The position numbers and the translations under genes were made by a program. From Brachybacterium huguangmaarense (GTDB taxonomy: Bacteria; Actinomycetota; Actinomycetes; Actinomycetales; Dermabacteraceae): a stretch of DNA of 64,000 bases. The DNA lies in assembly GCF_025725725.1 (NCBI RefSeq), contig NZ_CP107020.1, forward strand, positions 2,542,001-2,606,000. Direction: 5' to 3'. Below, in pieces: positions 1 through 64,000 of the stretch. The notes below the pieces were generated by a model. The model was not told the DNA's origin. It did not search any database and saw only the letters and a list, made by a program, of their open reading frames with translations. Within the stretch, counting starts at the first letter, position 1. Each line of letters begins with the position of its first letter.

Positions 1-258
1 GCGTGCCGCCTCGTGGTGCTGCCCGGCTCGAAGCAGCCGATGACCGACGACCTGGTCAAGCAGTGCGCCGAGGGCGCGAGCTCCGACCCGAACGTCGACC
101 AGATCTCGCCCGAGCTCGCCGCCCAGGTCACGCCCGACCTGCTCGAGGCGCGCGACAACGGCGACGGCACCATCATGGTGTCGATCCAGGGCCAGGACAT
201 GCCCTACCCCAACATCAAGGGCGACGACGGCAAGTGGTACCTCGAGGCGCAGCTCTGA
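1..258 (+). CDS. C-terminal part of a hypothetical protein (5' end outside window)
   Basis: An open frame enters from the left edge and stops with TGA at 256-258. Eighty-five codons are visible and the true start lies upstream. The C-terminal part alternates polar residues with short hydrophobic runs and ends in a GDDGKWYLEAQL-like strand. That resembles the last strand of small secreted NTF2-like or DUF4878-type domains, but I do not recognise the family. The strong hairpin that follows shows the transcription unit ends here, so the gene is not co-transcribed with glnA2. The product is unknown. Confidence 0.6.
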   Translation, partial: ACRLVVLPGSKQPMTDDLVKQCAEGASSDPNVDQISPELAAQVTPDLLEARDNGDGTIMVSIQGQDMPYPNIKGDDGKWYLEAQL

Positions 259-274
259 TCGGCTCCGCCCCGCT

Positions 275-314
275 CGACGGGCCGTCCCTCCCCTGCGGGA
301 GGGGCGGCCCGTCG
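275..314 (+). terminator. Strong intrinsic hairpin terminator
   Basis: A near-perfect stem of about 18 bp (ACGGGCCG and CCCTCCC arms with a G.T wobble between them) closes a CTGC tetraloop, 17 bases after the upstream stop codon. It separates the upstream gene from glnA2. There is no long T tract, as is usual for GC-rich actinobacteria. Confidence 0.8.
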
Positions 315-335
315 TCGTGAGCGGGCCTGCTGCGG

Positions 336-341
336 CAGACT
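336..341 (+). promoter_or_regulatory. -10-like element of glnA2 (leaderless arrangement)
   Basis: CAGACT lies 6 bases before the ATG at 348. It deviates in the first base from the TAnnnT hexamer repeated before many genes of this window, but its spacing fits transcription starting at the ATG itself. Confidence 0.4.
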
Positions 342-347
342 GGTCCC

Positions 348-1685
348 ATGGAACGCCACCAGGACGTCGTCATCCGCACGGTCGAGGAGAGGGACATCCG
401 CTTCGTGCGGCTGTGGTTCTGCGACGTGCTGGGCACGCTCAAGTCGATCGCGATCTCCCCGTCGGACCTCGAGAACGCCTTCACCGAGGGCATCGGCATC
501 GACGGCTCGGCGATCGAGGGCCTCACCCGCGAGTACGAGTCGGACATGCTGCTGCGTCCCGACCCGGCGACGTTCGAGCTGCTCCCGTGGCGCGGCGAGG
601 TGGCCGGGACCGGCCGCATGATGTGCGACGTGCTCACCCCCGACGGCCAGCCGGCCGCGTCGGACCCGCGCCGCGTGCTCAAGGACGCGATCGCGCGCGC
701 CGAGGCCAAGGGCCTGGAGTTCTTCACCCATCCCGAGATCGAGTTCTACCTGTTCGAGCGGGGCTACGAGCCCGGGCAGCCGCTGCGCCCCGTCGACAGC
801 GCCGGCTACTTCGACCACGTCCACCGCGCGAGCGGACAGGACTTCCGGCGCACGGTGATCCAGTACCTCGAGGCCATGAACATCCAGGTCGAGTACTCCC
901 ACCACGAGAACGGCCCGGGCCAGAACGAGATCGACCTGCGCTACGCCGACGCGCTCACGACCGCCGACAACATCCTGACCTTCCGCACCGTGGTCAAGGA
1001 GGTCGCGCTCTCGATGGGCCAGGTCGCGACCTTCATGCCCAAGCCGATGATCGACAACCCGGGCTCGGGCATGCACACCCACCTGTCGCTGTTCCAGAAC
1101 GGGCGCAACGCCTTCCACGAGCCCGGCGCCGAGTACGGCCTCTCCCGCACCGGGCGCCAGTTCATCGCGGGGCTGCTGCGCCACGCCCCCGAGTACTGCG
1201 CGGTCACGAGCCAGTTCGTGAACTCCTACAAGCGCCTGTGGGGCGCGCAGGAGGCGCCGAGCTACGTGTGCTGGGGCCACAACAACCGCTCGGCGCTCGT
1301 GCGGGTCCCGTTCCACAAGCCCACCAAGGGCACGAGCTCACGCGTCGAGTTCCGCGGCGCCGACTCGGCCGCCAACCCCTACCTCGCGTTCGCGGTGCTG
1401 CTGGCCGCGGGTCTCGCCGGCATCGACGGGGAGTACGACCTGCCCGAGGGCGCGGAGGACACGGTCTGGCAGCTGACGGACCGGGAGCGGCGCGCGCTCG
1501 GCTACGAGCCGCTGCCGACCGACCTGTTCCGGGCGCTCGAGACCTTCGAGTCCTCCGAGCTCATGGCCGAGACCCTGGGCGAGCAGGTCTTCGAGTACTT
1601 CCTGCGCAACAAGCACGTCGAGTGGGACCGCTATCGCGAGCAGGTGACCTCGGTCGAGCTCGACGCCACCTTCTATCGGATCTGA
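348..1685 (+). CDS. glnA2: Glutamine synthetase, GSI-alpha type (GlnA2)
   Basis: A type I glutamine synthetase of 445 residues, which makes glutamine from glutamate, ammonia and ATP in the cytoplasm. The beta-grasp start (FCDVLGTLKS), the EIEFYLF metal site, the GSGMHTHLSLF ATP/metal segment and the R-rich SSRVEFRGAD segment are all visible. It is about 30 residues shorter than GlnA1 in this window. Where GlnA1 has the adenylylation segment DLYELPPEE, this protein has DTVWQLTDRE, with no tyrosine at that site, so GlnE should not regulate it. It is followed by glnE after 4 bases, a conserved actinobacterial pairing. No ribosome-binding site is obvious and the start looks leaderless. Confidence 0.93.
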   Translation: MERHQDVVIRTVEERDIRFVRLWFCDVLGTLKSIAISPSDLENAFTEGIGIDGSAIEGLTREYESDMLLRPDPATFELLPWRGEVAGTGRMMCDVLTPDGQPAASDPRRVLKDAIARAEAKGLEFFTHPEIEFYLFERGYEPGQPLRPVDSAGYFDHVHRASGQDFRRTVIQYLEAMNIQVEYSHHENGPGQNEIDLRYADALTTADNILTFRTVVKEVALSMGQVATFMPKPMIDNPGSGMHTHLSLFQNGRNAFHEPGAEYGLSRTGRQFIAGLLRHAPEYCAVTSQFVNSYKRLWGAQEAPSYVCWGHNNRSALVRVPFHKPTKGTSSRVEFRGADSAANPYLAFAVLLAAGLAGIDGEYDLPEGAEDTVWQLTDRERRALGYEPLPTDLFRALETFESSELMAETLGEQVFEYFLRNKHVEWDRYREQVTSVELDATFYRI

Positions 1686-1689
1686 GGCC

Positions 1690-4600
1690 ATGGTCGGGCA
1701 GATGAGCACCGGCGCGCTCGCGCGGGCCGGCTTCGGGGACACGGATCGGGCCCAGCGCTTCTTGGGCGACCGCGCGCTGCGCGGGCTCGACGCGGCGGGG
1801 GCCGAGGCCATCGGGCACACCGCCGACGCCGACGAGGCGCTGCTGGGGCTGCTCCGCGTGGCCGAGGCCGCCCGCGCCGACCAGGAGGCGGGGATCGACG
1901 TCGACGCCCTGCTCGGCTCGGTCGGCGAGCAGGGCTCGGCGGGCTCGCGCCTCGTGACCGTGCTGGGCTCCTCGGTCGCCCTGGGGGACTTCCTGGCCCG
2001 CCATCCCGAACGTCTCGAAGCGCTCGGGGACCGCACGGGCGAGACGATGCCGCGAGAGCAGGTGCGCGCGCACCTGCTGCGCGCCGTCGGCGCGGACCCG
2101 GAGGCCGATCCGCCGGTCTCCGCGCTCGACGGGCGCGAGGCCCGGGACGCCCTGCGCGTGGCCTACCACGAGCGCCTCCTGCAGATCGCCGTGGCCGACC
2201 TGACCGCGGAGCGGGCGATCGACGTGCAGCCCGACGTGTCCCGCGCCCTCGCCGACCTCGCCGACGCGTCCCTCGAGACGGCCCTCGCGATCGCGCGGGC
2301 GGGCGTCGAGGGCCATGAGGGCGTGCGCCTGGCGATCCTCGCGATGGGCAAGACGGGGGCCCGCGAGCTCAACTACATCTCCGACGTCGACGTCATCTAC
2401 GTCGCCGAGCCGCGCACCGCCGAGGGGGCGGCGGACGGCGAGACCTCCGGGGACGAGGACGCGCTGATCGCCGTCGCCGCGGCGCTCGGGCGCGAGATCG
2501 CACGCGTGTGCGCCGACCGCACCGCCGAGGGGTCGCTCTGGCAGGTCGACGCGAACCTGCGGCCCGAGGGCAAGGACGGTCCGCTCGCCCGGACCCTCGA
2601 CTCGTGCCGCCGCTACTACCGCCAGTGGGCCAAGTCGTGGGAGTTCCAGGCGCTGCTCAAGGCGCGCCCGGCCGCCGGGGACCTCGAGCTCGGCCAGGAC
2701 TTCGTCGACATGGTCTCCCCGCAGGTCTGGCAGGCCTCGACCCGCGACTCCTTCGTCGAGGACTCCCGGGCCATGCGGCGGCGCGTCATCGACCACATCC
2801 CGCGCGGCGAGGTCGAGCGCAACCTCAAGCTCGGCCCCGGCGGCCTGCGCGACGTCGAGTTCACCGTGCAGCTGCTGCAGATGGTCCACGGGCGCCACGA
2901 CGAGTCGATCCGCGCCCGCGGGACCCTGCCCGCCCTCGCGGCCCTGCGCGACGGCGGCTACATCGGCCGCCGGCCCGCCGCGGAGCTCGACGAGGCCTAT
3001 CGCTTCCTGCGCACGGTCGAGCACCGCCTGCAGTTGCACCGCATGCGCCGCACCCACGTGCTGCCGACCGCGCCCGCCGACATCCGCCGGCTCGCCCGCA
3101 GCCTCCGCCTGGCGCCCGAGGACTTCGTGTTCGTGTATGAGCGGACCCGGCGCCGGGTGCGCCACCTCCACGAGGAGATCTTCTACCGCCCCCTCCTGGT
3201 CACCGCCTCGACCCTGTCCGACGGCCAGGTGCGGCTGTCGCCGGAGGCCGCCGCGTCCCGGCTCGCGGCGATCGGCTATCGCGACCCGCGACGGGCGCTC
3301 GGCCACATCGAGGCGCTCACCGAGGGGATCTCGCGGCGCGCCGCGATCCAGCGCCAGCTGCTGCCGAGCCTGCTCGAGTGGTTCGCCGACGGCATCGACC
3401 CCGACATGGGGCTGATCGCCTTCCGGCGCCTGTCCGAGCAGGTGGGCTCGGCCCACTGGTACATGGGCATGCTGCGCGACTCGGGCGTCGCCGCCCAGCG
3501 CCTCACGCGCGTGCTCGCGGACTCCCGGTACGTGGGCCAGCAGCTCGAGCAGATCCCCGAGGCCGTGCGCTGGCTGGCGCGCGACGACGAGCTGCGGCCG
3601 CTCGACCGCGACGAGCTGCTCTCCGAGTTCGACGCCGTGATCCGGCGCGTCGACACGGCCCAGGCCGCGACCGACGTGCTGCGGCGCACCCGTCGCCGCG
3701 AGCTGCTGCGCGTGGCCATGGCGCACCTGGTGCACCTGATCGACCCGCCGGCCGTGGCCGCCGCGCTCACCGACATCGCCGAGGCCGTGCTGCGCGCGGG
3801 GGTGCGCGTGGCCGCCTACACGGTCCTCGTGGACGAACGGGCGGCGCGGGGAACAGGGGAGGAGGCCGAGGGCGCGTCCCAGGAGGTCCCGCGGACGGCG
3901 ACCGCCCTCGAGAGCCTCGGCATCGACCTCGCCGTGATCGCCTTCGGCAGCTTCGGCGCCAAGGAGATGGGGTACTCCTCGGACGCCGACGTGCAGTTCG
4001 TGGTCGACGACCGCGGGGCCGGGGACCGGGCCGGCGAGCTCGGCGTCAAGGTCGCCTCGGCCGTGCAGAAGATCCTCAACGCGCCCTCGGCCGGTGCGGA
4101 CATGAAAGTGAGCGCCGACCTGCGCCCCGAAGGCCGCAACGGCGTGCTCGCCCGCACCGTCGAGTCCTGGACCGACTACTACGCCAAGAGCGCCGAGACG
4201 TGGGAGAAGCAGGCCCTCGTGCGCGCCCGGGTGGTGGTCGGGTCCGACGACGTCGCCGCGCGCCTGACCGCGGTCATGGACTCCCACCGCTACCCGCGCG
4301 GCGGCCTCGCCGTCCGCGAGCGGCGGTACATCGTGCGCATGAAGGCGCGCGTGGAGTCCGGCCGCCTCCCGCGGGGTGCCGACCCGTCACGCCACCTCAA
4401 GCTCGGACGCGGCTCGATGACCGACGTCGAGTGGGTGGCCCAGCTGCTCGTGATGGACCACGGCTCCGCGTGCGCGAGGCTGCGCGGCACGACGGGCACG
4501 CTCGCCCTGCTCGGGATCCTGGCCGACGAGGGACTGCTCGGCCGCGGCCAGGCCGACGACCTCGCCGAGGCCTGGTCCCTCGCGTGGGGGCTGCGGCGCG

Positions 4601-4794
4601 CCCTGTTCCTGTGGAAGGGACGCGAGTCCGACATCCTCCCGCTCGACCGCACCGAGCTGCAGGCCGCGGCGCGCGTGGTCCAGGGGGAGACGGGCACGGC
4701 GGCGGGCATCGAGGAGACGTATCTGCGCGTGACACGTCACGCGCGCGGCATCGCCGAGGAGCTCCTGTTCGGTGGCGGGGAGTCGGGCGCGTAG
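1690..4794 (+). CDS. glnE: Bifunctional glutamine synthetase adenylyltransferase/deadenylylase
   Basis: A 1034-residue GlnE that adds AMP to, and removes it from, the regulatory tyrosine of GlnA1 according to nitrogen status. It has the two nucleotidyltransferase domains of the family, each with a metal-binding SDxD motif: S231-D232-V-D234 in the N-terminal deadenylylase half and S764-D765-A-D767 in the C-terminal adenylylase half. Each is followed by its own GlnD-type helical region (RRVIDHIPRGEVERNLKLG and the later SRHLKLGRGSMTDVEW). The start at 1690 lies 4 bases after glnA2, so the two are translated from one mRNA. A second in-frame ATG at 1702 is possible. The substrate, glnA1, lies about 3 kb downstream on the other strand. 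Confidence 0.93.
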   Translation: MVGQMSTGALARAGFGDTDRAQRFLGDRALRGLDAAGAEAIGHTADADEALLGLLRVAEAARADQEAGIDVDALLGSVGEQGSAGSRLVTVLGSSVALGDFLARHPERLEALGDRTGETMPREQVRAHLLRAVGADPEADPPVSALDGREARDALRVAYHERLLQIAVADLTAERAIDVQPDVSRALADLADASLETALAIARAGVEGHEGVRLAILAMGKTGARELNYISDVDVIYVAEPRTAEGAADGETSGDEDALIAVAAALGREIARVCADRTAEGSLWQVDANLRPEGKDGPLARTLDSCRRYYRQWAKSWEFQALLKARPAAGDLELGQDFVDMVSPQVWQASTRDSFVEDSRAMRRRVIDHIPRGEVERNLKLGPGGLRDVEFTVQLLQMVHGRHDESIRARGTLPALAALRDGGYIGRRPAAELDEAYRFLRTVEHRLQLHRMRRTHVLPTAPADIRRLARSLRLAPEDFVFVYERTRRRVRHLHEEIFYRPLLVTASTLSDGQVRLSPEAAASRLAAIGYRDPRRALGHIEALTEGISRRAAIQRQLLPSLLEWFADGIDPDMGLIAFRRLSEQVGSAHWYMGMLRDSGVAAQRLTRVLADSRYVGQQLEQIPEAVRWLARDDELRPLDRDELLSEFDAVIRRVDTAQAATDVLRRTRRRELLRVAMAHLVHLIDPPAVAAALTDIAEAVLRAGVRVAAYTVLVDERAARGTGEEAEGASQEVPRTATALESLGIDLAVIAFGSFGAKEMGYSSDADVQFVVDDRGAGDRAGELGVKVASAVQKILNAPSAGADMKVSADLRPEGRNGVLARTVESWTDYYAKSAETWEKQALVRARVVVGSDDVAARLTAVMDSHRYPRGGLAVRERRYIVRMKARVESGRLPRGADPSRHLKLGRGSMTDVEWVAQLLVMDHGSACARLRGTTGTLALLGILADEGLLGRGQADDLAEAWSLAWGLRRALFLWKGRESDILPLDRTELQAAARVVQGETGTAAGIEETYLRVTRHARGIAEELLFGGGESGA

Positions 4795-4867
4795 CCTGGG
4801 GGAGCTGCCCGCCTCACAAGGCCCTGCCCTGCCCTGCTCCGCCCCGCCCTGCCGTCTCCGAGGATCC

Positions 4868-5785
4868 ATGACCACACCCAAGCTCAGCGCGGACACCCCC
4901 CGCGGCCGCATGTACCGCCTCGAGCCGGACGGCCCTCTCGTCTATCCGTCGATCACGACGGTCGCCGGGATGCGCGCCAAGGACCATCTGCAGGGCTGGT
5001 ACGCCGCGATGGCGTCCAAGCGGGCACTCGAGATGTACTCGTGGCTCGATCGCAACCCCGCCCGGGCCCAGACGGAGATCTCGCGCGTGACGCGAGACCG
5101 GTGGGGAAGTCAGAAGCGCATCGCGGCCGCCGCCGAGGAGCACACCCGGCGCGCCTCCGACTTCGGCACCCTCGTGCACGCGGTGTGCGAGGACTGGGAG
5201 CGTAGCGGGCAGCGCCCGGACCGCGCGGCGGTCGCCGCACACGTCGAGGCCATGCGCACGGGCTCCGGCGCGTTCGCGACCGAGCCCTCCCTCGACGACC
5301 TGCTCCAGCGCGCAGGGGTCCGCCTCGACGGCTTCGACGAGTTCCTGCAGGACTTCTCCCCGGAGTTCGTGGAGATCGAGCAGACCGTGGTCAACCACAC
5401 CGTCGGCTACGCCGGCACGACCGACTGCATCGTGAGGATCGGCAACACCGTGCTGTCGGGGGACATCAAGACCTCCAAGAAGGTGCGCGGCGACTACGCG
5501 CTGCAGGGCGTGGCCGTGGTCAACGCCGAGCAGCTCCTCGACGACGACGGTGCGGTGCGCGAGGCCCCCGAGATGACGGGCGCGTTCATCATCCACCTGC
5601 CGGAGGCCGGCGGCTACCAGGTGGTCCCCCTGAAGACCACGCGGGCCGAGTTCGACGTGTTCCGGGCCCTCAAGCAGGTGTGGGCCTTCGAGGCGGATGC
5701 GTGCGCCCTCGAGGCCACGGGCGACCCCAAGTCGCTCCTGCTGAGCCTGCTCAAGGCCAAGGGCGGTCTCGACGCGCTCGGATGA
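4868..5785 (+). CDS. PD-(D/E)XK (RecB-like) nuclease family protein
   Basis: A 305-residue protein with the order of conserved residues found in RecB/Cas4-like PD-(D/E)XK nucleases: H104 in a GTLVHAV helix, D186 in YAGTTD, then D199-I-K201 in LSGDIKTSK. These would bind a divalent metal and cleave DNA. There is no helicase domain and no Cas4-type cysteine cluster, so it is a stand-alone nuclease domain resembling phage and mobile-element nucleases. The start at 4868 is chosen because GAGG lies about 6 bases upstream; an in-frame start at 4772 would overlap glnE and adds low-complexity sequence. The neighbours give no functional clue. The target is unknown. Confidence 0.65.
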   Translation: MTTPKLSADTPRGRMYRLEPDGPLVYPSITTVAGMRAKDHLQGWYAAMASKRALEMYSWLDRNPARAQTEISRVTRDRWGSQKRIAAAAEEHTRRASDFGTLVHAVCEDWERSGQRPDRAAVAAHVEAMRTGSGAFATEPSLDDLLQRAGVRLDGFDEFLQDFSPEFVEIEQTVVNHTVGYAGTTDCIVRIGNTVLSGDIKTSKKVRGDYALQGVAVVNAEQLLDDDGAVREAPEMTGAFIIHLPEAGGYQVVPLKTTRAEFDVFRALKQVWAFEADACALEATGDPKSLLLSLLKAKGGLDALG

Positions 5786-5884
5786 GCCCGGCGACCTGAC
5801 CATCCAGCTGCGACGAGTTCCAGACACTTCTCAGAGTCTGTACAGTTGACGGCTTGTGCTCGACGAACCCCGAGGAGATCCGGC

Positions 5885-6427
5885 ATGACCACGCCCAAGA
5901 ACGACGTTGACGCCTGGGCTGCCGCCCTCGGGCAAGGCCTCACGGTGCCCTTCAACTTCTCCCGCGGCAAGACCGTGTTCATGATCGTCGTCTCGCTGAT
6001 ATTCGTCCTGATCGGCCTGGCGATGGCAGGTGGGGACAGCATCCTGTGGAAGGTCATCGGGTGGCTCGCTGTCGTCCTCTTCGCCATGAGCGTCGTCGTC
6101 CAGATCCGTCGACTGTTCCGCCGTGAACCTGCCATCGAGGTCTCGCCCGAGGGAGTCACGATGACGACGGCGAAGGCCGGCACGATCCCGTGGTCGCACA
6201 TCCTCGACGTGCGCGGCATCAAGCAGAGCTCGAACATGTTCATCGAACTCGTCGTGACCACGGAGGAAGCTGACCGCCAGGTCGCATCCGGCCTCTCAGT
6301 CGGAGAGCGCGAGCTCGAGGACGGGACCTCGCAGAAGGTCCTGTGGGCTCCGAACGGAGTTGCCGTCTCCAAGCCCGCCCTGTGCTCGTGGCTCCACCAG
6401 GAATCGATGGCACGTCGCGTTGCGTGA
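5885..6427 (+). CDS. Small membrane protein with PH-like domain (STM3941-like)
   Basis: The 180-residue product has two adjacent membrane segments (about residues 22-40 and 47-67). A cytoplasmic beta-rich domain follows, starting IEVSPEGVTM and containing TIPWSHILDVRGI, the pattern of small bacterial PH-like proteins of the STM3941 type (GxIxWxDI then a C-terminal helix after PNGVAVSKPALCSW). The start at 5885 follows a GAGGAG ribosome-binding site. Base composition is less GC-rich than that of the flanking genes, as in the desaturase next door. Function is unknown; a role at the membrane is likely. Confidence 0.6.
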   Translation: MTTPKNDVDAWAAALGQGLTVPFNFSRGKTVFMIVVSLIFVLIGLAMAGGDSILWKVIGWLAVVLFAMSVVVQIRRLFRREPAIEVSPEGVTMTTAKAGTIPWSHILDVRGIKQSSNMFIELVVTTEEADRQVASGLSVGERELEDGTSQKVLWAPNGVAVSKPALCSWLHQESMARRVA

Positions 6428-6491
6428 GCTCGAGCTGTTCAGGACCTCGCTCTCGGAGGCTTGAGCGTTCCCCCCGCGTGAACGGTATGGC

Positions 6492-7595
6492 TCATGAAGC
6501 TCCCCGGTATTGGGCCAGGACGGGGCATTCGAAGGGATCCCGTGCAGCGAGACCGACGTCATTGAGGTAGCGGACCACGATGAGGTAGGAGCGGTGGATC
6601 GGCTCTTCGACGTACGGGACGGCCAGTCGCTCGCACTGCGCGCGAACGATCTCTCGGGCCTTCGCGAGGTGGGGGCGTGGCATCGAGGGGAAGAGATGAT
6701 GCTCGATCTGGTAGTTCAAGCCTCCGTAGAGCAGGGTGGCCCACCAGCCACCCCTGATGTTCCGGGAGGTGCGGACCTGCTTGGAAAAGAAGTCGAGGCG
6801 CGCTCCGGGGGCGATGACCGGCATCCCCTTGTGGTTCGGGGCGAAGGAGGCGCCCATGCACACCCCGAAGACAGCGAGCTGCACACCGAGGAACGCGAAT
6901 GCCATCCCGAGCGGCAACAGGATGAACACCGGCACGACGAGCGCAGCGAAGCGCCCCGTGATCAGTGCCAGCTCAGTGAAACGATGAGTTGTCCTCTTCG
7001 GTGAGAACAGGTGCCGGAAGCTGTGGCCGTGGAGGTTGAGGCCTTCGAGCGTGAGGAGCGGAAAGAACAACCACCCCTGGCGTGAGGTGATCCAACGGCG
7101 CAGCCCGCGGGCCTGGGCGGCGTCAGCAGCCACGAAGGAGACGGTGTCGACAGCAATGTCCGGGTCCTTGCCGACCTGGTTCGGATTGCCGTGGTGGCGG
7201 GAGTGCTTGGAGTCCCACCAGCTGAAGCTGAGTCCGACGACGCCCGCGAGCAGCCGCGCAAGACGTGTGTTCGCCTTCCCGCTCGAAAGGACTTGTCTGT
7301 GGCCTGCCTCATGGGCGATGAACGCGACCTGGGTGAAGACGATGCCGAGGACGGCGGCGATTACGAGCTGGAACCAACTTGTGCCGAGCACGACGAATGC
7401 CGTCACGCACCCGGTGAAGATCAAAGCCAATGCAGCGCCGACGAGCACGTAGTACCAGCGTGCCCGGTCCAGCAGGCCTTCGGCTTTGACAGCATGGGAC
7501 ACGTCGACGAATGCTCTGAGCTGCGGCGGGAAGGAGTCGGCGTCTACGTATACCTGGCGCTGATTCATGAGTGCTGTGGGGTCAAGGGTCGCCAT
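6492..7595 (-). CDS. Membrane fatty-acid (acyl-CoA/acyl-lipid) desaturase
   Basis: A 367-residue membrane di-iron desaturase that puts a double bond into a fatty-acyl chain, using oxygen and electrons from a ferredoxin or reductase. The three histidine boxes are complete: H95-EAG-H99, H131-SR-H134-H135 and Q296-IE-H299-H300, the last with the Q-for-H change seen in front-end and acyl-CoA desaturases such as the DesA3 type. Two hydrophobic pairs (about residues 48-95 and 215-255) span the membrane. The start at 7595 follows a GAAGGCGG ribosome-binding site; an in-frame start 102 bases upstream would add a poor N terminus. No reductase gene is adjacent. Lower GC and the neighbouring recombinase scar suggest acquisition by transfer. 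Confidence 0.88.
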   Translation of the reverse strand: MATLDPTALMNQRQVYVDADSFPPQLRAFVDVSHAVKAEGLLDRARWYYVLVGAALALIFTGCVTAFVVLGTSWFQLVIAAVLGIVFTQVAFIAHEAGHRQVLSSGKANTRLARLLAGVVGLSFSWWDSKHSRHHGNPNQVGKDPDIAVDTVSFVAADAAQARGLRRWITSRQGWLFFPLLTLEGLNLHGHSFRHLFSPKRTTHRFTELALITGRFAALVVPVFILLPLGMAFAFLGVQLAVFGVCMGASFAPNHKGMPVIAPGARLDFFSKQVRTSRNIRGGWWATLLYGGLNYQIEHHLFPSMPRPHLAKAREIVRAQCERLAVPYVEEPIHRSYLIVVRYLNDVGLAARDPFECPVLAQYRGAS

Positions 7596-7739
7596 CACGG
7601 GCCGCCTTCGGTGTGGCGCGTGAACCGGCGCCGAGTCTGCCGAGGGGCTCCCCAACACCTCAACCATAGCCCCGAGGGCTGGTAGAACCATGTGCACCTA
7701 CCGGGAGATGCATGATCGCATGCGGCCACGAGTGATCGG

Positions 7740-7820
7740 GTATGGCACCGGTACGCGTCATCGCTGATCCGCTCCGGCCTGTCCGCGAACGAGGTCCAGG
7801 CGCGGCTGTGCCACGGAGGA
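7740..7820 (+). pseudogene. Fragment of a tyrosine recombinase/integrase C terminus
   Basis: In one frame the DNA reads WHRYASSLIRSGLSANEVQA followed by RLCHG. This closely matches the active-site helix region of actinobacterial phage-type integrases (HxxR/HxxA-SLLIRxGxSVKxVQxRLGH). An in-frame stop lies at 7713-7715 and the catalytic domain before and after is gone. After CHG the frame continues without recognisable similarity. I read it as the decayed remnant of an integrase from a lost mobile element. Only about 26 codons support it. Confidence 0.55.
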
Positions 7821-7866
7821 GTCCGCACGATCCGCTGTCAGGGACGCTCCCGCGGATCGTGCGGAC
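7821..7866. terminator. 15-bp perfect inverted repeat, candidate glnA1 terminator
   Basis: GTCCGCACGATCCGC at 7821-7835 is repeated in perfect inverse at 7852-7866 around a 16-base loop. It lies about 50 bases beyond the glnA1 stop codon and could end glnA1 transcription. It also overlaps the integrase scar and could be a recombination-site relic. Confidence 0.5.
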
Positions 7867-7870
7867 ATCA

Positions 7871-7892
7871 TGCGGACACCGGGGCGTCCGCA
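7871..7892. repeat. Second inverted repeat, TGCGGAC / GTCCGCA
   Basis: A 7-bp perfect inverted repeat with an 8-base loop starts 4 bases after the larger repeat and reuses the same GTCCGCA sequence. It could form a second terminator hairpin for glnA1, whose stop lies 25 bases away. Confidence 0.4.
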
Positions 7893-7916
7893 GCCGCTGT
7901 GACCTGGATGGGACGA

Positions 7917-9347
7917 TCAGATGTCGTAGTACAGCTCGAACTCGTGGGGGTGAGGACGGAAGCGGAAGGGATCGATCTCCTTGGTCCGCTTGTAGTCGAT
8001 CCACGTCTCGATCAGGTCCTCGGGGAACACGTCGCCCTCGGTGAGGTAGTCGTGGTCGGCCTCGAGGGCCTCGAGCGCTTCGTCGAGCGAGGACGGGAGC
8101 TGCTTGATCTGCGCGTGCTCCTCGGGGGGCAGCTCGTACAGGTCCTTGTCGATCGGCTCGGGGGGCTCGATCCGGTTGCGGATGCCGTCGATGCCGGCCA
8201 TGAGCTGCGCCGCGAAGGACAGGTACGGGTTGGCCGAGGGGTCGGGCGCACGGAACTCGATGCGCTTGGCCTTGGGCGACGTGCCCGTCACGGGGATACG
8301 GATGCACGCCGAGCGGTTGCGGGCCGAGTAGACCATGTTGACGGGCGCCTCGAAGCCCGGCACCAGGCGCTTGAACGAGTTCACCGTCGGGTTGGTGAAC
8401 GCGACGAGCGAGGAGGCGTGCTCGATGAGGCCGCCGATGTACCAGCGGGCGGTGTCCGAGAGGCCGCCGTAGCCGCGCTCGTCGTAGAACAGCGGCTCGC
8501 CGTCCTTCCACAGGCTCTGGTGGGTGTGCATGCCCGAGCCGTTGTCGCCGAACAGGGGCTTGGGCATGAAGGTGACGGTCTTGCCGTTCTCCCACACCAC
8601 GTTCTTGACGACGTACTTGAACTTCATGACGTCGTCGGCCGCCTGCAGCAGCGTGTTGAAGCGGTAGTTGATCTCCTGCTGGCCGCCCGTGCCGACCTCG
8701 TGGTGGGCGCGCTCGACCTCGAGGCCGGTCTCGCCGAGGACCGCGCAGATCTCGTCGCGCAGGTCGGCCATCTGGTCGTTGGGAGAGACGGGGAAGTAGC
8801 CGCCCTTGACGCGGGTCTTGTAGCCGAGGTTGCCCCCGAACTCCGACTCGTCGCGTCCGGTGTTCCAGACCGCCTCGTCGGAGTCGATCTTGTAGAAGCC
8901 CTCGTTGATGCTCGTCGAGAAGCGCACGTCGTCGAAGATGTAGAACTCGGCCTCGGCGGCGAAGTTCGCGGTGTCCGCGATGCCGGTCGAGCGCATGTAC
9001 TCCTCGGCCTTGGCGGCGACGGTGCGCGGGTCGCGCGAGTACGGCTCGTCCGTGAACGGATCGACGATCGAGAAGTTGATGATGAGCGTCTTGCGCTCGC
9101 GGAACGGGTCGATGTAGGCCGTCTCGAGGTCCGGGACGAGCTTCATGTCGGACTCGTGGATCGCCTGGAAGCCACGGATCGACGAGCCGTCGAACAGCTG
9201 GCCGGTGGCGATGGCCTCCTCGTCGAACGACGCGGCCGGCACGTTGAAGTGCTGCATCACGCCGGGCAGGTCGATGAAGCGGATGTCGATGAACTCGACG
9301 TCCTCTTCCTCGATGAACTTCGCGACCTCGCTGGGATTGCTGAACAC
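7917..9347 (-). CDS. glnA1: Glutamine synthetase type I, adenylylation-regulated (GlnA1)
   Basis: The main ammonia-assimilating glutamine synthetase, 476 residues, GSI-beta type, active as a dodecamer. Visible hallmarks are [16 protein letters not shown], the AEAEFYIFD metal site, the [13 protein letters not shown] segment, [20 protein letters not shown] and the adenylylation loop [10 protein letters not shown] with Tyr404 as the AMP acceptor for GlnE. The start is GTG at 9347 after GGAGGAAGA. The upstream region carries hairpins and a TACACT -10 hexamer, suggesting a leader of roughly 110 bases. The enzyme is monocistronic, with hairpins directly downstream. Confidence 0.96.
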
Positions 9348-9360
9348 TCTTCCTCCATCC

Positions 9361-9472
9361 GCGCGGAACCCCGCGCGTGTCTGATCCCCTGGGGGCGGAC
9401 GTTCGGTGGTGCGGCGGCGAGGCGGGCCCGCTGCCCCGTCGTACCGGGTCGGACCCGGCCCGGTCAGTGTAG
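9361..9472 (-). promoter_or_regulatory. Probable glnA1 promoter and structured leader
   Basis: On the minus strand TACACT (9466-9471) is a good -10 hexamer; no clear -35 is seen. The transcribed leader would hold two small hairpins, CCGGGT/ACCCGG (9444-9458) and GCGCGG/CCGCGC (9361-9375), before the ribosome-binding site. No known glutamine riboswitch pattern is recognisable. Confidence 0.4.
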
Positions 9473-9507
9473 GCAGAGGTGCTCCGTCGTCCTCGGCATT
9501 GCCCGGA

Positions 9508-9513
9508 TAGAGT
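9508..9513 (+). promoter_or_regulatory. -10 element TAGAGT of the RDD gene
   Basis: TAGAGT lies 7 bases before the GTG at 9521, giving a leaderless start. It belongs to the recurring TAnnnT-N6/7-start pattern and supports 9521 rather than 9479 as start. Confidence 0.5.
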
Positions 9514-9520
9514 GCAGGAC

Positions 9521-9955
9521 GTGATCGATCGCGAAGACCTCGGCTCCTGGATCGAGGGAGTGCCCACCGACCCCGACTACGTCAAGGGCTCGGGGCTCGG
9601 ACTGCCCGCGAGCGGGCCCGGGTCGGTCGCGCCGATCGGGCTCCGCTTCGTGTCCTACGCGATCGACTGGAGCCTGTGCCTCGTCCTCTCGCTGCTCCTG
9701 CACGACACGAGCCCTGCGCTCGTGTGGCCCCTGTTCACAGCCATGAACCTCGTGCTCCTGACGCTGTTCGGCGCCACGGTCGGACAGTTCGTGCTGCGCC
9801 TGCGCGTGGTCCCCGTGGCGCGTCGCTGGCCCATGGTGCTGCGCGCCCTCGTGCGGACCCTCCTGCTCCTGCTCCTGCTGCCCACGCTCGTGTGGAACCG
9901 CGACGGGCAGCCGCTCCAGGACGTCGCGGCGGGCACCGCCGTCGTGCGCGCGTGA
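9521..9955 (+). CDS. RDD family membrane protein
   Basis: A protein of 144 residues with an acidic N terminus, then three hydrophobic segments: about residues 44-62 beginning [13 protein letters not shown], 66-88, and 103-121. The Arg-Asp combination in the first segment ([11 protein letters not shown]) and the ending [17 protein letters not shown] are the RDD family signature. RDD proteins are small integral membrane proteins, some linked to ion or solute transport; the role here is unknown. It is divergent from glnA1, a neighbourhood often seen in actinobacteria, where an RDD gene sits beside glnA1. Confidence 0.85.
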
Positions 9956-10132
9956 TCGCCGTCACAGCGCGCTGACCTGCGCAAACATCGTTTATCACAG
10001 TCCGGTAACGAAGATAACGGAACGGTAACGGTGCCGGCGTCCCGGGGACGACGTGCCTGGTGGCAGGCGATTCGCGAGGGCGCCGAGGCCATCGCGACGC
10101 GCCGTTCTCGGTCGATGCCTTCGAAACGGCGA
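9956..10132. other. Intergenic stretch with TAACG direct repeats and a possible small ORF
   Basis: This lies between two convergent genes. It contains an unusually A/T-rich patch near 9985-10030, with TAACG three times at spacings of 9 and 11 bases, resembling a response-regulator direct-repeat site such as those bound by MtrA. Right after it a GTG at 10031 opens a 47-codon frame ending at 10174. I cannot say that the frame is translated. Confidence 0.3.
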
Positions 10133-10182
10133 ATGCCCTGTCAGGACGCCTCTCCGCGGGGACAGGCGTCGTGACAGGGCAT
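10133..10182. terminator. Large bidirectional hairpin terminator
   Basis: ATGCCCTGTCA (10133-10143) pairs with TGACAGGGCAT (10172-10182). After one G.G mismatch, GACGCCT pairs with AGGCGTC, giving 18 base pairs with a 12-base loop. It sits between convergent genes, after the RDD gene and the DUF4191 gene, and can serve both strands. Confidence 0.7.
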
Positions 10183-10232
10183 GGGGTTGGGCGGGCGCCC
10201 GACTGGGCGCGCCGACGGGCCGCCGGCGGGGC

Positions 10233-10970
10233 TCAGCGGCCGCGCATGGCCTTGCGGTTGGGGCGGGCGCGCATCGGGTCGACGCCCTTGGGGATGGCCT
10301 GGCGCACGGGGCTCGGCATGGCGTGCAGGCGCTTGGAGACCGCGCCGGCCTCGTCCTTGGTCAGGGTCGGGCGCATGCGGGTCATGTGGCTGGCGAGCTT
10401 GGGCAGGGGCACCTCGCCCTTGTCCTTGTCGTCGCCGACGACGATCTGGTGGACCGGGACGTTGGGCAGCAGCCGGCTCAGGCGTCCGCTCTCCTTCTCC
10501 AGCAGGCGCAGCGCGCGACCGGAGGAGCTCTCGGTGACGAGGGCGACGCCCGCGCGGCCGCTCGCACGGAACAGCATGTCCTGGCTGCGCGGGTCGATCG
10601 CGCACGGCTCGTCCTCGACGCTCCAGCCACGACGGATCGACTGCATCGTCGCGAGAGCCGCGCCCTTCTGCCCGGCGATGCGGCCGTACGCGGCCGACTC
10701 GGCCTTGCGCGCGAGGATGTACATCGCGGCAAGCAGGCCCACCATCAGGCCCAGCAGGATCGTCACGAAGATGACGTAGGCCGAGCCGTTGAACACGAGC
10801 AGCGCCAGCAGGATCGCGATCACGAGCGGCACCAGGAGCCCGGCGAGCATGATCGGCAGGGTGCTCCGGTCGATCTGCTGGGTCTGCTGGAAGACCTGGT
10901 ACATCTGCTTGAGGCGACCCGGCTTCTTCGCGGGCTTGGGGGCGTCGGGGCGTGCGGTATTGCGCGGCAT
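10233..10970 (-). CDS. DUF4191 family membrane protein
   Basis: A 245-residue actinobacterial conserved protein. After a basic start (PKPAKKPGRLKQMYQVF) come two membrane segments (about residues 40-60 and 65-86). A cytoplasmic domain follows with the family features GRIAGQKGAA, RRGWSVEDEPCAIDPRSQD and a basic C-terminal tail. Its gene usually follows lipA, as here, where it starts 21 bases after the lipA stop and is very likely co-transcribed. Function is unknown; the constant link to lipA suggests a tie to lipoate or envelope metabolism, but that is inference. Confidence 0.85.
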   Translation of the reverse strand: MPRNTARPDAPKPAKKPGRLKQMYQVFQQTQQIDRSTLPIMLAGLLVPLVIAILLALLVFNGSAYVIFVTILLGLMVGLLAAMYILARKAESAAYGRIAGQKGAALATMQSIRRGWSVEDEPCAIDPRSQDMLFRASGRAGVALVTESSSGRALRLLEKESGRLSRLLPNVPVHQIVVGDDKDKGEVPLPKLASHMTRMRPTLTKDEAGAVSKRLHAMPSPVRQAIPKGVDPMRARPNRKAMRGR

Positions 10971-10991
10971 GTTCTCTTCTTTACGGGGAGA

Positions 10992-12014
10992 TCAGGAGGC
11001 GGACGGCAGACGGCGCCGGGCCACGACGCTCGCGGCCTCCTGATAGGCGGGGGTCTCGGAGTCGAGGTGGCGCAGATCCTCCGGGATCTCGCGGCCGAGC
11101 TTCTTCATCGCCTGCGACCACAGGCGCCCCGAGCGGTACGAGGAGCGCACCATGGGCCCGGCCATGACGGCCAGGAAGCCCATCTCCTCGGCGGCCTCGG
11201 ACAGCTCGAGGAACATCTCGGGCTTGAGGAACCGCGCGATCGGATGATGGAGCTTGGACGGGCGCAGGTACTGCGTGATGGTCAGGATGTCGCAGCCGGA
11301 CTCGACCAGCTGCTCCATGGTGTCGATGATCTCCTCGTCGGTCTCGCCCATGCCGAGGATCAGGTTCGACTTGGTGACCAGGCCCGCGTCCTTGGCGGCC
11401 TGGATCACCTCGAGGCTGCGCTCGAAGCGGAACGCGGGGCGGATCTGCTTGAAGATGCGCGGCACGGTCTCGAGGTTGTGGGCGAACACCTCGGGCGCGG
11501 AGTCGAAGATCGCCTCGAGCGCGGCCGGGTTGCCCTTGATGTCGTCGACGAGCAGCTCGACGCCGGTGCCCGGGTTCATCGCGTGCACCTGGCGGCAGGT
11601 CTCCGCGAACAGCCACGAGGCGCCGTCGGGCAGGTCGTCGCGCGCGACACCCGTGATGGTCGTGTAGCGCAGGCCCATCTCCTTGACGGAGCGCGCCACC
11701 TTGAAGGGCTCCATCGGATCGACCGCGAGCGGCTTGCCGGTCGCGATGTTGCAGAAGTCGCAGCGGCGGGTGCAGGTGTCGCCGCCGATCAGGAACGACG
11801 CCTCGCGGTCCTCCCAGCACTCGAAGATGTTGGGGCAGCCCGCTTCCTCGCACACGGTGTGCAGGCCCTGCCCGTGCACCCGCTTCTTCATGTCGGTGTA
11901 CTCGGGGCCCATGACGGCCCGGGTCTTGATCCAATCGGGCTTGCGCTCGATAGGCGTCTCGGCGTTGCGCGCCTCGACGCGGAGCAGCCGTCGACCTTCC
12001 GGTGCGATCGTCAC
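10992..12014 (-). CDS. lipA: Lipoyl synthase
   Basis: A radical-SAM enzyme of 340 residues that inserts two sulfurs into octanoyl groups carried by lipoyl domains. Both iron-sulfur clusters are visible: the auxiliary cluster cysteines C55, C60 and C66, and the radical-SAM cysteines C81-xxx-C85-xx-C88. The C-terminal RSSYRSG motif, which holds the serine ligand of the auxiliary cluster, is present. The start is GTG at 12014 after GGAGGAG. lipB lies 73 bases upstream in the same direction, and the product acts on the E2 protein encoded at 14342-16132. Confidence 0.96.
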
Positions 12015-12087
12015 GCTGGGGTCTCCTCCCGTCGCAGTGTCTGCGGCAGTCTATCGGCCCGGCGCCCTCGGGCGGGCATGCACGGGA

Positions 12088-12786
12088 TCAGTCGGCGCGG
12101 CCCGCCGTGCGCTCGGCCACGAGCTCGGCCATCGCGGCCTCTGCGCGACCGATCACGTCCGCGACCCGGATCTCCCGGCCGCTCTCCCGGCTGAGGCTCG
12201 TGACGCCCGCGTCGTCGATGCCGCACGGGATCACGTTCTGGGCCCACGACAGGTCGTTGGCGCAGTTCAGGGCGAAGCCGTGCATGGTCGTGCGCCGGGA
12301 GACGCGCATGCCGATCGCGGCGACCTTGCGGTCCTCCTCGCCGGGGCGTGTGACCCAGACGCCGCTGCGGCCCTCGACGGGCACGGTGTCGACCCCGAAG
12401 CCGGCGCACACGGAGATGAGCGCGCGCTCGAGGGCGCGCACGAAGCCGACCACGTCGATCGGGGCGGGCAGACGCACGATGGGGTAGCCCACCAGCTGCT
12501 GGGGGCCGTGCCACGTGATCTTGCCGCCGCGGTCCACGTCCACGACGGGGGCACCGTCGCGCGGGCGCTCGTGGTCGGCGGTCAGCTTCCCGGCGGTGTA
12601 GACCGCCTGGTGTTCGAGCAGCAGGAGGGTGTCCGGCCGCGTGCCGGCGACGACGTCGGCGTGGACGGCGCGCTGGACGTCCCAGGCGGCGCGGTACTCG
12701 ACGGGCCCCGGCGGCAGGCCGAACTCCTCATGGCGGTCGCCGCCGTCGAGGGGATCGGAGAAGCCGAGGCGGATCACGTCGAGCAC
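12088..12786 (-). CDS. lipB: Lipoyl(octanoyl) transferase
   Basis: This enzyme moves octanoyl from acyl carrier protein to the lipoyl-domain lysine, the step before LipA. The 232-residue protein has the [12 protein letters not shown] motif (usually RGGxxTxHGPGQ), the catalytic Lys154 in RKVAAIG and Cys188 in IPCGI. The start is GTG at 12786, preceded by TAGGAT at a 6-base spacing, which points to leaderless transcription. lipA and DUF4191 follow in the same direction. Confidence 0.94.
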
Positions 12787-12792
12787 ACGGCG

Positions 12793-12798
12793 ATCCTA
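12793..12798 (-). promoter_or_regulatory. -10 element TAGGAT of lipB
   Basis: Read on the minus strand, TAGGAT ends 6 bases before the GTG start of lipB. This matches the leaderless pattern seen at many genes here. Confidence 0.5.
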
Positions 12799-12850
12799 CG
12801 CCTCACCTGCGGATTGTGGACGAGCGCGATCGTGCGTCCGCCGCCGTGTG

Positions 12851-12856
12851 TTCACT
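12851..12856 (+). promoter_or_regulatory. -10-like element TTCACT of the pseudokinase-like gene
   Basis: TTCACT stands 6 bases before the ATG at 12863. The hexamer departs from TAnnnT at its second base, but the spacing is typical of the window. Confidence 0.35.
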
Positions 12857-12862
12857 GGGCCC

Positions 12863-14197
12863 ATGACGGAGGGACGGCGGGCGGCACGCATGCCGCACGA
12901 GACGGGAGAGCTCGCGCCGAGCGCGTGCACGGCCATCGAGCACGTGACGGGCGACGAGCTCCGCGTGGTCGAGTCCGCCCGCACCCCGGCGGGGCGCCGT
13001 GTGGTCGTGGTCCGCGCGATCGCGCCCGGCGGCATCGCCGGCGTGCTCGAGGAGGCGCAGCTGCTCGGCGAGCTCGAGGCGGCCGGTGCGACGGCGCTCC
13101 CGCGGGTGCTCGGCACGTCCGCGACGGCCTACGTGCGCGAGGACGCCCCGCCCTGGGGCGCCCGCCCGGGGCGCCGGCGGGCGGAGACGGGCAGCCCCGC
13201 GACGGCCGAGCGCGTGGCCCTCGCGGCCGCGCGGGAGCTGCTCGACGCCTCCGTGTCCGCGCTCCACGAACGCGGGTACGTGCTCGGCCTCGAGGGGCGC
13301 GAGGGCCTCGCGCTGCGCCCCGACGGGAGCGTGGTGGTCACGGAGCTGGGCTCGCTCCGGCGCGCGGAGGACCTCGCCTCGCGCCGTGCGGACCAGCGCT
13401 GGGTCGACGGGGTGCTCGGCGACCAGGGCCGCACTCTGCGACGCCGCCACGAGACCCTGACGATCGCACCGAGGACGAGCGACGGAGAACGGGAGACGCC
13501 GGTGCGGTCAGGCCCGGCTGCGGCCCCGCCGGCGGGATCCGACGACACCGGCCGGAGCGGCGGCGCCTGGGCGGCGCCGCCGGCACCGGCGACCTGGCAT
13601 CGGAACGCGACGGGGCGTCGTGCCCAGCGGCGACGCCCGCGCCCCCGGCGCCCTCGACGCCTGCTGGCAGGAGCGGTCGCCGTCGCGCTGGTCTCGATGA
13701 CGCTCACGCTGCTGATCGCCACGCGGGCCGAGGCCCCGACCGGATCGCGCACGACCGCGCGGCCCGCCGCGACACGCCCGACCGAGAGCGTGGCCGAGGC
13801 CCCGGCCGAGACCTCCGCCGTGGTGGCTCCCGAGGATCCCGTCGCGCTCGTCGCCGCCCTCGCCTCGGCCCGGCGGGCCCATGTGGTGGGCAAGGCCGGG
13901 GACAGCGCGACCCTGCCCTCCTCGCCCGCCGCCCAGGAGGACGGCCGGCTCGCCGAGGCCTACGCCGGGATCGACGTCGCCGGCTGGGAGACCCAGGTGG
14001 TCTCCGCGGAGGTCACGGCGCTCGACACCGCGGCCGGCACGGCGACGGTCCGGGCGCGGGTCGCCGAGTCGCCCTGCACGCTCACCTATGCGGACGGCTC
14101 GTCCCGGGTGGTGCCGGCCGCCGCCGAGCACGACGTCGAGCTCCGCCTGGCCTGGGAGGACGGCCGATGGCTGCTGACCGAGGTGGCACCGGCGTGA
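12863..14197 (+). CDS. Single-pass membrane protein with degenerate protein-kinase-like domain
   Basis: The 444-residue protein resembles a receptor Ser/Thr kinase with its catalytic residues lost. Residues 30-190 read like a kinase core: a C-helix-like EEAQLLGELEAAG, LHERGYVLG where HRD would be, LRPDGSVVVTELG where the magnesium-binding DFG-like segment would be. No glycine loop, catalytic Asp or metal Asp is visible. A long Pro/Arg-rich linker leads to one membrane segment at about 267-286. An extracytoplasmic domain follows (about 310-444) ending in a beta-rich VELRLAWEDGRWLLTEV. The family is uncertain; a pseudokinase with a sensor or scaffold role is my inference. The start at 12863 rather than further upstream fits the -10-like element. 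Confidence 0.55.
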   Translation: MTEGRRAARMPHETGELAPSACTAIEHVTGDELRVVESARTPAGRRVVVVRAIAPGGIAGVLEEAQLLGELEAAGATALPRVLGTSATAYVREDAPPWGARPGRRRAETGSPATAERVALAAARELLDASVSALHERGYVLGLEGREGLALRPDGSVVVTELGSLRRAEDLASRRADQRWVDGVLGDQGRTLRRRHETLTIAPRTSDGERETPVRSGPAAAPPAGSDDTGRSGGAWAAPPAPATWHRNATGRRAQRRRPRPRRPRRLLAGAVAVALVSMTLTLLIATRAEAPTGSRTTARPAATRPTESVAEAPAETSAVVAPEDPVALVAALASARRAHVVGKAGDSATLPSSPAAQEDGRLAEAYAGIDVAGWETQVVSAEVTALDTAAGTATVRARVAESPCTLTYADGSSRVVPAAAEHDVELRLAWEDGRWLLTEVAPA

Positions 14198-14265
14198 AGC
14201 AGGCGGACACGGGCCCGGGGGAGCGGCGGGCGGCGGCGGAGGCGTCAGAAGTGTCAGGGGTGGAC

Positions 14266-14299
14266 GAGGGGCCCGTCACCTCGCGGTGACGGGCCCCTC
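14266..14299. terminator. Bidirectional hairpin terminator
   Basis: GAGGGGCCCGTCACC and its exact inverse (15 bp) close a TCGC tetraloop between the convergent pseudokinase-like gene and sucB. Confidence 0.8.
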
Positions 14300-14341
14300 C
14301 GGCGTCTCGAGCTCCTCGCGGACCTCAGGGACGCGACGTGG

Positions 14342-16132
14342 TCACAGGCCGAGCTCGCCCTCGAAACGGCCGTCCTCGAGACGGCGCTTCATGTGGGTGA
14401 GGAAGCGGGCCGCGTCGCCGCCGTCGACCAGACGGTGGTCGTAGGACAGGAACAGGTACATCATCGAGCGGATCGCGATGACCTCGTCCCCGGCCTCCGT
14501 CGTGATGACGGCGGGCCGCTTGACGATCGTGCCGCAGCCCAGGATGCCGACCTGCGGGTTGGGCACGATCGGGGTGTCGAACAGGGCTCCGCCGGAGCCG
14601 GTGTTCGTGATCGTGAAGGTCGCACCCTGCAGATCGTCGGGGCCGAGCTTGTTGCCCTTGGCCCTCGCGCCGAGCTCGCCGATCTGGCGCGCCAGACCCG
14701 CCAGGTTGAGGTCGCCCGCGTTCTTGATGACCGGCACGACCAGGCCGCGCTCGGTGTCGGCGGCCATCCCGATGTTCTCGGAGCCGTGGTAGACGATCGA
14801 GTCGCCGTCGATCTCCGCGTTGAGCTTCGGGTAGGTCTTGAGCGCCTCGACGGCCGCCTGCATGATGAACGGCAGGAAGGTCAGCTTGGCGCCCTCGCGC
14901 TGGGCGAACGCGTCCTTGGCCTTGCCGCGCAGCTTCGCCACGTTGGTCATGTCGACCTCGACCGCGGTGGTCAGCTGGGCCTGGGTCTGCAGGGACTCGA
15001 CCATGCGCGACGCGACGATCTTGCGCAGGCGCGACATCTTCTCGGTCGTGCCCCGCAGCGGGGAGGCCTCGACGGGAGCCGGTGCCTTCGACGGCGCGGC
15101 AGCCGGTGCCGAGGGCGCGGCCGGGGCGGACTGCTGCTCGGCGGCCTTCTTCTGCTCGTCGATGGCCTGCTGCACGTCCTGCTTGCGGATGCGGCCGCCG
15201 ACGCCCGTGCCCGCGACGGAGCTCAGGTCGATACCGGCCTCGTGCGCGAGCTTGCGCACGAGCGGGGTCACGTAGCCGGGGCCGTCCGACGAGCCGCCCG
15301 AGACGGTCGAAGAGGCCTGCGGGCGCGGGGCCTGCTGCTCCTTCGTGTCCGTCTGCGGCGTGGAGTCGGTCTTGGGCTCCTCGGGCGCCGGCTTCTCGGC
15401 GGACTTCTCAGGCTCCGGCTCGGGCTTCTTCTCCTCGGCGGGCGCGGCCTGGCCGCCACCGCTCGGGGCGGGGGCCGAGCCGTCGCCGACGATCGCGAGC
15501 ACGGCGCCGACCTCGGCGTCCTCGTCCTCCTGGACCCGGATCTCCTGGATGGTGCCGGCCACGGGGGAGGGGATCTCGGTGTCGACCTTGTCGGTCGAGA
15601 CCTCGAGCAGCGGCTCGTCGACCTCGACGGTGTCGCCGACCGCCTTGAGCCACCGGGTGACGGTGCCCTCGGTCACGGACTCGCCGAGCGCCGGCATGGT
15701 GACCTCCTGGCCGCCGCCGCCCGAGCCCTGCGCGGCATCGGCGTCCTCGGCGGCGCCCGAGTCGGCCTGGCCCTCGCCAGGCTTGCTCTCGGAGCCCTGG
15801 GGCGCCTCCTCGTCGGTGGACGGGGCGGTCGTGTCGTCGGAGGCGAGGTTCTCGCCCGCGCCGCTGCCGGAGTCGTCCGCGGACGACGCGCCGGAGCCGT
15901 CGCCGATGACGACGAGGTCGGCGCCGACCTCGGCGTCCTCGTCCTCCTCGACGAGGATCTTCTCGATCGTGCCCGCGACGGGCGAGGGGATCTCGGTGTC
16001 GACCTTGTCGGTCGAGACCTCGAGCAGCGGCTCGTCGACCTCGACGGTGTCGCCGACCGCCTTGAGCCACCGGGTGACGGTGCCCTCGGTGACGGATTCG
16101 CCGAGGGCCGGCATCTTCACGGTTTCGGACAT
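14342..16132 (-). CDS. sucB: Dihydrolipoamide acyltransferase E2 (2-oxoglutarate/pyruvate dehydrogenase)
   Basis: The 596-residue E2 core carries acyl groups on lipoyl arms and transfers them to CoA. It has two lipoyl domains (about 2-77 with Lys43, 144-218 with Lys182), Ala/Pro/Glu-rich linkers, a peripheral subunit-binding domain (about 288-324, YVTPLVRKLA...GRIRKQD) and the acyltransferase domain ending in DHRLVDGGDA with His566 and Asp570. In actinobacteria this E2 (often named SucB or DlaT) serves pyruvate and possibly 2-oxoglutarate dehydrogenase; the sequence alone does not decide. lpdA precedes it by 25 bases, and lipA/lipB nearby supply the cofactor. The two lipoyl domains share a long identical DNA segment. 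Confidence 0.93.
   Translation of the reverse strand: MSETVKMPALGESVTEGTVTRWLKAVGDTVEVDEPLLEVSTDKVDTEIPSPVAGTIEKILVEEDEDAEVGADLVVIGDGSGASSADDSGSGAGENLASDDTTAPSTDEEAPQGSESKPGEGQADSGAAEDADAAQGSGGGGQEVTMPALGESVTEGTVTRWLKAVGDTVEVDEPLLEVSTDKVDTEIPSPVAGTIQEIRVQEDEDAEVGAVLAIVGDGSAPAPSGGGQAAPAEEKKPEPEPEKSAEKPAPEEPKTDSTPQTDTKEQQAPRPQASSTVSGGSSDGPGYVTPLVRKLAHEAGIDLSSVAGTGVGGRIRKQDVQQAIDEQKKAAEQQSAPAAPSAPAAAPSKAPAPVEASPLRGTTEKMSRLRKIVASRMVESLQTQAQLTTAVEVDMTNVAKLRGKAKDAFAQREGAKLTFLPFIMQAAVEALKTYPKLNAEIDGDSIVYHGSENIGMAADTERGLVVPVIKNAGDLNLAGLARQIGELGARAKGNKLGPDDLQGATFTITNTGSGGALFDTPIVPNPQVGILGCGTIVKRPAVITTEAGDEVIAIRSMMYLFLSYDHRLVDGGDAARFLTHMKRRLEDGRFEGELGL
15567..15673. repeat. 107-bp perfect direct repeat, copy 1 (lipoyl domain 2 of sucB)
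   Basis: This segment is identical base for base to 15984-16090. It encodes the lipoyl-lysine hairpin of the second domain. Identity at synonymous positions exceeds what protein selection requires. Confidence 0.9.
15984..16090. repeat. 107-bp perfect direct repeat, copy 2 (lipoyl domain 1 of sucB)
   Basis: This is the partner of the copy at 15567-15673, in the first lipoyl domain. The sequence diverges immediately outside the repeat. Confidence 0.9.
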
Positions 16133-16157
16133 GGTGTTCTCCTCCTGCGGGGGCGGC

Positions 16158-17567
16158 TCAGGCGTGGGCGTGCAGCGGCTTGCCGGCGAGCGCGAGATGC
16201 GCCTCGCCGAGAGCCTCGTTCTGGGTGGGGTGGGCGTGGATGAGGGCGGCGACGTCCTCCGGGAAGGCCTCCCAGTTGACGATGAGCTGGGCCTCGCCGA
16301 TCTGCTCGGACATGCGCGAGCCGATCATGTGGATGCCCACGACGGGGCCGTCCTTCTCGCGCACGAGCTTGACGAAGCCCTGGGTGCCGAGGATCTGGGA
16401 CTTGCCGTTGCCGCCGAGGTTGTACTCGTAGGTCTCGACGCCGTCGTCCCCGAACTGCTCCTTGGCCTGCTTCTCGGTGAGGCCGACGGAGCCGAGCTGG
16501 GGCTCGCAGTAGGTCACGCGCGGGATGCCCGACTCGATGATCGGGGCCGGGTTCAGGCCCGCGATCTGCTCGGCGACGAAGATGCCCTGCTGGAAGCCGC
16601 GGTGGGCCAGCTGCAGGCCGGGCACGATGTCGCCGACCGCGTAGACGCCCTCGACGCTCGTCTGCAGGGTGTTCTTGTCGGCCAGGACGAAGCCGCGGTC
16701 CATCTCGACGCCCTGCTCCTCGTAGCCCAGGCCCTTGGTGTTGGGGCCGCGGCCGACGGCGACGAGCAGGTAGTCGCCCTCGAAGGTGGTGCCGTCGGCG
16801 AGGGTCACCGTGACACCGGAGTCGGTCTGCTCGGCCTTCTCGAAGAAGGTGCCGAGGGAGAACTTGATGCCGCGCTTCTTGAAGGCGCGCTCGAGTGCCT
16901 TGGACAGCGACTCGTCCTCGTTCGCGGCGAGGTGGGGCAGGCCCTCGACGATCGTGACGGACTCGGCGCCGAGCGACTTCCAGACGCTCGCGAACTCGAC
17001 GCCGATGACGCCGCCGCCGAGGATGATCGGGTTCTTGGGCAGCTGCGGCAGCTGGAGGGCGACCTCGGAGTCGATGATGCGGCCGCCGAGCTCGAGGCCC
17101 GGGAGGGTCTTCGAGAAGGAGCCGGAGGCGAGGACGATGTTCGTGCCGGTCAGCTCGCGGGTGCCGCCCTCGGTCTCGACCGTGACGGTGCGCGGGCCGG
17201 TGAGGCGCCCGAAGCCCTCGACGTACTCGATGCCCTTGGCCGCCTTCACGAGGCCCTGGAGCCCCTTGTAGAGACGGCCCACGATCTTGTCCTTGAACTT
17301 CAGGACCGAGTCGACGTCGATGGACTCGACGTTCATGGTCACGCCGACCTCGGCGCCCTCGGCCGCGGTGTCGGCGACCTCGCCGACGTGCAGGAGGGTC
17401 TTGGTGGGCACGCAGCCGCGGTGCAGGCACGTGCCGCCGAGCTTGTCCTTCTCGACGATGGCGGTGCGCAGTCCCAGCTCGGCCGCCCGCAGCGCAGCGG
17501 CGTAGCCGCCGCTGCCGGCGCCCAGGATCACGAGGTCGAAGTTCTGGTCAGTGGTCTGTTCCGCCAC
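16158..17567 (-). CDS. lpdA: Dihydrolipoyl dehydrogenase (E3)
   Basis: This flavoenzyme reoxidises dihydrolipoamide on E2 with NAD+. The 469-residue protein has the FAD-binding GAGSGGY near the N terminus and the redox disulfide C47-xxxx-C52 (GGTCLHRGCVPTK). It also has the NAD-binding GGGVIGVEFA, the second FAD motif GVYAVGDI and the C-terminal base HAHPTQNE with His446 and Glu451. The GTG at 17567 is chosen over an upstream in-frame start because GGGAGC lies at ribosome-binding distance. It forms an operon with sucB. Confidence 0.95.
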   Translation of the reverse strand: MAEQTTDQNFDLVILGAGSGGYAAALRAAELGLRTAIVEKDKLGGTCLHRGCVPTKTLLHVGEVADTAAEGAEVGVTMNVESIDVDSVLKFKDKIVGRLYKGLQGLVKAAKGIEYVEGFGRLTGPRTVTVETEGGTRELTGTNIVLASGSFSKTLPGLELGGRIIDSEVALQLPQLPKNPIILGGGVIGVEFASVWKSLGAESVTIVEGLPHLAANEDESLSKALERAFKKRGIKFSLGTFFEKAEQTDSGVTVTLADGTTFEGDYLLVAVGRGPNTKGLGYEEQGVEMDRGFVLADKNTLQTSVEGVYAVGDIVPGLQLAHRGFQQGIFVAEQIAGLNPAPIIESGIPRVTYCEPQLGSVGLTEKQAKEQFGDDGVETYEYNLGGNGKSQILGTQGFVKLVREKDGPVVGIHMIGSRMSEQIGEAQLIVNWEAFPEDVAALIHAHPTQNEALGEAHLALAGKPLHAHA

Positions 17568-17605
17568 GTTCGTGCTCCCTTGAGATGTGAGGGGATGTCG
17601 GGACC

Positions 17606-17633
17606 ATGCTAGGGCACAACCTGCGCGCACGAA
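17606..17633 (-). promoter_or_regulatory. Probable promoter of the lpdA-sucB operon
   Basis: On the minus strand TTCGTG (17628-17633) and TAGCAT (17606-17611) are separated by 16 bases. Transcription would start near 17599 and give a leader of about 30 bases with a ribosome-binding site. The -35 match is weak. Confidence 0.4.
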
Positions 17634-17651
17634 CGCCCGTCCCCGCGTTCG
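17630..17651. terminator. Weak hairpin after pepA
   Basis: CGAACGC/GCGTTCG forms a 7-bp stem with an 8-base loop, about 30 bases beyond the pepA stop codon. It overlaps the candidate lpdA -35 region. Confidence 0.35.
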
Positions 17652-17681
17652 GGTCCGGGGGTTCGTGCACCTGGGCGGCGG

Positions 17682-19136
17682 TCAGGCGGCGCGGTCGGCG
17701 AGCACCTGCAGCACGGTGCGCACGCTCATGCCCGTCGCCCCCTTGCCCATGTAGCCCAGCGGGCTCGAGGCGTAGGCCGGGCCGGCGATGTCGAGGTGGG
17801 CCCATTCGGTCTCGCCGACGAACTCGCGCAGGAAGATCCCGGCGGTCAGCGCGCCGCCGGCCCGGTCCCCGACGTTGCGGAGGTCGGCGACGAGGCCGTC
17901 GAGGTCCGCACGCAGCTCGGAGGGGAAGGGCAGCGGCCAGAACGGCTCCCCGGCGGCCTCGGAGGCGTCGAGGACCGTGCGGCGCCCCTGCTCGGTGCCC
18001 ATCACGGCGGCCGTGCGCTTGCCGAGCGCGACCACGGCGGCGCCCGTGAGCGTCGCGACGTCCATGACCAGGTCGGGCGCGTCGGCGACCGCGTCGACGA
18101 GGGCGTCGGCCATGACCATGCGGCCCTCCGCGTCGGTGTTGAGCACCTCGACGGTGGTGCCGTTGCGCATTGTCACGACGTCGCCGGGGCGCTGGGCGCC
18201 GCCGCCGGGCAGGTTCTCGGCGAGCGCGAGGTAGGTGGTGACGTGCACGGGCAGGCCGAGGGCCGCAGCGGCGACGGTCGCCGACAGCACGGTCGCGGCG
18301 CCCGTCATGTCGGAGGTCATCTCGTCCATCCCGGCGGCCGGCTTGAGCGAGATGCCGCCCGAGTCGAAGGTGATGCCCTTGCCGACGAGCGCGACGTGCT
18401 GGGACGCGTCCGCGGGCCGGTAGTCCAGACGCACGAGGCGCGGCGGGCGCACGGAGCCCTGGCCGACGCCCACGATGCCGCCGTAGCCGCCCTCGTCGAG
18501 CTGGTGCTCGTCGAGCACGGTGACCTCGACGGGGAGGTCGGCGACCGCGGCGGCGGCGCGGCGCGCGAACTCCTCGGGGAACAGGAGGTTCGGCGGGGTG
18601 TTGACGAGGTCGCGCGTGAGGTTCACGGCGTCGGCCACGATCCAGGCGCGGTCGAGCGCACCCTGGACGGTCGACGCGTCCTGGGCGCCGAGCACCTCGA
18701 CGCGCTCGAGCGCGGACCGGGCGTCCGCGGTCTTGTGGGCGGTGAAGGCGTAGGCGCCCAGCAGGGCGCCCTCGGCCGCGGCGGCGAGCTGCTCGTCGGA
18801 CGCGCCGGGCACGGCGAGCGCGGCCGAGCCGGAGCCCGCGAGCGCACGGGTCGCGGCGCCCACGGCGCGTCGCAGGTCCTCGGCGGGCACGTCGGCCAGC
18901 GCGGAGGCGCCGAGACCGGTGAGGACCACCGAGGCGGCGGCCAGTCCCGCGGGGGCGGGGATGCGGCGCACCTCGTCGAGGGTGCCGCGCAGCCCGATCG
19001 CGCCGGCCACGGCGGTCAGGGACTCGGGACCCAGCACGCGGGGGCCGGCGTCGCCGTGGCCCGTGAGGACCGGGAGGATGAGGACATCGGCGGTGACGTC
19101 CTCGACGGATGTCGAGGTCAGAGAGATATCAGCCAT
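17682..19136 (-). CDS. pepA: Leucyl aminopeptidase (M17 family)
   Basis: A 484-residue cytosolic metallo-aminopeptidase that removes N-terminal residues from peptides, active as a hexamer. The C-terminal catalytic domain shows VGKGITFDSGGISLKP with the metal-binding Lys and Asp, and the family signature NTDAEGR at residues 333-339. The N-terminal half is the more variable macro-like domain. TACGAT lies 6 bases before the ATG, indicating a leaderless message. It is divergent from the small membrane-protein pair that follows on the other strand. Confidence 0.94.
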   Translation of the reverse strand: MADISLTSTSVEDVTADVLILPVLTGHGDAGPRVLGPESLTAVAGAIGLRGTLDEVRRIPAPAGLAAASVVLTGLGASALADVPAEDLRRAVGAATRALAGSGSAALAVPGASDEQLAAAAEGALLGAYAFTAHKTADARSALERVEVLGAQDASTVQGALDRAWIVADAVNLTRDLVNTPPNLLFPEEFARRAAAAVADLPVEVTVLDEHQLDEGGYGGIVGVGQGSVRPPRLVRLDYRPADASQHVALVGKGITFDSGGISLKPAAGMDEMTSDMTGAATVLSATVAAAALGLPVHVTTYLALAENLPGGGAQRPGDVVTMRNGTTVEVLNTDAEGRMVMADALVDAVADAPDLVMDVATLTGAAVVALGKRTAAVMGTEQGRRTVLDASEAAGEPFWPLPFPSELRADLDGLVADLRNVGDRAGGALTAGIFLREFVGETEWAHLDIAGPAYASSPLGYMGKGATGMSVRTVLQVLADRAA

Positions 19137-19142
19137 GCGTTT

Positions 19143-19148
19143 ATCGTA
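19143..19148 (-). promoter_or_regulatory. -10 element TACGAT of pepA
   Basis: Read on the minus strand, TACGAT ends 6 bases before the ATG at 19136. Confidence 0.5.
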
Positions 19149-19251
19149 GGGGAGGCTGTCGGCGCCCGGGTCCCGGGGAGACGGCCGCCGGTCGCGGATC
19201 CGTCGGCCGGCTGGCGCACGAGGTCCTGCGGGGCGGGAGCGGACGGTCGAT

Positions 19252-19611
19252 GTGACGGTGCTCGTGATCGCGACGTACGTCGTGTGCGCCCTGACGGCGC
19301 TGCTCGGCGTCTACTACGTCGTCAAAGATCTCGCCGCGGACCTGGTCCTGCTCGGGGGCTGCGCGCTGCTGCTGATCGTCTGGGGCGTGCAGGCGTCCGT
19401 GCTGGCCGTGCACGATGCGACCGGCGGCGTCGTCGAGGACCCGATCACCCTCTACGGCTACCTCCTGAGCGGCATCGCCCTGCCCGCGGCGGGGATCTGG
19501 CTGGGCTTCGGAGAGCGCAGCCGCTGGGGGAGCGCGGCGATCCTGATCGTGGCCGTGACCATGGCGGTGCTCGAGCTGCGCCTGCCCCAGATCTGGCCGG
19601 GAGGCTTCTGA
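19252..19611 (+). CDS. Small integral membrane protein, function unknown
   Basis: The 119-residue product has four hydrophobic segments (about 2-22, 25-45, 59-78 and 87-105) and almost no soluble part. I do not recognise the family. The start is uncertain: GTG at 19252 gives an N terminus beginning directly with a membrane helix, and no good ribosome-binding site is seen. Its stop overlaps the start of the next membrane protein (TGATG), so the two are translationally coupled and probably act together. Confidence 0.6.
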   Translation: MTVLVIATYVVCALTALLGVYYVVKDLAADLVLLGGCALLLIVWGVQASVLAVHDATGGVVEDPITLYGYLLSGIALPAAGIWLGFGERSRWGSAAILIVAVTMAVLELRLPQIWPGGF

Positions 19612-20063
19612 TGACCCGACGTCCCACCCGCGCCCCGGCACGCCGCGGCGAGCGCGGCTTCGCGACCGTCCTGATCGCCCTGTACGGCGTGCTCGCCTTC
19701 GCCGCGACCGGTCGCGCGGTCTACGAGGTCGCCGTCAAGTTCGGCGAGGCCCCGCTCTCGTATGTGCTCTCGCTCGTCTCCGCGGTCACCTACGCGGTCG
19801 TGACGGTGCTGCTCGTGCGCCGCGGCGGAGACTCCCGCGCGGCGCTGTACGTGTGCCTCTTCGAGCTCGCGGGCGTGCTCGTGGTCGGCACCCTCACGGT
19901 CGCCGCTCCCGGCCTCTTCCACGCCCACACGGTGTGGTCGCAGTTCGGCGTGGGCTACGGGTTCTTCCCGGTGCTCCTGCCCGTCGTCGCGATCTCCTAT
20001 CTCCTGTGGCGTCGCCGCGCCGTGCGCGCCGGGCTCGGGGACGGACGGCCCGTCCGGGCCTGA
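19611..20063 (+). CDS. Small integral membrane protein, function unknown
   Basis: The 150-residue product has a basic N terminus (RRPTRAPARRGERG) followed by four hydrophobic segments and a short basic tail. The membrane segments lie near residues 17-34, 44-62, 73-93 and 112-131. Its ATG overlaps the preceding stop by one base. The arrangement of two coupled small membrane proteins upstream of pyrD recurs in related actinobacteria as far as I recall, but no function is known to me. Confidence 0.6.
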   Translation: MTRRPTRAPARRGERGFATVLIALYGVLAFAATGRAVYEVAVKFGEAPLSYVLSLVSAVTYAVVTVLLVRRGGDSRAALYVCLFELAGVLVVGTLTVAAPGLFHAHTVWSQFGVGYGFFPVLLPVVAISYLLWRRRAVRAGLGDGRPVRA

Positions 20064-20075
20064 GACGCCGTGACG

Positions 20076-20081
20076 TACCGT
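20076..20081 (+). promoter_or_regulatory. -10 element TACCGT of pyrD
   Basis: TACCGT lies 6 bases before the GTG at 20088. This decides for that start over the in-frame GTG at 20070. Confidence 0.5.
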
Positions 20082-20087
20082 GAGCGC

Positions 20088-21167
20088 GTGAGCCGCAGCC
20101 CCTATCGCGTCCTGTTCGACCTCGTGCTGTCCCGCCTCGATCCCGAGCGCGCCCACCACCTGACCGTCGACGCGCTGCGCGCCGCCCAGGCGGTGCCCGG
20201 AGGGCGCGCCGTGCTGCGCCGCGTGTTCGGCCACGGCACCGGCGACGCCGCGCCCCGCACCGTGCTGGGCGTCCGCCACGGCAACCCCTTCGGCCTCGCC
20301 GCGGGCTTCGACAAGGACGCCGAGGTCGCCCTCGCGCTGCTCGACCTCGGCTTCGGCCACGTCGAGGTCGGCACCATCACCCCGCGCCCCCAGAGCGGCA
20401 ACGACCGCCCCCGCTCCTTCCGGCTCGTGCCCGACGAGGCGCTCATCAACCGGATGGGCTTCAACAACGAGGGAGCCGAGGCGGCGGCGCGACGCCTGCG
20501 CCGCGTCCGCGCGACCCGCCGGGGCCGCGACGCGGTGATCGGCGTGAACATCGGCAAGAACAAGACGACGCCGCCCGAGCGCGCGGCCGACGACTACCGG
20601 ATCGGCGCCCGCGTGCTCGGGCCCTCCGCGAGCTACCTCGCCATCAACGTCTCCTCGCCCAACACGCCCGGTCTGCGGGACCTGCAGAGCGTCGACGCGC
20701 TGCGCCCGATCCTGCGGGCGGTCACCGAGGAGGCCGCCGTGGTCGGCCGCCGGCGCGGGCGGGCTCTCCCGGTCCTGGTCAAGATCGCCCCCGACCTCCA
20801 CGACGAGGACCTCGTGTCGATCGCCGAGCTGGTCCAGGAGGTCCCGCTCGCCGGCGTGATCGCGACGAACACGACCATCGCGCGGCCCTCCTCGCTGCGC
20901 ACCGACCGCAAGCGCGTCGAGGCGATCGGCGCGGGCGGCCTCTCGGGCCCCGTGCTCGCCGACCGCTCGCGCGCCGTGCTGAAGCTCCTGCGGGACGCCC
21001 TCGGCCCCGACCCGGTCCTGATCAGCTGCGGCGGGGTCACGACCGCCGAGGACGTCCAGGAGCGCCTCGAGGCGGGCGCCGACCTCGTGCAGGGCTACAC
21101 GGCGCTCATCTATCAGGGGCCGTCGTGGCCGGGCAGGATCGCGCGCCGGCTGCGCCCCGCGCCCTGA
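20088..21167 (+). CDS. pyrD: Dihydroorotate dehydrogenase (quinone), class 2
   Basis: This membrane-associated flavoenzyme oxidises dihydroorotate to orotate with quinone, the fourth step of pyrimidine synthesis. The 359-residue protein has the class 2 N-terminal helices (YRVLFDLVLSRLDPERAHHL) that dock to the membrane. It also has the FMN-binding barrel with GLAAGFDKD and the catalytic serine region NVSSPNTPGLRDLQ (S189-S190). The motifs ATNTT and GGLSGP, and the phosphate-binding SCGGV, follow. The length is typical. The start follows the leaderless pattern. Confidence 0.95.
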   Translation: MSRSPYRVLFDLVLSRLDPERAHHLTVDALRAAQAVPGGRAVLRRVFGHGTGDAAPRTVLGVRHGNPFGLAAGFDKDAEVALALLDLGFGHVEVGTITPRPQSGNDRPRSFRLVPDEALINRMGFNNEGAEAAARRLRRVRATRRGRDAVIGVNIGKNKTTPPERAADDYRIGARVLGPSASYLAINVSSPNTPGLRDLQSVDALRPILRAVTEEAAVVGRRRGRALPVLVKIAPDLHDEDLVSIAELVQEVPLAGVIATNTTIARPSSLRTDRKRVEAIGAGGLSGPVLADRSRAVLKLLRDALGPDPVLISCGGVTTAEDVQERLEAGADLVQGYTALIYQGPSWPGRIARRLRPAP

Positions 21168-21184
21168 GCGTCCGACCCCGCGCC

Positions 21185-21190
21185 TACCCT
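21185..21190 (+). promoter_or_regulatory. -10 element TACCCT of rarA
   Basis: TACCCT lies 6 bases before the ATG at 21197. The element sits in the short gap after pyrD, so rarA has its own promoter. Confidence 0.5.
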
Positions 21191-21196
21191 GGAGAC

Positions 21197-22561
21197 ATGG
21201 ACGACGACCTGTTCTCCCTGGCCGGCGACGCGCCGGCACCGCGCACCCTCGGCGATCGCAACCGCGACCACCGGGCGCCGCTCGCGGTGCGGATGCGGCC
21301 CCGCAGCCTGGACGAGGTCGTCGGCCAGCACGCCGTGGTCGGCGAGGGCTCGCCGCTGCGGAGGCTGATCGCCGCCGACGACTCCCGCACCTCACCGGCC
21401 TCCGTGATCCTGTGGGGGCCGCCCGGCACCGGCAAGACGACGCTCGCTTACGTGGTGGCGGCGTCCGGCGACCGGGAGTTCGTCGAGGTCAGCGCGGTGC
21501 TCGCGGGCGTCAAGGACATCCGCGAGGTGGTCGACGCGGCACGTCGACGGCTGCGCACGACCGGGCGCGAGACCGTGCTGTTCGTCGACGAGGTGCATCG
21601 CTTCTCCAAGTCGCAGCAGGACGCGCTCCTGCCGAGCGTCGAGAACCGCTGGGTCACCCTCATCGCGGCCACCACGGAGAACCCGTACTTCTCGGTGATC
21701 TCGCCCCTGCTGTCCCGCTCGATCGTGCTGACGCTCGAGTCCCTCGACCGGGAGGACCTCGACCGTCTCGTCGATCGCGCCCTGGGCGACGAGCGCGGCC
21801 TGGCCGGGGCCGTGACACTCACCGACGCGGCGCGCGAGGCACTCCTGCGCCTCGGGGGCGGTGACGCCCGGCGCATCCTCACCTCGCTCGAGGCGGCCGC
21901 CGCCGCGGTGCTCATGGACGGCGGCACCGAGATCGACGACGAGGCCCTCGCCAAGGCCGTCAACGTCGCCTCGATCCGCTACGATCGCGCCGGCGACCAG
22001 CACTACGACGTGACGAGCGCGTTCATCAAGTCGATGCGCGGGAGCGACGTCGACGCCGCCCTGCACTACCTCGCACGCATGATCGTCGCGGGCGAGGACC
22101 CCCTGTTCATCGCCCGTCGCGTGGTGATCGCCGCGAGCGAGGAGGTCGGCATGGCCGATCCCACCGCGCTCCAGGTCGCGGTCGCCGCGATGCAGGCGGT
22201 CCAGAACATCGGCATGCCCGAGGGGCAGCTGGCCCTGGCCCAGGCGGTCATCCACATCGCGACCGCCCCGAAGTCCAACGCCGGGACCGTCGCGATCTCC
22301 GAGGCGATCGCGGACGTGCGGGCCGGGCGTGGCGGGGCGGTGCCCGCGCATCTGCGCGACGCCCACTACTCCGGCGCCACGAAGCTCGGGCACGGCTCGG
22401 GCTACACGTACGCCCACGACGCTCCCCACGCGGTCGCCGCCCAGCAGTACGCCCCCGACGACCTCGTGGGCACGGACTACTACCGGCCCAAGCCCTACGG
22501 GGCGGAGGCCGACGTGACCCGGCGCGTCGAGGTCCTGCGGCGCATCACCCGGGGCGGCTGA
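21197..22561 (+). CDS. rarA: Replication-associated recombination protein A (MgsA/WRNIP1 family AAA ATPase)
   Basis: The 454-residue clamp-loader-like ATPase acts at stalled replication forks. Its N terminus (MRPRSLDEVVGQ) is typical of the family. Walker A GPPGTGKT is at residues 74-81, Walker B is FVDEVHRF, sensor 1 is TTENP, and the arginine finger region is LLSRS. The C-terminal half carries the conserved YDVTSAFIKSMRGSD and DALHYLARM-like segments of the tetramerisation domain. The start at 21197 is shorter than the longest open frame and is supported by the -10 element and by family length. Confidence 0.93.
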   Translation: MDDDLFSLAGDAPAPRTLGDRNRDHRAPLAVRMRPRSLDEVVGQHAVVGEGSPLRRLIAADDSRTSPASVILWGPPGTGKTTLAYVVAASGDREFVEVSAVLAGVKDIREVVDAARRRLRTTGRETVLFVDEVHRFSKSQQDALLPSVENRWVTLIAATTENPYFSVISPLLSRSIVLTLESLDREDLDRLVDRALGDERGLAGAVTLTDAAREALLRLGGGDARRILTSLEAAAAAVLMDGGTEIDDEALAKAVNVASIRYDRAGDQHYDVTSAFIKSMRGSDVDAALHYLARMIVAGEDPLFIARRVVIAASEEVGMADPTALQVAVAAMQAVQNIGMPEGQLALAQAVIHIATAPKSNAGTVAISEAIADVRAGRGGAVPAHLRDAHYSGATKLGHGSGYTYAHDAPHAVAAQQYAPDDLVGTDYYRPKPYGAEADVTRRVEVLRRITRGG

Positions 22562-22622
22562 CTGTCCTGGTGCCGGGTGATGCACTCCACAGCGGCGCGC
22601 ACGTGACCTGCGGCGTCGTCGG

Positions 22623-22651
22623 TTGAGCGGGGCAGGGGCGTCCGGTAATGT
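22623..22651 (+). promoter_or_regulatory. Promoter of rpsD (TTGAGC-17-TAATGT)
   Basis: A -35 TTGAGC (22623-22628) and a -10 TAATGT (22646-22651) are spaced by exactly 17 bases. This is the best housekeeping-sigma promoter in the window. Transcription would start near 22658. Confidence 0.65.
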
Positions 22652-22657
22652 TCCCGG

Positions 22658-22688
22658 ATGAATCCGCGGCTGCCTTTCTTGGATTCAT
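22658..22688 (+). promoter_or_regulatory. Hairpin in the rpsD leader
   Basis: ATGAATCC (22658-22665) pairs perfectly with GGATTCAT (22681-22688) around a 15-base loop, right at the predicted 5' end of the mRNA. It is a candidate site for S4 autoregulation or mRNA stability; no known S4-leader fold is recognised. Confidence 0.35.
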
Positions 22689-22712
22689 TGCGTTCGAACA
22701 GAGGTTAACTTC

Positions 22713-23339
22713 GTGACCAACGTCACCCGTGCGCGTCGTCAGGCGCGCCTCTCCCGAGCCCTCGGGCTCCCGCTGACCCCGAAGTCCGTCAAGTACTTCG
22801 AGAAGCGCCCGTACCCCCCGGGCGAGCACGGCCGTGCCCGTCGTCGGACCGAGTCCGACTACGCCGTCCGTCTCCGCGAGAAGCAGCGTCTGCGCGCCCA
22901 GTACGCGCTGCGCGAGAAGCAGATGCATCGCGCCTACCTGGACGCCCGCAAGGAGTCCGGCCTGACCGGTGAGTCGATGGTCGAGCTGCTCGAGATGCGT
23001 CTGGACTCCCTCGTGCTCCGCTCGGGCTTCGCCCGGACCATCCTCCAGGCCCGCCAGGCCGTGACCCACCGTCACGTGCTCGTCGACGGCAAGATCGTGG
23101 ACCGCCCCTCCTTCCGCGTGAAGGTCGGCCAGACCATCCAGATCAAGCCCAAGAGCCAGGCCATGGAGCCCTTCCAGATCGCCGCCGAGGGGGGCAACGC
23201 CGACGTGCTCGCGTCGACCCCGTCGTACCTGTCGGTCGAGCTCCCCGAGCTCAAGGCGAAGCTCGTCTCCCGTCCCAAGCGCGCCGAGGTCCCCGTGACC
23301 TGCGAGGTGCAGATGGTCGTGGAGTACTACGCCCGCTGA
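22713..23339 (+). CDS. rpsD: 30S ribosomal protein S4
   Basis: Primary 16S rRNA-binding protein of the small subunit, 208 residues. The S4 RNA-binding motif covers about residues 96-160 (LEMRLDSLVLRSGFARTILQARQAV...HRHVLVDGK, shown in part). The N terminus has the usual basic RARRQARLSRALG. It has no zinc-ribbon cysteines, so it is the C- minus form. The GTG start at 22713 follows GAGG. As often in Micrococcales it stands apart from the rpoA cluster and lies just upstream of alaS. Confidence 0.97.
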   Translation: MTNVTRARRQARLSRALGLPLTPKSVKYFEKRPYPPGEHGRARRRTESDYAVRLREKQRLRAQYALREKQMHRAYLDARKESGLTGESMVELLEMRLDSLVLRSGFARTILQARQAVTHRHVLVDGKIVDRPSFRVKVGQTIQIKPKSQAMEPFQIAAEGGNADVLASTPSYLSVELPELKAKLVSRPKRAEVPVTCEVQMVVEYYAR

Positions 23340-23357
23340 TCCCAGCATCATCGGCGA

Positions 23358-23399
23358 GAGCCCCGGCAGCCGTACTCCGGTACGCTGACCGGGGCTTTC
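23358..23399 (+). terminator. Intrinsic terminator after rpsD
   Basis: AGCCCCGG and CCGGGGCT form the base of a hairpin with further inner pairing, followed by TTTC. Confidence 0.75.
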
Positions 23400-23453
23400 G
23401 CGTCCACCACGCCCCGCACGCCCCTCGCCAGGGCACCAGGAAGGACAACCCTC

Positions 23454-26140
<2,687 letters not shown>

Positions 26141-26144
<4 letters not shown>

Positions 26145-26695
26145 CCGGCACGGCGCACGAGGCCGGCGGCGCCCCGGCACGCTTCACGCGCCTGGGCGTC
26201 GACGTGGGCGACGTGCGCGTCGGCCTGGCCCGCAGCGACCTCGACGGGCTGCTCGCGACGCCCGTCGAGACCCTCGCGCGACCCGACGCGGCGCGTCGCG
26301 TCGCCGAGGTCGCGGCGGCCGAGGAGGCGCGTGTCATCATGGTCGGGCTGCCGCGCTCCCTCGACGGTCACGAGGGCCCGGCGGCGCACAAGGCGCGGAG
26401 CTTCTGCGACGAGCTGGCGCCCGCGCTGGACGCGGTCGGCAGCCCCGCCGCGATCCGCCTCATCGACGAGCGTCTGACGACGGTGTCCGCGCATCAGGCG
26501 CTGCACACCTCGGGCCGGCGCGGGAAGAAGCACCGCAGCGTGGTGGACCAGGTCGCGGCAGTCATGATCCTGCAGCAGGCGCTCGACGCCGAGCGGGCGA
26601 CGGGACGCGAGGCCGGTGAGACGTTCGTCCGCACCCCTGCCGGTGCGGACGCCCCTTCCGCGGGGACGAGCCCCCAGGACCAGGAGACCGCATGA
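26141..26695 (+). CDS. ruvX: YqgF/RuvX family nuclease-fold protein (pre-16S rRNA processing)
   Basis: A 184-residue RNase H-fold protein of the YqgF family, linked to 16S rRNA 5'-end maturation in E. coli and once proposed to resolve Holliday junctions. The three acidic sites are visible in GVDVGDVRVGLA, IRLIDERLTT and VDQVAAVMIL. The C-terminal 30 residues are a disordered Pro/Ala-rich tail beyond the usual family length. The GTG start overlaps the alaS stop (GTGA), so translation is coupled. Confidence 0.9.
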
Positions 26696-27888
26696 CGAAC
26701 GACGACGAATCGCTGCTGGACGAGCTCGCCGGCGCCCACGACGGGGACCACCACGACGAGCACGACCAGCACGAGGACGGCCACGCCGCCCCGGCCAGGG
26801 GCCGGCGCCGCGGCGACCGGCATCGTTCGCCCCTGCGCGCGATCCTCCCCGTCCTGCTCGTGGTCGTCGTGCTGCTCGGCGCCGGCATCGGCGGCGTCTA
26901 CGGCTACCGGTGGGTCACCGGCAACGTCTCCGTGCAGAAGGAGGAGACCGACTACCCGGGCCCCGGCACGGGCGAGGCGACGATCGTCGTGCACGACGGC
27001 GACTCCGGCGGCGACATCGCCAAGTCCCTCGTCGAGGCCGACGTCATCAAGTCGACGGGCCCGTTCACGACGCAGTTCGCCAACAGCCCCGACGCCTCCT
27101 CGATCTCCCCGGGCACCTACCGGCTCAAGAAGCAGATGAGCTCCTCGGACGCCCTCAAGCTGCTGCTGGATCCGTCGAGCCGGGCCGGCACGCGCGTGAC
27201 GATCCCCGAGGGCATGCGCATGTCGGCGATGTTCGAGAAGCTCTCGTCGTCCACGGGCATCCCCGTCGCCGACTTCGAGGCCGCGATCAAGGACTACACC
27301 GCGCTCGGCGTGCCCGCGAACCCCGCCAACAGCCCCGAGGGCTACTTCTGGCCCGGCACCTACGACGTGCCGGAGGACGCGACCGCGGCCGACGTGCTCA
27401 CGATGATGGCCGGGCGCATGCAGGACGAGCTCGCCAAGCGCGGCGTCAAGCCCGAGGACGAGCACCGGGTGCTGACCCTCGCCTCGATCGCCGAGAAGGA
27501 GGCCCGGTCCTCCGACGACTACGGCAAGGTCGTCCGCACGATCGACAACCGCCTGGCGGGCGTGGGCGAGGCCGGCGGCAACCCCATGCGCCTCCAGCTC
27601 GACTCGACCGTCGCGTACGCCTCGGGCAAGAACACGATCTCGACGACGCCCGAGGAGCGCGCCTCGGACTCCCCGTACAACACGTACGTGCACGACGGCC
27701 TCCCGATCGGCCCCATCTCCAACCCGGGCGGTGCGACGATCGACGCCGCGCTCAACCCGCCCGACGGCCCATGGCTGTACTGGGTCACCGTCAACACCGA
27801 CACCGGCGAGACCAAGTTCGCGGCGACCAAGACCGAGCACGACGCCAACGTCCGGGAGTGGCAGGAATGGGCCAAGACGAAGGGATGA
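26692..27888 (+). CDS. mltG: Endolytic transglycosylase MltG
   Basis: This membrane-anchored lytic transglycosylase (YceG family) cuts nascent glycan strands and sets their length. The 398-residue protein has a His/Asp-rich cytoplasmic start and a basic stop-transfer region. One membrane helix at about 48-69 leads to the outside YceG domain, with the catalytic Glu in LASIAEKEA and the signature DGLPIGPISNPG. The ATG overlaps the ruvX stop (ATGA). Confidence 0.93.
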   Translation: MTNDDESLLDELAGAHDGDHHDEHDQHEDGHAAPARGRRRGDRHRSPLRAILPVLLVVVVLLGAGIGGVYGYRWVTGNVSVQKEETDYPGPGTGEATIVVHDGDSGGDIAKSLVEADVIKSTGPFTTQFANSPDASSISPGTYRLKKQMSSSDALKLLLDPSSRAGTRVTIPEGMRMSAMFEKLSSSTGIPVADFEAAIKDYTALGVPANPANSPEGYFWPGTYDVPEDATAADVLTMMAGRMQDELAKRGVKPEDEHRVLTLASIAEKEARSSDDYGKVVRTIDNRLAGVGEAGGNPMRLQLDSTVAYASGKNTISTTPEERASDSPYNTYVHDGLPIGPISNPGGATIDAALNPPDGPWLYWVTVNTDTGETKFAATKTEHDANVREWQEWAKTKG

Positions 27889-28751
27889 GCGTGCCGCGGA
27901 CGCCCGCCGCTCCGCGGCGCTTCGCGGTCGTCGGCTCGCCGATCGGCCATTCCCTGTCGCCGGTCATGCATCGCGCCGCCTATGCGGCCCTCGGCGTCGA
28001 GGACGCCTCCTACGACGCCCACGACGTGCCCGAGGGCCATCTCGCGGCCTTCCTCGAGGGGCCCGTGGGGGAGGACCTGACGGGCCTCAGCGTGACGATG
28101 CCGCTCAAGCGCGAGGCCTTCGCGATCGCGACGGAGCGCGATGCGACGGCCGAGGCGCTCGGCATCGCCAACACGCTCGTGCGCCGCGCCGACGGATCCT
28201 GGCGCGCCGAGAACCACGACGTGCACGGGATCGTCGCCGCCATCGCCGGCCTCGGGGCCCCCGCTCCGAGGACTGCGACGGTGATCGGCTCGGGGGCCAC
28301 CGCGCTCAGCGCCGTCGCGGCCCTCGCCGAGCTCGGCGCGCACGACCTCTCCCTCACCGCCCGCCGGGAGGCGGCCCTCGAGCCGCTCGTCGCGCACGCG
28401 CGCGCCCTCGGCATGCGGACCCGGATCGAGCCCTGGGCCACGCGCACACGCACCCTCGAGGTCGACGCGGCCGTGTGCGCCCTGGCCCTCCCCGGCGCCC
28501 AGGACCTCGCCCGCGAGCTGCGGGAGGACCCCGCCGCGCCCCGTCCGGCCGTGCTCATGGACGTGCTCTACGACCCGTGGCCCGCCCCTGTCGCCGCGGT
28601 CCTCGGACGGCGCGGGAGCGCCGTCGCGAGCGGCGTCGACATGCTCGCCCATCAGGCACGACGACAGGTCGAGTCGATGCTGCCGGTGCCGCGCGCCCCC
28701 CTCGAGCCGATGCTCGAGGCGGCCTGGGCCGCGCTCGCGGCGCGCGCCTGA
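27885..28751 (+). CDS. aroE: Shikimate dehydrogenase
   Basis: Reduces 3-dehydroshikimate to shikimate with NADPH in the aromatic pathway. The 288-residue protein has GSPIGHSLSPVMHRAAY, the substrate-binding Lys in VTMPLKREA, the NTLVRR segment, the catalytic Asp in ENHDVHG, and the nucleotide-binding VIGSGATALSA. The ATG overlaps the mltG stop by 4 bases. The GATALSA cofactor loop, in place of GAGGAA, and the HDVHG spelling make it a divergent member, but all key residues are present. Confidence 0.88.
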   Translation: MSVPRTPAAPRRFAVVGSPIGHSLSPVMHRAAYAALGVEDASYDAHDVPEGHLAAFLEGPVGEDLTGLSVTMPLKREAFAIATERDATAEALGIANTLVRRADGSWRAENHDVHGIVAAIAGLGAPAPRTATVIGSGATALSAVAALAELGAHDLSLTARREAALEPLVAHARALGMRTRIEPWATRTRTLEVDAAVCALALPGAQDLARELREDPAAPRPAVLMDVLYDPWPAPVAAVLGRRGSAVASGVDMLAHQARRQVESMLPVPRAPLEPMLEAAWAALAARA

Positions 28752-28893
28752 CGCCGGGTCACGAAAGGGCAAAGACTCGGGCGAGGCGGTCCCCGCTCCG
28801 GCCGATCCGTGGTGTGATGCCGAGCACGTGCCTGTCCTGCGACGGGCGCTCCCGGGTCCCCCCGCCCGGGTCTCATCCCCCAGGAGACTCCTC

Positions 28894-31590
28894 ATGTTCG
28901 GACATCCCGTGCGCCTCGTGCGCAGGCAGCGCCGAGGCGCCCTCGCGGCCGTCGCCGGCGCCGCCCTGATCGCGGCGGGCCTCGTCGCGCCGCCCGCCCT
29001 CGCCGAGGACGACGTCACCGACCTCGGCACCGCCTCCGACCACGGCGCCGAGGCGCCCGCGCTCGACGACACCCGCCTCGACGGCTCCGACACGGCCGTC
29101 AGCGGCAAGTACCTGGTGCAGGTCGCCGGGAGCCCCGAGGCCCAGGGCGGCGCCCGCTCCCGCCTGCAGTCGGCCCAGCGCGACGTCGCCGACGACGCGG
29201 AGGCCGCCGGCATCGACCTCGCGGTCGAGACGACCTACACCCGCGCCTGGAACGGCATGGCCGTCGCGGTCGACGACGCCGACGTCGGCAAGCTGCGCGC
29301 CCTGCCGGGCGTCGAGGGCGTGTTCCCCGTGCTCCAGGTCGCCCTGCCCGACGAGCACGACGCGTCCCCGCAGGACGAGTACGCCAATGCCATGACCGGC
29401 GTCGACCAGGTGCAGAAGGTCGACGGTCTCGACGGCAGCGGCATCACCGTCGGCATCATCGACTCCGGCGTCGACTACAACAACCCGGACCTGGGCGGCT
29501 CGGGCACCGACGACGAGCGGCGTGACTTCCCCAACGCGCGGGTCACGATGGGCTACGACTTCGTCGGCGACGACTACGACTCCTCCCAGGACGGCGCCGC
29601 GCACGCCCCGCGACCCGACGCCTATCCCGACGACTGCGGCGGCCACGGCTCCCACGTCGCCGGGATCGTGGGCGCCGAGGGCGAGGTGACGGGCGTGGCC
29701 CCGCACGTCTCGCTCGCCTCCTACCGGATCTTCGGCTGCGAGGGCACGTCGAGCTCCGACGTCATCCTCGCGGCGATGGACCGCGCGTACGCCGACGGCG
29801 TCGACGTGGTCAACATGTCCCTCGGCGCCTCGTTCATGACGTGGGGCGACTACCCGACGGCGCAGGTCGCCGACGAGCTGACCGCCAAGGGCGTCGTCGT
29901 GGTCGTCTCCGCGGGCAACGAGGGGGAGTCCGGGACCTTCTCGGGCGGCGCCCCCGGTGTCGCCTCGGACGTCATCACGGTCGGCTCGGTCGAGAACTCC
30001 CACGCCCGCAGTCCGTACTTCACGGTCGGCAAGACCAAGATCGCGTACACCGCCGCCACGGCGGCGCCGGCGCCGCCCACGAGCGGCAAGGCGCCGCTCG
30101 TGTCCGCCGGGCCCGAGTCCGCGGACGCGGCGGCTCCCGTGCTGGGCTGCGACCCGGCGACCGTGCCCCGGGCGACCGGCACGAAGCAGGCGCTGCTCGT
30201 CAAGCGCGGCACCTGCTCGTTCTACGACAAGGCGAAGAACGCCCAGGACGCCGGCTACGCCGCGCTCGTGATCCACAACAACAGCGCCGGCGTGATCGCC
30301 GCGACCGTCGAGGGCGCCGAGCCCATCACGATCCCCGTCGTGACCATCACGCAGGCCGACGGCGCGCTCCTGCAGGAGCGCATCGCGTCCGGCTCGCCGA
30401 AGCTCACGTGGGCCGCCGACCAGGTGGTGCTGCCCAACGCGGGAGCCGGTCTGATGTCGTCGTTCTCGTCCTACGGCCTGACGGCGGACCTCACCCTCAA
30501 GCCGGACCTCTCGGCCCCCGGCGGCCAGATCTGGTCGACGCTCCCGCTCGAGGAGGGCGGCCACGGCTCGATGTCGGGCACCTCGATGGCGGCACCACAC
30601 GTCGCGGGCGCCGCGGCGCTCCTGCTGCAGGAGCACCGCGCATGGAGCCCCGCGCAGATCAAGGGCGCGCTCGTGAGCACGGCCGACCCCATGGACTGGT
30701 CGCTCGAGCCCGGTGCCGGCTACCTCGAGCCGGTGCACCGTCAGGGCGCCGGGCTGCTCGACATGGTCGAGGCCGCCGCGACCTCGACCTCGATCGCACA
30801 GCCCACCGTCTCCCTCGGCGACAGCGCCGACGGCGGCCACAGCGTGACGGTGCGCGTGCGCAACGACGGGGACACCCCGAAGACCTACAGCGTCGGCGTG
30901 CGCCAGGGGGTCGCGACGGGCGGCTCCACGAGCGACCCGAGCTTCGAGGTCGCCGACGCCTCGGTGCGTCTGTCGGCCCGGACGATCACCGTCCAGCCCC
31001 ACCGCGCCGAGCCGATCACCGTGCGCATCAGCGAGGACTTCGGCGAGGACGGCATCATCTACGGCGGCTGGATCGAGCTGACGAGCGCCGACGAGGATCT
31101 CTCGGTGCCGTTCGCCGGGCTCTCGGGCTCCTACAAGAAGCTCACGGTGCTGACCGACCAGGGCATCGGCCTGCCGTCGCTCGCGAGCGCGGACGCCGCC
31201 GGCGATCTCTCGCTCGTGGGGGAGGGCGCGACCTTCACGATGAGCGGGAACGACGTGCCCCACCTCGTCTACCACCTCGAGTACCCGGCCCGCCGCATGG
31301 AGGTCGTGGCGTACCACGCCAAGGCCGACGGCACGAAGGGCAAGCTCGTGAACCCCGCCGTGGGGCAGGTCGCCTCCGAGGACTTCCTGGGCCGCGACAC
31401 CGACTACGAGGTGTTCTCGTGGGACGGCTCGTACCCGAACAAGAACGACAAGCTCAAGCAGGTCAAGGACGGGCAGTACATCCTCGAGCTGCGCGTGCTG
31501 AAGGCCTCGGGAAGCGCGTCCCGGGCCAAGGACTGGGAGGTGTGGACCTCTCCGGCGTTCACCGTCCAGCGCGGCGGCGACCAGCAGTGA
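28894..31590 (+). CDS. Secreted subtilisin-like serine protease (S8) with PA domain
   Basis: The 898-residue extracellular protease has a signal peptide of about 37 residues ending in ALAE and an inhibitor_I9 propeptide (about 65-150). The S8 catalytic domain has Asp190 (IIDSGVD), His251 (GGHGSHVAG) and Ser564 (SGTSMAAPHVAG). A PA (protease-associated) domain is inserted between His and Ser (about 400-500, TCSFYDKAKNAQDAGYAA). The C-terminal 250 residues are beta-rich, Fn3-like. There is no sortase motif or membrane anchor, so it is released. This layout matches lactocepin or vpr-type peptidases that degrade proteins for nutrition. The ATG at 28894 follows AGGAG. Confidence 0.92.
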   Translation: MFGHPVRLVRRQRRGALAAVAGAALIAAGLVAPPALAEDDVTDLGTASDHGAEAPALDDTRLDGSDTAVSGKYLVQVAGSPEAQGGARSRLQSAQRDVADDAEAAGIDLAVETTYTRAWNGMAVAVDDADVGKLRALPGVEGVFPVLQVALPDEHDASPQDEYANAMTGVDQVQKVDGLDGSGITVGIIDSGVDYNNPDLGGSGTDDERRDFPNARVTMGYDFVGDDYDSSQDGAAHAPRPDAYPDDCGGHGSHVAGIVGAEGEVTGVAPHVSLASYRIFGCEGTSSSDVILAAMDRAYADGVDVVNMSLGASFMTWGDYPTAQVADELTAKGVVVVVSAGNEGESGTFSGGAPGVASDVITVGSVENSHARSPYFTVGKTKIAYTAATAAPAPPTSGKAPLVSAGPESADAAAPVLGCDPATVPRATGTKQALLVKRGTCSFYDKAKNAQDAGYAALVIHNNSAGVIAATVEGAEPITIPVVTITQADGALLQERIASGSPKLTWAADQVVLPNAGAGLMSSFSSYGLTADLTLKPDLSAPGGQIWSTLPLEEGGHGSMSGTSMAAPHVAGAAALLLQEHRAWSPAQIKGALVSTADPMDWSLEPGAGYLEPVHRQGAGLLDMVEAAATSTSIAQPTVSLGDSADGGHSVTVRVRNDGDTPKTYSVGVRQGVATGGSTSDPSFEVADASVRLSARTITVQPHRAEPITVRISEDFGEDGIIYGGWIELTSADEDLSVPFAGLSGSYKKLTVLTDQGIGLPSLASADAAGDLSLVGEGATFTMSGNDVPHLVYHLEYPARRMEVVAYHAKADGTKGKLVNPAVGQVASEDFLGRDTDYEVFSWDGSYPNKNDKLKQVKDGQYILELRVLKASGSASRAKDWEVWTSPAFTVQRGGDQQ

Positions 31591-31608
31591 CGGCAGCAGG
31601 CAGGTGAC

Positions 31609-31636
31609 GGCAGCGGGCGCCTGAGCGCCTGCTGCC
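31609..31636 (+). terminator. Hairpin terminator after the S8 protease
   Basis: GGCAGCGGGCGC pairs with GCGCCTGCTGCC (one G.T) around CTGA, 18 bases after the stop codon. Confidence 0.65.
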
Positions 31637-31648
31637 GGACTTGCCCGT

Positions 31649-31687
31649 GGCGGCGGCAGGGGGAGCCCGGCTCCGCCTGCTGCCGCC
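31649..31687. terminator. Second hairpin, shared with trmL on the other strand
   Basis: GGCGGCGGCAGG pairs with CCTGCTGCCGCC, with further pairing of GAG and CTC near the loop. It lies 8 bases beyond the trmL stop and can stop transcription from both sides. Confidence 0.6.
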
Positions 31688-31694
31688 GGCGCGT

Positions 31695-32168
31695 TCAGGC
31701 GGCGGGGCCCGCTCCCGCGTAGCCGAGCTGACGCCACGCCTCGTAGACCGCGATCGAGGCGGCGCCCGCGAGGTTCAGGGAGCGGCGGGCGGGCAGCATC
31801 GGGATCCGCACCCGGGCGGTCACGCGCGGGTGCGCCATGACGTCCTCGGGCAGTCCCGTGGGCTCGGCGCCGAACAGCAGCACGTCGTCCTCGCGATAGG
31901 CGACGTCGGCGAAGGAGAGCTCGGTGTGCGAGGTGAAGGCGAACACGCGCGCGCCGGGCACCGCGTCGAACGCGGCCTCGATGTCCGCATGCACGGTCGT
32001 GCTCGCGAGATCGTGGTAGTCCAGGCCCGCGCGGCGCAGCTTGGCGTCCTCGAGGTCGAAGCCGAGCGGCTCGACGAGGTGGAGATGGCAGCCGGTGACG
32101 GCCGACAGACGGATCGCGTTGCCGGTGTTCCCGGCGATCCGGGGCTCGTGGAAGATGACGTGGAGCAT
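31695..32168 (-). CDS. trmL: tRNA (cytidine(34)-2'-O)-methyltransferase
   Basis: A SPOUT-class methyltransferase that modifies the wobble base of certain leucine tRNAs. The 157-residue protein begins LHVIFHEPRIAGNTGN. It has the trefoil-knot cofactor motifs LLFGAEPTGLP and RIPMLPARRSLNLAGAAS. Its neighbour across the promoter region is a tRNA-Leu gene, though of the GAG type. GAGGAT lies 6 bases before the ATG, a variant of the leaderless pattern. Confidence 0.9.
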   Translation of the reverse strand: MLHVIFHEPRIAGNTGNAIRLSAVTGCHLHLVEPLGFDLEDAKLRRAGLDYHDLASTTVHADIEAAFDAVPGARVFAFTSHTELSFADVAYREDDVLLFGAEPTGLPEDVMAHPRVTARVRIPMLPARRSLNLAGAASIAVYEAWRQLGYAGAGPAA

Positions 32169-32261
32169 GCCCCGATCCTCCCATGACCAGGCGCGATGTG
32201 ATGGTCTTCACTGTCTGCGCGCTCGGGCCCTCCCTGGTGCGGGACCGCCCCGGGGGCGTGC

Positions 32262-32267
32262 TAAAGT
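32262..32267 (+). promoter_or_regulatory. -10 element TAAAGT of the tRNA-Leu gene
   Basis: TAAAGT lies 28 bases upstream of the tRNA 5' end. The -35 region is not convincing. Confidence 0.45.
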
Positions 32268-32295
32268 CGTGGAGTCGCACGGCGTGCGGCCACCT

Positions 32296-32381
32296 GTCCG
32301 GGTGGCGGAATAGGCAGACGCGCTAGCTTGAGGTGCTAGTGCCCGTATTAGGGCGTGGGGGTTCAAGTCCCCCCTCGGACA
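32296..32381 (+). tRNA. tRNA-Leu (anticodon GAG)
   Basis: An 86-base class II tRNA. The 7-bp acceptor stem pairs GTCCGGG with CTCGGAC (one G.T), and the D arm follows. The anticodon stem CTAGC/GCTAG encloses loop TTGAGGT with GAG at 32330-32332. A long variable arm (GCCC..GGGC) and T arm GGGGGTTCAAGTCCCCC complete it. CCA is not fully encoded (ACCG follows). It reads CUC and CUU. Confidence 0.95.
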
Positions 32382-32413
32382 CCGATGTGGGATCGTGGAA
32401 TGCGATTCGCACG

Positions 32414-32443
32414 AAGGGCCCCGGTTCTCACCGGGGCCCTTTC
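32414..32443 (+). terminator. Intrinsic terminator after tRNA-Leu
   Basis: AAGGGCCCCGG and its inverse form an 11-bp stem with a 6-base loop followed by TCTCG. Confidence 0.8.
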
Positions 32444-32449
32444 TCGTGC

Positions 32450-32669
32450 GCCCTGGATCATTGCGAGGGGTCGGCGGTGAACTCGGCCGGGACCGGGCCG
32501 ATCGGTGCTGTGAGGCCGCTCGCGGACCGTGGTCGCACGATGACGGTCCGCCAGCGGGATCTCCCTGCGCCCAGCCCCTCGGCGGGGCACCGACGTGCCT
32601 GTCGAGAGGCCTCGCCGATCGCGGCGTGAGCTGACCCCCAGCACCGCGGCCGCAGCACCGCGCCTCGGC
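32450..32669. other. Noncoding-looking gap between tRNA-Leu and the YibE/F gene
   Basis: About 220 bases hold no gene I can support. Open frames exist on both strands but have no ribosome-binding site or family resemblance. No copy of the tRNA 3' end, which would indicate an attachment site, is visible. It lies downstream of the YibE/F stop codon on the minus strand and may carry its 3' untranslated region. Confidence 0.4.
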
Positions 32670-33929
32670 TCAGTACCGGGCCAGGCGCTCCTCGATGCCG
32701 ACCCGGGCCTCGCGGCGGCGCGACGGCGTGCTGGCCAGGAGGGCGGCGACGGCCGTCGTCAGCGGGATCGCGAGCACCAGGCCGATCGACGCGACGAGGG
32801 TGCGGAACACCTCCGCGGCGATCTCGCCCGAGGCGAGGGTGTCGAGCAGGGAGCGGTCGATCGTCGAGGCCAGCAGCAGCACGGGCAGCGCGGAGCCGAT
32901 GTAGGCGTACGCGAGGGTGTAGACCGTCGAGGCGATGTGGTCGCGGCCGATGCGCATCGCCGAGGCGAAGACCTCCCAGCGCGAGCCGTCGGGCATCGCC
33001 GCGCGCAGCTCCCACACCGAGGAGGCCTGCGTGATCGTGACGTCGTTGAACGCCCCGAGCCCGGAGATGATGACCCCGGTCAGGAACACCGCGGCCAACG
33101 AGATGCCGGGGTCGGCGCCGAACAGCATCTGGGCGGTCTCCTCGTCCGAGCCGGTCATGCCCGCGGGCCGGCTCGAGACCAGCGCGATGAGCACCGTCAC
33201 CGCGACGCCCCCGAAGGTGCCGATGAGCGCCGTGGTCGTGCGGATCGACACCCCGTGCGCGATGTAGACGCTCGGGAAGATCATCGCCCCGGCCGCGACG
33301 AGCGCCACGAGCACCGGGTCCTCGCCCGCGAGGATGGCCGGCAGCAGGAACCAGACCACGATCGCGACGCCGACCGCGAGCCCCACGACCGCCCGCAGCC
33401 CGTTCCCACGCGCCACCACGGCGACCACCACGAGATAGGCCAGGAACAGCAGCGCGAGAGGGATCGTGCGCTGGTGGTCGAAGTAGGTGTAGATCGGGGC
33501 GGCGGGCTCCTGCGGCGACGCGGAGACGTTGTCGCCCTCCTCGTCGTCGCCGATGGCCGCGGCCGCGTCCTGGATCGACAGGACCCGGATCCGGTCCCCC
33601 TCGTGGAGCGACGCCATCACGTCCGGCGTCACCTCCACCTGGATCGACTCGTCGTGGATGGCGGCGGACCGGCCCACGACCGTGACCGTCGAGGAGGTCG
33701 AGGGGTCCGTCGTGTCCGGGACGTCGGTGACCGTCGCGTCGAGCAGCTCGGCGCCCGGGGCCAGCAGCGCGCTGCGCGGCACGTCCGAGCTGTGCGGCCA
33801 CAGACGGATCAGCCCGACGAGGGTGCCGGCGAGCAGCGCGAGCGCGATCAGGACGATGATGAGGCGGGAGGCGCGCGACGCGCGCACCGGCGCGGTGGAG
33901 CCGTGAACGTGTGAGTGGCCAGTGCCCAT
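32670..33929 (-). CDS. YibE/F family membrane protein
   Basis: A multi-pass protein of 419 residues. A cytoplasmic His-containing start (GTGHSHVHG) leads to a first membrane helix (about 22-43), then an outside beta-rich OB-like domain (about 55-140). About seven further membrane segments follow, with the conserved YibE/F features GVSIRTTTALIGTFGG and SGLGAFNDVTITQASSVWEL. Family members are found in many Gram-positive bacteria; the transported substrate, if any, is unknown. The start at 33929 is backed by TACCCT 7 bases upstream. The gene is divergent from the phospholipase D-like gene. Confidence 0.85.
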   Translation of the reverse strand: MGTGHSHVHGSTAPVRASRASRLIIVLIALALLAGTLVGLIRLWPHSSDVPRSALLAPGAELLDATVTDVPDTTDPSTSSTVTVVGRSAAIHDESIQVEVTPDVMASLHEGDRIRVLSIQDAAAAIGDDEEGDNVSASPQEPAAPIYTYFDHQRTIPLALLFLAYLVVVAVVARGNGLRAVVGLAVGVAIVVWFLLPAILAGEDPVLVALVAAGAMIFPSVYIAHGVSIRTTTALIGTFGGVAVTVLIALVSSRPAGMTGSDEETAQMLFGADPGISLAAVFLTGVIISGLGAFNDVTITQASSVWELRAAMPDGSRWEVFASAMRIGRDHIASTVYTLAYAYIGSALPVLLLASTIDRSLLDTLASGEIAAEVFRTLVASIGLVLAIPLTTAVAALLASTPSRRREARVGIEERLARY

Positions 33930-33936
33930 GGCGGCC

Positions 33937-33942
33937 AGGGTA
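33937..33942 (-). promoter_or_regulatory. -10 element TACCCT of the YibE/F gene
   Basis: Read on the minus strand, TACCCT ends 7 bases before the ATG at 33929. Confidence 0.5.
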
Positions 33943-33995
33943 AGCGCACGACGGGGTCGCCGAGACCACGCCGCCACGCCGGCTCGTCCAGCCCG

Positions 33996-34001
33996 TAGGC
34001 T
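33996..34001 (+). promoter_or_regulatory. -10 element TAGGCT of the phospholipase D-like gene
   Basis: TAGGCT lies 6 bases before the ATG at 34008, forming a compact divergent promoter pair with the YibE/F gene. Confidence 0.5.
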
Positions 34002-34007
34002 GGCACG

Positions 34008-35270
34008 ATGACGAATCCCCCCAGCACCGCCCTGGCCCGAGCACGCCGATTCGCCGCGAGGACGGCCCTGGTCGGGGCCGGGAGCCTGCTCGCCGCGCAG
34101 CTCGCGGTGGTCGGGACCCTGGGCACGGTCGACGCCGTCAAGGAGCGCGGGCGCAAGAAGCGCGACGCCCCGCGCCCGGGCACCTTCCACGCGCAGGTCG
34201 AGGACTCAAGGCTGAGCGTGTACACCTCGGGCGACACCCTGTACGACGACATGATCGAGGCGATCGACGCCGCGCAGACGTCGATCCAGTTGGAGACCTT
34301 CATCTGGAAGGGCGACGAGATCGGCCAGCGCTTCCTCGACGCCTTCAACCGCGCCGCCGACCGCGGCGTGCGCGTCCATGTCATCTACGACGGCTTCGCG
34401 AACCTCGTCGTGCGCCCCTCCTTCTTCCGGCAGTTCTCCGACCGGGTCGACGTGTGGCGCATGCCCGTGGTGCGGTGGCGGTTCTGGCAGGGCGTGATCC
34501 GCCACACCGGCGTCAACCACTCCAAGATCCTGGTCGTGGACGACGCGATCGCCTTCGTCGGCGGCTACAACATCGGATCCCTGTACGCCCGTCAGTGGCG
34601 CGACACGCACGTGCGCGTGGTCGGGCCCGCCGTGTGGGGGCTGCGCAACTCGGTCTCCCGCAAGTGGAACGCCGACCGCCGCCGCGACGACCAGATCGCC
34701 TGGGTGCCCGCCCACAGCTGGGAGCCCGAGGTCCGGGTCGCCTCGAACGTGCCCCTCCAGCTCGTCTACCCGATCCGCGGCCTCTACCTCACCGCGATCG
34801 AGCAGGCTCAGCACCACATCTACATCACGACCCCGTACTTCGTGCCCGACCAGCAGATCCTCGCCGCGCTCGTCGACGCCGCGCGCCGCGGGGTCGACGT
34901 GCGGGTGATCCTGCCCAAGGAGTCCAATCACATCGTGGCCGACTGGGTGTCCCGCGGCTTCTATGGGGAGATGCTCGACGCCGGGATCACGATCCTGCTC
35001 TACCGGGCCGCGATGATCCACGCCAAGACCGCGACGATCGACGGCCAGTGGTCCACCGTGGGCACCGCCAACATCGACCGCCTCTCGCTCTCCTTCAACT
35101 ACGAGACCAACGTCGAGATCATCGATGCGAGCTTCGCCGCCGAGATCGAGAAGATCTTCGCGGCCGACTCGGAGCACTGCGACGTGCTCACCTCGCCCGA
35201 CTGGCGCGACCGTCACCCGATGGCACGGGTCGCCGAGGCGATCCTGTCGCCGCTGCGCACCCTGCTGTGA
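34008..35270 (+). CDS. Phospholipase D / cardiolipin synthase-like protein
   Basis: The 420-residue protein has one N-terminal membrane segment (about 22-42) and two HKD catalytic motifs: NHSKILVVDDAIAFVGGYN in the first half and IHAKTATIDGQWSTVGTAN in the second. Two motifs, an N-terminal anchor and the phosphatidyl-binding pattern make a bacterial cardiolipin synthase (joining two phosphatidylglycerols) the likeliest role. Other phosphatidyl transferases cannot be excluded, since actinobacteria often make cardiolipin with a CDP-alcohol enzyme. The downstream oxidoreductase genes start 14 bases after its stop and may be co-transcribed. Confidence 0.85.
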   Translation: MTNPPSTALARARRFAARTALVGAGSLLAAQLAVVGTLGTVDAVKERGRKKRDAPRPGTFHAQVEDSRLSVYTSGDTLYDDMIEAIDAAQTSIQLETFIWKGDEIGQRFLDAFNRAADRGVRVHVIYDGFANLVVRPSFFRQFSDRVDVWRMPVVRWRFWQGVIRHTGVNHSKILVVDDAIAFVGGYNIGSLYARQWRDTHVRVVGPAVWGLRNSVSRKWNADRRRDDQIAWVPAHSWEPEVRVASNVPLQLVYPIRGLYLTAIEQAQHHIYITTPYFVPDQQILAALVDAARRGVDVRVILPKESNHIVADWVSRGFYGEMLDAGITILLYRAAMIHAKTATIDGQWSTVGTANIDRLSLSFNYETNVEIIDASFAAEIEKIFAADSEHCDVLTSPDWRDRHPMARVAEAILSPLRTLL

Positions 35271-35284
35271 AAGGCTCATCCACC

Positions 35285-36247
35285 ATGGACCTGCGTGTCG
35301 GCATCATCGGGACGGGCGGGATCTCGCACGCCCATGCCCCCGGCTGGACCGAGATCGGCGCCGAGCGGCACTGCTACAGCGTCGCGGGCGCCCCGGCGTT
35401 CGCGGAGCGCTTCGGCGCGACGGTGCACGACACGCTCGAGAGCCTCCTGTCGGCGGTCGACGTCGTGGACGTCTGCACTCCGACCGCGACGCACCCCGAG
35501 CTCGTGCACGCGGCCCTCGACGCCGGTCTGCACGTCGTCTGCGAGAAGCCGCTCGCCCTCACGGGCGAGGACGCGCACGCCATGGTCGAGCACGCCGAGC
35601 GGGCGGGCCTGCGGCTGCTGCCCGCCCACGTGGTGCGCTACTTCCCGCAGTACGCCGCCGCCCGGCGGGCCGTCGACGAGCACCGGATCGGCAGGCCCGC
35701 GGTGCTGCGCTTCGAGCGCACCGGGTCCTTCCCGACCCAGCCGTGGTTCGGCGACGAGTCGCAGTCGGGCGGCATCGTGATGGACCAGATGATCCACGAC
35801 ATCGACCAGGCCCTGTGGTTCGCGGGTCCGGCGACGAGCGTGCACGCCCGCCAGTCCGTCGCCCCGTCCACCGACACGGTGCGCACGGCCCACGTGATCC
35901 TGACCCACGCCTCGGGGGCGATCAGCCATTGCCGCGGTCTGTGGGGCGCCCCCGGCACGGCGTTCCGCTACACCTTCGACATCGCGGGGGAGACCGGGCG
36001 GCTCCGGTACGACTCCGCGGCGGACGCGGGCATCGAGTTCGATGCGGTCGCCGCCGCCCGCCGGGACACGGGCGACGGGTTCCTGCCCGACGTCGAGACG
36101 ATGCGCAGCCCGTACGTCGAGGAGATCGTCGAGTTCGCCGCGGGCGCCGGCGCCCGGGTGACGGCCGCCGACGGGGCACGCGCGGTCGACGTCTCGCGAG
36201 CGGCCCTGGAATCCCTGCACACCGGACGGAGCGTCGCATGCCGCTGA
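35285..36247 (+). CDS. Gfo/Idh/MocA family oxidoreductase
   Basis: The 320-residue NAD(P)-dependent oxidoreductase has the Rossmann motif VGIIGTGGISHAH at the N terminus and the family signature CEKPLAL, holding the Lys-Pro pair. The C-terminal alpha/beta domain has SGGIVMDQMIHDIDQALWFAG, where MDQMIHD supplies the catalytic Asp and His. The substrate is probably a sugar or cyclitol derivative; it cannot be read from the sequence. It overlaps the next family member by 10 bases, so the two are made together and may form a pair acting in one pathway. Confidence 0.85.
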   Translation: MDLRVGIIGTGGISHAHAPGWTEIGAERHCYSVAGAPAFAERFGATVHDTLESLLSAVDVVDVCTPTATHPELVHAALDAGLHVVCEKPLALTGEDAHAMVEHAERAGLRLLPAHVVRYFPQYAAARRAVDEHRIGRPAVLRFERTGSFPTQPWFGDESQSGGIVMDQMIHDIDQALWFAGPATSVHARQSVAPSTDTVRTAHVILTHASGAISHCRGLWGAPGTAFRYTFDIAGETGRLRYDSAADAGIEFDAVAAARRDTGDGFLPDVETMRSPYVEEIVEFAAGAGARVTAADGARAVDVSRAALESLHTGRSVACR

Positions 36248-37215
36248 AGATCGCGATCATGAGCTGCGCGCACCCGCACGCGGCCGGGTACACGGCGCAC
36301 CTCGAGGGACGCGAGGACGTCGACGTCGTCGTCGCCGATCCCGACGGCTTCGCCGACGTGCCCGCCGCGCGCGTGGTGGGGACCGTCGACGAGGCGTGGC
36401 GGGCCTGGCCGGAGGGCCCGGACGCGATCGTCGTGACGAGCGCGAACGCCCACCACCGCGACCTCGTGCTCGAGGCCGCGCGGCGCGGCGTGCACGTGCT
36501 GTGCGAGAAGCCCCTGGCCACGTCCGTCGCGGACGCCGAGGCCATGGTCGAGGCGTGCCGCGAGGCCGGCGTCGTGCTCATGACGGCCTTCCCCGTGCAC
36601 TTCGCGCCCGCCGTCGCGGCGCTGCGCGGCGCGATCGAGGACGGCTCGCTCGGCGAGGTCATCGGCTTCACCGGCACCAACAACGGCAAGCTCCCGAGCG
36701 GCCGGGACTGGTTCACCGACGTCGACCTCGCCGGCGGCGGCGCCATGGTCGACCACACCGTGCACCTGGCCCAGATCCTCGACACGATCATGGGGCCGCC
36801 CGCGAGCGTGTACGCGACGACCAACCGCATCCTGCACGCCCCCCGCGCAGGCGAGGGCGCGGAGACCGGCGGCCTGGTCACGCTCACCTATCCCTCGGGC
36901 GTGGTCGCCACGATCGACTGCTCGTGGTCGCAGCCGGACGACGCCCCCACCTGGGGCGGCCTCACGCTGCAGGCCGTCGGCACGGGCGGCCAGCTGCAGA
37001 TCGACGCCTTCGCCCAGCACGTCGGCGGCCCGGGCACCTGGATCCCCTACGGCGTCGACACCGACGCGATGCTGCTCGACGCCTTCGTCGACGCCGTGCG
37101 GTCGGGTGAGACGGCCGAGCCCTCGGGCGAGGTCGGGCTGCGGACCGTGCGCGTGGTCGCCGCCGCGCAGGAGTCGGTGCGGACCGGCCAGGTGGTCGAG
37201 CTGCCCGGCGCCTGA
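36238..37215 (+). CDS. Gfo/Idh/MocA family oxidoreductase (second of pair)
   Basis: The 325-residue relative of the preceding gene has an atypical nucleotide-binding start (KIAIMSCAHPHAAGY instead of GxGxxG), the CEKPLAT signature and the C-terminal GGGAMVDHTVHLAQILDTIMG with the catalytic-type Asp-His. The SCAHPHA spelling is seen in a subgroup whose members act with sugar-phosphate isomerases. No such gene, transporter or regulator lies beside it here. The substrate is unknown. Confidence 0.83.
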   Translation: MPLKIAIMSCAHPHAAGYTAHLEGREDVDVVVADPDGFADVPAARVVGTVDEAWRAWPEGPDAIVVTSANAHHRDLVLEAARRGVHVLCEKPLATSVADAEAMVEACREAGVVLMTAFPVHFAPAVAALRGAIEDGSLGEVIGFTGTNNGKLPSGRDWFTDVDLAGGGAMVDHTVHLAQILDTIMGPPASVYATTNRILHAPRAGEGAETGGLVTLTYPSGVVATIDCSWSQPDDAPTWGGLTLQAVGTGGQLQIDAFAQHVGGPGTWIPYGVDTDAMLLDAFVDAVRSGETAEPSGEVGLRTVRVVAAAQESVRTGQVVELPGA

Positions 37216-37252
37216 GCCGGGCCGGAGGCCCTCCTCGCGCGAGAGGCCCTGC

Positions 37253-37756
37253 TCACCCCGCCCCGAGCGCGGCGCGCACGAACGGGGCGCCGACCAGGCC
37301 GAGCAGGGGAGCGGAGAGCAGCACGGGCCCGTAGGCGAAGCGCGCGCTCGCGTCCCGGGTGGCCGCGAGCAGCACGATCCCGACCGCCCCGCCGACCACC
37401 GCGATGCCCAGCAGGGCCGCGACGAGCACGTCCCAGCCCAGGGCCGCGCTCGTCGCGAGCGCCGCGGGCGCCGTCTTGGCATCGCCCATGCCGAGCAGCT
37501 GCGGGCCGACCGCCGCGATCGCGAGACCCACGAGCGCCGCGACCAGCCCGATCGCGATCGCGAACAGCACCGCCGGGCGCGCGGGCGCCGCGAGAGCGGC
37601 CGTCGCAGCGAGCACGAGCAGCACGCTCGCGGTGAGGCTCCCCACGAGGCGGTTGGGCAGCCGGTGCTCGCGCACGTCGACGACCGAGAGCGCGACCGCG
37701 TGCGGCGCGTACACGACGAGCAGCGCGACGACGGCGAGCAGGGGCAGGGCGGCCAC
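37253..37756 (-). CDS. Minimal type IV prepilin peptidase-like protein (A24 family)
   Basis: The 167-residue membrane protein has about five hydrophobic segments. Both aspartate motifs of A24 peptidases are present, DVREHRLPNRL near residue 25 and GMGDAK near residue 85. It lacks the N-terminal methyltransferase domain of full PilD, as in Flp/Tad-type TadV or actinobacterial short forms. No pilin or secretion ATPase gene is nearby. The GTG at 37756 has TTGAAT 6 bases upstream, so a leaderless start is plausible. Confidence 0.7.
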   Translation of the reverse strand: MAALPLLAVVALLVVYAPHAVALSVVDVREHRLPNRLVGSLTASVLLVLAATAALAAPARPAVLFAIAIGLVAALVGLAIAAVGPQLLGMGDAKTAPAALATSAALGWDVLVAALLGIAVVGGAVGIVLLAATRDASARFAYGPVLLSAPLLGLVGAPFVRAALGAG

Positions 37757-37818
37757 GGCCCGATTCAAACAGACCGGGCCGTCCGCGCGGGCACGCTGTG
37801 GACGAGCGAGGGCCTCCC

Positions 37819-37824
37819 TACACT
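37819..37824 (+). promoter_or_regulatory. -10 element TACACT of the DUF6328 gene
   Basis: TACACT lies 7 bases before the ATG at 37832. Confidence 0.5.
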
Positions 37825-37831
37825 GGCCGCC

Positions 37832-38353
37832 ATGGCATCCCATGACGACCGCGGGAGCGAGGACGCCCGCCGCGACGCCGCGGCCCCGCCGCCGCACTAC
37901 GAGCGCGACGAGCCCCGGTCCGTCCAGCTGGACCGGAACTGGAACGAGCTGCTGCAGGAGATCCGGGTCCTCCAGACCAGCTCGCAGATCCTCGCCGCCT
38001 TCCTGATCGTGCTGCCCTTCCAGTCGCGCTTCGACCAGCTCGACGCCTTCGAGGTCGGCTGGTACCTGGGCCTGCTCGTGCTCGCGCTCGTCATCGTCGC
38101 GCTGCTGCTGACGCCCGTGAGCGTGCACCGCGCCCTGTTCCGCCGCCTGGAGAAGGACGAGATCGTCGATGCCGCCAACCGGGTCGTGCGGGTGGCCCTC
38201 GTGCTGCTCGCCCTCCTGCTGGTGGGAGTGGCCGTGCTCATCTTCGGCTTCGTGCTCGGGCTCGGGGCGGCCGCGATCGCAGGCGGCGCCCTGCTCGTGC
38301 TCGCGCTCGGCCTGCAGCTGCTCTACCCCCGGATGCTGCGCCGCGGGCGTTGA
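37832..38353 (+). CDS. DUF6328 family membrane protein
   Basis: The 173-residue protein has a polar N-terminal 35 residues, then NWNELLQEIRVLQTSSQILAAF, the conserved entry of this actinobacterial family (shown in part: RVLQTSSQIL). Four membrane segments follow (about 53-68, 76-97, 122-145, 147-165). Function is unknown. It converges on the DUF5703 gene with only 21 bases between stops. Confidence 0.75.
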   Translation: MASHDDRGSEDARRDAAAPPPHYERDEPRSVQLDRNWNELLQEIRVLQTSSQILAAFLIVLPFQSRFDQLDAFEVGWYLGLLVLALVIVALLLTPVSVHRALFRRLEKDEIVDAANRVVRVALVLLALLLVGVAVLIFGFVLGLGAAAIAGGALLVLALGLQLLYPRMLRRGR

Positions 38354-38374
38354 CCGGCAGCGGCCGCGCCGATC

Positions 38375-38674
38375 TCAGAACAGGTCGACGGCGTCGAGCG
38401 TCGAGCGCACCCGGATGATCCTCCGGCGCAGCCACACCTTCTTCTCGCCGCCGATGTACACCCGTGTCCGGGCGAGCTCCCAGCGCCCGTACTCGGCCTG
38501 CTCGGCGAGGTTCGAGCGCACCGACGCGAGGGACTCCCGGCGGGGGATCGTCACGATCTGGTACTCGTAGTCCTCCGAGGTGCGGCCCTTCTCGACCGGC
38601 AGATCCGGCATGCCGGAGGGCGAGGAGAGGACCTGGACGGCGGCGCGCGGGTAGCGCTGAGGTGACGAGGTCAC
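38375..38674 (-). CDS. DUF5703 family protein
   Basis: The 99-residue soluble protein has a conserved core, DYEYQIVTIPRRES followed by AEYGRWELARTRVYIGGEKK and VWLRRRIIRV. It forms a compact alpha/beta domain typical of an actinobacterial family of unknown function, often encoded near uppP and mshC, as here. The GTG at 38674 follows AAGGAG; the longer open frame upstream overlaps the neighbouring promoter and is unlikely to be translated. Confidence 0.75.
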   Translation of the reverse strand: MTSSPQRYPRAAVQVLSSPSGMPDLPVEKGRTSEDYEYQIVTIPRRESLASVRSNLAEQAEYGRWELARTRVYIGGEKKVWLRRRIIRVRSTLDAVDLF

Positions 38675-38737
38675 GAGCGGGGGTCTCCTTTTCCCGACGA
38701 CGGGTGCGGTGGCTGTCCATTGTGCGCCCCGACGGGG

Positions 38738-38743
38738 TAGGTT
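38738..38743 (+). promoter_or_regulatory. -10 element TAGGTT of the acidic protein gene
   Basis: TAGGTT lies 7 bases before the ATG at 38751. Confidence 0.5.
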
Positions 38744-38750
38744 TCCCACC

Positions 38751-39089
38751 ATGAACACGGATCCGCGGACCGCCCTCGCAGCCCTGATCAACGCCCTCGA
38801 GCGCCACTACGAGGCGAGCGCCGCCTCGCGCGGGGACGACGACCCCGCGCTCGACGCGGCGACCGAGCAGCTGACGACCGCGTTCGACGCCTACGACGAC
38901 GCCCTCTTCGAGGCGTACGACGTGGCGACCCCCCTGATCGTCTTCGACGGCGACGACGAGGACGATGAGGAGGACGACGACGAGTTCGACGACTTCGACG
39001 ATCTGGACGACGAGGACGACGACCTCGACGACGACGAGCTCGAGGACGATGACGACTTCGACGACGAGGACGACGACGACCAGCGCTGA
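38751..39089 (+). CDS. Small acidic protein with Asp/Glu-rich tail
   Basis: The 112-residue protein has a helical N-terminal half (about 1-50, TALAALINALERHYEA) and a C-terminal 45 residues made almost wholly of Asp, Glu, Phe and Leu (repeats of DDEDDD and DEFDDFDDLDD). Such proteins are conserved next to uppP/mshC in several actinobacteria and are sometimes misnamed primosomal protein. The tail may mimic nucleic acid or bind cations; that is inference. It has its own leaderless promoter and is followed after 6 bases by uppP. Confidence 0.7.
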   Translation: MNTDPRTALAALINALERHYEASAASRGDDDPALDAATEQLTTAFDAYDDALFEAYDVATPLIVFDGDDEDDEEDDDEFDDFDDLDDEDDDLDDDELEDDDDFDDEDDDDQR

Positions 39090-39095
39090 TCGCCC

Positions 39096-39974
39096 ATGAC
39101 CCTCCTCACCGCCGTCCTGCTCGGCCTCGTCCAGGGCCTGACCGAGTTCCTCCCCATCTCCTCGAGCGCGCACCTGCGCGTCGTCGGCGAGCTGCTGATG
39201 CCGGGCCGCGAGCCCGGCGCCGCCTTCACCGCGATCATCCAGCTGGGCACGGAGACCGCCGTGCTCCTGTACTTCTGGCGCGACATCGTGCGCATCATCT
39301 CGCGCTGGTGCCGGGCGCTCGTCGGCCGCCTCCCGCAGTCGGACCCCGACGTGCGCATGGGCTGGCTCGTCATCATCGGCTCGATCCCCATCGGGGTGCT
39401 CGGCCTCCTCTTCGAGGACCAGATCGACCACTCCCTGCGCAACCTGTACATCACCGCCGTGATGCTCATCGCCTTCGGACTCCTGCTCGGCGCCGCGGAC
39501 CGCTTCGCGCCCCAGAAGAAGGAGCTCACCGACCTGACCGTGCGCGACGGCGTGCTGTTCGGCTTCGCGCAGGCGCTCGCGCTGATCCCGGGCGTCTCGC
39601 GCTCGGGCGGCACCATCACCGCGGGCCGCCTGCTCGGCTACGAGCGCCCCGCCGCGACCCGGTACGCCTTCCTGCTGGCCGTGCCCGCCGTGTTCGCCTC
39701 GGGGCTCTACAAGGCCTACCAGGAGGTCCCGCCGCTGCTGAGCGCCGACGGTCGGGCCGCGGCGGCCGCCGCCGGGGAGCCCTCGCTCGTCGCGATCCTG
39801 GTCGCGACCGTCGTCTCCTTCGGCGTGGGCTACGCCGTGATCGCCTGGTTCATGCGCTTCATCGAGCACCGCTCGCTCGCCGTGTTCGTGATCTACCGGG
39901 TCGCCGCCGGGGTGCTGCTGCTCGTGCTGCTCGGCAGCGGCGTGATCGACCCGCTGGCCGGCTCGACGTCCTGA
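39096..39974 (+). CDS. uppP: Undecaprenyl-diphosphate phosphatase
   Basis: Recycles the lipid carrier of cell-wall synthesis by removing a phosphate from undecaprenyl diphosphate. The 292-residue multi-pass membrane protein has both family motifs, [15 protein letters not shown] near the N terminus and [10 protein letters not shown] near residue 165, which form the active site facing the outside. A polar loop of about 15 residues near 215 is slightly longer than usual. mshC follows after 25 bases. Confidence 0.95.
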
Positions 39975-39987
39975 GTCCGCCGACGGC

Positions 39988-39993
39988 TAGGAT
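39988..39993 (+). promoter_or_regulatory. -10 element TAGGAT of mshC
   Basis: TAGGAT lies 6 bases before the GTG at 40000. Confidence 0.5.
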
Positions 39994-39999
39994 CGACCG

Positions 40000-41268
40000 G
40001 TGATCGCCTGGACCAGCCCTGCCGTCGAGCCCCTTCCCGCGAGCGGAAGGCTGCCGCGCCTGCACGACACCCGCACCGGTGAGGTGCGCGAGGTGAGACC
40101 GCTCGTCGAGGGCCACGCCCGGCTCTACGTGTGCGGCATCACCCCCTACGACTCGACCCACCTCGGCCACGCCGCGACCTACCACGCGGCCGACCTCATG
40201 CGCCGGGCCTGCCTCGACACCGGCCTCGAGGTCTCGTTCGCCGAGAACGTGACCGACGTCGACGACCCTCTGTTCGAGCGCGCCGACCGCGACGGCGTGC
40301 ACTGGGAGGACCTCGCCCGTGAGCAGTCCGAGCTGTTCGCCGGCGACATGGAGGCGCTGCGGATCATCGCTCCCGACACCTACCGCTCCGTCTCCGAGGC
40401 GATGGACGAGATCGTCGCGACCGTCACCCGCATCGTCGAGCGCGGCCGCGCCTACCAGGTCCCGACGCCCGAGGCCGAGGGCGACGACTGGTACCACGAC
40501 CTCTCGATCGACGGCACCCTCGGCGACGTGTGCGGATGGGACCGCGAGCAGATGGCGGCGGTCTTCGCCGACCGCGGCGGGGACCCCGAGCGGGCCGGCA
40601 AGCGCGACGCCTTCGACCCGCTCCTGTGGCGCGCCGCCCGCGAGGGCGAGCCGTCGTGGGACGCCCCGGTGCTGGGCCGGGGACGCCCGGGCTGGCACGT
40701 CGAGTGCGTGTCGATCGCCGAGGAGGGGCTCGGCCTGCCCTTCGACGTGCAGACCGGCGGCAGCGACCTGATCTTCCCCCACCACGACATGAGCGCCTCC
40801 CATGCCGCCGCGCTCGGCTCGGGCTTCGCGACCGTCTACCCGCACGCCGGCATGGTCGCCTACGAGGGCGAGAAGATGAGCAAGTCCCTCGGCAACCTCG
40901 TGTTCGTCTCCCGACTGGTCGCCGCGGGCGTCGACCCGATGGCGATCCGCCTGGTGCTCATGGCCCACCACTACCGCAGCGACTGGGAGTGGACCGACGA
41001 CGAGCTCGTCACCGCCCAGCTCCGGCTCGACGCCTACCGGGCGGCGGCCGCCGCGGAGGGCGCCGCGGACGCGACCGTCGTCGAGCAGCTGCGCGACGCG
41101 CTGCGCGACGACCTCGACACCCCGCGCGCCCTGCGCATCCTCGACGCGTGGGCCGAGCGGGTGCGCTCGGGCTCCGCCGCCGGGCCGCGGCAGACGGGCA
41201 CGCAGGCCGCCGAGGACGTGGCCGCCGCGCTCGACGCCCTCTTCGGCATCGCGCTGGCCACCGCCTGA
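40000..41268 (+). CDS. mshC: Mycothiol ligase MshC (cysteine:GlcN-inositol ligase)
   Basis: Joins cysteine to glucosaminyl-inositol with ATP, the third enzymatic step of mycothiol, the actinobacterial low-molecular-weight thiol. The 422-residue protein is a cysteinyl-tRNA synthetase relative. It has the zinc-site start YVCGITPYDSTHLGHAATY, WHVECVSIA, the HHDMSASHA segment and the KMSKS loop. It lacks the tRNA-binding C-terminal domain of CysS and has the MshC-specific PYDSTH motif. The start is leaderless GTG. Confidence 0.95.
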   Translation: MIAWTSPAVEPLPASGRLPRLHDTRTGEVREVRPLVEGHARLYVCGITPYDSTHLGHAATYHAADLMRRACLDTGLEVSFAENVTDVDDPLFERADRDGVHWEDLAREQSELFAGDMEALRIIAPDTYRSVSEAMDEIVATVTRIVERGRAYQVPTPEAEGDDWYHDLSIDGTLGDVCGWDREQMAAVFADRGGDPERAGKRDAFDPLLWRAAREGEPSWDAPVLGRGRPGWHVECVSIAEEGLGLPFDVQTGGSDLIFPHHDMSASHAAALGSGFATVYPHAGMVAYEGEKMSKSLGNLVFVSRLVAAGVDPMAIRLVLMAHHYRSDWEWTDDELVTAQLRLDAYRAAAAAEGAADATVVEQLRDALRDDLDTPRALRILDAWAERVRSGSAAGPRQTGTQAAEDVAAALDALFGIALATA

Positions 41269-41302
41269 GGCGGACCATCTGTCACCGCGCGGTGCGGCGA
41301 CC

Positions 41303-42193
41303 TCACTCCTCGTCGCGGCGGCGCCGCAGGAATTGCTCGAACTCGCGGGCGATCGCGTCGCCCGTCGCGTCCGGGAGCTCGGCCGCGTCCTGCGCGCGCT
41401 CGAGCCGCTGCACGTACTCGGCGACGTCGGGATCGGTGCGGGCGAGCTCGTCGACGCCGCGCTGCCACGCCGCGGCCTCCTCCTCGAGGTCGCCGAGCGG
41501 GACGGGGGAGGCGATCTCGCGCTGGAGCTCCCGCACGAGCGCGAGCACCGCCTTGGGCGAGGGATTCTGCGAGACGTAGTGGGGGACCTGCGCCCACACC
41601 GTGACGGCCCGCAGCTGCGCGGTCACCGCCATCCGGCCGAGCACCGAGGGCACCCCGATCGGCCCCTCGTAGGCGTCCTCGCCCGCGGGCTCGTCCAGAT
41701 CCGGCTCGTCGGACGACGACACCGGCAGGGGACGCGTGTGCGGGGCGTCGGCGAGCAGCGCGCCGAGCGTGACGACCGTCGACACGTCGTGGCGGATCAG
41801 CAGCTCGATCACCTCGGCGCAGAAGGTGCGCCACCGGGTCGAGGGCTCCGGCCCGCGGACCACGACGATCTCCGGTCCGCGCGGCGGCGTCACCAGGTCG
41901 AGCTCGGTGTCGGGCCATTCGATCACCCGGGTGCCGTCCTCGCGCGTGGTGAGCAGAGGACGGTTGACCTGGAAGTCGACGTACTCCTCGGAGGCGACGG
42001 TCGCGAGATGACGGTGGGGCCAGACCTCGAGCAGGTGCTCGATCGCCCCGGTCGCCGCCTCGCCCGCATCGTTCCAGCCGCTGAACGCCGCGACCGCGAT
42101 GCGACCGGGCGAGGAGCGGGCGTCGTCCGCGGGGGTCGGCACGTCCTGGGGATCCGGGTGGCCGGAGTGGTCCGAGCCGTCCGCACCTGGCAT
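41303..42193 (-). CDS. PAC2 family protein
   Basis: The protein of about 296 residues belongs to the proteasome-assembly-chaperone-2-like family. The core starts IAVAAFSGWNDAGEAATGA and contains EEYVDFQVNRP, VTLGALLADAPHTRP and VWAQVPHYVSQNPSPKA, all typical. Its function in actinobacteria is unsettled. The family name suggests a proteasome link, which is notable beside a Pup cluster without proteasome genes. The ATG at 42193 has AAGGG at 6-base spacing; an ATG 6 bases upstream is also possible. Confidence 0.88.
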   Translation of the reverse strand: MPGADGSDHSGHPDPQDVPTPADDARSSPGRIAVAAFSGWNDAGEAATGAIEHLLEVWPHRHLATVASEEYVDFQVNRPLLTTREDGTRVIEWPDTELDLVTPPRGPEIVVVRGPEPSTRWRTFCAEVIELLIRHDVSTVVTLGALLADAPHTRPLPVSSSDEPDLDEPAGEDAYEGPIGVPSVLGRMAVTAQLRAVTVWAQVPHYVSQNPSPKAVLALVRELQREIASPVPLGDLEEEAAAWQRGVDELARTDPDVAEYVQRLERAQDAAELPDATGDAIAREFEQFLRRRRDEE

Positions 42194-42365
42194 CTGCATC
42201 CCTTCTCACGCCTCCATCCGTCGCGCACGGGCGCGATCCGACCCGGTCATCATAGGCCCGCAGGGCGCGCCCCCGGGATCCTCCCGGACGGCACGGCTAT
42301 GCTCGCCGCGCCGACGCGCGGCGCTCCGCCGTCGCGTCCGCCGCCGTCTCGAGAAGGGTCCGTCC

Positions 42366-43457
42366 ATGAGTGCTCCCACCCTGAGGATCGGGGCCCTGCC
42401 GCCGATCCAGGTCTCCGGGGGCACCCTCGTCACGGTCGCCCTGCTCGCGGTCATCGTGTACCCCGCGCTCGCGGCCCGGGGCGACCTGGGCCCGACGACG
42501 GCCCTGACCGTGGCCGTGCTCATCGGGGTGTTCGTGATCGTCTCGGTCCTGCTCCACGAGGCCGCGCACGCGCTGACCGCCCACGCCTTCGGCGCTCGCG
42601 TCGAGCACATCGCGCTGACCCTGTGGGGCGGGCACACCCAGTACCGGGCCGGGGCGATGGGGTCCTTCGCCTCCGCCGTCGTCTCGCTCGCCGGCCCCGC
42701 GACCAACGCCGTGCTCGCGCTGCTCGCGACCGCGCTCGGCCCCCTCGTCGCGGCCCAGCCGGCGCTCGCGGTGTTCGTCGCCTACGGGGGCATCCTCAAC
42801 TGGGGGCTCGCGATCTTCAACCTCCTTCCCGGCCTGCCCATGGACGGCGGACGGGCCGTCGAGGCCATCCTGGGCGGCGTGCTGCGCCGCCCCGCGCTCG
42901 GCACCCGCATCACCGCCTGGATCGGACGCGCCATCGCCGTCGCCGTGCTCGTGATCCCGCTCGTCCGCCTCGCCCGCAGCCCCGGCTCGGTGGACCTGCT
43001 GCTGCTCGTGTGGGCCGTGATCATCGGCACGACCCTGTGGCAGGGTGCGACCGCCGCGCTGCGCGGAGCCCGCCTCGAGGGGCGCATGCAGGAGCTCGAT
43101 CCGACGAGCCTCGCCCGCCCGGTGCTCGTCGTGCCCTCGGGCACTGCGCTGTCCGAGCTGCCCGCCGGCATCGACCCCGGAGCCGTGCTGGTCCTCGACC
43201 CCGACGGCCAGGGCCGGGCGCTCGACCCGACCGCGCTCGCCTCCGTGCCCCCGGCCGCGCGCGGCGCCACGCCCGTCGGCGCCGTGAGCCGCGGCATCGG
43301 CCGCGTGGTCGCGGTGCCCGCCGACATCGCGGGGGCGCTGCTCGTCGAGCAGGTGATGGACGACCCGCGCTCCCTGCGCCTCCTGGTCGACGCACAGGGC
43401 CGCCCGCGGGGCCTGCTGAGCCCCGACGACCTCGCCCGCCACCTCCAGCAGCGCTGA
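42366..43457 (+). CDS. Site-2 protease-like M50 metallopeptidase
   Basis: This intramembrane zinc protease homologue has 363 residues. Zinc ligands lie in VLLHEAAHALTAH (HEAAH) and in NLLPGLPMDGGR within a second membrane region. Six or so hydrophobic segments cover residues 18-225. The C-terminal 130 residues contain a degenerate CBS-like region ending in DAQGRPRGLLSPDDLARHL. Such Rip3-type proteases cut membrane-bound regulators. The neighbours trmI and mshC are the usual actinobacterial context. Confidence 0.87.
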   Translation: MSAPTLRIGALPPIQVSGGTLVTVALLAVIVYPALAARGDLGPTTALTVAVLIGVFVIVSVLLHEAAHALTAHAFGARVEHIALTLWGGHTQYRAGAMGSFASAVVSLAGPATNAVLALLATALGPLVAAQPALAVFVAYGGILNWGLAIFNLLPGLPMDGGRAVEAILGGVLRRPALGTRITAWIGRAIAVAVLVIPLVRLARSPGSVDLLLLVWAVIIGTTLWQGATAALRGARLEGRMQELDPTSLARPVLVVPSGTALSELPAGIDPGAVLVLDPDGQGRALDPTALASVPPAARGATPVGAVSRGIGRVVAVPADIAGALLVEQVMDDPRSLRLLVDAQGRPRGLLSPDDLARHLQQR

Positions 43458-43545
43458 CGGCGGCGGGAGGGGGGCGCGCCCCGAGCCGGGCGCGAGCGCG
43501 TTCTGCCACGAGATGAGCGCCGCCGCCTCGTCCGCGCCGCGCACC

Positions 43546-43551
43546 TAGACT
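43546..43551 (+). promoter_or_regulatory. -10 element TAGACT of trmI
   Basis: TAGACT lies 7 bases before the ATG at 43559. It may drive the whole trmI-arc-dop-pup-pafA series, since no later promoter is evident. Confidence 0.5.
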
Positions 43552-43558
43552 GGTGAGC

Positions 43559-44662
43559 ATGACCTCACCTGCCGGCGACCCCTCGCACCCGTCCGCCGCG
43601 ACCGCCCCGGGCGCCGCCGCGGAGACGACCCTCGCGTCGCCCGAGACCGCGCCTGTCGGCCCCCGCCTCGACCGCACCGGACCCTTCGTCGTCGGCGACA
43701 AGGTCCAGCTCGCCGACGCCAAGAACCGGCTGCACACGATCACCCTCAAGGACGGCGGCCAGTTCCACAGCCATCGCGGCGTGCTCCACCACGACCTGCT
43801 GATCGGCGCGGAGGACGGCACCGTCGTCGAGGACTCCCAGGGCACCCGGTACCAGGCGCTGCGCCCCCTCTACAGCGACTACATGCTGTCGATGCCGCGC
43901 GGCGCCGCGATCATCTACCCCAAGGACAGCGCCCAGATCCTCATGTGGGGGGACATCTTCCCCGGCGCCCGCGTGCTCGAGGCCGGCGTCGGCTCGGGCG
44001 GCCTGACCACCGCGCTGCTGCGCGCCGTCGGCCCGGACGGCAGCGTGCACTCGATCGAGCGCCGCGGCGAGTTCGCCGAGGTCGCCCGCGAGAACGTCGA
44101 GACCTACTTCGGCGGACCGCACCCCGCGTGGACCCTGAGCCTCGGCGACTTCCAGGACACCGCCCTCGAGCTCGCCGCCGACGGCCCGTGCGCCGACCGC
44201 GTCGTGCTCGACATGCTCGCCCCGTGGGAGTGCGTCGACGCCGCCGCGACGGCGCTCGTCTCGGGCGGGGTGTTCCTCGCCTACGTCGCCACGGTCACCC
44301 AGCTCTCGCGCACCGCCGAGGCCCTGCGCGACCACGGCGAGTTCACCGAGCCGTCCGCGTGGGAGTCGTTCGTGCGGCCGTGGCACCTCGAAGGGCTCGC
44401 CGTGCGCCCCGAGCACCGCATGAACGCGCACACGGGGTTCCTGCTGACCGCGCGCCGTGCCGCCCACGGCGTCCAGGCGCTCACCCGCAGCCGGCGCCCC
44501 GCCCCCGGCTCCCAGCTCGCCGAGGAGCTCGCCCACCCCGACAACGACGGCTTCGGCGGCTCGGACACGACCTGGACCGCGGAGGACCTGGGGGAGCGGG
44601 GCGTAACCCCCCGCAAGGTCAAGCGGGCCCTGCGCGACATCCGCCAGGGCCGCGACCGCTGA
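43559..44662 (+). CDS. trmI: tRNA (adenine-N1-)-methyltransferase (m1A58)
   Basis: Methylates A58 in the T loop of tRNAs. The 367-residue protein has a beta-rich N-terminal domain, then the class I cofactor motif [52 protein letters not shown], and C-terminal strands with the tetramer interface follow. An N-terminal low-complexity stretch of about 35 residues and a C-terminal tail of about 70 residues exceed the core. It precedes arc by 37 bases, a conserved actinobacterial order. Confidence 0.92.
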
Positions 44663-44699
44663 GACACGCCGCCCCCATCCCGCACATCATCGTCGAAGA

Positions 44700-46295
44700 A
44701 TGAGCATCGTGAAGACCTATCAGGACCTGACCACCGAGCTGGAGAAGTACGCCGCGCAGAACGACCGCCTGGTTGCGAGCCTCCGCTCGGCGCGTGCCCA
44801 GATCGTGCAGCTGCGGTCCGACCTCGAGCGCATCGGCGACCCGCCCAACTCGTACGCGACGTTCCTGCGCGCAGCCGAGGGGACCACGGTCGACGTGCTG
44901 CACAACGGCCGGCGCCTGCGCATCGCGACGAGCGCCGAGCTCGACCTGCCCGCGCTCGTGCCCGGCACCGAGCTGCGGCTGAACGAGTCGCTCGTCGCGG
45001 TCGAGGCCGTCGCCCGGCAGGACGCCGGGAGCGTCGTGACCGTGCTCGAGGATCTGCCCGACGGTCGCGTCCTGGTCCAGGTCGCGAGCGAGGACCAGCG
45101 AGCCCTGCGGCGCTCGGGCGAGCTCGCCGACGTGTCCCTGCACCCCGGCGACCACGTGCTCGTCGACCTCAAGTCCCAGATGGTGCTCGAGGAGATCGAG
45201 CGCGCCGAGATCACCGACCTCGTGCTCGAGCAGATCCCGGACATCTCCTTCGAGGACATCGGCGGCCTGGCCGAGCAGATCGAGACCATCCGCGACGCCG
45301 TCGAGCTGCCGTTCCTCCACCAGGGCCTGTACCGCGAGTACGGGCTGCGCCCGCCCAAGGGCGTGCTGCTGTACGGCCCGCCCGGATGCGGCAAGACGAT
45401 GATCGCCAAGGCCGTCGCCCACGAGCTCGCGGTCCGCTCCGCCGAGGCGCGCGGGGTCGACGCCGCCGAGGCGCTGCGCGGCAGCTACTTCCTCAACGTC
45501 AAGGGCCCCGAGCTGCTCAACAAGTACGTCGGCGAGACCGAGCGGTCCATCCGGCTCGTGTTCGAGCGCGCCCGCGAGCGGGCGAGCGCCGGCAACCCCG
45601 TCGTGGTGTTCTTCGACGAGATGGAGTCGCTGTTCCGCACGCGCGGCACGGGCGTCTCGAGCGACGTCGAGACGACGATCGTGCCCCAGCTGCTCGCCGA
45701 GATTGACGGCGTCGAGAGCCTCGAGAACGTGATCGTGATCGGCGCCTCCAACCGCGAGGACATGATCGACCCGGCGATCCTGCGCCCCGGCCGCCTCGAC
45801 GTGAAGGTCCGCGTGCGCCGCCCCGACGCGGGCGCGGCCCGCGAGATCCTCGCCCTCTACCTCGACGAGCGGGTCCCGTTGCGCGAGGACGCGACGGCGC
45901 TGCTCGACCTCGCGATCGAGCTGATCTACGCCGACGGACCCGCGACCGCCTTCGTGCGCCTGGACTACTCCGACGGGAGCAGCGAGGTCCTGCACTTCAA
46001 GGACTTCGTCTCCGGCGCTACCCTGCGCAACATCGTCGACCGGGCGAAGAAGAACGCGGTCAAGGACTTCCTCGCCACGGGCGTGGCCGGGATCTCCGGA
46101 GCCCACCTGCGCGCCGCCGTCGAGGACGAGTTCGCCGAGAACGAGGACCTGCCCTCGGGCGCCCACCCGGACGACTGGGCGCGTATCTCCGGGCGGCGCG
46201 GCCGCCGCGTCGAGCAGGTGGCGCCGCTGCACGGCGCCCTCGACGAGCTGCCCGGCGTGGGCGCCTCGAGCGACGCGGAGACGATCGATGCCTGA
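44700..46295 (+). CDS. arc: AAA ATPase forming ring-shaped complexes (ARC/Mpa)
   Basis: The hexameric ATPase recognises Pup-tagged proteins and unfolds them. The 531-residue protein has an N-terminal coiled coil that binds Pup (about 5-47), a double OB-fold region (about 60-165), and the AAA domain. The AAA domain has Walker A at 226-233 (GPPGCGKT), Walker B with Asp306-Glu307 (VVVFFDEM), sensor SNRED, and arginine-finger LRPGRLD. The C terminus ends in SSDAETIDA and lacks the GQYL-type tail that lets mycobacterial Mpa dock on the 20S proteasome. It starts the arc-dop-pup-pafA operon and overlaps dop by 8 bases. Confidence 0.94.
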
Positions 46296-48018
46296 GCCGC
46301 GGTCCGACGCCCGCCTCACGACGCGCCGTGTGATGGGCATCGAGACGGAGTTCGGGGTGCTGCACGCCGACGCCGCCCAGCGCGCCGAGCCGGCCGCGAC
46401 GTCGGCGATCATGCTCTCCCACCTCGCGGTCGGCGCCTACGCGCTGCTCGGCGACGACCCCGCCCGCCGCGGTCGCCGCGTGCGCTGGGACTACGGCGAC
46501 GAGACGCCCCTGCGGGACGCCCGCGGCTTCGAGCTGACGCGCGCCGCCGCGCACCCCACCCAGCTCACCGACCAGGTGCGCGACGCGCACGTGCCGATGA
46601 TGGACGTGCCCAGCGTGGACGCCGACGCGCCGCTCCCGGCCCGCGAGGAGGCGCCCGAGGGCGACGACTCGGCGATCCTGGCCTGGGCCGTGCGCCGCTC
46701 GGTCGGCAACGCCGTGCTCTCCAACGGCGCCCGCCTCTACGTCGACCACGCCCACCCCGAGTACTCCTCGCCCGAGGTCACGTCGGCCCGCGAGGGTCTC
46801 GTCTACGACCGCGCGGGCGAGCTCATCGCGGTCGAGGCGATGCGCCGACTCGACGCCGCCGAGCGCGTGCCCTCGGTCGTGCTGTACAAGAACAACACCG
46901 ACTCCAAGGGCGCCTCGTACGGCACCCACGAGAACTACCTGCTCGACCGCGACATCCCCTTCGGGGGCGTCGTCGAGGCGCTCGTCCCGTTCTTCGCGAC
47001 GCGCGCCGTGATCACGGGCTCGGGCCGGGTGGGGATCGGCACCCGCGGGCAGCAGCCCGGCTTCCAGATCTCCTCGCGCGCCGACTTCTTCGAGGCCGAG
47101 GTCGGTCTCGAGACGACCCTGAACCGCCCGATCGTCAACTCGCGCGACGAGCCCCATGCCGACGCCCGGCGCCACCGGCGCCTGCACGTCATCATCGGCG
47201 ACGCGACCCTGGTCGAGACCGCCACCTACCTCAAGCTCGGCATCACGAGCCTCGTGCTCGCGGCGCTCGAGGCCGAGCACCGGGACGGGACGGCGATCCT
47301 CCCGCGGATCTCGCTCGCCGACCCCGTCGAGGCCGTGCACGCCGTCAGCCACGACCCGACGCTGCGCGTCACGGTCGCCACGACCGACGGCGAGCAGCTC
47401 ACGGCGCTCCAGATCCAGCGTCGCTACGCCGAGGCGATCGCGGCGCACGCCGACCGGTCGGACCCGGAGACCGCCGACGTCCTCGCCCAGTGGACCGAGC
47501 TGCTCGACCTGCTCGCGGAGGACCCGCGCCGTGCCGCCGATCGCGTCGAGTGGGCCGCCAAGCTCACCCTGCTCGACGGCTACCGCCAGCGCCACGGCCT
47601 CACCTGGGACGACCCGCGCCTGATGATGATCGACCTGCAGTTCTCCGACCTGCGCCCCGAGCGCAGCCTGTACGCACGGCTGCGCGCGGGGGGATCCGTC
47701 CGCACCCTCGTGGCAGACGAGGAGGTCGCGCGGGCCGTCCACGAGCCGCCCGCGACCACGCGCGCCCACCTGCGCGGCGCGCTCATCGCGGCCCATCCCG
47801 ACGCCGTCACCTCCGCCGGCTGGGACGTCCTCACCCTCGCGGGCGCCACGAGCGGAGCCCGGCTGCGCCTGGCCGACCCGCTCCTGGGGAGCGCCGACTG
47901 GTGCACGGAGCACGGCATCGACCCCTCGTCCGACCCCGACACGGTGCTCGCCGCCCTGCGTCGCGCCGTCGCGGACCCGCCCTCCATCCACCACCCCCGA
48001 CACGAGGAGCAGTCATGA
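46288..48018 (+). CDS. dop: Deamidase/depupylase of Pup
   Basis: This glutamine-synthetase-fold enzyme converts the C-terminal Gln of Pup to Glu and also removes Pup from targets. The 576-residue protein has GIETEFGVL, a long Dop-specific loop with [15 protein letters not shown], and then [14 protein letters not shown] with the likely catalytic Asp153. [15 protein letters not shown], the metal-site GSGRVGIG, and [19 protein letters not shown] follow. It is longer than usual (about 500) because of an extra stretch near residues 92-138 and an N-terminal extension. A start at an internal ATG (46333) would remove the latter. Confidence 0.93.
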
Positions 48019-48203
48019 CCCAGCAGTCCCTGAACGGCCCCGGCCCCGGCGACGACGAGGAGACCGGCGACCTCGCCGCGGGCGCCGGCCAGACCTTCGC
48101 CTCCGCCCAGGCGAGCGACGACCTGCTCGACGAGATCGACTCCGTGCTGGAGTCCAACGCCGAGACCTTCGTGCGGTCCTTCGTCCAGAAGGGCGGCCAG
48201 TGA
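48015..48203 (+). CDS. pup: Prokaryotic ubiquitin-like protein Pup
   Basis: The 62-residue, largely disordered tag is attached through its C-terminal residue to lysines of target proteins. The sequence ends FVRSFVQKGGQ, so Dop must deamidate the last Gln to Glu before PafA can use it. The central helix-forming region (LLDEIDSVLESNAETFV) binds the ARC coiled coil. The ATG overlaps the dop stop (ATGA), and pafA follows 4 bases after the stop. The prcB and prcA genes usually found here are absent. Confidence 0.96.
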   Translation: MTQQSLNGPGPGDDEETGDLAAGAGQTFASAQASDDLLDEIDSVLESNAETFVRSFVQKGGQ

Positions 48204-48207
48204 GCCG

Positions 48208-49566
48208 ATGAAGCGTCGCGTCGGAGGTCTGGAGACCGAGTACGGGCTCGTGTGCGTGCGTGCGGACGGCCAGCGGGCGCTCGAGCCCGAGGCGGCCGCG
48301 CGCGAGCTGTTCCGCCCCGTGGTCGCGATGGGCCGCTCCTCGAACGTGTTCCTGCGCAACGCCGCCCGGCTCTACCTCGACGTCGGCTCCCACCCGGAGT
48401 ACGCGACCGCCGAGTGCGACGACTGGTGGGACCTCGTCGCGCAGGACCGCGCGGGCGAGCGGATCTTCGCCGACTACGCGCATCAGGCCAACGAGGCCCT
48501 CGCCGCGCGCGGCGAGGACGCCCGGATCCACCTGCTCAAGAACAACGTCGACTCCGCGGGCAACTCCTTCGGCAGCCACGAGAACTACCTCGTGGACCGG
48601 CGGGGCGAGTTCACCCGGCTGCCCCAGCACCTGCTGCCCTTCCTCATCACCCGCCAGATGATCACGGGCGCCGGCGGCGTGGTGCGGGACGACGACGGAG
48701 CCCGCTTCGTGTTCTCGCGCCGCAGCGACCACATGTGGGAGGCGGTGTCCTCGGCCACCACCCGCACGCGCCCCATCATCAACACGCGCGACGAGCCACA
48801 CGGCGACGCGACCCGCTTCCGCCGCCTGCACGTGATCGTCGGCGACTCGACGATGTCCGAGGTCTCGACGTGGCTGCGCTTTGCCACGACCGACCTCGTG
48901 CTGCGCCTCATCGAGTCCGGCCGCACCCTGCAGGACCTGCGCCTGGCCGACCCGATCGCCGCGATCCGCGCCGTCTCGCGCGACCTCACGGGCCGGGCGC
49001 CCGTGGCCCTGGCCGACGGCCGGACCATGACCGCCCTCGAGATCCAGCACCGCTGCCTCGACCAGGTGCGCGCGGTGGCCGACGACGCCGACGCCGAGGT
49101 GCTCGCGACCTGGGAGCGCGCGCTCTCGGACGTCGAGACGGGCGACCTCTCCTGGGCCGCGACCCATCTCGACTGGGCCATCAAGCAGCGCCTGCTCACG
49201 ACGACCGCCGAGCGCCGAGGCCTCACCCTCGACTCCGCGCAGATCCAGCGCCTCGACCTCGCCTACCACGACATCGACCCCGAGCACGGGCTCTTCTACG
49301 CGCTCCAGCGCCGCGGGGGCGCCCCCTCCGTGCTCGACGAGGACCGCATCGACCGGGCCCGCACGACCGCCCCCGCCACGACCCGCGCGCACCTGCGCGG
49401 GCAGGTGGTCACGGCCGCCCAGGACCTGGGGGTCGACCACGTCGTCGACTGGACCACGATGCGCCTCGCCCGCGCGGGCGCCATGCCGGTGCAGGTGCTC
49501 GACCCCTTCGCGACGGCGTCGGAGGCGGTCGACGCCCTCCTCGCCGAGATCCGCGCCACCGCCTGA
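48208..49566 (+). CDS. pafA: Pup-protein ligase
   Basis: PafA phosphorylates the C-terminal Glu of Pup and joins it to a lysine of the target. The 452-residue glutamine-synthetase-like protein begins RRVGGLETEYGLV with the magnesium-binding Glu9 region. It has YLDVGSHPEYATAECDD with the probable catalytic Asp58, NNVDSAGNSFGSHENY, and NTRDEPHGDATRFRRLHVI. It lacks the Dop loop, which separates it from Dop. Pup, Dop and PafA are all intact, so pupylation should work. Confidence 0.95.
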   Translation: MKRRVGGLETEYGLVCVRADGQRALEPEAAARELFRPVVAMGRSSNVFLRNAARLYLDVGSHPEYATAECDDWWDLVAQDRAGERIFADYAHQANEALAARGEDARIHLLKNNVDSAGNSFGSHENYLVDRRGEFTRLPQHLLPFLITRQMITGAGGVVRDDDGARFVFSRRSDHMWEAVSSATTRTRPIINTRDEPHGDATRFRRLHVIVGDSTMSEVSTWLRFATTDLVLRLIESGRTLQDLRLADPIAAIRAVSRDLTGRAPVALADGRTMTALEIQHRCLDQVRAVADDADAEVLATWERALSDVETGDLSWAATHLDWAIKQRLLTTTAERRGLTLDSAQIQRLDLAYHDIDPEHGLFYALQRRGGAPSVLDEDRIDRARTTAPATTRAHLRGQVVTAAQDLGVDHVVDWTTMRLARAGAMPVQVLDPFATASEAVDALLAEIRATA

Positions 49567-49602
49567 CCCCTCCTGCTCCCGCCGGACCGTCAGGGTCCCC
49601 GC

Positions 49603-49608
49603 GTAGTC
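49603..49608 (+). promoter_or_regulatory. Possible -10 element TAGTCT upstream of the FKBP lipoprotein gene
   Basis: TAGTCT lies about 35 bases before the GTG at 49644, in the gap after pafA. With AAAGG as ribosome-binding site it would give a short-leader mRNA. Confidence 0.35.
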
Positions 49609-49643
49609 TGTCCCGGCCCGCCCACCACCGAAAGGCCCTCTCC

Positions 49644-50582
49644 GTGATCCGTCGCCGGACCCTGCTCAGCTCCGCTCTCGCCGCCGGCGCCGCCCTCGGC
49701 CTCGCCGCGTGCGGGAGCGAGGGCGCAGACGACGCCGCCTCGACCTCCGCCGGCTCGGACGGCGACGTGCTGTCCCAGGTCACCTTCGGCGGCGAGCCGG
49801 GCGCCGAGCCCACCGTCAGCTTCACCGCCCCGCTGAGCTTCACGAGCACGGCCTCGCGCATCGTCACCCCGGGCGACGGCGACGCGATCGGCGAGCGCGA
49901 CATGCTCGCGCTGCAGACCATGCTCGTCAACGCGGCGGACGGCTCGACGCTCCAGTCCTCGTGGCAGGGCGCGCCCGCGAGCTATCTCGCCGTGAACGGA
50001 GAGGGCACCGACAAGGACACCGCCGCGTTCCTGCAGAGCGCCACGATCGGCAGCCGCATCGCGATGCTCGGCTCCGTGCGCAGCCAGTCCGGCGCCTCCT
50101 ACGACGTCATCCAGGTCTCCGACATCGTCTCCAAGGCGCTCACGCGCGCCGAGGGCGCCCCGCAGCCCGTACCGGAGGGCATGCCCGCCTTCACCCTCGC
50201 CGACGACGGCGCCCCTGCGCTGAGCGGCACCCCCGACATGGCCGTGCCCGACACGACCGCCCAGGCGGTCACGATCGTCGGCACGGGCGCGGAGACGGCC
50301 GCCGGTGACGCGCTCGCGATGCACTACACGGGCTGGAAGCTCTCCGACGGCACCCAGTTCGACTCCTCGTGGGCCCGCGGCGCACCGTTCGGCTTCACGC
50401 TCGGTCAGGGCCAGGTCATCACCGGCTGGGACGAGAGCCTGGTCGGCAAGACCGTCGGCAGCCAGGTCCTGCTCGTGATCCCGCCCGCGGAGGCCTACGG
50501 AGGCCAGGACAACGAGCTGGCCGAGGAGACCCTCATCTTCGTCGCCGACATCCTCGGCGCGACCGCCCCCGCCGGGTCCTGA
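49644..50582 (+). CDS. Lipoprotein with tandem FKBP-type peptidyl-prolyl isomerase domains
   Basis: The 312-residue exported protein has RRRTLLSSALAAGAALGLAAC as signal with lipobox LAAC and Cys23 as the lipidated residue. Two FKBP-like units follow. The first (about 45-165) is degenerate but keeps AADGSTLQSSW and IGSRIAMLGSV. The second (about 205-310) is complete, with GDALAMHYTGWKLSDGTQFDSS, VITGWDESLVGKTVGSQVLL and IPPAEAYGG. It probably folds proteins outside the membrane. It follows pafA, a common actinobacterial neighbour. Confidence 0.9.
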   Translation: MIRRRTLLSSALAAGAALGLAACGSEGADDAASTSAGSDGDVLSQVTFGGEPGAEPTVSFTAPLSFTSTASRIVTPGDGDAIGERDMLALQTMLVNAADGSTLQSSWQGAPASYLAVNGEGTDKDTAAFLQSATIGSRIAMLGSVRSQSGASYDVIQVSDIVSKALTRAEGAPQPVPEGMPAFTLADDGAPALSGTPDMAVPDTTAQAVTIVGTGAETAAGDALAMHYTGWKLSDGTQFDSSWARGAPFGFTLGQGQVITGWDESLVGKTVGSQVLLVIPPAEAYGGQDNELAEETLIFVADILGATAPAGS

Positions 50583-50612
50583 CCCCGGCCCCACCCCTTC
50601 GAAAGGAACCCC

Positions 50613-50993
50613 ATGGACCGCAGCAAGCCCGAGATCGAGTTCCCCGGCACGGACACCCCGACGGAGCTCGTCGTGATCGACGAGATCGAGGGGGAGGGCG
50701 AGGAGGCCCGCCGCGGCGACGTCGTCGACGTGCACTACGTGGGCGTCTCCCACGGCAGCGGTGAGGAGTTCGACGCGTCCTGGAACCGCGGCGAGCCGCT
50801 GCGCTTCCAGCTCGGCGTCGGCCAGGTCATCGCCGGCTGGGACCAGGGCGTCCAGGGCATGCGGGTCGGCGGCCGTCGCCGCCTCGAGATCCCCGCCCAC
50901 CTGGCTTACGGGGACCACGGCGCCCCGCCCGTGATCGCCCCCGGCGAGTCGCTCGTCTTCGTGTGCGACCTCGTCGACGTGCACCGCCGCTGA
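50613..50993 (+). CDS. FKBP-type peptidyl-prolyl cis-trans isomerase (cytoplasmic)
   Basis: The 126-residue single FKBP domain has the full binding pocket: RGDVVDVHYVGV, GEEFDASWNRGEPLRFQLG, VIAGWDQGVQGMRVGGRRRL, EIPAHLAYGDHG and SLVFVCDLVDV. There is no signal peptide, so it acts in the cytoplasm. AAAGGAA precedes the ATG. It lies 30 bases after the FKBP lipoprotein gene and is probably co-transcribed with it. Confidence 0.93.
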   Translation: MDRSKPEIEFPGTDTPTELVVIDEIEGEGEEARRGDVVDVHYVGVSHGSGEEFDASWNRGEPLRFQLGVGQVIAGWDQGVQGMRVGGRRRLEIPAHLAYGDHGAPPVIAPGESLVFVCDLVDVHRR

Positions 50994-51003
50994 GCCCTCC
51001 GGC

Positions 51004-53109
51004 ATGACCGCGCAGGACCAGGAGGGCCTCTTCGGCGACCCCGCCGATCAGGCCCTCCGTCTGCGCACGACCGCGGGCTTCGACCTCGCCGACAGCGATC
51101 CCGTCGCCGAGGTCCGCCTGCTGGGCCCGCTGCCTCACCTCGACCGGCCCTTCGAGTACGCGGTCACCGCCGAGACCGCCGCCGCGGCGCCCGGCATGCG
51201 CGTCAAGGTGCGCTTCTCCGGGCAGGAGATGGACGCCGTCGTGCTGTCCCGACGCACGACGCCCACCACCGACCGGCCGCTCGCCCCGCTGCGACGCCTC
51301 GTCTCCGAGGACGTCGTCCTCAGCCCCGCCCTGCTGCGGGTGTGCGCCGACGTCGCCGAGCGCTACGCGGGCACTGTCGGCGACGTGCTGCGCCTGGCCC
51401 TGCCGCCGCGCCACGCGCGCGCCGAGAAGGCCGACCGGGCCGCCGCGGCCCGCGAGGCCGAAGGAGACGCGGAGGCGACGGAGGCGGCGGAGGCGTCTGA
51501 CGAGAGCTCCACGCCCGAGACGGCGGCGCCCGACGACGAGCACCCCGCGCCGCCGTCCGCGATGGCCCGCTACCCGGGGCTCGCCGCCCTCATCGCGCGG
51601 GCGGGGTCCGCGGAGGGGCCGGTGCCCCGCGCCGGCATCGTGCTCGAGCCCGTGGACGCCTGGACGGACGTCACGGCGGACGCGATCGGCGCTCTCGCCC
51701 CCGGCCGCGGCGCTCTCGTGGTCGCCCCCGACCAGCGCGACGTCTCGCGCCTGAGCGCCGTCCTGACGGGCCGCGGCATCGACCACGAGGTGCTCGGGAG
51801 CTCCGACGGCCCCGAGCGCCGCTACCGTGCGTTCCTGCGCATCCTGCGCGGCGCGTCCCGGATCGTGATCGGCACCCGCTCGGCCGCCTTCGCCCCCGTG
51901 CACGACCTGGCCCTCATGATCCTGTGGGACGCGGCCGACGACCTGCTCGAGGAACCCCGCGCCCCGTACCCGCACGCCCTCACGGTCCTGCAGTGCCGGT
52001 CCTCGGAGGAGCGGGCGGCCCTGCTGCTGCTGTCGAGCTCGCTCCCGGCGACCGCCGCGGCGCTCGCCGAGCACGGCTATCTGCGCCCTCTCGAGCCCGT
52101 CCCCGCGCCGCTCGTCACGGTGCGTCCCCGGATCCAGGCGATGGACGACTACCTGCGCGAGCGGGAGGGCCCCTCGGGACGCTCCCGGCTGCCGAGCGAG
52201 GCGATGCGCCTGATCCGCACCGCCCTGGACCGGGGCCCGGTGCTGGTCCAGGTGCCCCGCAGCGGCTACGTGCCCGCGATCGCGTGCAGCTTCTGCGGCA
52301 CCCGCTGCGTCTGCCCCACGTGCTCGGCGCCGCTGTCGCTCACCGGTCGCGGCGGCCCGCTGCTGTGCCGCGTGTGCGGGCGCCGCGAGGACGGCTATCG
52401 CTGCCCCGAATGCGACCGCACCCAGGTGCGCGCGGTCGTCATCGGCTCCTCGCGCACCGCGGAGGAGCTGCGACGGGCCTTCCCCGAGGTGCCCTTCCGG
52501 GTGGCCGGGGGCGCGCACGGCGCCGTCGCCGACGACGACGTGCCCGACGGCGCGATCGTGGTCGCGACCCCGGGCGCCGAGCCCGCGCCCGCCGCCGGCT
52601 ACGCGGCGGCGCTCCTGCTCGACGCCGACGCGATGCTCGCGCGCGCCTCCTACGACGCGGACGTCGAGGCCGTGCGCCGATGGAGCAACGCGATCGCCCT
52701 GGTCCGCACCGCCGACGACGGGGGAGAGGTGCTCGTGGTCGGCACCTCCACCCTCCCGGCCATCCGCGACCTCGTCGCCCACCGCTCGCGCGTGTTCCTC
52801 GACCGGGTGCTCGCCGACCGCCGCACGCTCGACCTTCCCCCCTTCGCCAAGGTCGCCGAGATCACGGGCGACCGCGAGGCGTGCCGCGGCTTCCTCGCCG
52901 ACGCCGCGCTGCCCGAGGGCACCGCCGTGTTCGGCCCCGTCGACGTCCCCCTGGACGACGACCGCATCGCCTCGCGCGCGGTGGTCCGGATCGAGGCGGC
53001 GCGCTCCCGCGAGCTGCTCGCCGCGCTGCGCGCCCAGGTCGCGGCCCGCAGCGCCCGCAAGGCCTCTGGGCAGCTGCGCGTGCGCGTCGACCCGCCCGAC
53101 GTGTTCTGA
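51004..53109 (+). CDS. priA: PriA-like primosomal protein without helicase motifs
   Basis: The 701-residue homologue of the replication-restart protein PriA has the N-terminal DNA-binding domain (LGPLPHLDRPFEYAV) and a Zn-binding region of eight cysteines near residues 420-478 (CSFCGTRCVCPTC, CRVCGRREDGYRCPEC). Walker A is missing and the DEAH box is replaced by WDAADD, so it should not hydrolyse ATP. Helicase-dead PriA is normal in actinobacteria. A charged insert of about 50 residues near 140-195 is not part of the family core. fmt follows. Confidence 0.9.
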   Translation: MTAQDQEGLFGDPADQALRLRTTAGFDLADSDPVAEVRLLGPLPHLDRPFEYAVTAETAAAAPGMRVKVRFSGQEMDAVVLSRRTTPTTDRPLAPLRRLVSEDVVLSPALLRVCADVAERYAGTVGDVLRLALPPRHARAEKADRAAAAREAEGDAEATEAAEASDESSTPETAAPDDEHPAPPSAMARYPGLAALIARAGSAEGPVPRAGIVLEPVDAWTDVTADAIGALAPGRGALVVAPDQRDVSRLSAVLTGRGIDHEVLGSSDGPERRYRAFLRILRGASRIVIGTRSAAFAPVHDLALMILWDAADDLLEEPRAPYPHALTVLQCRSSEERAALLLLSSSLPATAAALAEHGYLRPLEPVPAPLVTVRPRIQAMDDYLREREGPSGRSRLPSEAMRLIRTALDRGPVLVQVPRSGYVPAIACSFCGTRCVCPTCSAPLSLTGRGGPLLCRVCGRREDGYRCPECDRTQVRAVVIGSSRTAEELRRAFPEVPFRVAGGAHGAVADDDVPDGAIVVATPGAEPAPAAGYAAALLLDADAMLARASYDADVEAVRRWSNAIALVRTADDGGEVLVVGTSTLPAIRDLVAHRSRVFLDRVLADRRTLDLPPFAKVAEITGDREACRGFLADAALPEGTAVFGPVDVPLDDDRIASRAVVRIEAARSRELLAALRAQVAARSARKASGQLRVRVDPPDVF

Positions 53110-53144
53110 CCCGCCGGCCCTCCGAGGCCGCCCCACGCCGTCAC

Positions 53145-53150
53145 TAGGAT
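53145..53150 (+). promoter_or_regulatory. -10 element TAGGAT of fmt
   Basis: TAGGAT lies 9 bases before the ATG at 53160, leaving a leader of only two or three bases. Confidence 0.4.
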
Positions 53151-53159
53151 GGACGCATC

Positions 53160-54119
53160 ATGCGCCTGATCTTCGCCGGAACCCCCGACGCCTCCGTCCC
53201 CTCCCTGCGCGCCCTGCTCGCGGGCCCCCACGACGTCGTCGCGGTGCTCACCCGCCCCGACGCCCCGACGGGCCGCGGGCGCCGCCTGACCCCGAGCCCC
53301 GTGCGGGTCGTCGCCGAGGAGGCCGGGATCGAGGTCCTCACCCCGCGCACCCTGCGCGACGAGCAGATCCAGCAGCGGCTGCGCGAGCTCGAGCCCGACG
53401 CCGCGCCCGTCGTCGCCTACGGCGCGATCGTGCCACCGGGCGCCCTCGCCATCCCGCGCCACGGCTGGATCAACCTGCACTTCTCGGCGCTCCCGCGGTG
53501 GCGCGGCGCCGCCCCCGCCCAGCGCGCCGTGCTCGCCGGCCAGCACCACACGGGCCTGACCACGTTCCGCCTGGACGCCGGGCTCGACACGGGCGACGTG
53601 CTCGCCGTCGAGGAGACGGAGATCGGGGACACCGAGACCGCCGGCGAGCTGCTCGACCGGCTCGCGGTCACCGGCGCCGGGCTGCTCGCCCGCTCCCTCG
53701 ACGCGATCGCCGACGGGAGCGCCCGCTTCACCCCGCAGAGCGAGGACGGCGCGAGCCACGCCGCCAAGCTCACCGCCGCCGAGGCCGTGATCGACTGGAG
53801 CCGCCCCCGCGAGCAGGTGAGCGCCCACATCCGCGGCATGAGCCCGCAGCCCGGGGCCTGGACCCTGCTGCGCGGGGACCGCACCAAGATCCTCGGCGTG
53901 ACCGCGCAGACGCCCCCCGAGGACCTGCGCCTGGCCCCCGGCGCCCTGCACCCCACCAAGCGGGCTCTGTTCGTGGGCACCGGCACCGAGCCGCTCGCCC
54001 TCGGCACGATCTCCTCGCCCGGGCGGCGCCCCCTCGCCGGCGCCGACTGGGCGCGCGGCGCCGCCCTCGAGCCCGACATCCGCTTCACGACCCCCGAGAC
54101 CGAGCAGGAGACCCGATGA
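53160..54119 (+). CDS. fmt: Methionyl-tRNA formyltransferase
   Basis: Formylates initiator Met-tRNA using formyl-tetrahydrofolate. The 319-residue protein shows MRLIFAGTPDASVPSL, INLHFSALPRWRGAAPAQRA with the catalytic Asn and His, and the essential Asp in LDAGLDTGDVL. The C-terminal OB-like domain follows (about 210-319). SALP in place of SLLP is a mild variant. Its stop overlaps the rsmB start (ATGA). Confidence 0.95.
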   Translation: MRLIFAGTPDASVPSLRALLAGPHDVVAVLTRPDAPTGRGRRLTPSPVRVVAEEAGIEVLTPRTLRDEQIQQRLRELEPDAAPVVAYGAIVPPGALAIPRHGWINLHFSALPRWRGAAPAQRAVLAGQHHTGLTTFRLDAGLDTGDVLAVEETEIGDTETAGELLDRLAVTGAGLLARSLDAIADGSARFTPQSEDGASHAAKLTAAEAVIDWSRPREQVSAHIRGMSPQPGAWTLLRGDRTKILGVTAQTPPEDLRLAPGALHPTKRALFVGTGTEPLALGTISSPGRRPLAGADWARGAALEPDIRFTTPETEQETR

Positions 54120-55750
54120 GCCCGCGTGAGGACCAGCGTGGCCGCCGCGGCGGCCACGACGACGGCGGCCGCCCCGCGCGCCGCGGAGGACGCGACGCCC
54201 AGGGCCGCGAGCGCTCCGGCTCGCGCGGCGGCGGGGGACCGCGCCGCGGCTGGTCCGAGCATCGGCCCTCCGAGCGCTCCCGCACCGCGACCGCGCCGCG
54301 CCTCGCGGCCTACGAGGCCATGCGGGCCGTCGCGGACGACGACGCGTACGCCAACCTCGCCCTGCCCCGCATCCTGCGCCGTCACCGTCTGCACGGTCGC
54401 GACGCCGCCTTCGCGACCGAGCTGTTCTACGGCACCCTGCGCGCCCAGGGGCGCCTCGACGCGATCCTGCAGGCGTGCATCGACCGCCCCCTCGACGCCG
54501 TCGAGGACACCGTGCGCGACGTGCTCCGCCTCGGCGCCTACCAGCTGCTGGACATGGAGGTCGCGCCGCACGCCGCGACCTCGGAGACGGTGGCCCTGGC
54601 CCGCCAGGTGGTCGGCGCCGGCGCCGCCTCCTTCGTCAACGCGATCCTGCGCCGCGTCGGCGAGCGCACGCGCGAGCAGTGGCTGGCCGAGGTCGCCCCG
54701 CCGCGCGAGGACGACGAGGCCGCCCACCTCGCCGTCGTGCACTCCCACCCGGTGTGGGTGGTGCGCGCCCTGCGGGACGCGCTCGCGGCCCATGGCCGCG
54801 ACCGCTCGGAGATCGACGCGCTGCTCGCCGCCCAGAACGCCGCGCCGTCGGTCTCCCTCGTCATGCGTCCCGGGCTGACCGATCTCGAGGAACTCATCGA
54901 CGACGGCGCCGCGGCGGGCTCGCTGTCCCTGTTCGCCGCCGCGTGGCCCTCGGGCGACCCGGGCGGCATCGACCCCGTCCGCGAGGGACGCGCCGCCGTG
55001 CAGGACGAGGGCTCCCAGCTCATGGCGCTCGCCCTCGCGCTCGGCGCCGACGACCTCGTGCTCGGCGACGACGGGCACTGGCTGGACCTGTGCGCCGGCC
55101 CCGGCGGCAAGACGGCCCTGCTCGGCGGGCTCACCGTCGACCACGACGCCGACTTGCTCGCGGTCGAGGTGCAGCCCCACCGCACCGAGCTCGTCGACCG
55201 CGCGGTGCGGACCCTCGTCGAGGCGGGAGCCGACATCACGACCCGCACCGCCGACGGGCGCACGATCGGCGCCGAGCTGCCGGGCGCCTTCTCCCGCGTG
55301 CTCGCCGACGTGCCGTGCTCGGGGCTGGGAGCCCTGCGCCGCCGCCCGGAGTCCCGCTGGCGGCGCACGCCCGGCGACATCGGCCACCTCGGCGTGCTCC
55401 AGCGCGAGCTGCTCACGAGCGCCCTCGACGCCGCCGCTCCCGGCGGCGTGGTCGCCTATGTGACCTGCTCGCCCCACGTCGCCGAGACCCTGCTCGTGGT
55501 CGCGGACGTCCTGCGCCGCCGCGACGACGTCGAGCAGCTCGACGCGCGCGAGGCCGTGCGCGCCGGGGTGCGCGAGGAGGCGCGCGACCTCGACCTCGGC
55601 GCCGGCCCGAGCGTGCAGCTGTGGCCCCACGTGCACGGCACCGACGCCATGTTCCTCGCCCTGCTGCGACGGCGCGGCGGCGAGGGCTCGGCGTCCGCGA
55701 CGCCGCCGACCGAGACCATCGACGACCCCGCCCAGGAGGCCCGGCCATGA
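54116..55750 (+). CDS. rsmB: 16S rRNA m5C967 methyltransferase RsmB
   Basis: The 544-residue enzyme has an N-terminal Arg/Gly-rich tail (about 1-60), a NusB-like RNA-binding domain (about 63-200) and a class I methyltransferase domain. The methyltransferase domain has the cofactor site [15 protein letters not shown] and both active cysteines, in [16 protein letters not shown] and [11 protein letters not shown]. The tail is an extension compared with E. coli RsmB. The ATG overlaps the fmt stop by 4 bases and its own stop overlaps rpe the same way. Confidence 0.93.
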
Positions 55751-56418
55751 CCGCACCCGTGTCCATCAACCCCAGCGTCCTCAACAGCGACTTCATGCGC
55801 ATCGGCGAGGAGCTCGACCGCATCGCCGACGCCGATCGCGCGCACATCGACGTCATGGACAACCACTTCGTCCCCAACCTCACGTTCGGGCCGAGCATGG
55901 TCGAGCAGATGGCGCGCCGCAGCCCCATCCCGCTCGACGCGCATCTCATGATCGCCGACGCCGACCGCCACGCCGTCGCCTACGCCGAGGCGGGCGCGGA
56001 ATCGGTCACCTTCCACCTCGAGGCGGCGCAGGCCCCCGTGCGCCTGGCCCGCGAGCTGCACCGGGCGGGCGCGAAAGTCGGCGTCGCCCTGCGGCCCGCG
56101 ACCCCCGTCGACCCGCTCCTGGACATCCTCGCCGAGTTCGACATGGTCCTGGTCATGACGGTCGAGCCCGGCTTCGGCGGCCAGAGCTTCCTGCCGTCGA
56201 TGCTGCCCAAGATCCGCCGCGTGCGCGAGGCGGCGGGCACCGCCGGGCTCGAGCTGTCCGTGCAGGTCGACGGCGGCATCAACCGCACCACGATCGAGCA
56301 GGCCGCCGAGGCCGGCGCCGACGTGTTCGTCGCGGGCTCGGCCATCTACACGGCCGACGACGCGGCGGCGGAGATCGGCGCCCTGCGCGAGATCGCCGCG
56401 CGCCACCTCCACGTCTGA
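55747..56418 (+). CDS. rpe: Ribulose-phosphate 3-epimerase
   Basis: Interconverts ribulose-5-phosphate and xylulose-5-phosphate in the pentose phosphate pathway. The 223-residue TIM barrel has [27 protein letters not shown] with metal ligands His and Asp, [21 protein letters not shown] and [15 protein letters not shown] where the family mostly has IAPSIL is a small variant. It is translationally coupled to rsmB. Confidence 0.95.
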
Positions 56419-56471
56419 GGCGCCGCCGTCCGGCCGCCGGACCGCCGAGGGGACCTTCGTCCCGCCGGGCG

Positions 56472-56477
56472 TACGAT
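56472..56477 (+). promoter_or_regulatory. -10 element TACGAT upstream of the FMN riboswitch
   Basis: TACGAT lies about 18 bases before the first riboswitch helix. A clear -35 is not seen. Confidence 0.45.
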
Positions 56478-56494
56478 GACGTCGTCACATCAGT

Positions 56495-56614
56495 GACGTG
56501 CTCCGGGGTCGGTGAAAGTCCGAGCCGGCGGTGATAGTCCGCGACCCGCACCCGTGCGGTGGAGCCGGTGGAACTCCGGCACCGACAGTCAAAGCCTGGA
56601 TGAGAGGCGCACGT
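56495..56614 (+). promoter_or_regulatory. FMN riboswitch (RFN element)
   Basis: The aptamer shows the conserved blocks in order: CTCCGGGGTCGGTGAAAGTC, CGAGCCGGCGGTGATAGTCC, a variable hairpin GCAC..GTGC, then GGAGCCGGTGGAACTCCGGC, ACCGACAGT and GGATGAGAG. The closing helix pairs ACGTGC (56496-56501) with GCACGT (56609-56614). It senses FMN and controls the transporter gene that follows. Confidence 0.93.
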
Positions 56615-56646
56615 CCTGCTCGCCGTCGTCGGCGCGCCCTCGCGCG

Positions 56647-56678
56647 TCCGGCCCGACGGCGCGCCGGATCCTTTTCTC
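56647..56678 (+). terminator. Riboswitch-controlled attenuator hairpin
   Basis: TCCGGC (56647-56652) pairs with GCCGGA (56663-56668), followed by CCTTTTCTCC. Two GGCGCGCC copies upstream and within it could form competing pairings. FMN binding would favour this terminator and shut off the transporter. Confidence 0.55.
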
Positions 56679-56715
56679 CCCGGAGCCACTGCTCCCGGTC
56701 GACGGAAAGGACATC

Positions 56716-57420
56716 ATGGGAATCCTGCAGTGGCTCTTCGACGCCAAGATCGAGTTCGGACACGGCCAGTTCATCCTCTGGCGCGAGGTCCTCGGAAACC
56801 TCTTCGGGCTGCTCAGCGCGCTCGGAGGCATGCGGCGCAAGGTCTGGGCCTGGCCGCTCGGCATCATCGGCAACCTCCTCCTGCTCACCGTGTTCCTCGG
56901 CGCCGTGTTCGGCACCCCCAACCCGGTGAACCTGCTCGGGCAGGCCGGACGCCAGGTGATGTTCATCATCACGAGCGTGTACGGCTGGTACCGCTGGCGC
57001 CGTGCCAGCCAGGGCGGCGGCAGCGCGGTCGAGCCGCGCTGGGCCTCGTGGGGCACGCGCGCGCTCCTCGTGGTCGTGCTCGTCGCCGGCACCGCGCTGC
57101 TGACCCCGCTGTTCGGGGCGCTCGGCTCCTACCCGCCGGTGTGGGCCGACGCCTGGATCTTCATGGGCTCGCTCCTGGCCACCTACGGCATGGCCAAGGG
57201 GTGGACGGAGTTCTGGCTGATCTGGGTGGCCGTCGACATCGTCGGCGTGCCGCTGCTCGTGTCCGCCGGCTACTACGCGAGCGCGCTCATGTACGTGTTC
57301 TACGGCTGCTTCACGCTCACCGGGTTCTTCGTCTGGTGGCGGGTCAACCGCCGCGAGCGGGTCTCGGTCGAGACGGCCATGCCCGATCCGCGCGTGAGCC
57401 GCGAGCAGCTCCCGCGCTGA
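56716..57420 (+). CDS. ribM: PnuC-family transporter, probable riboflavin uptake (RibM/PnuX)
   Basis: The 234-residue membrane protein has about seven hydrophobic segments and PnuC family features: LGNLFGLLSALGGMRRKVWAW early, SVYGWYRWRRA after the third helix, and DIVGVPLLVSAGYYASALMY. PnuC proteins import vitamin precursors. The FMN riboswitch directly upstream marks this one as the riboflavin transporter known in actinobacteria as RibM or PnuX. GGAAAGGA precedes the ATG. Confidence 0.9.
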   Translation: MGILQWLFDAKIEFGHGQFILWREVLGNLFGLLSALGGMRRKVWAWPLGIIGNLLLLTVFLGAVFGTPNPVNLLGQAGRQVMFIITSVYGWYRWRRASQGGGSAVEPRWASWGTRALLVVVLVAGTALLTPLFGALGSYPPVWADAWIFMGSLLATYGMAKGWTEFWLIWVAVDIVGVPLLVSAGYYASALMYVFYGCFTLTGFFVWWRVNRRERVSVETAMPDPRVSREQLPR

Positions 57421-57486
57421 GGCCCGGCGGCGGGCTCCGGCGGCGGGGCGGGCGAGACGTGCGCCCGGTCCCGCCGCCGGAGCCGA

Positions 57487-57492
57487 TACCCT
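57487..57492 (+). promoter_or_regulatory. -10 element TACCCT of hisE
   Basis: TACCCT lies 6 bases before the GTG at 57499. Confidence 0.5.
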
Positions 57493-57498
57493 GAGGGC

Positions 57499-57762
57499 GT
57501 GAAGGATTTCGAGGCGCTGTTCGCCCAGCTGCAGGAGACCGCCCGCACCCGGCCCGAGGGCTCCGGCACCGTCCGGGAGCTCGACACGGGCGTGCACGGC
57601 ATCGGCAAGAAGATCGTCGAGGAGGCCGCCGAGGTGTGGATGGCCTGCGAGTACGAGACGCATGACGACGCCGCCCTCGAGATCTCCCAGCTGCTCTACC
57701 ACGTGCAGGTGATGATGATCGCCAAGGACATCTCGCTCGAGGACGTCTACCGCAAGCTCTGA
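57499..57762 (+). CDS. hisE: Phosphoribosyl-ATP pyrophosphohydrolase
   Basis: Second step of histidine synthesis, hydrolysing phosphoribosyl-ATP to phosphoribosyl-AMP. The 87-residue all-helical MazG-like protein has the metal site [13 protein letters not shown] and the second helix set [13 protein letters not shown]. It stands alone, not fused to HisI. hisG follows after 106 bases, the usual actinobacterial pair. Confidence 0.95.
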
Positions 57763-57868
57763 GGGCCCCACCGCCCCGTGCCATGGGCGCCCCGCCCCAT
57801 CCCCTCATCTCTCGTCTCTCCCCCTCTTCCGACCGACCCGGCCGCGCCCCGCGGCCCCAGGAGGATCT

Positions 57869-58726
57869 GTGCTGCGCATCGCCGTCCCGAACAAGGGCGC
57901 CCTGTCCGAGCCCACCGCCGACCTGCTGCACGAGGCGGGCTACCGCCGCCGCACCTCGCTCAAGGAGCTCGTGCTGGTCGACGAGGAGAACGACGTCGAG
58001 CTGTTCTTCCTGCGCCCCCGCGACATCGCGGTGTACGTCGGCTCCGGCACGGTCGACGTGGGCGTGACCGGCCAGGACATGCTCGCCGACTCGCGCACCG
58101 CGGCCGACGTGCTCATGGAGCTCGGCTTCGCGCGCTCGACCTTCCGCTTCGCCGCCGACGCCGACGACCTGCGTGACGTCGGCTCGCTCGACGGGGCCCG
58201 CATCGCCACCAGCTACGAGAACCTCGTGGCCGACCATCTCGACGCGCTCGGCATCACCGCGACCGTCGTGCACCTCGACGGCGCCGTCGAGAGCTCGATC
58301 CGCCTGGGCGTCGCCGACGTCATCGCCGACGTCGTCGAGACCGGCACGACCCTGCGCCAGGCCGGGCTCGCGACCTTCGGCGAGCCCATCATGACGAGCC
58401 AGGCCGTGCTGTTCTCCCGGCCCGGGCTCGAGCTCGACGCCGCGGGCCGCCGTTCCCTCGAGGTCCTCGTGCGCCGTCTGCGCGGCGTGCTCGTGGCCCG
58501 CCAGTACGTGCTCATCGACTACGACATCCCGACCGCCCTCGTCGAGCGCGCCGTCGAGGTCACCCCCGGGTTCGAGTCGCCCACCGTCTCGCCGCTGCAC
58601 GGCCGCGACTGGTCGGCCGTGCGCTCGATGGTCGAGCGCCGCCTGACCAACCAGGTGATGGACGACCTGTACGAGCTCGGCGCCCGGGCGATCCTCGTGA
58701 CCCCGATCCAGGCCTGCCGGATCTGA
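57869..58726 (+). CDS. hisG: ATP phosphoribosyltransferase (long form)
   Basis: First and feedback-controlled step of histidine synthesis. The 285-residue protein is the long HisG with a C-terminal ACT-like regulatory domain (about 210-285) that binds histidine. The catalytic part shows LRIAVPNKGALSEP, VGVTGQDML, and the phosphoribosyl-diphosphate loop ADVIADVVETGTTLRQAGL. The start is GTG after GGAGG. It is followed after one base by the PH-domain gene. Confidence 0.95.
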   Translation: MLRIAVPNKGALSEPTADLLHEAGYRRRTSLKELVLVDEENDVELFFLRPRDIAVYVGSGTVDVGVTGQDMLADSRTAADVLMELGFARSTFRFAADADDLRDVGSLDGARIATSYENLVADHLDALGITATVVHLDGAVESSIRLGVADVIADVVETGTTLRQAGLATFGEPIMTSQAVLFSRPGLELDAAGRRSLEVLVRRLRGVLVARQYVLIDYDIPTALVERAVEVTPGFESPTVSPLHGRDWSAVRSMVERRLTNQVMDDLYELGARAILVTPIQACRI

Positions 58727-58727
58727 C

Positions 58728-59198
58728 ATGGCCCCACCCGCTACGCCCGCACCCGCCGACGAGCCCGAGACGATCGTGTTCCGGCCCCGCCTGGCACGGC
58801 TCGTGGGCCTCGGCGTCGGGACCTTCGTGCTGGTCGCGATGCTGATCGCCGCGGTCGTGCTGTTCGAGGCGTTCACCCTCGCCGACAGCGTCGGCTTCGC
58901 CGCGCTCGGCATCGCCATCTGGTACTTCTGCTACCGCGAGGCGACCGTGCGGGTGACGGCGCGGCCCGACCGCCTCGTCGTCCGCAACCTCTTCACGACC
59001 CGCGAGCTCGAGTGGGCCGAGGTCGTCGCGGTGAGCTTCCCGCAGGGCGATCCGTGGGCGCACCTCGACCTGTCCGACGGCGACACGATCGCCACCATGG
59101 CTCTCCAGCGGGCCGACGGGGAGCAGGGCATCGCAGGCGCCCGCCGCCTGGCCGGCCTGGTCCACGAGCGCGGCGAGGCCGCGGGGCCTGCCGCCTGA
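58728..59198 (+). CDS. PH-domain membrane protein
   Basis: The 156-residue protein has two membrane segments (about 25-48 and 52-68). A PH-like domain follows (about 72-150), starting VRVTARPDRLVVRNLFTT and containing ELEWAEVVAVSFPQGDPWAHLDLSDG. This bPH6-type protein is regularly encoded after hisG in actinobacteria. Its function is unknown. It converges on the DUF3866 gene. Confidence 0.85.
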   Translation: MAPPATPAPADEPETIVFRPRLARLVGLGVGTFVLVAMLIAAVVLFEAFTLADSVGFAALGIAIWYFCYREATVRVTARPDRLVVRNLFTTRELEWAEVVAVSFPQGDPWAHLDLSDGDTIATMALQRADGEQGIAGARRLAGLVHERGEAAGPAA

Positions 59199-59222
59199 GC
59201 TCCGGCTGCTGAGCGCCTCGTC

Positions 59223-59244
59223 CCCTGAGCACCTCGTCTCAGGG
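59223..59244. terminator. Small hairpin between convergent genes
   Basis: CCCTGAG/CTCAGGG forms a 7-bp stem with an 8-base loop, overlapping the stop codon of the DUF3866 gene. It is a weak bidirectional terminator at best. Confidence 0.35.
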
Positions 59245-60357
59245 CGCGAGCTGGGCCGCGGCACGCCCCGCGAGCGCGGCGTAGACGAAGGCGTTGGGGT
59301 CCTCGTCGAGACCGCGCCCCATCGTGGAGAGCGTCACGGGGAACGACTCCAGCTCCTCCCAGAGCCCGTCGGGGTCGACCTCGCGCACCTCGTGCCGCAG
59401 ACCGCGTGCCGCCGCCGGCGCGATGACAGTCTCTTCCAGCTGTTCTCGCACGATCGGATGGAAGACGGTGTGGAGAGCGGCGGGCCAGACGCCGAAGGTC
59501 GTGGGCACGTGCACGAGACGCCCGTAGGTGGTCGCGCTGTGGTGGGAGAGCCCGAGGTGCCGGTCGCGGGGATCGGCGTCCGAGACGCGCAGGGCCCCGA
59601 TCGGGCGACCGCCGAGCGCGCCGGCGGCGTTGAGCACGTCGGCGGCCTGGAGCCCCGAGAAGCCCCAGCCGGTGCCGGTGCCGAGGTTGCCGGGGCCCTG
59701 GATCGCGATCGCGACGTCGGCGCCGACCACGTGGCGGGCCCCGAGCAGGGCCGAGGGGACGCTGACGGCCTCGAGGTCGCCGCCGAAGGCCTGCCCCGCG
59801 CTCACGCATGCGGCGAGGAGACCGGCCTCGCGCAGCGCGGCGACGGTCCGCGAGTACCAGGCCGGGAGCGCGGCCCCGTCGGTCAGCACGTAGGCCACGC
59901 GCGCCGCGGGCCTCGTGGCGCGGATGCCCGCCACGATCGCGGGCAGCGAGGAGTGCAGGTCCGCGGCCACCACCGACATGCCCGCGAGGTCGTCGGCCGC
60001 GCACATCGTCGCGTAGTGCTGCGAGGCGGGGTCGTCGATCGCGTCGACCATCACCTGCCCGGGCGTGTAGCGCGCCTTCATCATGTGGGCGGCGCCGACC
60101 GGGATCCCGTCGCTGCGCGCACCCGGGGCGTCCGGCCGGGCCACGACCAGGGCGTCGCCGCCCGTGCCCAGGTCGCGCCGCAGGGCGTTGGTGTTCAGCA
60201 GCACCGTCTCGCCGACCGCAGGGGAGCCCAGCAGCTCGGTGTAGGCGAGCGCCCTCAGGCTCTGCCCCGATCCGTCGTCGAGGGCCACCCGCATCCGGAC
60301 CACGCCGGGCCAGGAGTCCACCAGCTCGCGGACCGTCCCGCGCTCCCACCGCATCAT
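59239..60357 (-). CDS. DUF3866 family protein
   Basis: The 372-residue actinobacterial protein has a family opening (MMRWERGTVRELVDSWPGV), glycine-rich turns (NTNALRRDLGTGGDALV) and conserved HMMKARYTPGQ, VADLHSSLPAIVAG, AIQGPGNLGTGTGWGFSG and LSHHSATTYGRL. It is probably a soluble enzyme or binding protein, but no activity is known to me. It is divergent from pafBC, a frequent arrangement. The ATG at 60357 has TAGGCT 8 bases upstream. Confidence 0.83.
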   Translation of the reverse strand: MMRWERGTVRELVDSWPGVVRMRVALDDGSGQSLRALAYTELLGSPAVGETVLLNTNALRRDLGTGGDALVVARPDAPGARSDGIPVGAAHMMKARYTPGQVMVDAIDDPASQHYATMCAADDLAGMSVVAADLHSSLPAIVAGIRATRPAARVAYVLTDGAALPAWYSRTVAALREAGLLAACVSAGQAFGGDLEAVSVPSALLGARHVVGADVAIAIQGPGNLGTGTGWGFSGLQAADVLNAAGALGGRPIGALRVSDADPRDRHLGLSHHSATTYGRLVHVPTTFGVWPAALHTVFHPIVREQLEETVIAPAAARGLRHEVREVDPDGLWEELESFPVTLSTMGRGLDEDPNAFVYAALAGRAAAQLAP

Positions 60358-60365
60358 GGGGACCA

Positions 60366-60371
60366 AGCCTA
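60366..60371 (-). promoter_or_regulatory. -10 element TAGGCT of the DUF3866 gene
   Basis: Read on the minus strand, TAGGCT ends 8 bases before the ATG at 60357. Confidence 0.45.
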
Positions 60372-60424
60372 GGGGCATCCCCACCGACCCCGCGCGTCGG
60401 CCCGCGGCCGTCCCCGCCGCTCGC

Positions 60425-60430
60425 TACCCT
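60425..60430 (+). promoter_or_regulatory. -10 element TACCCT of pafBC
   Basis: TACCCT lies 6 bases before the GTG at 60437. It forms a divergent promoter pair with the DUF3866 gene. Confidence 0.5.
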
Positions 60431-60436
60431 GGCCGG

Positions 60437-62458
60437 GTGCCTGCTCCCCGTGGCGTCGAACGCCTGCTCAACGTGATCATGACGATCGGCTCGCGCCGCC
60501 GGATCACGCGGGAGACCCTGTTCGAGGTCATCCCCGAGTACGCGGGCGCGACCTCGAAGGAGGCGGCCGAGCGCATGTTCGAGCGGGACAAGGCCGAGAT
60601 CCTCCAGCTCGGGCTCGACCTGCGGACCGAGGTCGACGCGTGGGACGAGTCGGTCGTCCACTACCGCATCGCGCGCCGCGACGACCTGCCGGCCCTCGAC
60701 GTCACGGCCGCCGAGTACACGGTGCTGCTCGCCGCCTCGCGCGCGTGGGACGAGACGACCGCCGGGGGAGCGGCCCGCCGCGTGCGCGCGAAGCTGCTGA
60801 GCCTGGGCCAGGACACCGACCCCGACCTCGTGCGACGCACGCCCCAGGGGGCCGTCGAGTCCCTGCCGGTGCTCGCCCCGCTGCTCGAGGCCGTCACCAC
60901 GGCCCGCACCGTGTCCTTCCGCTACCGCGCCGCCTCGGGGCAGGCCACCGAGCGCCGCGTCGAGCCGTGGATCGTGGGCGTCGTGGACGGCCGCTGGTAC
61001 GTGCTCGGCCACGACCTCGACCGGGACGCCCGCCGGCTCTTCCGGGCCTCGCGCATCGAGTCCTTCCCTCGGGTCGGGGGCCGGCGCACCCGCCCCGTGC
61101 CGCGCGACGTGACGCTCGCCGACGCGATCTCGGGGAGCGGCGCCGCCGACGACGAACGCGCCGAGGCGGTCCTCGACATCGTGCCCTTCAAGGCCCTCGC
61201 CCTGCGTGACGCCGCGGGGGCCGACGTCGAGACGCGCCGCGTCGCGCTCCCGGACGCCACCCGCACCGTCGCCCGGCGCCAGGTGCTCGGCGCCGCCCGC
61301 TGGGTGACCCTCGAGCGCCCCGCGGCGTGGCGCGAGGAGCTCCGCGCGACCTTCGGACACATCGCCGAGCTGCACGCGCCCGCCCCCGGGGACCCGGCCG
61401 AGCTCGTCGCCGCCTCCACGGCGCGGCCCCGCGCGGCCATCCAGGCGCGCCCCTCGAGCACCGACCATCTCTCGCGACTGATCTCCGAGGCGGCGTACGT
61501 GCTGTCGCGGGGCGAGGCCTCGCTCGCGGCGATGGCCGCGGAGTTCGGCATCGACGAGGAGCGCCTCGTGGCCGACCTGCAGATCCTCTTCGTGTGCGGG
61601 GACCTTGGCGCCGGCTGGGAGGACCTCATCGACGTCGAGTGGGAGGACGGCTGGGTGCGCGTGCACAACGCCGACGCCCTCGACGGCCCGCTGCGCCTGA
61701 CGGCGGCCGAGGTGACGGCGCTGCTCGCGGGGCTGGCCGCCCTGAGCCCCGCCTCGGGCGACGAGGCGAGCGTGGTCGCGAGCGCACGTCGCAAGCTCGC
61801 GGCCCTCGTGCGCGACGACGCCGCCGAGCCGGACCTCGACCTTCCCGTGACCGCCGCCGAGGAGGCGGCGGACGGCCCAGTGGACCTGAGCCGCGGCGAG
61901 CGCATCGTCGCCGACGTCCAGCGCGCCCTGGCCGGCGAGGACCGGATCGTCATCCGCTACTCGCCCCCCGACCGTCTGGGCACGTCGGTGCGGCGGATCC
62001 GACCCGTCCGCCTCGAGACCACCACGGGCCGCGCCTACGTGAGGGCCGAGGACGAGACGGCCGCGGGAGAGCGCACGTTCCGCCTCGACCGGATCGTCGA
62101 GGTTGTGGGCGCAGATGAGGCCGTCGACAGCGCCGCAGCACCCGCGGACCCCGACCGCGACGTGCCCGGCCGGGCCGAGCCGAGCCCCCGCCCGGCCGAG
62201 GCCTGGCTGCGTCTCGAGCCCTCCGCGGCCTGGATCGCGGAGGCCTTCGACGCCGCCGAGGTGCGGGACCTCGCCGACCCCGAGCCGGGCGGCGTGCTGG
62301 CCCGTCTCGGGGATCCCGTGCGCTCGGCGCTGCTCGACGCCGTGATGGAGGCGGCGGGTGCCGCCGAGTTGCTCGCGCCACGCGACCTCAGAGATCAGAT
62401 CGTGACCGTGGCGCGCGAGGCCGAGTGCCGCCACAGGGCCGCGGAGCCGGTAGGCTGA
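60437..62458 (+). CDS. pafBC: PafBC fused WYL-domain DNA-damage transcription activator
   Basis: The 673-residue protein combines PafB and PafC, which are separate in mycobacteria. Each half has a winged-helix DNA-binding domain, a WYL domain and a C-terminal WCX domain. The first half has ERLLNVIMTIGSRRRITRET and WYL near residues 180-210 (VDGRWYVLGHDLDRDARRLF). The second has LSRLISEAAYVLSRGEAS and a WYL domain near residues 500-560. PafBC activates the LexA-independent DNA damage response, probably by sensing single-stranded DNA. tatA and tatC follow, the conserved order. Confidence 0.93.
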   Translation: MPAPRGVERLLNVIMTIGSRRRITRETLFEVIPEYAGATSKEAAERMFERDKAEILQLGLDLRTEVDAWDESVVHYRIARRDDLPALDVTAAEYTVLLAASRAWDETTAGGAARRVRAKLLSLGQDTDPDLVRRTPQGAVESLPVLAPLLEAVTTARTVSFRYRAASGQATERRVEPWIVGVVDGRWYVLGHDLDRDARRLFRASRIESFPRVGGRRTRPVPRDVTLADAISGSGAADDERAEAVLDIVPFKALALRDAAGADVETRRVALPDATRTVARRQVLGAARWVTLERPAAWREELRATFGHIAELHAPAPGDPAELVAASTARPRAAIQARPSSTDHLSRLISEAAYVLSRGEASLAAMAAEFGIDEERLVADLQILFVCGDLGAGWEDLIDVEWEDGWVRVHNADALDGPLRLTAAEVTALLAGLAALSPASGDEASVVASARRKLAALVRDDAAEPDLDLPVTAAEEAADGPVDLSRGERIVADVQRALAGEDRIVIRYSPPDRLGTSVRRIRPVRLETTTGRAYVRAEDETAAGERTFRLDRIVEVVGADEAVDSAAAPADPDRDVPGRAEPSPRPAEAWLRLEPSAAWIAEAFDAAEVRDLADPEPGGVLARLGDPVRSALLDAVMEAAGAAELLAPRDLRDQIVTVAREAECRHRAAEPVG

Positions 62459-62556
62459 GGCCGTTCCGCGCGGGGTGCCATCGGTGAATCCCCAGGCGCA
62501 TGTGGAACCATGCTGGAGCCGCCCGTCTGCGGCCACCGACGAAAGGAACTTCAACC

Positions 62557-62862
62557 ATGGGTGCTCTCAAGCCCTGGCACATCATCGTCCTGGTGCTGCT
62601 CGTGCTGCTGCTGTTCGGCGCCGGCAAGCTGCCGAGCCTGGCCCGCAACGTCGGCAAGTCGATGCGCATCTTCAAGAGCGAGGTCGAGGAGCTCCGCGGC
62701 GACGAGAAGCCGGAGGACGAGGACGACGTCGTCGACCGTCGTCCGTCCACCACGAGCCGTGACCGCGACGCCGACCGCCGCGACCGCGAGTACGACGCCC
62801 GCTCCGAGGCCGAGCGCGAGCGGGTGCACGCGCGCGACGAGGACCCCTACCGCCGCGACTGA
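62557..62862 (+). CDS. tatA: Sec-independent protein translocase subunit TatA
   Basis: TatA oligomerises to let folded twin-arginine proteins cross the membrane. The 101-residue protein has an N-terminal membrane helix (about 7-21), the FGAGKLP hinge, an amphipathic helix (ARNVGKSMRIFKSEVEEL), and a long charged Asp/Arg-rich tail. AAAGGAA precedes the ATG. tatC lies downstream. Confidence 0.95.
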   Translation: MGALKPWHIIVLVLLVLLLFGAGKLPSLARNVGKSMRIFKSEVEELRGDEKPEDEDDVVDRRPSTTSRDRDADRRDREYDARSEAERERVHARDEDPYRRD

Positions 62863-62942
62863 GCCGACGGCTCGATCCTCAGCTGTGACGGGTCCGGGTG
62901 CGAGGCGCCCGGACCCTCGACGTACGGAAGAAGTGGACGCCC

Positions 62943-63809
62943 GTGGCGCGTGAGAAGAAGAGGCGCCGCCCCAAGGACCCCGAGGGGCGGATGTCGCTCG
63001 GTGAACACCTCACCGAGCTGAGGAACCGGCTCGTCTGGTGCGCACTGACGATCGTCGCGCTCAGCGTCGTCGGCTGGTTCATCTACCCGTGGGTGTTCGA
63101 GTATCTGCAGCACCCCTTCGTCGAGGCCCGCAGGCTCGGGCTCAAGGCGAGCATCAACTTCAACGGCGTCGGCAAGGGCCTGAGCGCCCAGCTCGCCATG
63201 TCCGCGTACATCGGCCTCATCCTGTCCTCGCCGATGATCATCTTCCAGGTCTGGCGCTTCGTCACGCCCGGCCTGCACAAGAACGAGCGACGCTACACCC
63301 TCGGCTTCTTCGGCTCGGCCGTGCCGCTGTTCTTCATCGGCTGCACCGCCGGCTACTTCATGATGAACAAGGCCGTGCCGATCCTCATGGAGTTCACGCC
63401 CAAGATCGAGGGCGTCCAGCAGATCATCGACTACAGCGACTACCTGACGCTGCTCGTGCGGACGGTCCTCGCCTTCGGCATCGCCTTCACCCTGCCCGTC
63501 GTGCTCGTGCTGCTGAACTTCCTGGGGATCCTGCCCGGCCGCTCGATGCTCAAGGCCTGGCGCTGGGTCACCCTGGTGTGCTTCGCCTTCACCGCGATCA
63601 TGGTGCCGACGCCGGACCCCTTCACCATGATCTTCATGGCCCTCCCGATGGTCGCCCTGTACTTCGCCGCGGTCGCGATCTCGATCGTGCACGACCGCCG
63701 CCGCGCCAAGGCGCTCGACGACATCCCCGATGACCGGGCCTCCGTCATCGACGACGAGGTCGAGCCGATCGAGGCCCCGAGCTCCCTCGACGAGGTGGAT
63801 GGCCGGTGA
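62943..63809 (+). CDS. tatC: Sec-independent protein translocase subunit TatC
   Basis: TatC recognises twin-arginine signal peptides and forms the translocase core. The 288-residue protein has six membrane segments. Its N-terminal motif SLGEHLTELRNRLVW holds the conserved Glu, and VWRFVTPGLHKNERR and MVPTPDPFTM are also typical. The cytoplasmic C-terminal tail is acidic. The GTG at 62943 adds a basic REKKRRRPK start. Its stop overlaps the next gene's GTG. Confidence 0.95.
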   Translation: MAREKKRRRPKDPEGRMSLGEHLTELRNRLVWCALTIVALSVVGWFIYPWVFEYLQHPFVEARRLGLKASINFNGVGKGLSAQLAMSAYIGLILSSPMIIFQVWRFVTPGLHKNERRYTLGFFGSAVPLFFIGCTAGYFMMNKAVPILMEFTPKIEGVQQIIDYSDYLTLLVRTVLAFGIAFTLPVVLVLLNFLGILPGRSMLKAWRWVTLVCFAFTAIMVPTPDPFTMIFMALPMVALYFAAVAISIVHDRRRAKALDDIPDDRASVIDDEVEPIEAPSSLDEVDGR

Positions 63810-64000
63810 GTCGACTGCGCGTCGGGCTCCTCACGAACCCCACCGCCGCATCCGGCACCGCACATCGGGTGGGCCGTCACGTCGCCCATCTGCTCCGCCT
63901 CGCCGGGATCTCGGTGGTCGACGTGAGCGGACCTACCGCCCACATCGCGCACGCCCGCGCCGTCGTGCTCCGTGACACCCTCACCGCGCTCGTCGTGGTG
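63806..64000 (+). CDS. Diacylglycerol kinase family protein (partial, cut by window end)
   Basis: Sixty-five codons from a GTG overlapping the tatC stop (GTGA) run to the window edge. The start LRVGLLTNPTAASGTAHRVG matches the N-terminal nucleotide-binding region of the diacylglycerol/sphingosine kinase catalytic domain (NPxxGxG), and the visible part ends LVVV just before the expected GGDGT motif. Synteny with tatC supports this call. Confidence 0.75.
   Translation, partial: MSRLRVGLLTNPTAASGTAHRVGRHVAHLLRLAGISVVDVSGPTAHIAHARAVVLRDTLTALVVV

Follow-up and report, generated by a model that had tools for sequence, protein, structure and literature searches.

A tyrosine-integrase remnant and probable decayed attachment end at the 3' end of glnA1 in Brachybacterium huguangmaarense

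With a probability of roughly 95%, positions 7743-7943 of the 64,000-nt stretch of Brachybacterium huguangmaarense DNA analyzed here (the window) are the decayed attR left by an integrative element, one with a tyrosine integrase that has the glnA1 3' end as its target. Judged by its sequence, 7743-7902 is an inactive remnant of a tyrosine recombinase of the phage_integrase type, and it points at the end of an intact glnA1 (7917-9347, minus strand; type I glutamine synthetase, TIGR00653), which is the target gene. A preliminary description had proposed a tyrosine-recombinase scar at this place, with an element that integrated and decayed and left a neighboring desaturase region as cargo; the scar, the integration and the decay are borne out by an integrase remnant at its attachment site, and the desaturase region is at most candidate cargo.

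The remnant consists of two plus-strand pieces. Read in the frame through 7743, the first (7743-7829) translates to DRVWHRYASSLIRSGLSANEVQARLCHGG and contains a box-II region (...WHRYASSLIRSGLSANEVQARLCHGG) in which, compared with RHYFASLLI, Trp stands in place of Arg. This is the HRYASSLIRSGLSANEVQARLCHG frame that had been flagged near 7740-7820, and the in-frame stops said to precede it lie at 7683-7685 and 7713-7715. The second piece (7813-7902), missed at that time, is in a shifted frame relative to the first and reads TEESARSAVRDAPADRADIMRTPGRPQPL (7813-7899) followed by a TGA stop at 7900-7902; alignment to remnants in the congeners G014 and G016 identifies it as the C-terminus of the same integrase. 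A profile built from 12 glnA1-adjacent integrases, with nothing from the window in it, was run over the 1045 six-frame segments of the window and placed exactly these two pieces at ranks 1 and 2, with scores of 7.0 and 7.4 bits that are each weak by themselves (iE 0.16 and 0.11), collinear and on the same strand at positions 316-344 and 356-377 (7813-7878) of its 382 positions. What survives is approximately the last sixth of the integrase. Comparison with the glnA1-facing integrases (H-ASATTTLNTYAHLWPDA-EES) and with the G016 remnant suggests that about 50 nt are gone between the pieces, at a scar at 7812-7818 (plus strand); the deletion removes the segment with the catalytic Tyr (TLNTYAH) and shifts the frame. 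The intact catalytic residues of phage_integrase-type recombinases, box-II HxxR and the tyrosine, are absent from the remnant, and because the tyrosine segment is deleted and the box-II Arg replaced by Trp it cannot be an active recombinase, in agreement with the earlier remark that no intact domain is left.

Comparison of the locus in relatives, which had been proposed as a check for an intact integrase or an empty site, turned up remnants in two congeners, intact convergent integrases outside the genus and one congener, G013, in which the stretch is missing. A nucleotide search with 7600-7930 against 58 genomes (the window's own included) gave a match in 13, and G014 (74% DNA identity) and G016 (70%) were the only congeners matching over approximately 7813-7930; the remaining matches were 25-49 bp long, three of them (G009, G017 and G035; query 6-62) falling in the upstream leader of the desaturase. 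The G016 stretch translates as an integrase end, TTTLDVYVHLWPGTDEPSRSTVQKVLADREDSMRTTGAVLTR followed by a stop, with a relative of it in G014, and by profile the two remnants (iE 2.5e-8 in G014 and 1.1e-13 in G016) cover a different portion of this integrase's end in the corresponding location. Among 396 genomes of the order, 17 were matched by the G016 tail, 15 of them outside the genus, and 12 of these 15 have long integrase ORFs (363-495 aa, stop to stop) with their 3' end toward glnA1, tail to tail with it; two more (L157 and L160) are situated next to an RNase P RNA gene, and one locus (L159) starts at a contig end and glnA1 was not seen there. Among named genomes, one scan returned at least 186 relatives. 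In the 80 best-matching loci that were kept, three of which come from one Nocardia strain, the integrase end lies within 400 bp of a convergent glnA1 in 59, the convergent glnA1 lies beyond this limit in 10 and is absent from the locus sequence compared in 11; hosts include Demequina, Cellulomonas, Arthrobacter, Geodermatophilus, Nocardia, Nocardioides, Micromonospora and Streptomyces. The window shows the same arrangement, with the remnant stop at 7900-7902 and the glnA1 stop at 7917. As a counterpoint, a family alignment at E 1e-100 matched 14 of the 396 order genomes, none of them from the window's genus. An integrase or remnant within 1.5 kb of glnA1 was found in five of 29 loci scanned, including the window, a 30th locus being too short. 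Tyrosine integrases beside glnA1 and on the same strand as it (L100 in G010, L111 in G021 and G004:C1:2369443-2369928) were set aside, being oriented opposite to the glnA1-facing family; those of G010 and G021 match the profile, the former covering nearly all of it.

Since the integrases face glnA1 and distal direct repeats of the glnA1 end occur, the glnA1 3' end is the attachment site of this family, which explains why the remnant sits there. A direct repeat of the glnA1 3' end was present 9-21 kb away, beyond the integrase, in seven of ten fetched elements of the order, the other three having no copy over the 17-40 kb searched. Within a search that reached at most 10 kb, 25 of the 69 named loci with a convergent glnA1 carried such a repeat (26 with L183, dropped because its repeat misses the core). 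The core consists of the glnA1 stop codon together with, in most cases, the final 7-9 codons, and the repeats that bound intact elements are mostly 22-34 bp long. By these direct repeats, the core remaining in the window is the glnA1 stop and last codons at 7917-7943 (minus strand; TCAGATGTCGTAGTACAGCTCGAACTC on the plus strand). An attL was looked for inside the window and not found: there is no second copy of the core, the best other match within 4701-7900 reaching 16/27 on the same strand and 17/27 on the other, so that the glnA1-side core stands alone. A tRNA attachment site was likewise rejected, the sole tRNA found in the window lying at 32296-32383.

Two further motifs connect the window to the family. 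TGCGGAC direct repeats start at 7860 and 7871, 11 bp apart (7860-7877, plus strand), and are probably arm-type sites of the integrase, and a TGACCTG box (7900-7906, plus strand) lies between the integrase end and glnA1. In the 260 bp before the glnA1 end, a GCGGAC pair with the same 11-bp spacing occurs in 50 of the 69 glnA1-facing loci, although part of this signal may be protein conservation because the repeats encode ADSLRT; TGACCTG/CAGGTCA is found within 75 bp of the glnA1 end in 36 of the 69, compared to 0.7 expected from mononucleotide shuffles. Both motifs are thus common, not universal, in family loci, and neither occurs in any of 24 loci of the genus that show no integrase signal (0/24 each). 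G014 has the box and lacks the 11-bp-spaced pair; G016 has neither motif in exact form.

Together, we infer the following sequence of events. The integrase would have recombined the attP of the element with an attB lying in the terminal codons of glnA1. Because the element brought an equivalent 3' end, it would have left glnA1 whole, with the integrase gene placed tail to tail beside it. The element would subsequently have been lost except for about the final sixth of its integrase, and the frameshifting deletion would have broken this tail and taken the catalytic tyrosine. The DNA left on the attR side would then comprise the TGACCTG box, the pair of TGCGGAC repeats and an inverted repeat within integrase codons.

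This inverted repeat, found by a stem search at 7821-7866 within former integrase codons, is perfect over 15 bp, with arms GTCCGCACGATCCGC and GCGGATCGTGCGGAC and 16 nt between them, and its simplest reading would be a role in integrase binding. In 34 of 76 integrase ORFs read from the 80 loci, which are related and hence not independent, the perfect stem within the last 50 codons exceeds that of all 20 synonymous-codon versions (about four expected), so the integrase DNA seems constrained beyond the protein sequence in many ORFs. A somewhat doubtful further proposal is that the repeat survives as a transcription terminator of glnA1, in place of the host's own. The stem is perfect despite the broken ORF and folds with z -3.5 on the glnA1-sense strand, G014 and G016 keep perfect stems of 14 and 10 bp with paired base differences, and in several integrase-free congeners a different strong stem lies 17-35 bp beyond glnA1, for which reason a post-decay stem may end glnA1 transcription. 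However, no T-run follows the stem, approximately nine congeners have stems of only 6-8 bp, which is the level of shuffles, and, since integrase ORFs commonly contain it, the repeat predates the decay, so its survival may only mean that the decay is recent. No known RNA was found within 5700-8100.

It is less probable, at perhaps one chance in four, that the whole 2.1-kb insert between exo and glnA1 is one collapsed element with two genes as its cargo. The far side of this interval is formed by a conserved neighbor, exo (4868-5785, plus strand), which encodes a PDDEXK-like protein with a weak Pfam match just below the cut-off, and within it lie genes for an STM3941-family protein (5885-6427, plus strand) and a fatty acid desaturase (6492-7598, minus strand; start codon uncertain), both candidate cargo. 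As had been described, this pair is less GC-rich than its surroundings, with a GC3 of 0.85 and 0.81, respectively, compared to 0.94-0.98 in glnA2, glnE, exo and glnA1. Such lower GC3 is that of foreign DNA, and both genes look acquired. The entire stretch is also absent from G013, the nearest among the loci compared by exo, glnE and glnA1 identity, which has an interval of 158 bp. Against a single element, no attL copy is present, and desaturase orthologues, 70-79% identical, occur in five congeners, none at glnA1, in mostly unlike surroundings (except in G017 and G035) and with no STM3941-family match within 1.5 kb; nothing thus ties the two genes to this element, and the desaturase region as cargo, the other half of the preliminary proposal, is only a possibility. 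Moreover, most congener intervals hold other genes. Desaturases are patchy in the genus, a search at E 1e-40 having found them in 22 of 38 genomes, counting the window's own, and are of two types (L043-L064), 70-79% and 45-48% identical to that of the window.

Of 20 congeners, 18 have an exo-glnA1 interval between 94 bp and 12.1 kb long, and in the other two exo was not found within the 18 kb fetched; the intervals of G031 and G013 measure 94-158 bp. Eight congeners resemble the window in interval length (approximately 1.8-2.1 kb) but have different genes there, and no ORF of the window interval is shared with any of the 18. Because the interval varies in this way, the desaturase gene and its STM3941-family neighbor may be independent arrivals, and because other genes lie there in most congeners, the interval takes up DNA without a glnA1 element. 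In the loci L097-L110, one ORF cluster, absent from the window, is shared by nine of the 18 congener intervals and by our reading would encode a sensor kinase/LuxR-type regulator pair. Several of these intervals also have an ABC exporter, which the window does not, and in two loci (L083 and L085, in G058 and G019) a small conserved ORF (MAKYLISFPSSAM...) lies between exo and glnA1, which at a guess encodes a putative YCII-like protein. The 158 bp of G013 were considered as the ancestral empty site and cannot count as such, because in nine of the 18 congeners a shared gene occupies the interval and G013 may have undergone a later loss.

The two pieces as a pair also carry the integrase assignment where single-sequence searches are weak. 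Piece 1 alone had no match in Pfam or NCBIfam and one weak PHROG family of unknown function, neither piece is named by any family library searched, and the 34-aa fragment, compared with 58 genomes, matched besides itself only at E 0.07-1. By tblastn against 50,697 phage records, piece 1 matched 61 records at E <=10, and the best 20 of these 61 matches (E 0.1-1) are all in annotated integrases. The protein search of the translated fragment that had been proposed was therefore of little help by itself, and it is the profile of glnA1-adjacent integrases that ranks the fragment first. In the region trimmed to 7690-7916, piece 1 scored 12.3 and the pair 19.7, and none of 3000 dinucleotide shuffles attained the pair score, the best reaching 6.4. 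A chance resemblance, in which the noncoding 3' region of glnA1 never held an integrase, would account for the weak single-piece scores and the missing library matches, but is extremely improbable given these shuffles, the remnants at the same place in G014 and G016 and the lack of the motif set in the 24 integrase-free genus loci.

The decayed attR at glnA1 leads to a family of site-specific integrases that is present in many actinobacterial genera and whose target, a core gene of nitrogen metabolism, is constant. In the window the integrase is the sole surviving part of the element, and we infer the type of what was lost from relatives, in which head and packaging genes are known (L179 and L244). 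In L179 (Demequina rhizosphaerae NBRC 109397; 9.6 kb, 10 ORFs scanned) the integrase, 29-32% identical to phage records among the best 12 of 21 matching, is accompanied by an HTH protein, a primase/helicase-like protein, a small terminase and a major head protein, with a weak scaffold match. L244 (10.0 kb, seven ORFs scanned besides the integrase) has a repressor-like and a primase-like protein, a large terminase, a head protease, a major head protein and head-tail proteins. This gene content fits capsid-forming satellites, and both of these intact relatives would be phage-satellite-like. Another whole element, L242 of Streptomyces fulvorobeus NBRC 15897, is 10 kb long. Element types vary, since L195 has a tail tape-measure gene instead (three ORFs scanned) and the element at glnA1 in G266 (L166-L167) is 20.6 kb long with four very large ORFs (889-1136 aa). 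More speculatively, and on balance improbably, the glnA1 3' end might be a major dock, across the Actinomycetota, for one family of capsid-forming satellites, with integrase codons that spell out both the repeat and the arm sites and a leftover repeat that serves as the host's glnA1 terminator; if true, satellites would reshape the 3' end of a gene central to nitrogen metabolism. The attB, attP and integrase provide a handle for locating satellites and their scars and a possible integration tool for actinomycetes, and make it possible to ask directly if regulatory DNA remains after such elements decay.

The element class is already known in kind, and no report of glnA or glnA1 as attB turned up in searches of the open-licence literature. 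Beside an RNase P RNA gene (Rfam RF00010), instead of glnA1, lie two integrase ends of the same order (L157 and L160, the latter only an 86-aa open frame), which resemble the present family in a C-terminus ending in ADSLRT and in GCGGACT repeats, hinting that a sister group attaches at another gene. Capsid-forming PICIs, as described in excerpts of PMC10690885, share with L179 and L244 a size of about 10 kb and a gene set that combines integrase and HTH regulator with a primase-like protein and genes for head and packaging; this likeness is one of described gene content, and the relatives here differ in belonging to Actinomycetota and, in L195, in the tape-measure gene. Tyrosine-recombinase elements that use the 3' end of conserved genes, namely tRNA genes or icd, as attB are known from excerpts of PMC10111431, and they resemble ours in direct-repeat att cores, in an element-borne end that keeps the target intact and in a junction-adjacent integrase, the target here being glnA1.
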